From an uncultured Bacilli bacterium (GTDB lineage: Bacteria > Bacillota_I > Bacilli_A > RF39 > UBA660): a stretch of DNA of 44,209 nucleotides. Position numbers and translations under genes: made by a program. The stretch is from positions 1 through 44,209 of the forward strand of contig CANRAL010000007.1 in NCBI GenBank assembly GCA_947628585.1. The letters are read 5' to 3'. The notes under the pieces are model-generated. The model saw only the letters and a list, made by a program, of their open reading frames with translations, did not search any database and was not told the DNA's origin. Shown here piece by piece: positions 1 through 44,209 of this stretch; positions within the stretch are counted from its first letter, which is position 1; every line of letters starts with the position of its first letter.

Positions 1-347
1 ACTTCTAAGTTTATTTAAATAAATACTGCTACTTTTTAAGTAAAATTTAAAATTTTGGTAGTTGAAAAGCTAGAAATTAATCTGAAGCTTTTTTCATTTT
101 CACAATAGAATGGGTATTTTTTTTGATTTCTTTAACAATATTTAGTTTCTTCTTTCTTTTCTTTAGCAACTATATTAAGTTCAGTCATCTTATTTAGAAT
201 GTTGCTAATTGTTAATTTTTAAACTATTAGCACTAATTTATTGCAATTTTGAAAAAATTAAAATAGCCAAACAAGAGAAAATGGGTTAAAATAAATAAAA
301 AGATTTTTTTAAGATTTTTCTTAACCATACTAAAGTTTGCTACAATT
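1..347. other. AT-rich window edge with no recognisable gene
   Basis: No open frame with a ribosome binding site is visible on either strand. The only structure seen is a possible plus-strand hairpin, AAAAGCT at 65-71 pairing with AGCTTTT at 86-92 and followed by further T residues. It could be the terminator of a gene to the left of the window, but its 14-base loop makes this weak. The stretch lies just downstream of the broken abiEii gene and may hold decayed sequence. Confidence 0.4.
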
Positions 348-1177
348 TCATTTACACGGTGCTATTGTCCTAACTATTTCTTCAATACATTGCATTATTT
401 CATCATAATCAATGTCATTTGCATAACCATATTTTTTCTTATAAGAATTCCATCTACTTTTAATAATTTTACTGTCTTTTAATATAGCTACTGTTTCTTC
501 AATATTTCCCGCATAATGTCTCTTTTCAAATGTTTTATCTATAGCCTTACGTAAATCATCAACTTTAACATCATTCCATCCTTTAGTATATATTAAATAT
601 AAATCATAATAATCCCTTATCCTACTATTAGTTTCTGCTCTTCTTAGTATTGTTTCCAACTTTTCAGATACTATAGTTTCAATATTATATGACCATACAT
701 TTACATAACTATCTCCTAATATTGGATAATATTTATATATAATTGGTTTAGGAGTGATAGGATCTCCTGTGACTATATCTATTTGTAAGTTTTCCATAAT
801 TGTATCAAATTTAATATTTAAAACAACTCTAAAGCCACCATACTCATCATCTTCACGTATATTACTAATATCAACAAAATTTATTAAAGCATCATCATTA
901 ATATCAATTGAAATAATTGATTTAATCATCTTTTCTATATTTTCTTTATTGAAATTAGCATCTTTGATAGCAGTATCTATATCTTTTGTTGAACGGCTTT
1001 CTAATCCAAATAATGTACTTAAATAAAATCCACCTTTTAAAATGAAATTATCACGATACTTACTGCTAGTCTTTCTATAAATCTATCATACATATATAGA
1101 CGTAGTAATGTATTAAAATCTAAATTTCGCTTTAAAGTTATATTTTTTAATTTGTCTTTTACTTGCATACTATTCAT
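348..1177 (-). pseudogene. abiEii: AbiEii-family nucleotidyltransferase toxin, frameshifted
   Basis: The gene can be read from ATG 1177 (or 1168) as MQVKDKLKN...RLYMYDRFIERLA, then the frame is lost near 1055-1064. It resumes one frame over as SKYRDNFILKGGFYL, STKDIDTAIKD and the intact 193-residue C-terminal part from ATG 929 to 348. GG...STKDID is the nucleotidyltransferase signature and RRAETNSRIRDYYDLY is the conserved C-terminal motif of the AbiEii family. Proteins of this family are toxins of type IV toxin-antitoxin systems; some modify tRNA acceptor ends. The start overlaps the end of the antitoxin gene by 8 bases, as usual for the pair. The broken spot reads GCAGTAAGTATCG; one lost GTAA unit would explain it and would restore A-V-S-K-Y-R. 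The remnant starting at 929 lacks the catalytic DxD and should be inactive. A sequencing or assembly error is the main alternative. Confidence 0.85.
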
Positions 1178-1796
1178 ACATAATACTCACAAAATTCATA
1201 ACTTCTTCTTTTATACCAAGCATATCAGCATACTTAGAAAGTTTAATTAAATCTTTATCCTTTCTTTTCAGATATTCTCTAACGGCAAATTTTATATGTT
1301 CTATATCCATTCTTTTTTTAGAACGAATTATATCACAGATACATCTTTCCATATCATAGGCTTTGACTTTATTTCCTTGTGGTGTTTCCACTTTTGTTAT
1401 TCCAATATCATAATATTTATCATCAATGTAAAATACATTATGCTTTTTTAGTTTTGGATTATTGTATTTTTGGGTAACTGTTATATCAAAAGAACTATCT
1501 GGAGCTTTAATTGATAGATTATGAAAATACAATGCAGTCATATGAGAATATATTATTTTTGGGGTACTAATACTAAGTACATAATATACATCTTTAATTT
1601 TTTTTGAATCTATATATATACCCCTAGCAACTTTCTCTATCACTTTTTTCTTAGTCATAGTAGATAGATAATTTCTACTAATGCCAAAATCTTTAAGCTC
1701 TTGTGCGGTAATATATCCCTTATTTATTTTCATAAGTTTTTGAATTATTTCCATATTGCTTTCATTTATAAAATTCTTTTTCATCATCATATTCAT
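1170..1796 (-). CDS. abiEi: AbiEi-family antitoxin and transcriptional autorepressor
   Basis: This 208-residue protein matches the AbiEi antitoxin family. The N-terminal winged helix-turn-helix lies at about residues 20-60 (YITAQELKDFGISRNYLS, then the ARGIYI wing), followed by the C-terminal antitoxin domain with SHMTALYFHNLS and VKAYDMERCICDIIRSKKRMD. AbiEi proteins neutralise the AbiEii nucleotidyltransferase without stable binding and repress their own promoter. Several ATGs lie at the start; AAGGAG at 1804-1809 is only 1 base from ATG 1802 but 7 bases from ATG 1796, so 1796 is preferred. The gene ends inside the start of abiEii. It is intact although the toxin is frameshifted. Confidence 0.85.
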   Translation of the reverse strand: MNMMMKKNFINESNMEIIQKLMKINKGYITAQELKDFGISRNYLSTMTKKKVIEKVARGIYIDSKKIKDVYYVLSISTPKIIYSHMTALYFHNLSIKAPDSSFDITVTQKYNNPKLKKHNVFYIDDKYYDIGITKVETPQGNKVKAYDMERCICDIIRSKKRMDIEHIKFAVREYLKRKDKDLIKLSKYADMLGIKEEVMNFVSIMYE

Positions 1797-1817
1797 AATC
1801 ATACTCCTTGTACATTC

Positions 1818-1854
1818 ATACGGATATTTTAATATTTAGCCGTATCTTTGTCAA
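1818..1854 (-). promoter_or_regulatory. abiE promoter with inverted-repeat operator
   Basis: On the minus strand TTGACA (1849-1854), a 17-base spacer and TAAAAT (1826-1831) form a good sigma-A promoter. A perfect 6-base inverted repeat, ATACGG (1818-1823) and CCGTAT (1840-1845) with 16 bases between, brackets the -10 box. AbiEi antitoxins are known to bind inverted repeats in their own promoter, so this is probably the AbiEi operator. Confidence 0.7.
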
Positions 1855-1994
1855 TTGTTTTTTATTTATTTGCAATTTTTAATTTTTTTGCTTTACTTAT
1901 TATATAAAAATTTGATAATAAACAAAAATGAAAGTTTTCACTCTCTTCTGGGATTTTGTTTTTTTACTAAAACATAAATAAAGGTGGCGGTTTA

Positions 1995-2054
1995 ATGAAT
2001 AATTTTTTTCTGAAATTAATTATCTTGATTCTACTAGTAACACTTACCTATTAA
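1995..2054 (+). CDS. Candidate 19-residue hydrophobic membrane peptide
   Basis: A short frame, MNNFFLKLIILILLVTLTY, is preceded by AGGTGG at 1982-1987 with a 7-base spacer to ATG, which is a strong ribosome binding site in such AT-rich intergenic DNA. The peptide has a short polar start, one Lys and an almost unbroken hydrophobic segment, like small membrane peptides including type I toxins. It lies on the opposite strand to its neighbours, between an AbiE locus and a surface gene. No antisense RNA promoter was identified, so a toxin role is only a guess, and a chance frame is possible. Confidence 0.35.
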   Translation: MNNFFLKLIILILLVTLTY

Positions 2055-2118
2055 TTATTCAAAAAATATTTTTTATTGACAAATACTAAATTATTCAAAA
2101 GTTATCTAATATAAATTT

Positions 2119-2150
2119 TTAAAAAAAAATTTTACAAATTAATGTAAATC
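2119..2150 (-). terminator. Rho-independent terminator of the surface-protein gene
   Basis: Reading leftward, TTTACA (2143-2148) and TGTAAA (2131-2136) form a 6-bp stem with a 6-base loop, followed by a run of at least nine T residues. It starts a few bases after the stop codon at 2154. Confidence 0.65.
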
Positions 2151-2153
2151 TTT

Positions 2154-4040
2154 TTAACTAACAACTAAAGTATACGGGTTTGAAATAGTTCCTATTCCAC
2201 CACCTAATTTTACATCATTGCTAATATAAAAGGACGGGCGGACCACACGCGGGAACGCGCCGACATAGGCGTTGGAGAGATTACCGGGTGTACCCACATA
2301 GAACGCAGTGACAAGAGAATCGCAGTTTTGGGTTATTAACCATTCCCATAAGCCCATATATAACCAGTTACTATCTGTTGCCGAACGATATTCATTTTTT
2401 ATTAATCCTTCTGGGAAACTTCCTGCTGGGTTATTATCTTTATCAGTTTTTCCTGGATTAGTGTAAGTAAATGTTCCTGTGTATGGTTGTTTGTTCCAAT
2501 TTTTGGGTGCTGCTCCATATAAATAATCACTTACATATAATAAGCCTATATATTCTGAATCGGTTTTTTTATCATCTTGAGCATCTGTTCCTAATTCATT
2601 ATTATATACTGTTTTGACATTATTAGCTATTACTATATTATCCCATGTTGCATTCTTATTTCCATATATCCATTCATGTTTTGTTATTAATTCTCGATAT
2701 GTTTCATCTATTGTACTTAGGTATTTTTTATTTAAATGAATTTTATTTAATAATGATGTTTCCCAATTGGCTAGTGTTGCTTCACTTCCGTTTTCTTGCC
2801 AATAATATATATCTACATGATCTAATAAACCTTTATATCTATGCGTAAATGCATCTCTTTCTTCATTATTTCCTGTTGATGATTGATAAGGATTTCCTGT
2901 AAAACGTGAGCCATTGGTTTCAGGGTCAGCCGTTTCAAAATCTGATGTGCTTGCTGTTCCAGCTCCTAATAATTCCTTATTAGCATAATCCGCTTTTACT
3001 ACTTTTATTCCATCATTTCCAAATGTTCCGATTATTCTAAATAAGTTATCTTTATTATTACAGTCAGTTCCTAAACATATATAATTATTTACTTTTTCGA
3101 ATGAGCCTGTATATCTATAACTTTTATCATTGGCTTCTAATGTATAGTTTTCTTCTCCTTCATAATCTGCTTCTCCATCATGATAGATTATATTACTTGC
3201 TCCATATTCACTTTCATCATGTAACTTCTTTATACATCCAGCAAGCTCTTCCCCTTCACTACATACATCCATTAAATCATTGGCTATTTTCTTTTCTTGG
3301 ATTCTTATTCTTCCTTTAAAACTTTTCCCTGTATTTAATTCTTGATTTGTTTCTAAGTTCTTAAATGTTATTGTTATTTCCCATTTATCTGTTTTTGTAT
3401 TTTCTTGTTCTAAATCATGATTTTCTTTATTTACTTTTATTACATAATCTTCTACTATAGGATATATTCCTTCTCTTAACTCCGTTATATCATAACTATC
3501 ATTTGCATTGTTTAATGTTGCTTTATTTAAGCCTTCTATATTTACTTCATAACCATCTGGTCCTTTTACTGTTAAAAATAATTCAGGTATTGCCTCATAC
3601 CCTAAAGTTAATCCATTATAATCGACATTATTTCCTAATGTTTTATCATATTCTTTTAAAAATACTATTGGGTCTTCTTTATCATTATCTTTATAGGAAG
3701 AATATTCTAAATCATTTTCTAGTATTTCTAAATATATACTATATTTATAATCTTCTGTTTCATTAGTTGTATTATTAGCTATTAAGGTAGCACTTACATT
3801 TGTTGTTCCTTCTTGATTACTATCACCTAATTTAAATTCATCTGGTTTTACTTCAAGAGTTATATTATCTCCACCAATAAAAGATAAACTATCTACTGTT
3901 CCAGTTGTCGTATTTATATTAGAAATTGTTGTATTACCATTTACACTTTGAAAATATGCATAGGTTGCTCCTATTACAACTATTAATATTACAAATATGC
4001 CAACAATTAATAAAATTAAAGACTTTTTATTACCCTTCAT
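2154..4040 (-). CDS. Surface-anchored protein with candidate hypervariable C-terminal module
   Basis: This 628-residue protein begins with MKGNKKSL, a hydrophobic anchor or signal segment ending GATYAYFQS, then an extracellular-looking region rich in Asn, Thr, Asp and Glu. A middle module contains CSEGEELAGCIKKL, SYRYTGSFEKVNNYICLG and NLFRIIGTFG. The C-terminal module contains IGLLYVSDYLYGA, NWLYMGLWEWLIT, VVRPSFYI and GGIGTISNPYTL. The middle and C-terminal modules recur in the genes at 13671 and 42311, and the very end also in 12332. The family is not firmly named; the VRP...G.GT..NPY ending resembles large gut-bacterial surface families and may be a C-type-lectin-like fold (inference). 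The start at 4040 is preferred over the in-frame ATG at 4049 because the AAAGGA at about 4051-4056 is almost touching 4049. Residues about 571-604 are encoded by an anomalous GC-rich block. The gene has its own (TA)n promoter-like element and a terminator, so it is probably monocistronic. Confidence 0.75.
   Translation of the reverse strand: MKGNKKSLILLIVGIFVILIVVIGATYAYFQSVNGNTTISNINTTTGTVDSLSFIGGDNITLEVKPDEFKLGDSNQEGTTNVSATLIANNTTNETEDYKYSIYLEILENDLEYSSYKDNDKEDPIVFLKEYDKTLGNNVDYNGLTLGYEAIPELFLTVKGPDGYEVNIEGLNKATLNNANDSYDITELREGIYPIVEDYVIKVNKENHDLEQENTKTDKWEITITFKNLETNQELNTGKSFKGRIRIQEKKIANDLMDVCSEGEELAGCIKKLHDESEYGASNIIYHDGEADYEGEENYTLEANDKSYRYTGSFEKVNNYICLGTDCNNKDNLFRIIGTFGNDGIKVVKADYANKELLGAGTASTSDFETADPETNGSRFTGNPYQSSTGNNEERDAFTHRYKGLLDHVDIYYWQENGSEATLANWETSLLNKIHLNKKYLSTIDETYRELITKHEWIYGNKNATWDNIVIANNVKTVYNNELGTDAQDDKKTDSEYIGLLYVSDYLYGAAPKNWNKQPYTGTFTYTNPGKTDKDNNPAGSFPEGLIKNEYRSATDSNWLYMGLWEWLITQNCDSLVTAFYVGTPGNLSNAYVGAFPRVVRPSFYISNDVKLGGGIGTISNPYTLVVS
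2231..2330 (-). other. GC-rich, adenine-depleted block: candidate variable region
   Basis: In these 100 bases 58 are G or C, while the rest of the gene is about as AT-rich as the genome. On the coding strand only 14 are adenine. It encodes QNCDSLVTAFYVGTPGNLSN and continues to VVRPS. Codons such as TCC AAC GCC TAT GTC GGC GCG are what random replacement of adenines in AAC/AAT codons would give. Even the invariant VRP is written GTC CGC CCG, whereas the paralogues use AGG CCA or AGA CCA, so the segment looks copied in as a block. This fits a diversity-generating retroelement variable region. Import from another genome or cassette switching are alternatives. Confidence 0.45.
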
Positions 4041-4077
4041 ATATATCATATCCTTTCGTCAAATACTCTATCTAAAG

Positions 4078-4108
4078 CCCATTTTACTATATATATATAT
4101 ATATCAAG
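4078..4108 (-). promoter_or_regulatory. Promoter-like (TA)n element, copy 1
   Basis: On the minus strand a TTGATA-like -35 (4102-4107) runs into an alternating TA tract and ends in a TAAAAT-like -10 (4081-4086) with a 15-base spacer. The same 31 bases occur at 15034-15064 upstream of a paralogous gene. The tract length is identical in the two copies. Changing the number of TA units would change the -35/-10 spacing by 2-base steps, for example to the optimal 17. Confidence 0.5.
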
Positions 4109-4223
4109 GGTTAATTTTATTTTTTTAAAAGCTTTACATAATTTGTCAAACGATAATTTTATAAAAAAGGTAATTTAGATAACCGTTATAATTATTTTAA
4201 TTCTGGTCTTAAAACCAGGACAA

Positions 4224-4253
4224 ATTAAAAAAATTTTACATTAATCTGTAAAG
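4224..4253 (-). terminator. Terminator overlapping the stop codon of the 4236 gene
   Basis: Reading leftward, TTTACA (4247-4252) pairs with TGTAAA (4235-4240) around a 6-base loop, followed by a T-run. The TAA stop codon lies in the second arm. A second, weaker hairpin, CTGGT/ACCAG at 4203-4218, lies just downstream without a T-run. Confidence 0.65.
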
Positions 4254-5135
4254 TTTTCTATTTAAAATTAATTTATTTGCTTTTTCTGGTAATGCTTCAT
4301 TTATTGTTTTTTCTCTATTTTGAGATAAAAGATTAGTATAACTAAGGTTAAATATTGCTAAAAATTCTTCTTCATTATAGTCTGAAAACTTTAAAGACAA
4401 TATTCTTTCTAATAAATTATTAGTTATTTTATTAATATCTACTAATAAATTAGGTTTTATATTAATAAAACTCATAGAACGACCTAAGGCACAATAAATA
4501 TCTTCATTTTTATTTAAAGGATAATTACGATTTTTAATATCTTCCCCATTTTCATAATGAATATTTTGAACTGTATGAATTTTTTGATATTCTTCTAAGC
4601 AAATATTTTTTTCTATATAAATTTTACTATCAATATTTTCTTTTTGATGATGAATAGAAATAATATCAGGAGCATCTGTATAATCAAAATATTCTTGATC
4701 TGTTCTAATGGATAAATCTTTAATATCTTTTCTTCTAATAGGAATTTCTAATTCATATTTTTTATATCCCCCGGCATATATTTTAAGCTTTATGGCAATT
4801 TCATTATTATAAATATAAGAATGATATAAATTAAATTCTAAAGAAATAAGATATTCATCACCCTCAATTTTTCGAACAATGTTAGCCATTATTTTATCTA
4901 CTTCATTATATTTATCTAATTTATAACTTGCATCAAAAGTAAAATTTTCATCTTCTCCTAACATTTTAAAAGAATCATTATTAAAAAAGGCATTACCTAT
5001 TTTATTATTTTCTTTATTTAAAATATTAATCGTTTCCCATTTTTTTAATTTCCCCGTTAAATCTAACTTATAACCTAAAACATTTAATAAAAGTATTCCC
5101 GGTTTTATTCTTTCTTCAAAATCAATTACTTCCAT
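4236..5135 (-). CDS. Protein of unknown function, last gene of the mre/spoIVF-like operon
   Basis: This 299-residue soluble protein was not recognised. It begins MEVIDFEERIKPGILLLNVL and has no signal peptide, membrane segment or familiar catalytic motif. The middle looks like alternating beta strands (KLKIYAGGYKKYELEIPI) and the C-terminal third like helices. The start at 5135 was chosen because GGAGGG lies about 5 bases upstream; a longer frame to 5183 would overlap spoIVFB and has no ribosome binding site. It follows spoIVFB by 25 bases and ends in a terminator, so it is likely cotranscribed with it. In Bacillus subtilis spoIVFB is followed by the ribosomal protein L21 operon, so this neighbour differs. 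Confidence 0.7.
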   Translation of the reverse strand: MEVIDFEERIKPGILLLNVLGYKLDLTGKLKKWETINILNKENNKIGNAFFNNDSFKMLGEDENFTFDASYKLDKYNEVDKIMANIVRKIEGDEYLISLEFNLYHSYIYNNEIAIKLKIYAGGYKKYELEIPIRRKDIKDLSIRTDQEYFDYTDAPDIISIHHQKENIDSKIYIEKNICLEEYQKIHTVQNIHYENGEDIKNRNYPLNKNEDIYCALGRSMSFINIKPNLLVDINKITNNLLERILSLKFSDYNEEEFLAIFNLSYTNLLSQNREKTINEALPEKANKLILNRKLYRLM

Positions 5136-5160
5136 TACACCCTCCAATTCCTTATTATAA

Positions 5161-5913
5161 TTAATATAAATGTTTAATGTCAAATCTTTCTTTAAGTTTT
5201 ATTTTTTCACTCTTTATTTTGCCGTTTTCTTTAAAGTACTGATACGTATCTTTTTTTAAAATATCTAAGTTTCCTTTTCGGGTATTTATTTTGGAAAAAG
5301 AATAATCTTTTAAATAACGTTCTAATAAAAAACGATTATAAATATAATTTTTATTTTGATAGTATTCATATGTTTTATAAATTAAAAAAGCAATAATTAA
5401 ATAATTATTTAAAGAATAAGTATAATTAAAAATAAAAAATAAAAAAATATTAAAAATTGATAAAATAAAATTTAAATAATATACTTTTTGAAAAGGGAAA
5501 AATTTAGCTAAAAAACTAGATAATATAATGCTACCATCTAAAGGAATAATTGGTAATAAATTAAACATTATAATCGAAGTATTATAATTAAAAATTATAT
5601 TTTTAGTGGTATTACTAAATATTGGCATAAACAAAAATAAATAAATTAAAATTTGATTAAAGATACCACCCAAAGCAATGATTATTTCCTGTTTTAAAGG
5701 AGCATTTAAATCTTTATTTACTTTAGTTATACCTCCAAAAGGATAAATATTTATAGATTCAATTTCATAACCTAATATTTTAATAAAAAAAACATGACCT
5801 AATTCATGAATAATAACAATTAAAAAAATAATTAAAGCATTTTTAATAAAACCACATAAAAAGGCAATAAAAAGAAAATATATAGTAAATGAATTAATTT
5901 TTATATTCTTCAT
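5161..5913 (-). CDS. spoIVFB: SpoIVFB-like M50 site-2-type intramembrane metalloprotease
   Basis: This 250-residue polytopic membrane protein has the zinc motif HELGH at about residues 37-41 inside a membrane helix, followed by GYEIESINIYPFGGITKV, and the third ligand motif NLLPIIPLDGS in a later segment. These are the hallmarks of M50 proteases of the SpoIVFB group, which cut membrane-bound substrates; in B. subtilis SpoIVFB processes pro-sigma-K. It overlaps the upstream SpoIVFA-like gene by 20 bases. The gene order mreC-mreD-spoIVFA-spoIVFB parallels B. subtilis with minCD missing. The substrate here is unknown and the host may not sporulate. Confidence 0.85.
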   Translation of the reverse strand: MKNIKINSFTIYFLFIAFLCGFIKNALIIFLIVIIHELGHVFFIKILGYEIESINIYPFGGITKVNKDLNAPLKQEIIIALGGIFNQILIYLFLFMPIFSNTTKNIIFNYNTSIIMFNLLPIIPLDGSIILSSFLAKFFPFQKVYYLNFILSIFNIFLFFIFNYTYSLNNYLIIAFLIYKTYEYYQNKNYIYNRFLLERYLKDYSFSKINTRKGNLDILKKDTYQYFKENGKIKSEKIKLKERFDIKHLY

Positions 5914-6493
5914 ATTTTAAATATTCATTATTCTTTTTTATAACCAAATACAAAATATCGTCAATAGTTTCGCCAATTGTAGTATCTTTTTCAATATAAT
6001 CATATAATTTTACATTAACATTAGCAATGTTACCATACCAAATATCTGCCCCATCATTACCTTGAACTATAACTGTATTACCATAACCTTCTTTTTCGCC
6101 AATATAAACTACTATTCCCCCATTTAAATTCGTAACTAAAGAATTAGGACTAACAGTTAACTTTTCCCCATCTAAGTAATCTTCAATATTTTTATAAACT
6201 AAAGAACCACTGAAAACGGTTTTATCTTGATTACCTTTAGGAATAACTTCGCCAAACATATTTTCATAAATGTTTTTAATTTTAGTAAATGGTAAGCTTT
6301 CCGTGAAAACATATTCTTTATATAAAAGTAAATTTTTATCACTACTTTTAATATAAATAATACTAACTAAAAATAAAATAATTCCTAAAAGTATCTGGGT
6401 AATATAAATATTTTTTTTATTCTTTTTAATAGTTTTTTTCGTACCATTATAATTTCTTCTTTTCTTTTTAAAATTTAATACTAGTTCATCCAT
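5894..6493 (-). CDS. spoIVFA: SpoIVFA-like membrane protein with degenerate M23 domain
   Basis: This 199-residue protein has a basic N-terminus (KKKRRN, KKTIKKNKKN), one membrane segment at about residues 35-55 and a C-terminal domain with the lysostaphin/M23 fold pattern: NLNGGIVVYIGEKEGYGNTV, then IWYGNIANVNVKLYDYIEKD and TIGET. The zinc-binding His and Asp residues of active M23 peptidases are absent. This is also how B. subtilis SpoIVFA looks; it anchors and inhibits SpoIVFB. Its position directly upstream of a SpoIVFB homologue supports the call. The start at 6493 was chosen because GGGTGA lies about 7 bases upstream; the longer frame overlaps mreD. Confidence 0.75.
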   Translation of the reverse strand: MDELVLNFKKKRRNYNGTKKTIKKNKKNIYITQILLGIILFLVSIIYIKSSDKNLLLYKEYVFTESLPFTKIKNIYENMFGEVIPKGNQDKTVFSGSLVYKNIEDYLDGEKLTVSPNSLVTNLNGGIVVYIGEKEGYGNTVIVQGNDGADIWYGNIANVNVKLYDYIEKDTTIGETIDDILYLVIKKNNEYLKYEEYKN

Positions 6494-6498
6494 TATAA

Positions 6499-6879
6499 TC
6501 ACCCAATTAAGTTTATGTGGCAATTATAATTTTTATAACTTATCAGAATAAAAATACTATTTAAAAGAAATATTTGTCCTATTATATAAAAGTTTAAATA
6601 ATTAAAAATTAAATGAGATAAAAAATAATAAATTAAAATAGTTATTATTAAAAATAAATAGTACTTTATAAAATTATTTATTTTTAATGATTTTCTTATT
6701 AAATAAAAAATTGTTAGAAAAATAATATTAAATCCCCAGGTATGGAAAATAATAAAATCTAAAATAAACCCCATAGTAAATAAATATAGATAATTTTTGG
6801 AAATTATATTAATTAAAAAAAAGAAAGAATAATAAGAAGTATAATTATAAATTAAAATATCTAGTAATAAATAAATCAT
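6499..6879 (-). CDS. mreD: MreD-like cell-shape membrane protein
   Basis: This 126-residue protein consists almost wholly of hydrophobic helices (roughly five), with GFILDFIIFHTWGFNIIFLTIFYLI near the centre, which matches the MreD pattern of a small aromatic-rich polytopic protein. MreD works with MreC and the rod-complex synthases in side-wall peptidoglycan growth. The assignment rests mainly on its position: its ATG overlaps the mreC stop (ATGA) and SpoIVFA follows after 5 bases. It is shorter than B. subtilis MreD (about 170 residues). mreB is not in this window. Confidence 0.65.
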   Translation of the reverse strand: MIYLLLDILIYNYTSYYSFFFLINIISKNYLYLFTMGFILDFIIFHTWGFNIIFLTIFYLIRKSLKINNFIKYYLFLIITILIYYFLSHLIFNYLNFYIIGQIFLLNSIFILISYKNYNCHINLIG

Positions 6880-7532
6880 TCTCTACCTACTATAAAAACA
6901 TAATTTAAATGATTAAAATCCACACTTGGATTAATAGTAATAATTTTTTCTATTTCTAAATTATCCATATTTATTTCTTTAACTGTACCAATTAAAATAT
7001 TACCTGGTAGATTACCAATACCTGAAGTATAAATTTTATCGCCTAAATTTATCAAATCATAATTTGTTAGGTTACTAACTATTAATTTATTTTCTTTAGT
7101 TTTTAAAATTCCATAGCTATCATTTATTTTCACAGATATATTACTATCTTTATTAGTTATTAGTTTAACAAGGGCTTTTTCTTTATATACTTTACTTATA
7201 ACGCCAATTAAACCTAAGTCATTAATAACAACATCATTTTCTTTTAAATTATCCATAGTACCTTTATATATCGTAATTTCATTTTTAAAATCATATATAT
7301 CTCGATATAAAACTTTACTAATTTTATATTGATAATTATTTTCTATTTTATAATCTAATAATGCATGTAAACTATTATTTTCTTCTATTAAAGTTTTATT
7401 AATACTATCAGTTATTATATCGGTATTTAGCACTTGATCTTTTTTTATTAAAAATGCTAAAAAATTATTTCGAAATAGAAATAAGATAAAAACTAAAATA
7501 AGGACATAATATTCAATTTTTCTTTTATTCAT
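6876..7532 (-). CDS. mreC: Rod-shape-determining protein MreC
   Basis: This 218-residue protein has an N-terminal membrane helix (residues about 7-29), a helical linker and the two-lobed beta domain of MreC, seen in VVINDLGLIGVISKVYKEKA, LVKLITNKDSNISVKIND, NLGDKIYTSGIGNLPGNIL and NPSVDFNHLNYVFIV. It lacks most of the long coiled coil found in larger MreC proteins. It scaffolds the elongasome outside the membrane. It lies 22 bases after the SPOR gene and overlaps mreD, so it is in the same transcript. Confidence 0.85.
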   Translation of the reverse strand: MNKRKIEYYVLILVFILFLFRNNFLAFLIKKDQVLNTDIITDSINKTLIEENNSLHALLDYKIENNYQYKISKVLYRDIYDFKNEITIYKGTMDNLKENDVVINDLGLIGVISKVYKEKALVKLITNKDSNISVKINDSYGILKTKENKLIVSNLTNYDLINLGDKIYTSGIGNLPGNILIGTVKEINMDNLEIEKIITINPSVDFNHLNYVFIVGRE

Positions 7533-7554
7533 ATTTTTATTATGTTTCTTTTTT

Positions 7555-7995
7555 TTAAGAATATGTTAAAAAATCATTAAGCATACTTTGACAAAGATTA
7601 TTTATGACTTCCTCTTTAGTAGTTTTAGATAATAATTCTTCATATTTTTCTAATTTTTGATTAAATTCGGGACTACCTTCCACTTTTTTTAAATAATAAT
7701 CGATATTTTTCACATTATAATATTCTTTTAATTTATTTTTATTATTTTCCATAGTTGTTAAACAAGTTACTACACGATAATAGTCAGCAGTTTGATAAAT
7801 AATTTTAGAAGGAAAATTCTTAGCATAATTATTGGCATTATCTAGATTTTTAAATACTCCTACTTGAAATAAATAAATATTTTGAGAATTTTTTTCTAAA
7901 GCCATTACTTCTTTATTAATATCTTTAAAAAATAAATAAGCAAAAAAAGCTCCTATTACAATAGCACCAATTATAAGCTTTCCATAGCTTTTCAT
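7555..7995 (-). CDS. Membrane-anchored SPOR-domain protein, SpoIIB-like by position
   Basis: This 146-residue protein has one N-terminal membrane helix (about residues 8-24). A short SPOR-like domain follows: NIYLFQVGVFKNLDNANNYA, then YYRVVTC. SPOR domains bind denuded glycan strands at division or engulfment septa. In B. subtilis the SPOR-like protein SpoIIB lies a few genes upstream of mreBCD-minCD-spoIVFAB, so the local order suggests a SpoIIB counterpart (inference). The C-terminal third is helical and unassigned. The start at 7995 was chosen over a GTG at 8004, since GGTGAT sits 4-5 bases before ATG 7995. It appears to be the first gene of the mre/spoIVF cluster. Confidence 0.65.
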   Translation of the reverse strand: MKSYGKLIIGAIVIGAFFAYLFFKDINKEVMALEKNSQNIYLFQVGVFKNLDNANNYAKNFPSKIIYQTADYYRVVTCLTTMENNKNKLKEYYNVKNIDYYLKKVEGSPEFNQKLEKYEELLSKTTKEEVINNLCQSMLNDFLTYS

Positions 7996-8064
7996 ATTTA
8001 TCACCGATTTATTTATATCAAAAAAAATAAATAAAGTTTGTCGAATAAAGTTTTAAATAAAAAA

Positions 8065-8090
8065 AATATTAAATTTTTTTATTTAATATT
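8065..8090 (-). terminator. Terminator after the small membrane-protein gene
   Basis: AATATTAAAT (8065-8074) and ATTTAATATT (8081-8090) form a perfect 10-bp stem with a 6-base loop, followed leftward by T-rich sequence. It begins directly at the stop codon of the 8091-8252 gene and separates the mtaB-recD2 operon from the mre cluster. Confidence 0.75.
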
Positions 8091-8252
8091 CTAATTTTCC
8101 ATTTTTTTCATCATTTTACTGGCTTCACTAGCTGCATTATTTAATATTTTTTCGACTTTGGCTTGCTTTTTTTTATCCATCATCATATAAGCAACAGTTC
8201 CTGCCATACCAATAACGGCAACTCCAGTCATAACTTCCATCATTTTTTTCAT
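8091..8252 (-). CDS. Small membrane-anchored protein, 53 residues, YtxH-like
   Basis: The frame starts MKKMMEVMTGVAVIGMAGTV, continues through a hydrophobic segment to YMMMDKKK, and ends in a charged helix KVEKILNNAASEASKMMKKM. GAGGTGGA lies about 5 bases upstream, so expression is likely. A short membrane segment followed by a Lys/Glu amphipathic helix is typical of the small YtxH-like proteins of Firmicutes, whose roles are mostly unknown. It is 42 bases downstream of recD2 and is closed by a strong terminator, so it is probably the last gene of that operon. Confidence 0.7.
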   Translation of the reverse strand: MKKMMEVMTGVAVIGMAGTVAYMMMDKKKQAKVEKILNNAASEASKMMKKMEN

Positions 8253-8294
8253 AAAATCCACCTCTCATAAGTATTATGGATTTTTTAAATTTAT

Positions 8295-10472
8295 TTATAC
8301 TTCATATAAAAGCATTATTTTTTCTTTTAAACTTGTCTTGCGATTATTAGCATAATTATTTTGGACTGCGCGGACAAATGAAGGAACTTCGCCAACGATA
8401 GTTAAAGTTTTTTTCGCCCGAGATACTGCTGTATATATTAATTTATTATAAAGCATATGATAATAATTATGACAAATTGGTAAAATTACATGTTCAAATT
8501 CACTACCTTGACTTTTATGAATAGTTATAGCATAGGCATGTTTTATCTGTTTAAGATCCTTTTTTTCATAAGTAACCATATTACCATCAAAATTAATAGT
8601 TATTTTATTACCTAAAATATGCGTAATATAACCAATATCGCCATTAAAAACATTATGTTCTAAATCATTAACTAATTGTAAGACTTTATCATTTTCGCGA
8701 AATATTACATCATTATAAATAATTTCCGCTTTACTCCTTTGTTCAGGATTATAGATATCTTGTAATATCCGATTTAAATTATCTATCCCATTATCGCCTT
8801 TATAAATAGGGGCTAAAACTTGCATATTTTTTTCATTAATCCCTTTAGTAAGCGAAATATCAATTATTTTTTGGATAGTTTCCTTTAAATTAGAAGCATC
8901 AGTTTGATAAAAAACATAGTCATCTTTTTTCATTAAAAATTCTTCACTTAAATCAACATTTTTTATTTCTTTAGCTAAATAAGGAATATAGGAATTATTA
9001 CTTTGACGATAAATCATATTTAAAGGATGATAATTAAACAAATCTGTATTAATTAAATCATTTAATACTAAGCCAGGTCCAACAGATGGTAATTGATAAA
9101 TATCCCCTACTAAAATAAGCTTAACATTTAAATTTATTCCTTTAAGTAAAGCATTAAATAAAGCTACATCTATCATACTCACTTCATCAACAATAATAAG
9201 TTCTTGATTCGTTTTATTATCTTCATTATAGAAAAATTCATTTCGATCTTTATTCCATTTTAAATAGCGATGAATAGTAGATGCTGGTAAACTAGTACTG
9301 GAAGCCATCTTTTTACTAGCTCGACCAGTTGGTGCCAAAAGAGCAATTTTATTCATAATATCTAAAGGCGATAAGTTATACTTAGCAATATATAATTTTA
9401 CAATAGCATTAATAATAGTAGTTTTCCCAGTACCAGGGCCTCCCGATATAATCGTAATATTATTATTTAAGGCTCCAATAATAGCTTTCTTTTGGTCTAA
9501 ATTATAAGTAATATTATTTAGTTTTTCCCAAGCATTTAACCTATCTTCTAAATTATCCATTTTTTTAACTGGCATACTATCTATTAGTTTTAAAGTATGA
9601 GCAATATTATTTTCTGCTTCGTATAATGTAGATAAATAATATCTTTTATCTTCTCGATGAATTTTACCATCGGCAATTATTATATTTAAATAATCTTCTA
9701 ATTTTTCTTGTTCTAGATAAATATTAAATTCTCTTTGTAAAACAAAATTTATTTCTTCAATGAAGGAAAAAGTATCACCATTAGAATTACTTAATAAGCG
9801 CATAGACTCAATTATACAAGCTTTTAAACGAATTAAATTGTCACCAAATTGATTTAAATAAATAGTATCAATTCTTTTAAAATCTATTAGTTCTTTTATA
9901 TCATAAAAGTCATCATTTAAAATACCTTCTATATTATCTTTAAAACGATTATATATCTTACTACATTCTTCTACCGTGAAACCCATATTTTGTAATTTTA
10001 AAATTATATCACTACTTTTATTAAAATTAAGTAAAGAATTATAAATTTTTTCGGCTTTACTTTCCGTCATGCCTTCTACTTTCATTAAATTATTTTTATC
10101 CTCTTTAATTATATTTAAGGCTTCTATTCCTAAAGTAGCAACAATTTTTTTAGCCGTTTTTTCGCCACAAGAATTAATAAAAGAACTAGCTAAAAATTCA
10201 ATAATAGCATCTTCGGTTGTCGGAGGAGTTATTTCCATTTGATTAAAGTGATATTGTTTTCCAAATTTTTCATTATTTACCATTTCACCATATAATGTTA
10301 CACTAATATCTATTTTAACATCGGTTAAATTACCCGTAACTGTAATTGTTTTATTTAAATATTCTTCCATAGTAGAATCATTTGTTTCTTTCACACGAAA
10401 TAAAGCGACAACGTAACCGTTATCTTCATTAAAAAAAATAGTATTTTTAATTTTTCCTTTTATGTAATTCAT
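8295..10472 (-). CDS. recD2: RecD2-type ATP-dependent DNA helicase
   Basis: This 725-residue superfamily 1B helicase has the RecD2 layout: an N-terminal OB-like region (about 1-90), helix-hairpin-helix repeats (about 95-230), then the motor with Walker A GGPGTGKTT at 344-352, Walker B LIIVDEVSMID at about 427-437, and the C-terminal motif AITIHKSQGSEFEHVILP. RecD2 unwinds DNA 5' to 3' without RecBC and acts in replication-fork repair. Its start overlaps the mtaB stop by 4 bases (ATGA), so the two are translationally coupled. Length is close to the usual 700-800 residues. Confidence 0.92.
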   Translation of the reverse strand: MNYIKGKIKNTIFFNEDNGYVVALFRVKETNDSTMEEYLNKTITVTGNLTDVKIDISVTLYGEMVNNEKFGKQYHFNQMEITPPTTEDAIIEFLASSFINSCGEKTAKKIVATLGIEALNIIKEDKNNLMKVEGMTESKAEKIYNSLLNFNKSSDIILKLQNMGFTVEECSKIYNRFKDNIEGILNDDFYDIKELIDFKRIDTIYLNQFGDNLIRLKACIIESMRLLSNSNGDTFSFIEEINFVLQREFNIYLEQEKLEDYLNIIIADGKIHREDKRYYLSTLYEAENNIAHTLKLIDSMPVKKMDNLEDRLNAWEKLNNITYNLDQKKAIIGALNNNITIISGGPGTGKTTIINAIVKLYIAKYNLSPLDIMNKIALLAPTGRASKKMASSTSLPASTIHRYLKWNKDRNEFFYNEDNKTNQELIIVDEVSMIDVALFNALLKGINLNVKLILVGDIYQLPSVGPGLVLNDLINTDLFNYHPLNMIYRQSNNSYIPYLAKEIKNVDLSEEFLMKKDDYVFYQTDASNLKETIQKIIDISLTKGINEKNMQVLAPIYKGDNGIDNLNRILQDIYNPEQRSKAEIIYNDVIFRENDKVLQLVNDLEHNVFNGDIGYITHILGNKITINFDGNMVTYEKKDLKQIKHAYAITIHKSQGSEFEHVILPICHNYYHMLYNKLIYTAVSRAKKTLTIVGEVPSFVRAVQNNYANNRKTSLKEKIMLLYEV

Positions 10473-11698
10473 AATCTCCTTTGATAAATTTTTCCAATTT
10501 CTAATTCTTCATTTAAGGTTACTTCTAAGTAATTACTAGTGTGACCTATACTTTTTTGATTTTCTACTTTTTCGATTAAAACATCAACTTCTTTACCTAC
10601 AAATCTATTCATATATTCATTTTCTAATTTAGTGGATAAATTTAATAACTGTTTTACTCTTTCTTTTTTTACTTGTTCGAGAATTTGATCTGGCAAATTC
10701 ATAGCAACCGTACCTTCTTTAGGAGAAAAAGGAAAAACATGAATTTTACTAAATTTGATATTTTGGGAAAATTCCAAAGTATTTTTAAAATCTTCTTCCG
10801 TTTCTCCCGGAAAGCCAACAATAATATCGGTAGATATTGCTATTCTTGGCCTAATTTTTCGAATATCATTGATTTTATTTTGAAAATATAAAAGATCATA
10901 CTTACGATTCATCTTTTTTAAAATATTATCACTTCCCGATTGAAGGGGAATATGTAAATGATCGACTAATTTTGGACAATTTTTTAAAACATTTAAAAAT
11001 TTTTCAGTTAGTTCCGTCACCTCAATACTCGAAATGCGAATTCTTTTTAAATCCGAAATTTTATTTAATTCCATTATTAAATCACTTAAATCATGGCCAT
11101 TAGAAAAATAATGTCCAGTATGAATACCCGTCAAAACAATTTCAGCATGATTTTTAGCTAAATTTTTAGCTTCCGAAATAACTAAATCAAAATCTTTACT
11201 TCTAACACTTCCCCTTACATAGGGAATAATACAATAGGAGCAAAAATTATCACAGCCATCCTCAATTTTGATAAATGCTCGAACGTGATCATAATCAGTT
11301 AAAGTATCATTAAATCCCTTACTAATTCTTTTTAATTTTACATTATTAATTGTCTTTTTATTTTTAAGATAATCTAAAATAATATCCGAAACTTTATCTT
11401 TACTATCATTACCAATGATAATATTTACCCCCATTTTTTCATATACTTTAGGATTATTTTGCACAGAACAACCCGTTACTACACTTATTTTATTAGGATA
11501 ATTTTTAAGCCACCGCCGAATTAATTTTAAACATTTTTTGTCAGCGGTATTAGTTACTGTACAAGTATTAACAATAAATATATCAGCATCTATAACATTT
11601 TCAGTATACGAAAAATTATGATGAAGTAAAGATTCCTTCATCATATTAGATTCATAATTATTGACTTTACATCCAAAAGTATAAATTGTAAATTTCAT
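10469..11698 (-). CDS. mtaB: tRNA t6A37 methylthiotransferase MtaB
   Basis: This 409-residue radical-SAM methylthiotransferase has the three N-terminal cluster cysteines C10, C46 and C77 (TFGCKVNNYES, VNTCTVTN, TGCSVQ) and the radical-SAM CxxxCxxC at C149, C153 and C156 (DGCDNFCSYC). A short TRAM-like region ends the protein (EKVENQKSIGHTSNYLEVTL). TFGCKVN and the overall size favour MtaB (YqeV) over MiaB. It converts t6A at position 37 of ANN-decoding tRNAs to ms2t6A. GAGGAG lies just upstream of the ATG. It is coupled to recD2 downstream. Confidence 0.9.
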   Translation of the reverse strand: MKFTIYTFGCKVNNYESNMMKESLLHHNFSYTENVIDADIFIVNTCTVTNTADKKCLKLIRRWLKNYPNKISVVTGCSVQNNPKVYEKMGVNIIIGNDSKDKVSDIILDYLKNKKTINNVKLKRISKGFNDTLTDYDHVRAFIKIEDGCDNFCSYCIIPYVRGSVRSKDFDLVISEAKNLAKNHAEIVLTGIHTGHYFSNGHDLSDLIMELNKISDLKRIRISSIEVTELTEKFLNVLKNCPKLVDHLHIPLQSGSDNILKKMNRKYDLLYFQNKINDIRKIRPRIAISTDIIVGFPGETEEDFKNTLEFSQNIKFSKIHVFPFSPKEGTVAMNLPDQILEQVKKERVKQLLNLSTKLENEYMNRFVGKEVDVLIEKVENQKSIGHTSNYLEVTLNEELEIGKIYQRRL

Positions 11699-11708
11699 AA
11701 GCTCCTCA

Positions 11709-12221
11709 TTATTGTAAACTATTTTGTAATTGTTTTAAAGCATTTAAAAAGGCCTCTTCTTTTTGAAAACTTATTACTCGCCCCGTAAAGACTGGTTTTT
11801 CGTTTTCATCTTTATCTAAAATCAAATGATCTAAATCAATTTTTTTAACGGATAAGTCATCATAATATTCTTCTTTTTCATAATTAATTTCATAATTATT
11901 ATCCTTTTTTAAAAGTTCATCATAACTTATTATCGCTTTTTCTTCTTGATCTTTTTCATAATCCGTAAAGGTAACTGTTTTAGGTTCCTCTTTCATCATA
12001 TTTTTGGTTATTTCTTTTACAATTGCCATTTCTCTAGTTTCTTCAAGTTTATCTTTTTTTTCAGTCTTATCCTTTTTATTTACTAAAACATCATCATTTA
12101 TTTTTATAAAATATAGTAAAGTGACAATTAAAGTTAGTAAAATAACAATAGCAAAAAAGAAAACATAATCAATAAATGTTAACGTCTTTAAAAACGCAAA
12201 AATATCTTTAAAAAATTGCAT
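11709..12221 (-). CDS. Single-pass membrane protein of unknown function
   Basis: This 170-residue protein has one membrane helix at about residues 18-42 (YVFFFAIVILLTLIVTLLYF) and a highly charged Lys/Glu cytoplasmic-looking tail with predicted helices. No enzymatic motif was seen. The C-terminus, PVFTGRVISFQKEEAFLNAL, could be a short interaction segment. GGTGG lies about 6 bases upstream of the ATG. It precedes mtaB by 10 bases and is the first gene of the mtaB-recD2 operon. Its function cannot be inferred. Confidence 0.65.
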   Translation of the reverse strand: MQFFKDIFAFLKTLTFIDYVFFFAIVILLTLIVTLLYFIKINDDVLVNKKDKTEKKDKLEETREMAIVKEITKNMMKEEPKTVTFTDYEKDQEEKAIISYDELLKKDNNYEINYEKEEYYDDLSVKKIDLDHLILDKDENEKPVFTGRVISFQKEEAFLNALKQLQNSLQ

Positions 12222-12244
12222 AATACCACCACAATATTATTTTA

Positions 12245-12304
12245 CCATTAATATACTTAAACGTTAATGGTTAATTATCTTGTTTACAATTAAATTTGTA
12301 AACA
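12245..12304 (-). other. Two leader hairpins ahead of the mtaB-recD2 operon
   Basis: TGTTTACAA (12281-12289) and TTGTAAACA (12296-12304) make a perfect 9-bp inverted repeat. CCATTAA (12245-12251) and TTAATGG (12264-12270) make a second one of 7 bp. Neither is followed by a T-run on the minus strand, so they do not look like terminators. They fall in the predicted 5' leader and could be an operator, an RNA structure or protein-binding sites. Confidence 0.4.
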
Positions 12305-12313
12305 GTAATGTAT

Positions 12314-12342
12314 ATTATACTACCTTTTACATTAAATGTCTA
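12314..12342 (-). promoter_or_regulatory. Promoter of the unknown-mtaB-recD2 operon
   Basis: On the minus strand TAGACA (12337-12342), a 17-base spacer and TATAAT (12314-12319) form a good promoter. The -35 box overlaps the last codons of the upstream surface gene. The predicted transcript starts just before the two leader hairpins. Confidence 0.6.
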
Positions 12343-13540
12343 ATAAATTATAAGGATTATCTATAGTTCCTTTTCCTTCCGCGGAAACATTTTTAATAAT
12401 ATTAATTGTTGGCCTTACTCCTAATGATTCTACCCCTAAAGAACTACTACTTAAAGAACCATTATTAGTTACTACATAAGGATAATAACCATTATTATTT
12501 ATTTTAGCACTTGTCATTGTAAAATAATTAGAAGTTATTTCCGAATTATATAAATAATAACTTGTATTTTCTTTTTCTGATGCTCCAGCCATAACAACTT
12601 CATCAGCCGTAAGTAGACCAATATTAGAATTTATTACATCACCAAAACAATTACTATTAGGAATGTAATTTTTACTTAATCGATCATAAGCGGCATAATA
12701 TTCACTACCTTCAGTTATCAAATTATCATTACAAAACTTGTGACTTGCTATTAAATTATTATAATTAGCAAGATAAACACTTTGCCAGTCTTTTAAAGCT
12801 GTTTCAATTAATGAACCAGCATAATTATAATTTTCATTATTTTCATAACTAGAATTAGTTTCAATTAATTTATTTAAAACTAATTTTACAGAACCATCTT
12901 CATTAATTTTAACTATTCGCCATAAATTATCAGCAAAAAGAACATAATTATTATCTACATTTCCCCGAAAATAATAAATTGTTCCTTCTTCCGTATTATT
13001 TTTAATTAAACCTTCATTTTCAACAGCACTTTCACTAAAACTAGTTAAAGGTTCTTCTTTAATAACATTATTTTCTTTAATAATATCCGCGAAAGTTTTA
13101 CTTATTTTGCTACTTAAAGCCACAACAATTTCTCCACTATAATTTTCTTTATTTGCATTATTTATTGTCATTTCATATTCTTGAGTAGCATTCGCTGGTA
13201 CGGTTATTTGATCTGTAACTATTGAAGAAACTAATATATTTTCAATGTTTAAATCATCATTCAAACCTTTTAAAGTATATTCGGCATCATTAGCATATAC
13301 ATTACTTAATTTTATATAAAAAGTTTCTTCTTGATTACTATTATTTGTAACCGTAAAGTTAATTATTTGATTATCTTTAGCTTTAAATTTATTACCATTA
13401 GCATAGTTAATAGTAATATTACCATCAACTACCACTATACTTTTATTAAACAAATATTTTTTATAACCAACACCCAAAGCTATACAACTTACCATAAGTA
13501 ATAATATTAAAAATAAACTAGATTTATATCTTAACCGCAT
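12332..13540 (-). CDS. Surface protein, divergent member of the VRP/GTxxNPY family
   Basis: This 402-residue protein has a basic N-terminus, one hydrophobic anchor (LFLILLLMVSCIALGVG) and a beta-rich domain at about 25-150 with features of an extracellular adhesive module (VTNNSNQEETFYIKL). The C-terminal module is shared in outline with the 2154, 13671 and 42311 genes: LWRIVKINEDGSVKLV, NIGLLTADEVVMAGA, NNGSLSSSSLGVESLGVRP and GKGTIDNPYNLL. It lacks the Cys-containing SYRY...NNYVC module. The start at 13540 is preferred over the in-frame ATG at 13549, because the AAGGA directly abuts the latter. There is no (TA)n element upstream. Its function is unknown; adhesion or antigenic display is inference. 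Confidence 0.7.
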   Translation of the reverse strand: MRLRYKSSLFLILLLMVSCIALGVGYKKYLFNKSIVVVDGNITINYANGNKFKAKDNQIINFTVTNNSNQEETFYIKLSNVYANDAEYTLKGLNDDLNIENILVSSIVTDQITVPANATQEYEMTINNANKENYSGEIVVALSSKISKTFADIIKENNVIKEEPLTSFSESAVENEGLIKNNTEEGTIYYFRGNVDNNYVLFADNLWRIVKINEDGSVKLVLNKLIETNSSYENNENYNYAGSLIETALKDWQSVYLANYNNLIASHKFCNDNLITEGSEYYAAYDRLSKNYIPNSNCFGDVINSNIGLLTADEVVMAGASEKENTSYYLYNSEITSNYFTMTSAKINNNGYYPYVVTNNGSLSSSSLGVESLGVRPTINIIKNVSAEGKGTIDNPYNLLDI

Positions 13541-13642
13541 ATCTATCATTCCTTACATATATTCCCATCTATGGTATATAAATAATATATCATACTTTTT
13601 TTAATAAAGCACTAATTATTTTTAAACTTTGGTATTTTAAAA

Positions 13643-13668
13643 TATTAAAAAAGTGCTTTTGCACTTTT
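13643..13668 (-). terminator. Terminator of the 13671 surface gene
   Basis: AAAAGTGC (13649-13656) and GCACTTTT (13661-13668) form an 8-bp stem with a 4-base loop, followed leftward by a run of T residues. It begins just after the stop codon. Confidence 0.8.
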
Positions 13669-13670
13669 CA

Positions 13671-14993
13671 TTAACTTATTCGATAAGGGTTATCTTTAGT
13701 ACCAAAACCATTCAATAATTTAATGGAAGAAGTTAAATAAAACACTGGCCTAACGCAATAATAACCTTCCCAACTATTAACCCAAATAGTATCAATATTA
13801 CTTCTATAATATGCCATATAAGCTTTATTATCAGTATCACTATTAGAAGTTATAAACCAATCATTTAATCCCAAAACTAGCCAATTTTTAGAATCGGCAT
13901 CTCGATAATCTTCATAAGGCGATGTATCTTTTTCAGAATTTCTCCCTTTTAAATTCCAATAAGAATTTTGGGCGGCATAATAAAAATCACTTAAATACAT
14001 AAGACCTATATTAGCAGAAGTAGTACTATCATTTATCATTTCTGATGTATATGCAATTTTAGCATTACTATTAAGACAATTTTCTTGGGAACAACCATTA
14101 ATATGCCATTTTGTTTCTATTATTTTTTCTACTAATTTAGGATTTTTATTTGCCAAGTAGTTATAAAATTTTCCATTTAAATTAATTTTATTTAAATCAC
14201 TATCTTCCCATTTATTAGTATTTAATGTATTCCATTTGTAAATTATTTTTTCTTGAGCATTTGTTTCATTATAGTACCAATCAGCATATAAAAAATTGCC
14301 AAAATATGCACCTACACCTTCCCCACCAGTTTCATCGGCTGTAGTATAATCATATTTAATTAATTTAAGTTCATATTTGCCATAATCTGTACTTTTTTCA
14401 TCTTCATTTTTAAATATGCCGATTATTCGATATAAATTATCAATAGATTCACATTCTCCACTTACAGTACTATTATCTAAACATACATAATTATTTACGA
14501 TATCATTACTTCCTGCATATCTATAGGAATCATCGTTAGCTACTAAATTATAATTTGGAAATTCTTTTTTTGTGGCATCAGCTAAATTATGATAGATTAT
14601 TGCTCCATCTATTTCATAGTTTTCTTTTATACAACTTGCAAATTCTTTTCCTTTGCATCTATTTCCAATATTATCTATATCAAAATAAATAGTACATTTT
14701 TCACTACCATTTGTATTTAATACTATTTGACCATTTTCAAAATTTACTTCTCCTCCATTTTCACATGTACTTAATTCTTTATTAAATATGTATCCTTCTT
14801 TAGGCCAAGCGTCTATTTCACCATCAATATAATCTTCATTTTTATCTTGTAATTTTATACTCATTAATTTACTATCTTTATTTTCTAAGATTAATTTATT
14901 TTTCTTATTTAAATATAAATTAATAATAAAATAAGAAGCTATTATTCCCAAAATGCAAAAAAATATTAATATTTTTTTATTTACTTTTAACAT
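13671..14993 (-). CDS. Surface-anchored protein of the VRP/GTxxNPY family
   Basis: This 440-residue protein has an N-terminal hydrophobic segment (about residues 8-28) and a short linker ending in a Cys-containing domain with CENGGEVNFENGQIVLNTNG and CTIYFDID. The shared module follows: CKGKEFASCIKENYEIDGAI, SYRYAGSNDIVNNYVCL and NLYRIIGIFKN. The C-terminal module has IGLMYLSDFYYAA, NWLVLGLNDWFITSNSD, CVRPVFYL and GFGTKDNPYRI. GGAG lies 7 bases upstream of the ATG. Codons in the most variable stretch are AT-rich and ordinary, unlike the block in the 2154 gene. The same 31-base (TA)n element lies upstream and a clean terminator downstream, so it is monocistronic. Bases 14485-14657 are nearly identical to part of the 42311 gene. 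Confidence 0.75.
   Translation of the reverse strand: MLKVNKKILIFFCILGIIASYFIINLYLNKKNKLILENKDSKLMSIKLQDKNEDYIDGEIDAWPKEGYIFNKELSTCENGGEVNFENGQIVLNTNGSEKCTIYFDIDNIGNRCKGKEFASCIKENYEIDGAIIYHNLADATKKEFPNYNLVANDDSYRYAGSNDIVNNYVCLDNSTVSGECESIDNLYRIIGIFKNEDEKSTDYGKYELKLIKYDYTTADETGGEGVGAYFGNFLYADWYYNETNAQEKIIYKWNTLNTNKWEDSDLNKINLNGKFYNYLANKNPKLVEKIIETKWHINGCSQENCLNSNAKIAYTSEMINDSTTSANIGLMYLSDFYYAAQNSYWNLKGRNSEKDTSPYEDYRDADSKNWLVLGLNDWFITSNSDTDNKAYMAYYRSNIDTIWVNSWEGYYCVRPVFYLTSSIKLLNGFGTKDNPYRIS
14485..14657 (-). repeat. 173-base segment shared with the 42311 gene, copy 1
   Basis: This segment encodes the CKGKEFASCIKENYEIDGAI to VNNYVC module. Aligned by eye with 43164-43336 it has about 6 mismatches over 173 bases, including near-identical third codon positions. 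The flanking sequences are far less similar. Confidence 0.85.
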
Positions 14994-15033
14994 TTTTATT
15001 CTCCTTCTTATTTTTATAAAAAATCATTCTAAC

Positions 15034-15064
15034 CCCATTTTACTATATATATATATATATCAAG
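15034..15064 (-). promoter_or_regulatory. Promoter-like (TA)n element, copy 2
   Basis: The same 31 bases occur at 4078-4108. A TTGATA-like -35, an alternating TA tract and a TAAAAT-like -10 (15037-15042) lie about 45 bases upstream of ATG 14993. Sequences outside the 31 bases differ, which argues that the element itself is conserved or copied. Confidence 0.5.
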
Positions 15065-15097
15065 CCTTCGTTTTTCAAAAAATAAAACTTTACATAT

Positions 15098-15131
15098 TAA
15101 AAAAAAGAAAACAAGACTTAAATTCTTGTTT
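15098..15131 (-). terminator. Terminator of the heat-shock operon
   Basis: Reading leftward from the dnaJ stop codon, AAACAAG (complement of 15125-15131) pairs with CTTGTTT (complement of 15109-15115), followed by C and a run of about eight T residues. Confidence 0.8.
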
Positions 15132-15135
15132 ACAA

Positions 15136-16260
15136 TTATATTGATAAATATTTTTTAAAATCTTTAAATTCACTAGAATTATCTAAATCAGTTTTAGCTA
15201 AATCTTGTAATAAGTCTTTTTGTTTTCGATCTAGTTTACTTGGAATAATAACATCAATAATGGCATACATATTACCTCGCATTATAGAGTTGGGTGTCTT
15301 AATTCCTTTACCTTTTAATTTTAGTTTAGTTCCTGACTGCGTTCCCGGTTTTATTTCTAAAATTACATTTCCATTCAATGTAGGGATTTCTTTTTTACAA
15401 CCTAATGTAGCTTCAACTATTGTGGTAGGTACCTTTAAATAAATGTCTTGATTATCTCGAGTAAATAATGGATGTTCTTTAATTTTAAATTCAATGTATA
15501 TATCTCCATTCATTCCTCCGTTTCGAGAGGCATTTCCTTTTCCTTGTAAACGTAATTGGTAACCATCGTCTACACCCTCAGGAATAGTAACGGTAAATGT
15601 TTTAGTTTTCTTAATAATACCTTTACCCCGACATTCATCACAAAGTAATTCATAAGAACGGCCATTACCCCGACATTCAGGACAAATTTTTTGGGTTTGC
15701 ATATAGCCAAAAATGGTTTGTTGTTGCTCTAATACCCGACCAGCGCCACCACATGTTCGACATGTCTTTTCGTTAAATCCTCCTTTGCCATCACATTTGG
15801 GACAAGTAACATTTAAATCTAATTTTATATCTTTTTCACAACCAAAAACAGCTTCCTCAAAAGTTAAGTTAAGAACTATTCTTTCATCTTCTCCTCGACT
15901 CCGAGAAGTCGAAGAACTATGGCTTCGACCAAAACCGCCAAAACCAAAACTGCCTCCAAATAAATCATTTAAAATATCGTCTAAATTAATATCTCCCATA
16001 TCAAAGCCCCCAAAACCATCAGCCGAAGAACCACCATTTTGGAAAGCCGCATGACCAAATTGATCATATTGTCGTCTTTTATTAGGATCGGATAAAACCG
16101 CATACGCCTCACCTATTTCTTTAAATTTTTCCGCAGCTCCTGGTTCTTTATTAACATCAGGATGGTATTGTTTAGCTAATTTTCGGAAAGCTCTTTTAAT
16201 TTCTTCATCAGTTGCATTCTTACTAATTCCTAAAACTTCATAATAATCTTTTTTATTCAT
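15136..16260 (-). CDS. dnaJ: Chaperone DnaJ (Hsp40)
   Basis: This 374-residue protein has the full DnaJ layout: a J domain at 1-70 with the HPD motif ([12 protein letters not shown]), a Gly/Phe region with [10 protein letters not shown], and a zinc domain with four CxxCxGxG repeats ([32 protein letters not shown]). The two C-terminal substrate-binding domains follow. It stimulates the DnaK ATPase and delivers substrates. It is the last gene of the hrcA-grpE-dnaK operon, but separated from dnaK by pepF, and ends at a strong terminator. Confidence 0.96.
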
Positions 16261-16274
16261 TTTTTATTCACCTC

Positions 16275-18059
16275 TTAATATAAGCTTTCTAATTCATTAA
16301 CTAATTCTTTAAAATATTGAAAAGCTTCTTCGATAACTGGACCATCTAACATATCTACTCCTGCCACTTTTAATGATTCAATTGGATCCATCGTAGCCCC
16401 TAAAGATAAAAATTGTAAATATTTTTCGACAGCACCATCTTTTTTATTTAATATATCCATGGCAATTTTTATGGAAGCGGCATAAGCCGTTGCATATTGA
16501 TAAACATAAAATGGAGAATAAAAATGTGGTATTCTTTCCCATTCATATTTTATGAATTTATCAACAACAATATTTTTTCCAAAATATTCTTTATTTAATT
16601 TATAGTATAAATCTTCCATTACTTCATGAGTTAAAATAGTTCCTTCTTTTTCTAAATCATGAATAGTTTTTTCAAATTCCGCAAACATAGTTTGGCGATA
16701 TATAGTTGCTTTAAAATCCCCAATTAAATCGTCAATTAAATATTTCTTTTCTTCCTTTACATTAGTGTTATTAATTAAATATTTACTTAATAATATTTGA
16801 TTTACTTGACTAGCAACTTCCGCTACAAAAATAGAATAATTATAGTCTTGATATTTTTGATTTTTAATTGCATAGTAATAATGCATAGCATGACCTAATT
16901 CATGAATTAAAGTTGAAACATTTTCTAAAGTTTCATCATAACTTAATAATACATATGGATGTTTATTATATACAGCGGTACAATAAGCTCCATTTCTTTT
17001 ACCTGTATTAGGGCAAAAATCAATCCAGTGTTCACTAAATGCTTTATTTAAATCATTAGTATAGCTATTACCTAAAACACTTAAAGCTTTCATAATTAAT
17101 TCTTGGGCTTCTTTAATAGAATATTTTTTAGTTATATTTTTAACAATTGGCGCATAGGTATCATATAAATGTAATTCCTTTATTCCTAATGCCTTCTTTT
17201 TAATTAGCCAATATTGAGATAAAGGTTCGACATTATCTTTTACTTTTTTAATTAAATTATCATATACTTTAACCGGAATATCATTAGCATATAGACTTTG
17301 ATGTAATGCACTTTCATACCCTCTTATTTTAGCTATATTATTATCATTTTTAACTAATGAGCCTAATAAATAAGTATAAGTATTTTTAAAATTTCCATAA
17401 GTTTTATATAATTTCGTAAAAGCATTTTTGCGAATAGTTCGATTATCACTTTTATTTAAAAGTCGATAAGTTTTTTCATCTAAATCAATATATTCTCCAT
17501 TTTCATCCTTAATTTTACCAAATTTTAAATCAGCATCGGTTAGCATTGAATAAACATCATCTGGTGTAGAAAAAGCGCTACTTATATTAGCTATTAATTT
17601 TTCTTCCTTTTCGCTTAAAATATATTTTTGATATTTAAATATTCTTTTTAAAACTCTTGCAAATTCCTTTAATTCGGGTTTTTCTTTAATATATTTTTCA
17701 ATGACGTTAAGATTACTTTTTAATATTTCAGGTACAATATAAGCACTAGAAACAGAGTATTTTTCATATACTTTAGAAACTTTACCAAATAACTCTTGAT
17801 ATAATGTATTTGTTGTATCACTATCATTTTGCATATGAGCATAAACATATAATTGTTCAAAAGTTTTAGAACATTCATTATCAAAAGTCAATAATTCATA
17901 TAAATTATTAGCATTATCCAAAATATGATTTTCATATTGAGAATAATTACTTAAATTTTTTTCAAAATTATCCAAAGCCGTCAAAAAATCTTTTTCCGTT
18001 TTATATAAATCTTTAACATTCCATTTAAGTTCATCGGAATAATCTTCTCTTTTTTTCAT
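16275..18059 (-). CDS. pepF: Oligoendopeptidase F (M3 family zinc peptidase)
   Basis: This 594-residue protein has the M3 zinc motif HELGH at residues 386-390 (TLIHELGHAMHYYYA), the downstream glutamate region (SIFVAEVASQVNQIL) and the conserved C-terminal YQYATAYAASIKIA and GATMDPIESLKVAGVDM. PepF enzymes cut short peptides in the cytoplasm. Length matches the family. It lies between dnaK and dnaJ, 14 bases upstream of dnaJ, which is not the usual Bacilli order. A GC-rich hairpin lies in the short gap after dnaK. Expression with the heat-shock operon would link chaperone action and peptide disposal (inference). Confidence 0.93.
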   Translation of the reverse strand: MKKREDYSDELKWNVKDLYKTEKDFLTALDNFEKNLSNYSQYENHILDNANNLYELLTFDNECSKTFEQLYVYAHMQNDSDTTNTLYQELFGKVSKVYEKYSVSSAYIVPEILKSNLNVIEKYIKEKPELKEFARVLKRIFKYQKYILSEKEEKLIANISSAFSTPDDVYSMLTDADLKFGKIKDENGEYIDLDEKTYRLLNKSDNRTIRKNAFTKLYKTYGNFKNTYTYLLGSLVKNDNNIAKIRGYESALHQSLYANDIPVKVYDNLIKKVKDNVEPLSQYWLIKKKALGIKELHLYDTYAPIVKNITKKYSIKEAQELIMKALSVLGNSYTNDLNKAFSEHWIDFCPNTGKRNGAYCTAVYNKHPYVLLSYDETLENVSTLIHELGHAMHYYYAIKNQKYQDYNYSIFVAEVASQVNQILLSKYLINNTNVKEEKKYLIDDLIGDFKATIYRQTMFAEFEKTIHDLEKEGTILTHEVMEDLYYKLNKEYFGKNIVVDKFIKYEWERIPHFYSPFYVYQYATAYAASIKIAMDILNKKDGAVEKYLQFLSLGATMDPIESLKVAGVDMLDGPVIEEAFQYFKELVNELESLY

Positions 18060-18081
18060 AATTCTCCTTTAACTAATATAA

Positions 18082-18100
18082 AGGAGAGTTTATCTCTCCT
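18082..18100 (-). other. Hairpin between dnaK and pepF
   Basis: AGGAGAG (18082-18088) and CTCTCCT (18094-18100) form a 7-bp GC-rich stem with a 5-base loop, extended by AT pairs on both sides. On the minus strand it directly follows the dnaK stop codon. No T-run follows, so it may be a weak terminator, an mRNA stabiliser or a processing site lowering pepF-dnaJ expression relative to dnaK. Confidence 0.6.
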
Positions 18101-18103
18101 ATA

Positions 18104-19930
<1,827 letters not shown>

Positions 19931-19962
19931 TCATTCCTTTCTTTCTTTTGAGTATTCGATAT

Positions 19963-20484
19963 TTATTCGCTAACACGAACCATAGCATGTCTTATAACTT
20001 TATCTTTGTACATATAACCTTTTTGTAAAACATCTAAGACAATTCCCGGTTCTTTTCCTTCTTCATGGATAGTTAGTACAGCTTCCATGGTATTAGGATC
20101 AAATTCTTTATTTAAACAATCTATTTCTTTTACTTCCATACTTTCTAAAATATTTAGTAAATTACCATAAATCATTTTAAATCCTTCTAAAAACTTAGAT
20201 ACTTCATCAACTAAATTACTATCATCTAATTTTATAGCTCTTTCAAAATTATCAATAATGGTTAAAAGTTTTACAATTAACTCTTCCCCTTCATATTTAC
20301 ACATTCGGGCTTTTTCTTCATCATTTCTTCGCCGAATATTTTGAAGTTCAGCACTTATTCTTAAAATCTTTTCATTTAAAGATTTATTTTCTTCCTTTAA
20401 TTTATTATCTTCTTTATTAGTTTTAACTCCCGTATTTTTCTTTTTTATTTCTTTTACTTTTTTCTTATTATTTTCTTTTTCCAT
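19963..20484 (-). CDS. grpE: Nucleotide exchange factor GrpE
   Basis: This 173-residue protein has a highly charged, disordered N-terminus, a long helix (about 28-90) with AELQNIRRRNDEEK, and the C-terminal beta domain with the family signature FDPNTMEAV and VLQKGYMYKDKVIRHAMVRV. It releases ADP from DnaK. The A of its ATG is the last base of the hrcA TAA stop, so translation is coupled. Confidence 0.95.
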   Translation of the reverse strand: MEKENNKKKVKEIKKKNTGVKTNKEDNKLKEENKSLNEKILRISAELQNIRRRNDEEKARMCKYEGEELIVKLLTIIDNFERAIKLDDSNLVDEVSKFLEGFKMIYGNLLNILESMEVKEIDCLNKEFDPNTMEAVLTIHEEGKEPGIVLDVLQKGYMYKDKVIRHAMVRVSE

Positions 20485-21491
20485 TATTCTCCTCTTTTTT
20501 CTATTTCCTTATCGATATAATTAAGAATTCCGACTATTCTTTGATAATCCATCCTTTTAGGACCAATTATCGCAATAGTTTTTTCTTCCCCATCTATCAT
20601 ATATTTTTTTCTAATAATAGTTACATTAGAATCAAATTCATTTTCTTCCCCAATATAAATTTTGACTTCATCATCATTATAATCATTAGCTTCAATTCTT
20701 TTAATAAAAGACATATCTTCTAATTTATTAGCTAATCTTTTCATTTCATCAACATTATTATATTCTGGCTGTTCAAATATTTTCGTTCGACCACTCATAT
20801 GAACATTACTATTACTAGAAACAAAATCATTAAAGGCATCATAGAAAATATTATATATTGTTTCATACTGCCGAATTTGTTTTTTTATGATAGGTTTTAT
20901 TTCTAATTCTAAACGCTCACTAACTTCATCTATGGGCGTACCTACAAGTTTTCTATTTACTAAATCCCCAACTTTTAATAATTCTTTTAAATCGGTACCT
21001 TCTTTTAACGTAAATGTTTTATTTTCGACATGTCCCTTATCGGTACAAACAATAGCAACTATTTGCGTAGAACTTAAAGTTACAATACTAATTTGCCTTA
21101 AATTATTATCTTTACTATTACTTCCTAAAACAACACTTGTATAATTAGTTATGTCACTTATTATTTCCATACATTGAGTAATAGCATCAGATAATTGTAA
21201 ATCATTATTAGCAAAAATAGTTTGTAATTTTAACATATCCTTACCATTTAACTTTTCGGCTTCCATTAAATTTTCCACATAGTATTTATAACCTTTTTCA
21301 CTTGGAATTCGTCCACTACTAATATGATTTTTTTCTAAATATCCCAGTTCTTCTAAATAAGCCATTTCATTTCTAATCGTAGCGGAAGAACAGTTAAATT
21401 TAGAACACAAAGCTTTGGAACCTACTGGCTTAACAGTTTTAATATATGTTTCGACAATTTCTTTTAAAAGATTATTTTTTCGTTCGTCCAT
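20484..21491 (-). CDS. hrcA: Heat-inducible transcription repressor HrcA
   Basis: This 335-residue protein has an N-terminal winged helix with KPVGSKALCSKFNCSSATIR and the SSGRIPSEKGYKYYV motif that follows it, a GAF-like middle and a C-terminal domain ending AIIGPKRMDYQRIVGILNYI. HrcA binds CIRCE operators and represses chaperone genes; its folding depends on GroEL. It is the first gene of its operon and lies 12 bases downstream of a near-perfect CIRCE site, so it is autoregulated. Confidence 0.96.
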   Translation of the reverse strand: MDERKNNLLKEIVETYIKTVKPVGSKALCSKFNCSSATIRNEMAYLEELGYLEKNHISSGRIPSEKGYKYYVENLMEAEKLNGKDMLKLQTIFANNDLQLSDAITQCMEIISDITNYTSVVLGSNSKDNNLRQISIVTLSSTQIVAIVCTDKGHVENKTFTLKEGTDLKELLKVGDLVNRKLVGTPIDEVSERLELEIKPIIKKQIRQYETIYNIFYDAFNDFVSSNSNVHMSGRTKIFEQPEYNNVDEMKRLANKLEDMSFIKRIEANDYNDDEVKIYIGEENEFDSNVTIIRKKYMIDGEEKTIAIIGPKRMDYQRIVGILNYIDKEIEKRGE

Positions 21492-21503
21492 ATACTACCT
21501 TCT

Positions 21504-21530
21504 TTAGCACTCTTCTTATTTCAGTGCTAA
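21504..21530 (-). promoter_or_regulatory. CIRCE operator
   Basis: The plus strand reads TTAGCACTC, nine spacer bases, then CAGTGCTAA. It matches the CIRCE consensus TTAGCACTC-N9-GAGTGCTAA with one mismatch. It lies directly after the -10 box, where bound HrcA would block transcription. A further half-site-like TTAGCACTT lies at 21550-21558. Confidence 0.95.
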
Positions 21531-21534
21531 TACC

Positions 21535-21563
21535 ATTATAATATTATGCTTAGCACTTGTCAA
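21535..21563 (-). promoter_or_regulatory. Sigma-A promoter of the hrcA operon
   Basis: On the minus strand TTGACA (21558-21563) and TATAAT (21535-21540) are separated by exactly 17 bases, a consensus housekeeping promoter. Its strength is expected to be held in check by the adjacent CIRCE. Confidence 0.93.
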
Positions 21564-21601
21564 TATATAACTGCTAATTTAAATTTATTTTTACATTTAA
21601 G

Positions 21602-21632
21602 AAAAAAACAAAATAAGCAATTTTATTTTGTT
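21602..21632 (-). terminator. Terminator of the ClpB-like ATPase gene
   Basis: AACAAAATAA (21607-21616) and TTATTTTGTT (21623-21632) form a 10-bp stem with a 6-base loop, followed leftward by a T-run. It isolates the ATPase gene from the hrcA operon. Confidence 0.8.
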
Positions 21633-21633
21633 C

Positions 21634-23169
21634 TTATCGAGGTAACTTTATAATATTATTTTTGCGAGTTAAATTATAACTATTTAGATTATTAGTTAAT
21701 ATATTTATCGCTTTTTCTTTCCGAGACTCAGGAATAGCATCACTCATATTAATTGCTAAAATAATGTCTTCTAAGAATATTTCTTTATGATTTTTAAATT
21801 TGGCACAACTAAATGTTATTTTTAAAATATCTAAAATTAAATCAGGATTTTTTAAAGTTTCGCATGTGCCATCTTCTTTAATAAAACTAGCATTAATAGT
21901 TAAATTATATAAAGTTTCAAAAATAACATTTTTATAATTTTCGTTAAAATTAAATAAAATATTATATTTATTAATCAAAAAAGATAATTCAGAATCTAAA
22001 ATATTCCAAATAACATCTTTAGATGGTTCTAAAACTTTAATAACTTTAAATCTTCGCCGAAAAGCTAAATCAGGCAAAATATATTTTTGAAATTCTTTTT
22101 CCGTCGTATCCCCTATTAATCTAATTTTTCCTTCTGATAAATAAGATTTTAAAATATTCGCTAAATCAGTATTATTTTTTTCGGCTCTACCTAATCCCAT
22201 AGCCATATGCATCTCTTCAATATAAAGAATAATATTAGGATTTTTAATTAAAGATTTAATAATATTTTCAATTTTTTCTTCAAACTGACCACGATAAATA
22301 GTTCCACTTATTAAGGAATTTAAATTTAAACGATATATTTCTTTCTTTTGTAAATCTTCATTTGCCATTTTATTTATAATTCGGTAAGCTAAACCATTTA
22401 CTAAACTAGTTTTACCTACTCCAGCTTCGCCTATTAGAAGAACAGATTTTTCTAAAGATAATAAATATATTTCCATCATATCTAATTCTTTTTTTCGTCC
22501 TATCGCCGGATCTTTTAAATATATCTTATCAGTTAAAAAATCACCACTTTTTAATAAAATATCATCATGTTTTTCTTGATTAAAAGTTACATTTGCTAAA
22601 TTCATTTTTCCTTCACTATCTAAATCTTTTGCCTCTTTACCATTTTTTTTAATTTTATCATCTACCTCAATTTCTTCATTATTTTCCATTTTTAAATCAT
22701 ATAATATTGCCACATTAATTTCTAATATATTTTTAGTTTTAATATAATACGTCCGATAGAAATCTTCCGAAATTCGTTGATATAAGAGTTTAATTAAAGG
22801 ACTATGATAAATATTATTTATAATTAAATCCATATATAAATTTTCATCTTTAACTATTTCTAAATTATTTATTCTAATATAGTTTTCTAAAAATATTAAA
22901 AGCTTTTTTTTGGTAGTTTTATTTTGTCGGTAATTATACATATTAAAAAAAGGATTTTTGAAAAATTTAATAAAAGCTTCTCTTTCTTCATCACCAAAAG
23001 GATTTTTATATAAATACTGATAATTATAAACACCTGATAAAAGTAAAGAAAAATAATTAGAAAGCATTTCATCAAAATTTAAGTCTTTTAAATATTGTTC
23101 GATTATATTCGCCGTATCTATAAATATTGTCATTGAAGTACGTAAATTATTATAATTAATATTAATCAT
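21634..23169 (-). CDS. Single-AAA+ ClpA/ClpB-like ATPase with unique N-terminal domain
   Basis: This 511-residue protein has an unfamiliar helical N-terminal region (about 1-205) and one ClpA/ClpB D1-type AAA+ module. The module opens with LKDPAIGRKKELDMMEIYLL, then Walker A GEAGVGKTS at 247-255, a pore loop with GTIYRGQFEEKIE near 290-302, and a Walker B-like IILYIEEMHMAMGLG. It ends with LIGDTTEKEFQKYI and an arginine-finger region AFRRRF. The usual Walker B Asp-Glu is Glu-Glu. There is no second AAA+ domain, no ClpP-binding loop was seen, and the usual Clp N-domain is absent. The intact pore Tyr suggests substrate threading or remodelling. It could be a D1-only relic or a specialised unfoldase. 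AAGGAG precedes the ATG. Confidence 0.75.
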   Translation of the reverse strand: MININYNNLRTSMTIFIDTANIIEQYLKDLNFDEMLSNYFSLLLSGVYNYQYLYKNPFGDEEREAFIKFFKNPFFNMYNYRQNKTTKKKLLIFLENYIRINNLEIVKDENLYMDLIINNIYHSPLIKLLYQRISEDFYRTYYIKTKNILEINVAILYDLKMENNEEIEVDDKIKKNGKEAKDLDSEGKMNLANVTFNQEKHDDILLKSGDFLTDKIYLKDPAIGRKKELDMMEIYLLSLEKSVLLIGEAGVGKTSLVNGLAYRIINKMANEDLQKKEIYRLNLNSLISGTIYRGQFEEKIENIIKSLIKNPNIILYIEEMHMAMGLGRAEKNNTDLANILKSYLSEGKIRLIGDTTEKEFQKYILPDLAFRRRFKVIKVLEPSKDVIWNILDSELSFLINKYNILFNFNENYKNVIFETLYNLTINASFIKEDGTCETLKNPDLILDILKITFSCAKFKNHKEIFLEDIILAINMSDAIPESRKEKAINILTNNLNSYNLTRKNNIIKLPR

Positions 23170-23210
23170 TTTTTACTCCTTAATAGAAGTTATTTTAGCA
23201 CAAAGATTAT

Positions 23211-23233
23211 AAAAAAACCAGTAATTATTACTG
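23211..23233 (-). terminator. Terminator after rpmF
   Basis: CAGTAAT (23219-23225) and ATTACTG (23227-23233) form a hairpin just after the rpmF stop codon, followed leftward by GG and a run of seven T residues. Confidence 0.75.
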
Positions 23234-23234
23234 A

Positions 23235-23423
23235 TTATTTTTCTTCTTCATCAACTTTTATAACTTCTTCATTTTTATAGTAGCCACATTGTAAACAGGC
23301 TCTATGAGGTCTAATAGTTGCTCCACATTTTGGACATGTTGTTAAAGATCCTACAGTTTTCTTTAAATGCGTTCTCCGCATTCTTTTTTTTGTTTTACTA
23401 GTTCTTCTAAAAGGAACTGCCAT
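23235..23423 (-). CDS. rpmF: Large ribosomal subunit protein bL32
   Basis: This 62-residue basic protein begins [20 protein letters not shown], the bL32 signature, and carries the zinc-binding form with CPKC and CLQC pairs. A short acidic C-terminal tail ([11 protein letters not shown]) is slightly longer than usual. It follows the YceD (DUF177) gene, the common pairing in bacteria. A terminator closes the operon directly after the stop codon. Confidence 0.97.
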
Positions 23424-23456
23424 ATTTATTCACCACCTTTAAGTTTATTTTACTTT

Positions 23457-23888
23457 TTAAGACTCTTTTTTATTTGAATCTCCATTTAATTCCCAACCAT
23501 TACCATGAGCTTGTAATCCTGAATTATTAGTTACACTAATGGGAACTTCCAATACAATATTTTCCCATAAAATTTCATTTATATCAAGTATATTTTGTTT
23601 ATTTTTCATAAATTTTTGAAAATCTGGACTATTTTCGTCGTAAATTTCTGTAATCGCAAAAGATAAAGGATAAGTTATATCTTCTAAAGTTATCGCATCC
23701 GGTATAATTATTTTTCCCGTAACCGCTAAATTAACTTCAATTTCTTCACTCAAAGTATATTTAAGATATCCATTGATATGCAAATTTTCTATTTTTTTTA
23801 TAATATGAGAATCGATATTATCTATCGTTACATCGCTATCTAGGAAAATCGATCCTTTATTATATAATTCACCCAAATTAATTTCCAT
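23457..23888 (-). CDS. yceD: YceD-family (DUF177) ribosome-associated protein
   Basis: This 143-residue protein has the DUF177 pattern: a beta-rich N-terminal half with LHINGYLKYTLSEEIEVNLA and a C-terminal acidic segment with DINEILWENIVLEVPISV. The usual Cys pair in the middle is missing; GKIIIPDAITLED lies where the CxRCL motif is normally found. Family members are linked to 23S rRNA accumulation and are encoded next to rpmF, as here. Its ATG lies 1 base after the mutL stop codon. Confidence 0.85.
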   Translation of the reverse strand: MEINLGELYNKGSIFLDSDVTIDNIDSHIIKKIENLHINGYLKYTLSEEIEVNLAVTGKIIIPDAITLEDITYPLSFAITEIYDENSPDFQKFMKNKQNILDINEILWENIVLEVPISVTNNSGLQAHGNGWELNGDSNKKES

Positions 23889-23889
23889 T

Positions 23890-25698
23890 TTATAATACCC
23901 TCCTAAACATTTTTTCTAATTCATATTTGGAATATTTCATTATTGATGGTCTTCCATGACAACAATTATAAGGATTATCACATTTGGTTAAATCATTTAA
24001 TAAGTGTTCCATTTCGGTAAAAGATAAATCTTCATTAGCTTTAACACTCATCTTACAAGATACCATTTTCGCCATACTATCTAAAAATTTATCTTTAGCA
24101 AATTTCTTTTCATTAGTAATAACTAAATCAATAATGGACTTAATGTTTTCATCTTCATGATTACTTTTTAACCAAGTGGGATGTTCTTTTATAATAATTG
24201 TATTTACACCAAAATCTTCAATTGTAAAACCTAATTCTTCTAAAGTACTTTTACGTTCTTGAAATATAGTAAAATCACTAATACTTAGTTCGATAGTTAA
24301 AGGAACTAATAATTTAGTAGTACTTACTTCTTTATCTTTTATTTTTTTACATATATTTTCGTAATTAACTCTTTCATGGGCTGCATGTTGGTCAATTATA
24401 TACATATTTTCTTCATCAGTAGCAATAATATAAGTTCGATGAACTTGTCCTACAGGATATAATTTTAATTTTCGAAATTCTAAATTAGTATCTACTACTT
24501 CTTCATAACCAATATTTAATTGTTGTTGTTCTAATTCGACGGGAATATCCTTTATTAATAAACTTTCGGCATTAGTTATATCATTAAAAACCGGCTCTTT
24601 ATTAAACGGATAATTACTTTTTAAACTTGAGTTTTCCTTGTGCTTTTGTTCGATATTTTTAAGAAAATTAATTTCTTCTTTTTTGTCATTTTCTTTAATA
24701 GCATTAGGAATAAGTAAATTTTGGTATAACGTATCCTTAATAGTTTTATAGATAAATGTCGTTAAAACATCGATCTTACTCATTTTAATATCTTGTTTCG
24801 TAGGATGAATGTTGACATCTACCATAGTAGGATCTACCGTAATATTAATAACGACAATGGGATAAAACCCTTCATGTTTATATGTATTATAAGCATCATT
24901 AATTGCTTTATTTAAATCTAAATTACGAACAATTCGACCATTTACTATAGTGTGCATTCCTAAACGATTTTTGCGAAGAATACTTGGCTTACCAATATAA
25001 CCTGAAATTAAAAAATCATCATTAAAGGCTTTTATTTCTAACATATTTTGGCTAACATTTAAACCATATATTTCATGAATTGTCTTAAGTAAATTATTAC
25101 TACCACTGGTTTTAAATAAAACTTTTTCATTATTAGCTAATTGAAAAGAAATATCTGGTTTAGATAAAGCTAAACGTTCAATAAATTGTAAACAATTATT
25201 TAACTCTGTAGTCTCAGTTTTTAAATATTTTAAACGAGCTGGCGTATTAAAAAATAAATTTTTAACGGTTATTTTTGTACCAACTCGACCATTGCCATGA
25301 CTACTTTCTAATAACTTTCCTCCTTTTATATGAATATATGTACTATCCATGCCATTACAAGTTTCCATTTCGACTTCCGAAACACTGGCAATAGATGCTA
25401 AAGCTTCACCCCGAAACCCCAAAGTTTCAATAAAAAATAAATCATCTTCTTTATATATTTTACTGGTAGCATGTCGAGAAAAAGCTAAAAGAGCATCATC
25501 TTTATCCATTCCTATGCCATCATCAACTACTTCAATTTTATTTATTCCCCCATTTTCTAAATTAATTTTTATTAAATGAGCATTGGCATCGATGGCATTT
25601 TCCACGAGTTCTTTAACAACAGAAGCACATTTTTCAATGACTTCACCCGCAGCAATCATATTAGCCATATTTTCACTCATAACTTTTATTTTACTCAT
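23890..25698 (-). CDS. mutL: DNA mismatch repair protein MutL
   Basis: This 602-residue protein has the N-terminal GHKL ATPase domain (IAAGEVIEKCASVVKELVEN, DDGIGM, TLGFRGEALASI and VGTKITVKNLFFNTPARLKY), a linker and the C-terminal dimerisation/endonuclease domain. The nuclease motif DQHAAHERVNYE and the zinc-site pieces ACK-like SCKMSV and CCHGRPSIMKY are present, so it should be a nicking-competent MutL. mutS is not in the window. It overlaps the upstream yqeH stop by 8 bases. Confidence 0.95.
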   Translation of the reverse strand: MSKIKVMSENMANMIAAGEVIEKCASVVKELVENAIDANAHLIKINLENGGINKIEVVDDGIGMDKDDALLAFSRHATSKIYKEDDLFFIETLGFRGEALASIASVSEVEMETCNGMDSTYIHIKGGKLLESSHGNGRVGTKITVKNLFFNTPARLKYLKTETTELNNCLQFIERLALSKPDISFQLANNEKVLFKTSGSNNLLKTIHEIYGLNVSQNMLEIKAFNDDFLISGYIGKPSILRKNRLGMHTIVNGRIVRNLDLNKAINDAYNTYKHEGFYPIVVINITVDPTMVDVNIHPTKQDIKMSKIDVLTTFIYKTIKDTLYQNLLIPNAIKENDKKEEINFLKNIEQKHKENSSLKSNYPFNKEPVFNDITNAESLLIKDIPVELEQQQLNIGYEEVVDTNLEFRKLKLYPVGQVHRTYIIATDEENMYIIDQHAAHERVNYENICKKIKDKEVSTTKLLVPLTIELSISDFTIFQERKSTLEELGFTIEDFGVNTIIIKEHPTWLKSNHEDENIKSIIDLVITNEKKFAKDKFLDSMAKMVSCKMSVKANEDLSFTEMEHLLNDLTKCDNPYNCCHGRPSIMKYSKYELEKMFRRVL

Positions 25699-26611
25699 GC
25701 TTACCTCCTATTATAGTTGGTCTTATTTCTAATAAATTTTCTGGTATATCAGTAGATATTATGGTATTTTTCTTAATTAAAATAAAGCCTAATCCTTTAA
25801 TTATTAAATCCGTATTTTCTTTAACTTTAATTTTTTTAGGTAATTCTTCTCTTTTAACTCTTTTGCTAATTAGAATATCATTTGTAAAATAAAGAATTAA
25901 ATTATTATTTTCGCTACTACTTATTCTATAATCATTTATTTTTAATAAATATTTGTTTTTTAATTGGTAAATTATTGGTCTAATCATTTTTTTAGGTAAC
26001 ATATTATCTAAAAAATTATTAGGGACAAAACCAGGAGTATCAAAAATAATACCTTCATTTGTCTTTATTTTAATAAAATCTAAAGTTGTATTACTTCTTT
26101 TACTAATAGTTAAATCACTATTTGCTAAAGCATTTATTAAACTACTTTTACCTGAATTGGTATAGCCGAGAAAATAAACTTTTTTTTCTTGGAAAATTAT
26201 ATCTTTAATAAAATTAATATTATCTTTATTTTTACTACTTGTATAAATTATATCCTCTTTTATATGATAAATATTTTTAAGATTATTGATTAAAGTATTT
26301 TTAGATATATTTTTAGGAATTAAATCACTTTTAGTTAAAACAATTATCTTAGGTAATTTTATTTTTTTATAGGTAGTAATTACTTCTTCATAGATATTTA
26401 AAAAGTCTAAAAGAAAAATAACAAAACCCTTTTCCTTATTAATTTTTGTAATAATATCTTCATTATTAATAGGTTTAATATTGACTATATTTTCTCCATA
26501 GTTTTTTATTTTAAAACATCTTTGGCATAATTTACTATCAATTTTTGGTGTATATCCATCTTTCAATTTATCAGTATTTTGTAAAATGGCACCACAACCC
26601 ATACATTTCAT
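25691..26611 (-). CDS. yqeH: Circularly permuted ribosome-assembly GTPase YqeH
   Basis: This 306-residue protein starts with a four-Cys zinc finger (MKCMGCG, then LCQRCFKIKNYG). GTPase motifs follow in permuted order: G4 TKSD in VLTKSDLIP, G5 TSSK, G1 GYTNSGKSSLIN, a G2 region and G3 DTPG. This G4-G5-G1-G2-G3 order with the zinc finger identifies the YqeH/RqgH group, needed for 30S subunit assembly. It is a little shorter than B. subtilis YqeH (366). The start at 26611 was chosen over a GTG at 26620, because GGTGG lies 5 bases before the ATG. Confidence 0.92.
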   Translation of the reverse strand: MKCMGCGAILQNTDKLKDGYTPKIDSKLCQRCFKIKNYGENIVNIKPINNEDIITKINKEKGFVIFLLDFLNIYEEVITTYKKIKLPKIIVLTKSDLIPKNISKNTLINNLKNIYHIKEDIIYTSSKNKDNINFIKDIIFQEKKVYFLGYTNSGKSSLINALANSDLTISKRSNTTLDFIKIKTNEGIIFDTPGFVPNNFLDNMLPKKMIRPIIYQLKNKYLLKINDYRISSSENNNLILYFTNDILISKRVKREELPKKIKVKENTDLIIKGLGFILIKKNTIISTDIPENLLEIRPTIIGGKHE

Positions 26612-26636
26612 AATTACCACCCACTTCTTTAACTAA

Positions 26637-27338
26637 TTATACATTAGTACTATTTTTATGTGATATATATCTTACTCTTTTAAGATTATTTTTACTTTCC
26701 ATATACTGTAAGTCAAATACATCTATTCCTTTTTCAAAAAAATCAGTAACTTTTACAACTTCCGTCAAACTAATAGTTGCAACTAGTTTTCTTTCTATTA
26801 AAGCTTGAACTAAAGGATAATAATCTAATGCATTTTTTTGATTTTCATTTAATTTAGCATTTTCCATAGTTTTTTTGAAATTTTTTAAGGCTTCTATTTT
26901 TTTATCAGTTTTGAAATTAGAAATATTATCAATTTCCACTGATTCCCTATCTAGATATTTAGCAAAATCAAATTTCTTTTCGGAAGGTACTGGATTATCA
27001 ATATCTTCAATAACTTCTCCCTCACCTTTTATTAATCTATCAATTAAATCAACTAAAATAGGCGGTTTATATATATCGTAACTATATAAATGATATGAAA
27101 GACTACTACCACTGCCTAAATCTTCTTTCCGAGTTTCACCCAAATTTTTAATATGGCGAAGGCATTCTTCATTATAATATTTACTAGGATGATACGAATA
27201 TTCTTTTTCCTCATGAGTTATATAACTACACTTATCGATTATTTCCTTTCTTAATATTACCAGTTCAACAATATTAAAACTTATTTTATATTTTTCTAAA
27301 AATTCTCCCTTTTGTTTATAATAATATAATTCATTCAT
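26637..27338 (-). CDS. Protein of unknown function between yqeG and yqeH
   Basis: This 233-residue soluble protein was not recognised. It has an aromatic-rich N-terminal half (YSYHPSKYYNEECLRHIKNL), an acidic linker (GEGEVIEDIDNPVPSEKK) and a helical C-terminal half. No catalytic motif, signal peptide or membrane segment is visible. GGAGG lies 7 bases before ATG 27338, which fixes the start over an upstream TTG at 27344. It is embedded in an otherwise conserved yqeG-yqeH pair, so it is probably cotranscribed and may be linked to ribosome assembly, which is only positional inference. Confidence 0.7.
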   Translation of the reverse strand: MNELYYYKQKGEFLEKYKISFNIVELVILRKEIIDKCSYITHEEKEYSYHPSKYYNEECLRHIKNLGETRKEDLGSGSSLSYHLYSYDIYKPPILVDLIDRLIKGEGEVIEDIDNPVPSEKKFDFAKYLDRESVEIDNISNFKTDKKIEALKNFKKTMENAKLNENQKNALDYYPLVQALIERKLVATISLTEVVKVTDFFEKGIDVFDLQYMESKNNLKRVRYISHKNSTNV

Positions 27339-27356
27339 ATCCAAACCTCCATATTA

Positions 27357-27875
27357 TTAGTCGTAATATTCTCCTTTAACTAATAATTTTTGCTTAGCTA
27401 ATTTCTTTAAAATAGGTTTTTCCAGCATTCGATTAAAACGGGTAAAAATAGTTTCAAATGGAGCTAATTTATTGACAAATATAGAAGTAAATCCCATTCG
27501 ATTGGCTCCTAGGATATCGGTTAAAATTTGATCTCCTATACAAGCTATTTCATCAACTTTAAAATGATATAATTCCATAATTTTTTGATATTTTTTCTTA
27601 AAAGGTTTATGACTACTATAAGCTGTATCCACATTTAATTGCTCTTTAAAAGGTCGTAAACGATTTTTCGTACTATTCGATATAATAATAATTTTAAAAT
27701 TATTACTTAATAAAGCAAATAATTCCTTAACTTTAGAAGTTGGTTCTTTAGTTTTATAAGTAACTAAAGTATTATCTAAATCAAATAATAAACATTTTAT
27801 ACCATTTTTTTTTAATTTTTTATAATTAATAGTATAAATACTTTGCGCATAAATATCAGGAATAAATTTATCCAT
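27357..27875 (-). CDS. yqeG: YqeG-family HAD phosphatase
   Basis: This 172-residue protein has HAD motif I LLFDLDNTLV, motif II IIISNST, a motif III Lys in SSHKPFKKKY, and motif IV ACIGDQILTDILGANRMG. It matches the YqeG HAD-IIIA family, some of whose members are phosphatidylglycerophosphate phosphatases. Length is typical. The start at 27875 was chosen over GTG 27884 because AAGGAT abuts the GTG but lies 9 bases from the ATG. It is the first gene of the yqeG-yqeH-mutL-yceD-rpmF operon. Confidence 0.9.
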   Translation of the reverse strand: MDKFIPDIYAQSIYTINYKKLKKNGIKCLLFDLDNTLVTYKTKEPTSKVKELFALLSNNFKIIIISNSTKNRLRPFKEQLNVDTAYSSHKPFKKKYQKIMELYHFKVDEIACIGDQILTDILGANRMGFTSIFVNKLAPFETIFTRFNRMLEKPILKKLAKQKLLVKGEYYD

Positions 27876-27899
27876 TTTAAACACATCCTTACATTAATA

Positions 27900-27908
27900 A
27901 TTATAGCA
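27900..27908 (-). promoter_or_regulatory. Extended -10 promoter of the yqeG operon
   Basis: On the minus strand TGCTATAAT matches the extended -10 consensus TGnTATAAT, 24 bases upstream of the yqeG start. No clear -35 hexamer is seen, as often with extended -10 promoters. Confidence 0.55.
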
Positions 27909-27947
27909 AAAAGTTAAGGAAAATACCATTATATAAACGGGAGTTTT

Positions 27948-28592
27948 TTACTTTTTAAGAGGAGTAACTTTTTCTAAATATAATCTTCGCATAAATCCCC
28001 CATTTTTTTGAAACTTTTCATTGGCAGCATCGACTATTTCTTCAATTGTAAATCCATAATAAGTAGCCATAGCTCTTAGTACTTCAAACTTATCTCCTAA
28101 TTCAGCTTTTATTTCTTCCTTAGTTTTAGCTTTCCTAACTTCTTCTAATTCTTCTTTATCTTTATTAAATAAGGCTTTAATGTAATCATCGTCATTTAAT
28201 TTTTTTACGACGGGATTCTCACCATTATTTTTTATAATATCGGGAATATTATCGCGAACTAATTTATTATAAAATTTAGTATTAGCAACTAGTTCTATAT
28301 ACTCTAACATTTCTTTAGCTTCTAGAATACGCGCATCAACAATTTCTTTACTGTAACCACGAGTATAAAGCTTTTCTTTTTCTTCTTCATTAGTTAAAGC
28401 TTGACTAACTAATTCTAAGGGAAGAAAGTAAGCAACTTGTAAGTATTTTGTTTCATCCAATTTAAAATATCTTGACCAATTAAGTAAACTTAAATCTATA
28501 ACTTTATCCATTGATAAGTTTCGTCTAGGATAATTTTCTTTTAACCATTTTTCTAAATAAACTTTGCGTTCCACTAATAACTTTTTTTTCAT
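27948..28592 (-). CDS. MazG-like nucleotide pyrophosphohydrolase with extra N-terminal domain
   Basis: The C-terminal half of this 214-residue protein (about 108-210) matches the phosphoribosyl-ATP pyrophosphohydrolase-like MazG group: KLVRDNIPDIIKNNGENPVV, KDKEELEEVRKAKTKEEIKA, ELGDKFEVL and the ending EKFQKNGGFMRRLYLE. The Glu/Asp cluster coordinates magnesium in this family, which hydrolyses nucleotides or related compounds. The N-terminal half (about 1-105), with NYPRRNLSMDKVIDLSLLNW, is helical and unrecognised. It starts 7 bases after the polC stop, so it is likely cotranscribed with the replicative polymerases, which fits nucleotide-pool cleaning (inference). Confidence 0.75.
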   Translation of the reverse strand: MKKKLLVERKVYLEKWLKENYPRRNLSMDKVIDLSLLNWSRYFKLDETKYLQVAYFLPLELVSQALTNEEEKEKLYTRGYSKEIVDARILEAKEMLEYIELVANTKFYNKLVRDNIPDIIKNNGENPVVKKLNDDDYIKALFNKDKEELEEVRKAKTKEEIKAELGDKFEVLRAMATYYGFTIEEIVDAANEKFQKNGGFMRRLYLEKVTPLKK

Positions 28593-28598
28593 AAATTC

Positions 28599-31500
28599 CT
28601 AAAATAAACTCATTTGGGCACTTTCAGGTAAATCTTTAAAAATACCCAACTCTTTTAATTTATCAACCGTTGTTTGATTAACCTTACCCCGAGTGGCAAA
28701 GTCTTCAATACAATAAAAAGGTTTTTTGTTTCTTTCTTCAATAATTTTATTAGCAACAGCTTCACCTAAACCATCAACAGCCATGAATGGTAAGATTAAG
28801 GTTTTGTTTTCTTCATCGATATAAAAAGTCTTAGCCAAGGATTTTTCAATATCAATATTTTTAAAACTATAACCTCGAGCCAACATTTCTAAAGCAACTG
28901 CTAAGGTATCGGCAACGGCATTTTCTTTAGCGGAAGCCCCATATCCTTTTTCTTTTATTTCAATAAGACGTCTTTTTATACTATCATATCCTCCTAGCAT
29001 CGCATTTATATCAAAATCGCTACGGCGAATACTGAAGAACGCAGAATAATAATATAAAGGATAATATACTTTAAACCAAGCAACCCGAAAAGCCATCATA
29101 ACATAAGCACAGGCATGAGCTTTGGGAAACATGTATTCGATTTTCCTGCAGCATTCGATAAACCATTCAGGAACATTATATTCCCGCATAATAGCCACAT
29201 GTTCTAACCATGCTTCCGGTTCCTTTTTAGGTTTTCCTTTCCGCACAAATTCACTAATTTTAAATGCTTTAGAGGAATCAATTCCGTAATTAATTAGGCT
29301 AGTCATAATATCATCTCGACAACCAACTACTTCATCAAAAGAAGCAATTTTATTAACAATTATATCGCGCACATTGCCAGCCCAAACGTTAGTACCATGG
29401 GATAGACCAGCAATTTTTACTAAATCAGCAAAATGTTTAGGTTTTATTTCTAAAAGCATATTAATAGTAAAGCCTGTTCCAAATTCGGGAATACCCAAGG
29501 TGCCAGTTTTACATAAAATATCATCGCTTGTTACCCCTAAAGCTTCAGGAGAATTAAATAAACTTAAAACTTTTTGATCATCAAAAGGGATATCCAAAAT
29601 ATTTATTTTCGTTGTATCACCTAAATACCGTAACATAGTAGGATCATCGTGTCCAAGAATATCGAGTTTTAAAACATTATCATGAATCGCGTGGAAATCA
29701 AAATGCGTTGTATACCAAGTACTATCTGGTTCATCTGCCGGATATTGATAAGGCGTAAAATCAAAGACATCCATATATTGAGGAATAACTATAATTCCTC
29801 CCGGATGTTGGCCGGTTGTTCTTTTAACTCCGGTACAGCCTTTAGCAATTCTTTCTACTTCAATATTATTAACAATAATATTTTTATCTTCAAAATAACC
29901 TCTTACATAACCAAAAGCCGTTTTTTCCGCCACAGTAGAAATTGTTCCAGCACGATAAGCATGGTCTTCACCAAATAAAACTTTAACATGATTATGCGCA
30001 TCAGCTTGATTATCTCCCGAAAAGTTTAAATCGATATCAGGTACTTTTTCGGCTTTAAAACCTAAGAAGGTCGCAAAAGGCATATCTTGACCTTCTTTTT
30101 TCATTTTTGTTCCACACTCGCAGGTATAATCTGGCATATCATAACCACTATTATATAAATCCGCTAATTTTTCACCATTTATTTCAAATAATGACTTTTG
30201 GCACTTAGGACAAACATAATGAGGTGGTAGGCCATTAACTTCCGTTATCCCCATCATAGTTGCAACTAAAGAAGAACCAACGCTTCCTCGAGAACCAACA
30301 AAGTATCCATCTTCATTACTTTTCTTAACTAATTTTTCGGCAATTAAATAAATGACATCGTATCCTCCACCTATTATCCCATTAAGTTCCGCTTCAAGTC
30401 TTTCACTTATTATAGAAGGTAATTCTTCTCCATATATTTCATGAGCTCGCTTATAAACCATATCACGACATATTTCCGCGGAATTTTCTAAAACTGGAGT
30501 ATATAATTTATCCCGAATTATTTGTAAATCTTCAACCATATCCGCAATTTTATTAGGATTTGTTATAACAATTTTTTCTCTTTCTTCCAAAGGCAAAAAA
30601 TCAAATGCTTCTAACATTTCAGTAGTTGTTAAAAAATACATATTAGGTATTTCCATTCCCTCTTTGTTTAAAGGATGAATCTTACCATTGGTTTTTTGAT
30701 GAATAATTACTTTTCGATAAATTAAATCTTCTTTATATAAGTTATGAACATCTCCCACAGCACAAACTAATTTATCTTTTTTTTGAGCCAAAGTAATCAG
30801 TCTTTTAAGATAATTTTGATATTCTATTACACTGTGAAAAATACCATCATTTCCAATTAAATGACTACAACTGGAAGCCGGATAAACTTCAATATAATCA
30901 TAAAAATCCATTTCATCTAATAATTCATCATCAGTTAAATTTAAACCTTTTTCAAATATTTCTCCATTTATGCAACCACTTCCGATAAGTAATCCCTCTT
31001 TAAAAGAAATTAAATCTTCTCGAGGTATTTTAGGCTCTTTTCCTTTAAATAAATATTTAGTATTCGCTAAAGAAATAATTTTAAATAAATTTTTAAGTCC
31101 AGTACTATTTTTAGCTAAAATTGTTAAATGAAAAGGACGGGCAAATTTAATTGCATTTTCTTTATCAATTAATTTTTCTAAATCTAAAGTGGTATGATAA
31201 TTTTGATGTTTTAATTCTAATAACATTTTATATAAACATTTCGCGGTTCCTTCACAGTCATAATCTGCTCGATGATGCTTTTCTTCATCCCATTCTACTT
31301 CTAAATTTTTAACTAAAGTAGATAATTTGTGATTTCGCCATTCGGGATGCAAATTTCTAGCCAAAGTCATTGTATCAACAACCGTGAAATTAAATTCTCC
31401 TAAATTATATTTATTCATAGCATTAGTTACAAATCCAATATCAAAGGCCGCATTATGAGCTACCAAAGGTAAATTCCCACAGAATTGTAAAAATCTTTCA

Positions 31501-32918
31501 GTAACATTTTTTTCATTATCTTTTCCTTGCAACATCTCATCAGTTATTTGGGTTAATTCCGTAATAAGTTTTGGTAAAGGATGGTCGCAAGAAATAAGTT
31601 CATCAAAACGATCAACAATTTCATTATTTTTTATTTTGACTGCGCCAATTTCAATCATTTGATCAACGCCATAATTTAATCCTGTTGTTTCTGTATCAAA
31701 TACAATATATTCTTGATCGAATAAAGGATATTCTTGATTATTAAAAACAATATTCGAATTAATATCTACAACATTTAATTCTACACCATAAATAGCTTTA
31801 AACTTATCCTTATCCTCTTTACCTTTATTTATTTTGCTAACTGTATTATATACTTCGGGATAAGCTTGTAAAACATTATGATCAGTTATTGCCACAGCTT
31901 TATGACCTAAAGAATAAGCTAAATTAACTAAATCTTCTGCTCGAACTACGCTATCCATCATACTCATCATCGTATGAGCATGTAATTCCACTCTTTTTTC
32001 CTTAGCATTATCTTCTAATTTTAAACTTTTGGAAGGAATTAATTCCATATTTCGCACATTTATTAGCATAGTCTTAAGATAAGTATCCATTTCAATATTA
32101 CCATGGACTCTTAACCATTTACCCTTATCTTCTTTTTTCTTAAGCGATTTAAATTCTTTTTCAATTTTTTTAAATTCTTCTTCATTAAAAGTTAATATTT
32201 TCATTAAATAACTATCAGTTTTATCACTTACTTTAGCATTAATAATAAATAATGGTCCTTTTTTCCCTTGCCTTTCAACTGCTTCATAATCAAATAAATA
32301 GACTTCGACAATAATATTTCTAGTTTCACCCATAATATTATTTAATGCCGTTACTTCCCCATCTTTATGTTCCCCATATATAATGGGACTTTCTTTTACT
32401 TCTTGTATAATATCTTTAGCGTTTTTTATTTCTTCCTTAATTGTTTCATTTTTATCTTTATTAAATAAAATATCCAAAGTATAATCTTTAAAACCATATT
32501 TATGGAGTTTATTTACAATATCTATTTTTTCTTTATTTAATTCTTCTACTTCTTTTAAACTACTTCCTTCAATTGTAATCTTTTTTTCTTCAATATTTAT
32601 AGGAGAATTTTTTAAATTAATTAATGAAGGATGAATAATAATTAATTCCTCTAAAAAGTATTTTAAATATTCTTTTAATTTTTCTTCATCAATATTTTCG
32701 TACGTTAAATCAATATTACATTTATTTGAAAAATTAATTCCATTTTTGGCCGCGGAAAATAAACCATTTATACTTTCAATAGGTAATACTTGCTTAGATT
32801 TTAAATAAACATCAAAACTTTCCAACTTCTTATTTAAAATAACTTTGGTTATCTCCGTATCAATTAAATTTCCAACATAACCGATACTATTTAAAAACCT
32901 TTTTAATTCATCATTCAT
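28599..32918 (-). CDS. polC: DNA polymerase III alpha subunit, PolC type
   Basis: This 1439-residue protein has the PolC domain order: an N-terminal region, an OB fold (about 198-295), a PHP domain split by the exonuclease (VELHAHTMMSMMDS at about 310) and a DEDDh 3'-5' exonuclease (YIVFDTETTGLNYG at about 404). The polymerase core follows with a zinc site (CPKC...CECG), VPDIDLNFSGDNQADAH, TGQHPGGIIV and VLKLDILGHDDPTML, then an HhH C-terminus. Length equals B. subtilis PolC. It is the main replicative polymerase in low-GC Gram-positives. Its ATG overlaps the end of dnaE by 8 bases, so the two polymerases are translationally coupled. Confidence 0.97.
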   Translation of the reverse strand: MNDELKRFLNSIGYVGNLIDTEITKVILNKKLESFDVYLKSKQVLPIESINGLFSAAKNGINFSNKCNIDLTYENIDEEKLKEYLKYFLEELIIIHPSLINLKNSPINIEEKKITIEGSSLKEVEELNKEKIDIVNKLHKYGFKDYTLDILFNKDKNETIKEEIKNAKDIIQEVKESPIIYGEHKDGEVTALNNIMGETRNIIVEVYLFDYEAVERQGKKGPLFIINAKVSDKTDSYLMKILTFNEEEFKKIEKEFKSLKKKEDKGKWLRVHGNIEMDTYLKTMLINVRNMELIPSKSLKLEDNAKEKRVELHAHTMMSMMDSVVRAEDLVNLAYSLGHKAVAITDHNVLQAYPEVYNTVSKINKGKEDKDKFKAIYGVELNVVDINSNIVFNNQEYPLFDQEYIVFDTETTGLNYGVDQMIEIGAVKIKNNEIVDRFDELISCDHPLPKLITELTQITDEMLQGKDNEKNVTERFLQFCGNLPLVAHNAAFDIGFVTNAMNKYNLGEFNFTVVDTMTLARNLHPEWRNHKLSTLVKNLEVEWDEEKHHRADYDCEGTAKCLYKMLLELKHQNYHTTLDLEKLIDKENAIKFARPFHLTILAKNSTGLKNLFKIISLANTKYLFKGKEPKIPREDLISFKEGLLIGSGCINGEIFEKGLNLTDDELLDEMDFYDYIEVYPASSCSHLIGNDGIFHSVIEYQNYLKRLITLAQKKDKLVCAVGDVHNLYKEDLIYRKVIIHQKTNGKIHPLNKEGMEIPNMYFLTTTEMLEAFDFLPLEEREKIVITNPNKIADMVEDLQIIRDKLYTPVLENSAEICRDMVYKRAHEIYGEELPSIISERLEAELNGIIGGGYDVIYLIAEKLVKKSNEDGYFVGSRGSVGSSLVATMMGITEVNGLPPHYVCPKCQKSLFEINGEKLADLYNSGYDMPDYTCECGTKMKKEGQDMPFATFLGFKAEKVPDIDLNFSGDNQADAHNHVKVLFGEDHAYRAGTISTVAEKTAFGYVRGYFEDKNIIVNNIEVERIAKGCTGVKRTTGQHPGGIIVIPQYMDVFDFTPYQYPADEPDSTWYTTHFDFHAIHDNVLKLDILGHDDPTMLRYLGDTTKINILDIPFDDQKVLSLFNSPEALGVTSDDILCKTGTLGIPEFGTGFTINMLLEIKPKHFADLVKIAGLSHGTNVWAGNVRDIIVNKIASFDEVVGCRDDIMTSLINYGIDSSKAFKISEFVRKGKPKKEPEAWLEHVAIMREYNVPEWFIECCRKIEYMFPKAHACAYVMMAFRVAWFKVYYPLYYYSAFFSIRRSDFDINAMLGGYDSIKRRLIEIKEKGYGASAKENAVADTLAVALEMLARGYSFKNIDIEKSLAKTFYIDEENKTLILPFMAVDGLGEAVANKIIEERNKKPFYCIEDFATRGKVNQTTVDKLKELGIFKDLPESAQMSLF

Positions 32919-35763
32919 TATCCATCACCACCTTCTTCATATTATTAACAATAATTTGATATTTGTCAAATCTTTTACTAACTAAACCAATTACCAAAAT
33001 TAAATCATTTACTTTTATATTTTCCATATAAGCATAGTTTTCGGGAAAAATGGTAAAATCAGCTTTGCCAGTTTCATCTGATGCTTCTATAAATGCCATA
33101 TTATCCCCATTTTTAGTTTTTATATTAGTTATTTTATTAACAATTACAGCCATCTTAATTTTTTTAAATTGCCATTTTAGCATATTTTCAATTTTTACAA
33201 CATCCCGATATTTACTAGAGGGATGATTACTTATATACATATTGTAACTTTCTAATTCATTTTTTCTTTTTTCATCCATAGTTAAATCAGGATATATTTG
33301 GATATTAGGTTTATTTATTGTTCCGTCCGCCATTGAAACATAATTCATTACTAAATCAATATTATTAATTAATGTTTCTTCATTTAAATTAAAACATGCT
33401 AAAGCATTAGCCTTAATTAACTTTATTAAAGTATCTTTTTTTAAAAAATCTTTAGTTTTAGTTAAAAAATCAAAATAATCCGTGAATTTATCATTTCTTA
33501 CTTCCATAATTTTATTACCAATTTCTTTATTTATATTATTAATCATATAAATTGGTAAATATAATTTTTTATCTTGAATATAAAACTCATTAACTAAATT
33601 ATTAACACTAGGTTTAATTATCTTAAAATGTTTATTTTGTAAACCATAAATTAAATCTTTTATTTTTTCCTTCGATGCTGTTTTTAATATTTCTAAGATA
33701 AAATATTCATAATAATATCTTTTTAAATAAGCCATTTGATAAGCTAGATAAGCATAACTTACAGAATGAGATTTATTAAAACCATAGCTTGCAAATTTAG
33801 CAATATCATTATAAATTAACGTTGCAACATTTACAGAATAGTTATTTTTAATAGCTCGCGAAATAAATTTTTCTTTTTCTTCTTCAATAATTTTTTCTTT
33901 TTTCTTACTAATAGCTCTTCGGACAATGTCGGCTTCGGCCAAACTATAATTAGCCACCTTTTTTAAAATAGCCATTATTTGCTCTTGATATAAAATTATT
34001 CCATAAGTTTCTTTTAAAATTGGTTCTAATGAATCATCTAAATAACTTATTTTTTCTTTATTTTCTTTTCTTCTTAAATAACTATCAATGTGATCTTTAG
34101 GTCCTGGTCTAACTAAAGCAATAGCCGCGATAATATCATTAAAACAATTAATTTTATATGTATTTAAAAATTTTTTCATTAAAGGAGTTTCAAATTGAAA
34201 TATGCCATCGACATCTAAAGAGTTAAATATTTGAAAAACATTAGGATCTTCCAAATTTAAATTATTTAAATTTAAATCAGGAATATTTCTTGTAACTTCC
34301 GCGATAAAGTTTAAATTTTTTAAACCTAAAAAATCCATTTTGAGTAAACCAATAGTTTCTAAATTATCCATAGTAATGCCCGTCAGTAATCCATCTTGAT
34401 TTTCATAAATAGGAATTATATTTTCCAATTTTTCACTAGAAATAACGATACCGGCTGCATGGGTAGAAACATTTCGTTTTAAAAACTCTAATTTACTAGC
34501 CACATTATAAAGATTTCGCAATTCTTTATAACTATTTAAATATTTTTGAACATATTCATTTTGATAATTTTCTTTTAAAGTTAAATCGGCATCAATATAT
34601 TTAATAAATTTATTGAATAAAATATCATTAATATTTAATATTTTAGCGCATTCTCTTAAAACTAATTTAGACTTTAAAGTAGTAAAGGTTAACCCTTTAG
34701 CTACTTTATCTAATCCATATTTATTTTTGACATAATTTATTACTTCTTCTCTTCTTAAAGCATCAAAATCTATATCGATATCCGGCATCGTTACTCTCTC
34801 CGGATTTAAAAATCTTTCAAATAAAAGATTATATTTGACAGGATCAATATCCGTTATTCCTATTGCATAACTTACTAAAGAACCCGCGGCACTTCCCCGA
34901 CATCCTACTAAAATTTTATTTTTTTTTGCATATAACACATAATCATAAACTATGAGAAAATAATCTACAAAATGCATATTATAAATTACTTCTAATTCAT
35001 AATTTAATCTTTTTTGATAGATAGGGGTAATTATCCCCTTAAGTCTTTTTTTTAATCCTTCACTACTTAAAGCTTTAAGAAAAGAAAAAGAATCATAATT
35101 AGATTGAAAAGTAGGAATATATTTTTTATCTAATGGAATATTTATATCTATTTTATCTATTATTTCCGTTATTTTTCCCAAATCTAAATCTTTTATTTCA
35201 TAATAATAATTAGATGGATAATTTTCTTTTTTTCTTTCCGCCATTAAATCTAAATAATCTAAATATCTTAAATCCTTAACATCTAATACTCTTATATCAT
35301 TTACAAAAACAATATTTTTGCTTATCAATAATGCAGCTGTATACTCACTTAAATTTTCATACCCCAAATATAAATCATTTTCCATAAAAGCTAAACTCGA
35401 CCATAATTCTCTACTTTTAAAAGGAACAATTATTAAAAGATTACTTTTAAATTTTTCTAATTCAATAATTCCTAGTTCCCTTTTATTTATAATCGTATTT
35501 ATTTTTAATAAATCTTGATACCCCAAATAATTTTTAGCATAAAGATATATTTCTTGATTATTTAGTAAAATACTTAATCCTAATAACGGCTTAATATTAT
35601 TTTTTTTACACTTAAGATAAAAATCTAAAACCCCAAATAAATTTTCATCAACAATAGCACAAGCTTTAATATTATTTTTCATTAAAAATAATATTAAGTC
35701 ATCTATCTTAATTAAACTTTTTAATAAAGAATTATCCGTAGTTATCTTAAGTGGTGTATGCAT
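32911..35763 (-). CDS. dnaE: DNA polymerase III alpha subunit, DnaE type
   Basis: This 950-residue protein has a PHP-like N-terminus lacking the usual metal-binding His motif (MHTPLKITTDNSLLKSLIKI), then the C-family polymerase core with GCRGSAAGSLVSYAIGITDI, the catalytic MPDIDIDFD at about 326-334, STHAAGIVIS, LLKMDFLGLKNL and FNKSHSVSYAYLAYQMAYLK. A C-terminal OB fold with FTIFPENY ends the protein. It is shorter than B. subtilis DnaE (about 1115). In Firmicutes DnaE extends primers before handing over to PolC. AAGGAG precedes the ATG; polC follows directly. Confidence 0.95.
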   Translation of the reverse strand: MHTPLKITTDNSLLKSLIKIDDLILFLMKNNIKACAIVDENLFGVLDFYLKCKKNNIKPLLGLSILLNNQEIYLYAKNYLGYQDLLKINTIINKRELGIIELEKFKSNLLIIVPFKSRELWSSLAFMENDLYLGYENLSEYTAALLISKNIVFVNDIRVLDVKDLRYLDYLDLMAERKKENYPSNYYYEIKDLDLGKITEIIDKIDINIPLDKKYIPTFQSNYDSFSFLKALSSEGLKKRLKGIITPIYQKRLNYELEVIYNMHFVDYFLIVYDYVLYAKKNKILVGCRGSAAGSLVSYAIGITDIDPVKYNLLFERFLNPERVTMPDIDIDFDALRREEVINYVKNKYGLDKVAKGLTFTTLKSKLVLRECAKILNINDILFNKFIKYIDADLTLKENYQNEYVQKYLNSYKELRNLYNVASKLEFLKRNVSTHAAGIVISSEKLENIIPIYENQDGLLTGITMDNLETIGLLKMDFLGLKNLNFIAEVTRNIPDLNLNNLNLEDPNVFQIFNSLDVDGIFQFETPLMKKFLNTYKINCFNDIIAAIALVRPGPKDHIDSYLRRKENKEKISYLDDSLEPILKETYGIILYQEQIMAILKKVANYSLAEADIVRRAISKKKEKIIEEEKEKFISRAIKNNYSVNVATLIYNDIAKFASYGFNKSHSVSYAYLAYQMAYLKRYYYEYFILEILKTASKEKIKDLIYGLQNKHFKIIKPSVNNLVNEFYIQDKKLYLPIYMINNINKEIGNKIMEVRNDKFTDYFDFLTKTKDFLKKDTLIKLIKANALACFNLNEETLINNIDLVMNYVSMADGTINKPNIQIYPDLTMDEKRKNELESYNMYISNHPSSKYRDVVKIENMLKWQFKKIKMAVIVNKITNIKTKNGDNMAFIEASDETGKADFTIFPENYAYMENIKVNDLILVIGLVSKRFDKYQIIVNNMKKVVMDNE

Positions 35764-35812
35764 ATTAAACTCCTTAAATTTTTAACCCCCGTTAGCTTCA
35801 TTCTTATCAATT

Positions 35813-35842
35813 ATAATACCATACATACGTATGTTTTTCAAT
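35813..35842 (-). promoter_or_regulatory. dnaE-polC promoter with 12-base palindrome in the spacer
   Basis: On the minus strand TTGAAA (35837-35842) and TATTAT (35813-35818) are 18 bases apart. The spacer holds the perfect 12-base palindrome ACATACGTATGT (35824-35835), well placed to be an operator. The regulator is unknown. Confidence 0.6.
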
Positions 35843-35848
35843 AAATAA

Positions 35849-35874
35849 AAAAATAATCATTTGATTATTTTTTA
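35849..35874 (-). terminator. Terminator of the 35872 gene
   Basis: AAAAAATAATCA and TGATTATTTTTT (35849-35874) form a near-perfect inverted repeat that overlaps the stop codon of the 35872 gene and ends leftward in a T-run. It lies between that gene and the dnaE promoter. Confidence 0.7.
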
Positions 35875-36231
35875 AATCCACCGAGATATATATATAATTC
35901 TTGTCGTATCTTCTTCGTATTTATCAAAAATCTTTATAATTGATTTAATCATTTCTTTTAATTTATCTTTTACATCAACTTTAATTCTAACTTCAACAAT
36001 TTGTTTTTGAAAAGCTTTACGAAATAAATAATCATCAATATATTTACTAACTATGTAATCTAAATTTTTGACCATTTCAACATCTTCATTATTATAAATA
36101 TCTATTCGGAAAATATATTCTTGATATATTTTTATAATTTTTTCGCTAATAACATCATTTTCTAACGGAATAAAATTAGTTATTTTATAAAAATTAGGAC
36201 ATATCTTAATTATTTCTTTATTATAATTCAT
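35872..36231 (-). CDS. Small protein of unknown function
   Basis: This 119-residue protein was not recognised. It is mainly helical and charged, with several aromatic residues, and contains KAFQKQIVEVRIKVDVKD and ends IIYISRWI. No signal peptide or catalytic motif is visible. AAGGTAGGG lies upstream, but about 8-10 bases from the ATG. It has its own promoter and terminator and is divergent from the VanY-like gene, so it is probably monocistronic. Confidence 0.65.
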   Translation of the reverse strand: MNYNKEIIKICPNFYKITNFIPLENDVISEKIIKIYQEYIFRIDIYNNEDVEMVKNLDYIVSKYIDDYLFRKAFQKQIVEVRIKVDVKDKLKEMIKSIIKIFDKYEEDTTRIIYISRWI

Positions 36232-36254
36232 TTAGCACACCCTACCTTAATAAA

Positions 36255-36283
36255 ATATTACTATAATTTTTTTCGAATGTAAA
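36255..36283 (-). promoter_or_regulatory. Promoter of the 35872 gene
   Basis: On the minus strand TTTACA (36278-36283), a 17-base spacer and TAATAT (36255-36260) precede the gene by about 25 bases. Confidence 0.55.
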
Positions 36284-36310
36284 GTATTAACAATTAAAAT
36301 TTCAAAAAAA

Positions 36311-36339
36311 TTGACTTTAGAATAAATAATTTTTAATAT
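36311..36339 (+). promoter_or_regulatory. Promoter of the VanY-like gene
   Basis: TTGACT (36311-36316), a 17-base spacer and TAATAT (36334-36339) lie just upstream of the AGGTGA ribosome binding site at 36346-36351. The leader would be very short, about 10 bases. Confidence 0.55.
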
Positions 36340-36356
36340 ATAATTAGGTGAAGTAG

Positions 36357-37319
36357 ATGAAGAAAAAATATAAATTAAAAAGTAGTGTATATTATTTTAT
36401 AGGAATCATAATTATTTTAATAATTGGTATAAATTTTGGAATTAAAAAATATCAGGAATACCAGTATCAGAAAACTAATGAATATAAATTAACTAGTATG
36501 GGTTATACTTTAGAGCAAGCGCAAACTTTAATGAATACTTTAACAGATGATGATATTTCTTATATCTTAACTCTAAGGTTTGATGAACAAATATTAAATT
36601 TATTAAAAGAAAAATACTTTATCAAAGATAAATTTAAAGAATATTATGATTATTATAAAGAAAATAAGAAAAAAGAATTAAAAGATATAGTTGCTATTAT
36701 TAATACTAAAACCAATAATGAATATTATTCCTTAGATTTAAATACTGATATGGATAAAGGCTATGCTATATTAGTTAATAAATATTATAAATTAGATAGT
36801 AGTTATGAACCTGATGACTTAATAAGTGTCAAAATGGATTATTCCTGGGGAGAATATGGATCAGTAAAGGTTCGACAAATAGTAATGGATAAATTTTTAG
36901 ATATGTGGAATGCAGCTCATGAAGATGGTATCTATTTAATGATTTCCTCCGCCTATCGGTCATATAGTGAACAAACTACCGTATATGAAAATTATAAAAA
37001 AGATTATGGCGAAAATTATGCCAATAAAATTGCCGCTTTACCAGGATATAGTGAACATCAAACAGGCTTATCCATTGATATATTTTCGAAAACTAATTCT
37101 AATCGTAATACTTTTAGTGAAAGTGTTGCAGCCCAATGGTTAGTTGATAATGCTTACAAATATGGTTTTATTTTAAGATATCCTTCTGATAAAGTTAATT
37201 TAACAGGTTACCAATTTGAATCATGGCATTATCGATATGTGGGAGAAGATATTGCCGAATATATTCATAATAACGATATAACATTTGAAGAATATTATGC
37301 TTATTTCTTAGATAAATAA
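36357..37319 (+). CDS. VanY/DacB-type D-alanyl-D-alanine carboxypeptidase (M15B)
   Basis: This 320-residue protein has an N-terminal membrane anchor (about residues 11-29), a charged helical stalk and a C-terminal M15B peptidase domain. The domain contains SSAYRSYSEQTTVYENY, the zinc motif SEHQTGLSIDIF (His-x6-Asp) and FESWHYRYVG with the catalytic Glu and third ligand His. It trims the terminal D-Ala from peptidoglycan stems outside the membrane. It need not confer glycopeptide resistance; no vanH/A/X genes are nearby. It is one of only two confident plus-strand genes. Confidence 0.9.
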   Translation: MKKKYKLKSSVYYFIGIIIILIIGINFGIKKYQEYQYQKTNEYKLTSMGYTLEQAQTLMNTLTDDDISYILTLRFDEQILNLLKEKYFIKDKFKEYYDYYKENKKKELKDIVAIINTKTNNEYYSLDLNTDMDKGYAILVNKYYKLDSSYEPDDLISVKMDYSWGEYGSVKVRQIVMDKFLDMWNAAHEDGIYLMISSAYRSYSEQTTVYENYKKDYGENYANKIAALPGYSEHQTGLSIDIFSKTNSNRNTFSESVAAQWLVDNAYKYGFILRYPSDKVNLTGYQFESWHYRYVGEDIAEYIHNNDITFEEYYAYFLDK

Positions 37320-37343
37320 AATGCCTTTTCCAAAAGACATTTT
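37318..37343. terminator. Bidirectional terminator between convergent genes
   Basis: AAAATGCCTTTT and AAAAGACATTTT form a hairpin with one mismatch, flanked by T-rich sequence on one side and A-rich on the other. It can serve both the VanY-like gene and the convergent 37348 gene. Confidence 0.7.
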
Positions 37344-37347
37344 ATTT

Positions 37348-39297
37348 TTATTTTAATTTAAATAATTTATCTGGTTTTAATTTTAATTTAATTAAGATTA
37401 ATAAACCTCCTAAAGTAAGAATAAATAATGCGGGAATAGTATATCCACAATCAGGATTTTCTACTCCACTAATGTTTACTTCTACTCCATCCATAGTTCC
37501 CACTATTTTTTTCTTAACTGGTCCCCGTTTAAGATTATTACTTGTTCCTACTCCATTATTAACGTTACCAACATAGGTACTATTCATCATTATCGCCGGC
37601 CTTAAAATCATGTAATTATCACCGACTATATTTTGTAAAAAATTAGTTGTGGCATCACTATATAAATGTTCAATATTTCGACTATTTTTTCGTACTAATT
37701 CCCCATTACCTAAGTATAAATATGCTTTTAAAATATCATTTTTATAAATAATAATATCACCCGGTTGAATATCATTTATTTTTATTTCACGAGCTCTATT
37801 TTCTTCATCCTTGCCATAAACATCCCAGGCTAAATTAGCATTAACTAAATTTTCACTTAAAGTATTTACCCCATTAGTATTTTTATAGCTATAAGGAGTA
37901 ATTCTTAAACCATAATAGTTTAAAAGAGTAATATTTCGGACATTATTATTGGTAATATCACCCCAACAATAATCCTCTTTACCACATGATGCCATACTTA
38001 ATATTTGATTAAAATTAAAATTATTTAAATATGATAAATCGTAATCAAAAGCTTGTTTAAAAATTTTGCTTATAAATTCAATATCACTACTATTATCATT
38101 TTGTAAATTATTGTAGGCATTTTTTAGTTTGGCAACATTTTCATTACTTAAAGAATTTAATAAATAATGTTTAATTGTAAAAGTGGGAATATTGTCTACC
38201 CGTCCCGTACTTACAATACTTTTACCTAATAAATTATCATCACTTGGAATATTAACAGAATATTCAATATTATATGAAGAACCCGCTTTAACATTTATTT
38301 GCCAACTTATATAATCATTATTAATTTTTCCTTTATTTGTTTCATTAAACGAAACTAAGGAATCCTTCTTTTCTTCTACATATAAATTGTTATAATTCGT
38401 AGCACTATTATTTTTTATTGTAATTGTATATTTGATGGTACTTCCAGGAACAGTAGTATCAAGACTTACTTGAGCAGCTGTATTAGTAACCGTTGCGGTT
38501 TTACTAATTTCTAATCCTTTGTATTTTAATCTCGTTAAAGCACTATTAGTAACGGTATAGTTTTCTTTTCTATTTTGTTGATTAGTCCAAGAGGTTCCAT
38601 CCGTTATAAATCTTAAAACACTCACTTGACGAATGCTATTAGAATTATTATTACTTAAAGCAATAGCATTTTTTAACTTTGTCGATAATGCACTATAACT
38701 AATACTACGGCTTTCTACTTTATCAATATGATTTGTCGCATCATAATAACCACCATTAGTTGTATAACCAGATTCATATAATTTAACATTATTTTTATCC
38801 GCGGCATCAATTAACATAACATGACCACTACCATCAATTCTTCGGAAAACTAAAACATCGCCGGTTTCAAAGTTAAATGATCCGTTTAACCATTTATTAA
38901 ACTCTTCTAAAATATTACTATTATCATAACTGCCATTTTTATATTTGGCACTTAAATTAAATATTACATTATTACTTTTGATACTATTGGCATAATTAGC
39001 TAAATCAAAAGAAGAATCGGGAATATTAATTCCTAAGGTTTGATTGTAAACTTGATAAACAAATATCCCACAGTCAGTGTAAATAGTATGGTTAACGCTA
39101 GCATCCTCCGGAGTTGCTATCGCAGTTTTACGATAACTATCATACTGAACATAACTTCCCTTATAATAAAAAGCTTTAGCCGTTTGCATAAGGGCATCCC
39201 GTTGTTCATTAACTGAAAGCGCTCCTACTCTACAAGGAAATGCTAATATAATAAATAGATATAATAAAATAAAAATATTGTAAAACTTCCTAGTCAT
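37348..39297 (-). CDS. Surface protein with two NlpC/P60-like domains and a C-terminal anchor
   Basis: This 649-residue protein has a signal peptide (MTRKFYNIFILLYLFIILAF). An NlpC/P60-like domain follows with the catalytic Cys in TDCGIFVYQVYN (about residue 76) and His in GDVLVFRRIDGSGHVMLID (about 160). The middle is a beta-sandwich region like DUF11/CARDB repeats (STIKYTITIKNNSATNYNNL). The second C-terminal NlpC/P60-like unit, with SCGKEDYCWGD, GDIIIYKNDILKAYLYLGNG and MILRP, looks degenerate in its His region. The protein ends in a membrane helix and a Lys-rich tail (PALFILTLGGLLILIKLKLK). NlpC/P60 enzymes usually cut gamma-D-Glu-diamino-acid bonds in peptidoglycan. The start at 39297 was chosen for spacing from AAGGGTG; a GTG at 39306 is too close. 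Confidence 0.75.
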   Translation of the reverse strand: MTRKFYNIFILLYLFIILAFPCRVGALSVNEQRDALMQTAKAFYYKGSYVQYDSYRKTAIATPEDASVNHTIYTDCGIFVYQVYNQTLGINIPDSSFDLANYANSIKSNNVIFNLSAKYKNGSYDNSNILEEFNKWLNGSFNFETGDVLVFRRIDGSGHVMLIDAADKNNVKLYESGYTTNGGYYDATNHIDKVESRSISYSALSTKLKNAIALSNNNSNSIRQVSVLRFITDGTSWTNQQNRKENYTVTNSALTRLKYKGLEISKTATVTNTAAQVSLDTTVPGSTIKYTITIKNNSATNYNNLYVEEKKDSLVSFNETNKGKINNDYISWQINVKAGSSYNIEYSVNIPSDDNLLGKSIVSTGRVDNIPTFTIKHYLLNSLSNENVAKLKNAYNNLQNDNSSDIEFISKIFKQAFDYDLSYLNNFNFNQILSMASCGKEDYCWGDITNNNVRNITLLNYYGLRITPYSYKNTNGVNTLSENLVNANLAWDVYGKDEENRAREIKINDIQPGDIIIYKNDILKAYLYLGNGELVRKNSRNIEHLYSDATTNFLQNIVGDNYMILRPAIMMNSTYVGNVNNGVGTSNNLKRGPVKKKIVGTMDGVEVNISGVENPDCGYTIPALFILTLGGLLILIKLKLKPDKLFKLK

Positions 39298-39483
39298 TAT
39301 ATACACCCTTACTTTACAGAATTATTATAGCACAAGTAAATTATCAGTGTATATATTTTACTAACTTTTGTTAAATAGTTTACTATATATGTGTAAACGT
39401 TTTAAAACTATAATGCCAAAATCTAGTTATAGCAATATTACTTAGCATTAAATAATAGTTTATTTTTAAAAATATGGCAACAA

Positions 39484-39508
39484 AAAATCCCTTAAATAAG
39501 GGAATTTT
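39484..39508 (-). terminator. Terminator of the tRNA cluster
   Basis: TCCCTT (39488-39493) and AAGGGA (39498-39503) form a 6-bp stem with a 4-base loop, extended by A/T pairs and followed leftward by a T-run. It lies a few bases after the tRNA-Lys gene. Confidence 0.8.
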
Positions 39509-39516
39509 TAACTAAA

Positions 39517-39592
39517 TGGTGTCCCGCTCGAGATTCGAACTCGAGACCCTTTGATTAAAAGTCAAATGCTCTACCTACTGAGCTAGCGGAAC
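39517..39592 (-). tRNA. tRNA-Lys(UUU)
   Basis: The minus strand folds as a tRNA with acceptor GTTCCGC/GCGGGAC, anticodon loop TTGACTTTTAATCAA with anticodon TTT, T arm TCTCGAGTTCGAATCTCGAG and an encoded CCA end. It is the last gene of the cluster. Confidence 0.97.
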
Positions 39593-39604
39593 AAGATAAT
39601 ATTT

Positions 39605-39680
39605 TGGCTGCCTCGGGTGGACTCGAACCACCGGAATGTCAGAGTCAAAGTCTGATGCCTTACCACTTGGCTACGAGGCA
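39605..39680 (-). tRNA. tRNA-Gln(UUG)
   Basis: The acceptor is TGCCTCG/CGAGGCA, the anticodon stem-loop CAGACTTTGACTCTG gives anticodon TTG, the T loop is GGTTCGAGTCC, and CCA is encoded. The U1 to A72 pair is typical of bacterial tRNA-Gln. Confidence 0.97.
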
Positions 39681-39687
39681 AACTAGA

Positions 39688-39771
39688 TGGTGGAGGGACA
39701 TGGATTTGAACCATGGAACCCGAAGGAACAGATTTACAGTCTGCCGCGTTTGGCCACTTCGCTATCCCTCC
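39688..39771 (-). tRNA. tRNA-Tyr(GUA)
   Basis: The acceptor is GGAGGGA/TCCCTCC and the anticodon stem-loop CAGACTGTAAATCTG gives anticodon GTA. A long variable arm (TTCCTTCGGGTTCC region) marks a class II tRNA, and CCA is encoded. Its length of 84 bases fits tRNA-Tyr. Confidence 0.97.
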
Positions 39772-39780
39772 ATAAAAAAA

Positions 39781-39856
39781 TGGTGCCGACTGAGGGAGTC
39801 GAACCCCCAACCTACTGATTACAAGTCAGTTGCGCTGCCAGTTACGCTAAGTCGGC
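39781..39856 (-). tRNA. tRNA-Thr(UGU)
   Basis: The acceptor is GCCGACT/AGTCGGC, the anticodon stem-loop CTGACTTGTAATCAG gives anticodon TGT, and CCA is encoded. Confidence 0.97.
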
Positions 39857-39866
39857 AAAAATAAAA

Positions 39867-39943
39867 TGGTGGGCGCTATAGGACTCGAACCTATGACCCC
39901 CTGCTTGTAAGGCAGGTGCTCTAACCAACTGAGCTAAGCGCCC
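39867..39943 (-). tRNA. tRNA-Val(UAC)
   Basis: The acceptor is GGGCGCT/AGCGCCC, the anticodon stem-loop CCTGCCTTACAAGCAGG gives anticodon TAC, and CCA is encoded. It is the first gene of the five-tRNA transcript. Confidence 0.97.
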
Positions 39944-39975
39944 AAAGCATGCAAAACATCTCGATGACATTTTCA

Positions 39976-40004
39976 ATTATACTATAACAGGGATAATATT
40001 GCAA
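39976..40004 (-). promoter_or_regulatory. Promoter of the tRNA cluster
   Basis: On the minus strand TTGCAA (39999-40004), a 17-base spacer and TATAAT (39976-39981) form a strong sigma-A promoter about 33 bases upstream of tRNA-Val. Confidence 0.85.
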
Positions 40005-40028
40005 TCTTTTTTTGACATTTTACACAAA

Positions 40029-40046
40029 AATAATTCATTAATTATT
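40029..40046 (-). terminator. Weak terminator at the end of the PBP gene
   Basis: AATAATT (40029-40035) and AATTATT (40040-40046) form a 7-bp stem with a 4-base loop overlapping the stop codon, followed leftward by TTT and G. It is weak, and read-through into the tRNA genes is possible. Confidence 0.45.
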
Positions 40047-41966
40047 ATATTTTTCCTTTAAATAATTTGTTATTTCATTAGTTATTCTTCTAGCTCCAAA
40101 ATACATTTTATCACTTTTACCATTATTATGTGATATATTTGGAGTTATAACAACTACACTATATTTGGGATTATCTTTAGGAAAATATCCTGCAAATGTA
40201 GATGTAATTGTTGCTAAATCCAAAACATTATCATTATTTGTATCAATAAATGTTTCACTTGTTCCCGTTTTTCCCACAGGATTTAATTCTCTATTAACAT
40301 ATCCTTTACCTGTTCCCTCTAATAAAACTTTATTCATACCTAGACGAATTCTTTCAATTTGTTCATTATTTAAATCGACATCATTTAAAACATTTATTTC
40401 CTTTGATCCTAAACTTAAAGCCATTCTTTTTCCAGATGCTATACTATTAACATATTGTAATACTTCTACTGGAGTATATGTATCATATTGACCAATACTT
40501 AAATTTAAAAGTAAATCATCGGCAATTTTTTCTCCTTTAATCCCTAAAACTTCTCCAGGTAAATCAATATTAGTTAAGGCTCCTAAACCAAAATTAGCCA
40601 AAGTATCTCGATAAATATTAAAATGTTCTTCGGTAGCATTTAATACCATATTAGGATGATACTTATTTCCCGTTAAATTAATAGCTATCATAAATTGAAA
40701 ATAATTACTAGATTTTGCTAGAGCATCTAAATCATTTATTCTTCCTAAGCGTTTATGACTACATTTCTCGGGTACTAAATAAAGTTTTACACAACTATCG
40801 GTTATATAATCCCCAATTTTAAATAAATTATATTTATAACCTACAGCAATTGTAGCCCCTTTAACCGCCGAACCAACCGTAAATGTATTTGTAATATTAT
40901 TTGTCGCAACATCGGTAAAAGTTCCATCATCATTTAATCTTTGACCCGCAAAAGCTAAAATTTTACCTGATAAAGGATCACTAACTAAAGCATAACTTTC
41001 TTGATAATATTCCGTATTAGGATAATCTTTTTTTCCTAATAATATTTTTTCTCTTAAAATTTCTTCAACTTTTATTTGCATATCAATATCAATTGAAAGT
41101 ATTAAATCATTTCCTCTGGTAGCTTCTTTAATTAAAGTTAAAGTATTATCACTATTAACTTTGTATAAAGCTTTTTCTCCTTTTAATACATTTTCATATT
41201 GTTTTTCTAAATAACTTAATCCTACTATATCGGTTAATTCATAACCATTTTTTAAATAATAATCTTTTTCTTCTTTAGGAATGCTTCCCACTCTTCCTAA
41301 AAAACTTTTGGCAACATCATCATATAAATATTTTCGATGCCAATTCATTTCAATAGTAACTCCAGGTATATTACTTTCCACAATTTTAGCACAAATTTCT
41401 TCATTAGCATTATCCAAAATTAATTTTTTTTGATAACTTAATCCTGTATTCATTAAACTATATATTGTAGCGGTTTTCTTTTCTATATCAGATAATTTTT
41501 CTAGCATTTCAGTAGTAATTCTTTCATATTTTTTATTTTTAATATCATTTGTTGTTATTTTTCTTTCTTCTAATAATTCATATTCTTCTTTAGTTATAAG
41601 ATTTTTGCCATCATCATTGGTTATTAACCAATATTGCTTTAAATCATCAATATTACTATTTTCAATATTAACTATTTCAGCTATTTTAGTTGCAATAGCT
41701 AACTCATCTTTAATATTTAAACCTTTTATTTTATTATAATATATAGCATTAATACCGATATTATCCACTAAAATATTACCATTAGCATCTATTATTCTTC
41801 CTCGAGGAGCACTTAATCCATTTATAGTAATATCAGTTTTTATTTTTAATAAATCAATATAGGTATTTTTATTTTTAACGATAAAAAATAATCTAATTAA
41901 AATTATTAGAAAAAATAAACAAACTATTATATATCCAACTTTATTCTTTTTTTTCATCTTAATCAT
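40038..41966 (-). CDS. Class B penicillin-binding protein (PBP2/FtsI-like transpeptidase)
   Basis: This 642-residue protein has an N-terminal membrane anchor (about 10-30) and the class B dimerisation region with APRGRIIDANGNILVDN. The transpeptidase domain has SxxK as SAVK at about 366-369, SxN as SSN at about 419-421 and KTGTSE at about 568-573. It crosslinks peptidoglycan outside the membrane. Whether it serves elongation or division cannot be told; no PASTA domains follow. An in-frame ATG lies at 41957 and the ribosome binding site is weak for both, so the start is uncertain. It is divergent from the 42018 gene with only 51 bases between. Confidence 0.9.
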   Translation of the reverse strand: MIKMKKKNKVGYIIVCLFFLIILIRLFFIVKNKNTYIDLLKIKTDITINGLSAPRGRIIDANGNILVDNIGINAIYYNKIKGLNIKDELAIATKIAEIVNIENSNIDDLKQYWLITNDDGKNLITKEEYELLEERKITTNDIKNKKYERITTEMLEKLSDIEKKTATIYSLMNTGLSYQKKLILDNANEEICAKIVESNIPGVTIEMNWHRKYLYDDVAKSFLGRVGSIPKEEKDYYLKNGYELTDIVGLSYLEKQYENVLKGEKALYKVNSDNTLTLIKEATRGNDLILSIDIDMQIKVEEILREKILLGKKDYPNTEYYQESYALVSDPLSGKILAFAGQRLNDDGTFTDVATNNITNTFTVGSAVKGATIAVGYKYNLFKIGDYITDSCVKLYLVPEKCSHKRLGRINDLDALAKSSNYFQFMIAINLTGNKYHPNMVLNATEEHFNIYRDTLANFGLGALTNIDLPGEVLGIKGEKIADDLLLNLSIGQYDTYTPVEVLQYVNSIASGKRMALSLGSKEINVLNDVDLNNEQIERIRLGMNKVLLEGTGKGYVNRELNPVGKTGTSETFIDTNNDNVLDLATITSTFAGYFPKDNPKYSVVVITPNISHNNGKSDKMYFGARRITNEITNYLKEKYNN

Positions 41967-42017
41967 TATTTAGTATTTTCTTTTTTCAAAAAATCATACA
42001 ATATAATAGGTGACATT

Positions 42018-42281
42018 ATGTTTAGTATAATTGAAAAATATATGAATCGGTTAACTGTTGATGATATTAATAAATTTGCTTTAAGCAAAAATTGCACATT
42101 AAGCCCAGAAGAACTAAATTTCACATATATTTTTATCAAAAAAAATTGGAAAGAAATATTGAGTAATCCTAATGTTTTTGATATAAATCGTTATAAAAAT
42201 AATTATTCTCCTGAAAATTTTCAAAAAATTAAACAAGTTTATACTGAATATTTTCAAAAGTTTTCCGCTTATTTAAAATAA
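42018..42281 (+). CDS. Small protein, possibly DUF2624 (YqfT-like)
   Basis: This 87-residue protein is helical and charged. Its pattern RLTVDDINKFALSKNCTLSP, then a long helix, FDINRYKNNYSPENFQKIKQ and a final aromatic helix recalls the small DUF2624 proteins of Bacilli, whose function is unknown. AGGTGA lies 5 bases upstream of the ATG. A TATAAT at 42002-42007 is very close to the start and may be a chance match. It is monocistronic with a terminator. Confidence 0.6.
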   Translation: MFSIIEKYMNRLTVDDINKFALSKNCTLSPEELNFTYIFIKKNWKEILSNPNVFDINRYKNNYSPENFQKIKQVYTEYFQKFSAYLK

Positions 42282-42307
42282 AATGCCTTTGAGCATTTTA
42301 TTTTTTT
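42280..42307. terminator. Terminator between convergent genes
   Basis: AAAATGC (42280-42286) and GCATTTT (42293-42299) form a 7-bp stem with a 6-base loop, followed on the plus strand by a T-run. It overlaps the stop codon of the 42018 gene and may also serve the convergent 42311 gene. Confidence 0.75.
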
Positions 42308-42310
42308 TTA

Positions 42311-44209
42311 TTATAATAAAGTATATGGATTAGAAATAGTACCGTTACCTGATACAAGTTTAACATCTGAATTAAGATAAAATGTTGGTCTTACTCCATC
42401 AACAATCGCATTTATATACACATTATAGTCGGGATATGCTGGGGCCGATATCATTAATGCATTTATATAAATATCTGATACTCTTGTTATTGTCCATTCG
42501 GTTATTCCCATATATAGCCAATTATCTAAATAGTGATATGAATAATAATCATCTCCACCAAACCCTGATAAATGCCAATATTTAGAATCCATTGTATAGT
42601 AATAATCACTTACATACATTAAGCCTATTTCATCTTGATAAGTTAAATCTTTTTCGGTACATACTCTTGGAGTAACACCATCATAACATCCTGATTCTCC
42701 GCTTTTTATTTTATTTTCGCCAAGTTCTATATTATATACTTTTAAAGCATTCGTTTCATAGACAAAATCTCTACTAGTATTACCACTTACTGTCCATATA
42801 TGATTCTCTATCATAATACGGTATTTTTCAGGTATCTTATTATAAAATATTATATTTAAATTTTCTGTATTTAGAAAACTACTAGACCATGTATTATAAA
42901 TAATATCTTTTCCAGCCCAATAATAACCTCCTATCTTAGAAAGGGGTAATTTTCCTCTATAATATAATGAAACAATATCTGGATTATTTTGATCAAACGT
43001 ATTAAAATATGCTTCAGAAACTCCACCTTCTTCAGCGGTTAGATAATCTGCCTTAATTAACTTAAGTTTATATTGATTATTTTTATTATCATCAAATATG
43101 CCAATTATCCGATATAAATTATCATAGTTTTCAGTATCACTACATGTATCTGCTCCAAAACAGACATAATTATTTACGATATCATTACTTCCTGCATATC
43201 GGTATGAATCATCGTTAGCTACTAAATTATAATTTGGAAATTCTTTTTTTGTGGCATCTTCTAAATTATGATAGATTATTGCTCCATCTATTTCATAATT
43301 TTCTTTTATACAACTTGCAAATTCTTTTCCTTTGCACAATAATCCTATTGTCTTTTTTAAAGTTGTCTCAGTTTTTACACTATCTGTTGATTTATCTCCT
43401 TCACTATCTATTGCTCTTACTTTTATTGTATATTCTTGTTCTTCTTCTAATCCTTCAAAGGTATGTGTTTTTTCAGTACCTTTTTCTATTCTTCCAGGAT
43501 TTATTGTTGCTCCACTTATTTCGTATTCATATTCTTTTATCCCTCTATCCCCTTCTTCACTGTCTATTTGAATACTTATTTCATTATAACTTTTACTTAT
43601 TACTTCTATACTTTTTATTTCAGGTAATTTCTTAGCTGTTGCTATTATTTCGGTTTCATATACATTACTTTTAAAATCATTATTATCTACTGCATATCCA
43701 TATATTATGTAATTGGTATCACTTGTTAAATTTGTAAATATATGGGTGGGACTACTTTCTTTTTCCCATATTTTTACATCTTCTAAACTTGCTGGAACTA
43801 CTTCTCCTACTTTCCCTTTTTCTTCTTTAGCAAAATAATATTCTTTTATTCCAGCTGTTCCTTTTTCATCAAATTTTAATGTTGTTGTTATACTATCTAC
43901 TGTTTTTTCATCTATACTTACATTATTTATATGGGCTAGTTTATATGTATCCATTGTATCAGTTGTTATTACTACTTCTCCTGTTACTTCCTTTCCTGTA
44001 TTTCTATTTTGATCATTATCTAAATTTATTAATGTTACTTTTATTTCCCATTCTTCTTCTTTTTCTCCATTATCATTTTTTGTTACTTCTATCTCTTCTC
44101 CTACTTTTATGGCAAAACTTCCAGATTTTCCAGTTATATCAAATCCACTTACATCATTAGGATTTTTTTCATCCTTTTCATGATATACTAATCCATCTAT
44201 TTCTTTTAT
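42311..44209 (-). CDS. Surface protein with fibronectin-III-like repeats, VRP/GTxxNPY family, 5' end outside window
   Basis: The frame is open to the right edge, so the N-terminus is missing; the first visible residues are IKEIDGLVYHEKDEKNPNDV. ATG 43954 is internal. The visible part starts with a domain containing EEEWEIKVTLINLDNDQNRN, matching WEITITFKNLETNQELNTGK in the 2154 gene. Two fibronectin type III-like repeats follow, ending IIYGYAVDNNDF and YTIKVRAIDSEGD. The shared Cys module (CKGKEFASCIKENYEIDGAI to VNNYVCFG) and NLYRIIGIFDD come next. The C-terminal module has IGLMYVSDYYYTM, NWLYMGITEWTIT, GVRPTFYL and GNGTISNPYTLL. Codons for its variable stretch include a short GC-rich patch (ATATCGGCCCCAGCATATCC), far smaller than in the 2154 gene. 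Adhesion is inference. Confidence 0.8.
   Translation of the reverse strand: MKEIDGLVYHEKDEKNPNDVSGFDITGKSGSFAIKVGEEIEVTKNDNGEKEEEWEIKVTLINLDNDQNRNTGKEVTGEVVITTDTMDTYKLAHINNVSIDEKTVDSITTTLKFDEKGTAGIKEYYFAKEEKGKVGEVVPASLEDVKIWEKESSPTHIFTNLTSDTNYIIYGYAVDNNDFKSNVYETEIIATAKKLPEIKSIEVISKSYNEISIQIDSEEGDRGIKEYEYEISGATINPGRIEKGTEKTHTFEGLEEEQEYTIKVRAIDSEGDKSTDSVKTETTLKKTIGLLCKGKEFASCIKENYEIDGAIIYHNLEDATKKEFPNYNLVANDDSYRYAGSNDIVNNYVCFGADTCSDTENYDNLYRIIGIFDDNKNNQYKLKLIKADYLTAEEGGVSEAYFNTFDQNNPDIVSLYYRGKLPLSKIGGYYWAGKDIIYNTWSSSFLNTENLNIIFYNKIPEKYRIMIENHIWTVSGNTSRDFVYETNALKVYNIELGENKIKSGESGCYDGVTPRVCTEKDLTYQDEIGLMYVSDYYYTMDSKYWHLSGFGGDDYYSYHYLDNWLYMGITEWTITRVSDIYINALMISAPAYPDYNVYINAIVDGVRPTFYLNSDVKLVSGNGTISNPYTLL
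43164..43336 (-). repeat. 173-base segment shared with the 13671 gene, copy 2
   Basis: This segment is nearly identical to 14485-14657 (about 6 mismatches in 173 by eye) and encodes the same Cys-containing module. The two copies are about 28.7 kb apart in the same orientation and could recombine. Confidence 0.85.

Follow-up and report, generated by a model that had tools for sequence, protein, structure and literature searches.

A GC-rich block near the 3' end of a protein-coding gene in an uncultured gut Bacilli bacterium is, judged from its sequence, a genuine variable repeat (VR) of a diversity-generating retroelement (DGR), and is almost certainly served in trans by a single chromosomal cassette. 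The initial annotation had interpreted this block as a variable region, and that interpretation is supported by a template repeat (TR), a reverse transcriptase (RT) and an Avd protein in the same genome, as well as by mismatches that fall mainly on template adenines. The window, that is the whole stretch of 44,209 nucleotides analysed here, is contig C7 of genome G000, a short-read metagenome-assembled genome (MAG) of 1.24 Mb (59 contigs, 95% complete). Its relevant features are as follows.

2154..4049, minus strand: target gene, 631 aa, with a hydrophobic N-terminus (signal/anchor) and a C-terminal domain that contains the VR
2157..3278, minus strand: C-terminal domain (residues 258-631), predicted C-type-lectin/FGE-like fold (AlphaFold2 model and VIA-align)
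2235..2318, minus strand: VR, 84 bp, target codons 578-605, SLVTAFYVGTPGNLSNAYVGAFPRVVRP, ungapped match to the TR at G000:C16:24950-24867 (minus)
2235..2246, minus strand: likely initiation of mutagenic homing (IMH) site, GTGGTCCGCCCG, encoding VVRP and identical to the GC-rich 3' end of the TR
13671..14993, minus strand: distant paralogue of the target C-terminal domain (E 7e-93), without a TR-matching VR
42311..44209, minus strand: second distant paralogue, a fibronectin-III region plus a related C-terminal module, without a TR-matching VR

The block stands out by composition. A recount of positions 2231-2330 gave the values originally reported, 58 of 100 bases G or C and 14 coding-strand adenines, while mean GC across the window is 25.7% and its richest 100-bp stretch is that at 2232 (59/100). 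Within the 84-bp VR core (2235-2318), 18 of 28 codons end in G or C, consistent with the two thirds claimed at the outset, compared with 12.8% in the remainder of the target gene; adenine makes up 9 of 84 bases, compared with 44%. The block does stop at the conserved VRP, as described, but the part homologous to the template (2235-2318) is slightly smaller than the 2226-2335 first proposed. Among the codons that had been listed as products of mutated AAY codons, GGC is instead unchanging template sequence, and the GC-rich VRP codons of the window VR are likewise fixed template sequence. TR and VR diverge immediately beyond their shared GC-rich end GTGGTCCGCCCG, as in an IMH/IMH* pair, and this element likely acts as the IMH, a role assigned by analogy with the BPP-1 system. 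Further GC-rich patches occur in the window at 39515-39994, 15651-15806 and 30200-30299, and AbiEii- and AbiEi-like genes (348-929 and 1170-1802) adjoin the target gene. VR and TR DNA searches gave no match in the two distant paralogues of the window.

A DNA search of G000 with the block and its flanks returned ten paralogous loci and one shorter match, C16:24867-24950, which lies between a target gene and an RT. On the minus strand of C16, the order is target gene, stop codon, TR (24950-24867), 149 bases, a 124-aa ORF, a 127-aa ORF and a 357-aa RT; the TR is non-coding, 3' of the target stop codon, 5' of the 124-aa ORF and near the RT. The genome thus contains the template that the initial annotation had suggested seeking, which matches the block mainly at non-adenine positions, and beside it a DGR-type RT and an Avd protein. 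That this machinery is missing from the window itself also proved correct, as RVT_1 matches in G000 are confined to C16 and no TR-spacer RNA is found in the window.

The RT matched phrog_1423 (RT; E 7e-66) in PHROGs and, as its best PDB match by E-value, the 8ub7 entry set (titled reverse transcriptase; E 8e-16), which we take to be the BPP-1 DGR RT; its motifs IGN.xSQ and Y.DD are kept in 17 relatives. The 127-aa protein matched phrog_3206, 'Avd protein of DGR' (E 1.5e-9), and NCBIfam DivGenRetAVD at an E-value (1.8e-6) under the curated cut-off, while a search of PDB sequences gave no relevant match. Pfam MutS_I was matched by 18 of 21 homologues of the 124-aa protein (best E 9.5e-8) and not by the G000 protein itself, the model of which (pLDDT 93.9) has MutS as its top fold match (E 4e-4); this protein corresponds to MSL, a MutS-domain-I-like accessory already recorded for DGRs (PF01624; PMC10053308). 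A separate RT fragment at C16:21743-22174 was rejected as the relevant RT, being part of a group II intron (group_II_RT_mat, E 8e-37), and an AbiEii-like gene lies near the C16 cassette (L004:6914-8278). Taken together, the DGR-type RT, the non-coding TR near it, the VR at the 3' end of the target, the adenine-focused mismatches, the accessory proteins (Avd and MSL) and the shared GC-rich end are the features by which a DGR is recognized.

Compared with the present TR, the window VR differs at 15 of 22 template adenines and at 6 of 62 other sites (p 3.4e-7), a test that is free of the grouping and circularity of the pooled counts given next. Adenine sites account for 15 of its 21 mismatches to the present TR (71%) and for 15 of 18 (83%) to an inferred older template. 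Scoring seven VRs against whichever of two template versions their marks pointed to gave differences at 104 of 158 adenine sites and at 17 of 430 others. These numbers are flattering, since the grouping itself relied on those marks and the inferred template was in part reconstructed from VRs that it then served to score. The same holds for the two groups separately: the window VR, L006, L009 and L010 against the inferred template (61/92 adenine, 5/244 non-adenine; p 2e-37), and L008, L011 and L013 against the present TR (43/66 and 12/186; p 6e-21). Mismatches are therefore concentrated at template adenines, in line with the expectation first set for them, and the gene body behaves differently: over 640 bp 5' of the VR, the mismatch rate between the same paralogues and the window gene is 11.4% for A sites and 15.9% for non-A sites. 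Three further VRs fit less well by their non-adenine mismatches (L012, 12/62; L014, 12/62; L015, 24/62), making L015 in particular doubtful as a recent VR, and L007 carries one inserted codon, for which the alignment is not proper. As all template AAY codons become NNY, a stop codon cannot arise, and 9.8e12 protein variants are possible from one TR. Two distant paralogues, L017 (G000:C10:508-765) and L018 (C29:7930-8175), carry NNY-rich blocks at the VR position with no match to the TR; these are perhaps VRs of a lost or different template.

We considered whether the variability could have arisen without a retroelement, through ordinary gene conversion or recombination among paralogues or through positive selection. 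The paralogues are indeed mosaic 5' of the VR, for example in long stretches common to L007 and L008, but such processes do not account for change at 66% of adenines and about 2-6% of other sites relative to one intergenic sequence, nor for the absence of the adenine pattern outside the VR; the comparison with the TR already refutes this explanation, which we regard as very improbable. An assembly chimera or imported GC-rich DNA, to which the abrupt jump in GC content might point, appears less probable still. The reading frame is unbroken, ten other genes and the congener G006 have blocks at this position, and the base composition of the VR follows from a TR that is itself 51% GC (22/84 A) and from the replacement of A by other bases. 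Chimeric assembly had been named at the outset as an outcome that would overturn the variable-region interpretation, and the arrangement shared by ten paralogues and the congener excludes it in practice.

The congener G006 contains the same cassette, with its own TR that differs by three to four bases from that of G000. Three of its VRs have 0/61 non-adenine mismatches to this TR, and its VRs with few non-adenine mismatches, when pooled, differ at 82 of 138 adenines and 8 of 366 other sites. From the TR through spacer, MSL and Avd to the RT, the two cassettes share 93-97% identity, whereas the VRs adjacent to them differ at 15 of 22 adenine sites and 2 of 62 others. RT homologues were found in 44 of 99 genomes searched, the weakest matches not necessarily being DGR RTs, and a mechanical scan placed AAY-rich blocks beside most of 30 RT loci. 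Relatives that carry a name are MAGs of uncultured Bacilli; Candidatus Onthousia is the sole such genus name among those listed. No close phage source was found, as RTs from viral contigs among those listed are at most 38% identical.

A structured RNA follows the template.

L004:11720-11872: covarying RNA 3' of the template, absent from Rfam at gathering level

The 150 bases that follow the template are conserved and fold into hairpins; in one 9-bp spacer hairpin, 7 of 9 pairs have changed on both sides while every cell stays paired. By most measures the spacer structure scores above shuffled and slid controls, its short middle hairpin having been placed by eye using the same alignment. An Rfam search of the cassette loci returned only an L21 leader. 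A covariance model of the spacer found one copy in G000, and copies in 25 of 59 genomes searched (G000 included), all in the genus. In public genomes it matched 72 of 80 RT loci, nine of which carry two to four copies. In further relatives, two to four template spacer RNAs lie near one RT at L122:1065-2185, and also at L127, L139, L108, L115, L116, L118 and L126. At L144:4104-6166 (G099:C4:44840-46751), eight tandem template-like blocks lie beside one RT, with a structured spacer RNA after four of them; 25 of the 35 variable columns among these blocks contain A, by a biased measure, which is suggestive of self-mutation of the templates.

About 30 loci in G000 are related to the target C-terminal domain, 11 of them closely (counted by eye from split matches). 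Including the window gene, a block occupies the VR position in 11 paralogous genes, nearly all of the other ten lying on other contigs; at least eight genes appear to be fed by the retroelement, and probably all eleven. Pfam and NCBIfam searches of the target protein gave nothing convincing. One AlphaFold2 model of the C-terminal domain reached a mean pLDDT of 82.5 and a pTM of 0.88 (the other four were at ~60), and its top structural match by VIA-align was the N-terminal part of a Thomasclavelia ramosa IgA peptidase (Z 14.7). Matches of lower Z include PvdO, CarF, C-type lectins and further FGE-like proteins, as well as TvpA (2y3c) at Z 6.1, which is below 8; the list of matches is coherent, but only one of the five models is confident. 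This modelling is consistent with a C-type-lectin-like domain that may present a ligand-binding face, and the hydrophobic N-terminus suggests that the protein is anchored at the cell surface.

At the sequence level there is support for the components and how they are arranged, for adenine-specific mismatches in eight or more genes, and for a machinery conserved across the genus, all consistent with the following proposed mechanism. The C16 template repeat would be transcribed together with its structured 3' RNA, and the RT with Avd, and probably MSL, would copy the template into cDNA with misincorporation opposite template adenines. Retrohoming in trans would then begin at GTGGTCCGCCCG, the GC-rich end common to both, and put the cDNA in place of the matching 3' block of a target gene. 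The predicted outcome is a set of exposed surface proteins whose C-type-lectin-like domain presents a randomised face for ligand binding.

Which template last wrote the window VR is less clear. Relative to the present TR, the window VR, L006, L009 and L010 have in common a varying third base of an Ala codon and TAT-GTC in place of TAC-GTT, while L008, L011 and L013 agree with the present TR (GCC and TACGTT). Because the third base varies, the older template probably had A there (GCA). The window VR has six non-adenine mismatches to the present TR and three to this older version; given these six mismatches and the TAT-GTC common to other VRs, we infer that it was last rewritten from a template version that is absent from the assembly. 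It is possible, though we lean against it, that an earlier template, or a sister one, wrote the window VR, which would now be a fossil that is no longer rewritten, and that the present TR mainly serves L008, L011 and L013. The fit of the four VRs to a GCA/TATGTC template, the present-TR marks of the other three and the single template in G000, with no second one found by DNA or RNA-model search, would all agree with this, and there is a precedent in Treponema denticola SP32, in which a remote target matches a lost TR type (PMC4891356). However, template copies may have been collapsed or lost in a short-read MAG, and several templates occur in some relatives, such that a second live template is possible. 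More tentatively still, templates may have multiplied and changed over time across the family, one RT using a shifting template set, some perhaps self-mutated at adenines, and targets recording the version that last wrote them; this would fit both the tandem arrays of two to eight blocks in relatives and the two VR signatures in G000.

If trans-acting rewriting by the C16 cassette operates as proposed, this bacterium could keep altering parts of its own surface via a retroelement. Its reduced genome retains the ~30 target-domain loci and 11 close copies described above, and the same machinery is widespread in the genus, which would make this small, host-associated genome an example of programmed surface variation. 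With these target genes and template versions that can be told apart, in-trans rewriting could be tested in metagenomes. The covarying RNA that follows the template offers a handle for structure-based discovery of DGR templates, and cassettes with several templates pose the question of how a single RT picks among them. Our literature search found no paper treating both DGRs and RF39, and on multi-template DGRs only the T. denticola paper, which is no proof of novelty.

Like the BPP-1 DGR (mtd/avd/TR/brt), the G000 system combines an RT, Avd, a TR with a structured 3' spacer RNA, a GC-rich shared 3' end, adenine-specific change and a C-type-lectin target. The BPP-1 spacer recruits bRT-Avd (PMC12875486), and by analogy the spacer RNA may do so here. 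BPP-1 is a Bordetella phage, whereas the G000 system is cellular, places its template before MSL-avd-RT, includes the MSL accessory and has many remote targets. BPP-1 also has a stem-loop after its VR, an inverted repeat that boosts retrohoming and is not strictly needed (PMC12875486), while no inverted repeat of at least 8 bp, and hence no BPP-1-type stem-loop, was found at 2150-2350 in the window; such a stem-loop is an efficiency element and not a DGR-defining feature. The TvpA DGR of T. denticola (PMC4891356) is likewise cellular, with several remote FGE/C-type-lectin targets and VRs traceable to differing TR versions, but belongs to an unrelated lineage, uses HRDC rather than Avd and MSL as its accessory, and has 2-7 targets compared with up to 11 in G000. 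The DGRs of Thiohalocapsa PB-PSB1 also serve many targets, with evidence of action in trans (PMC10907252); there, a 7.95-Mb genome has nine loci and 15 targets, with targets in conflict systems, whereas the 1.24-Mb genome G000 combines a single cassette with up to 11 closely related surface paralogues. Finally, DGRs with the MSL accessory (PF01624; PMC10053308) similarly encode a small MutS-domain-I-like cassette protein, and in G000 MSL and Avd co-occur.
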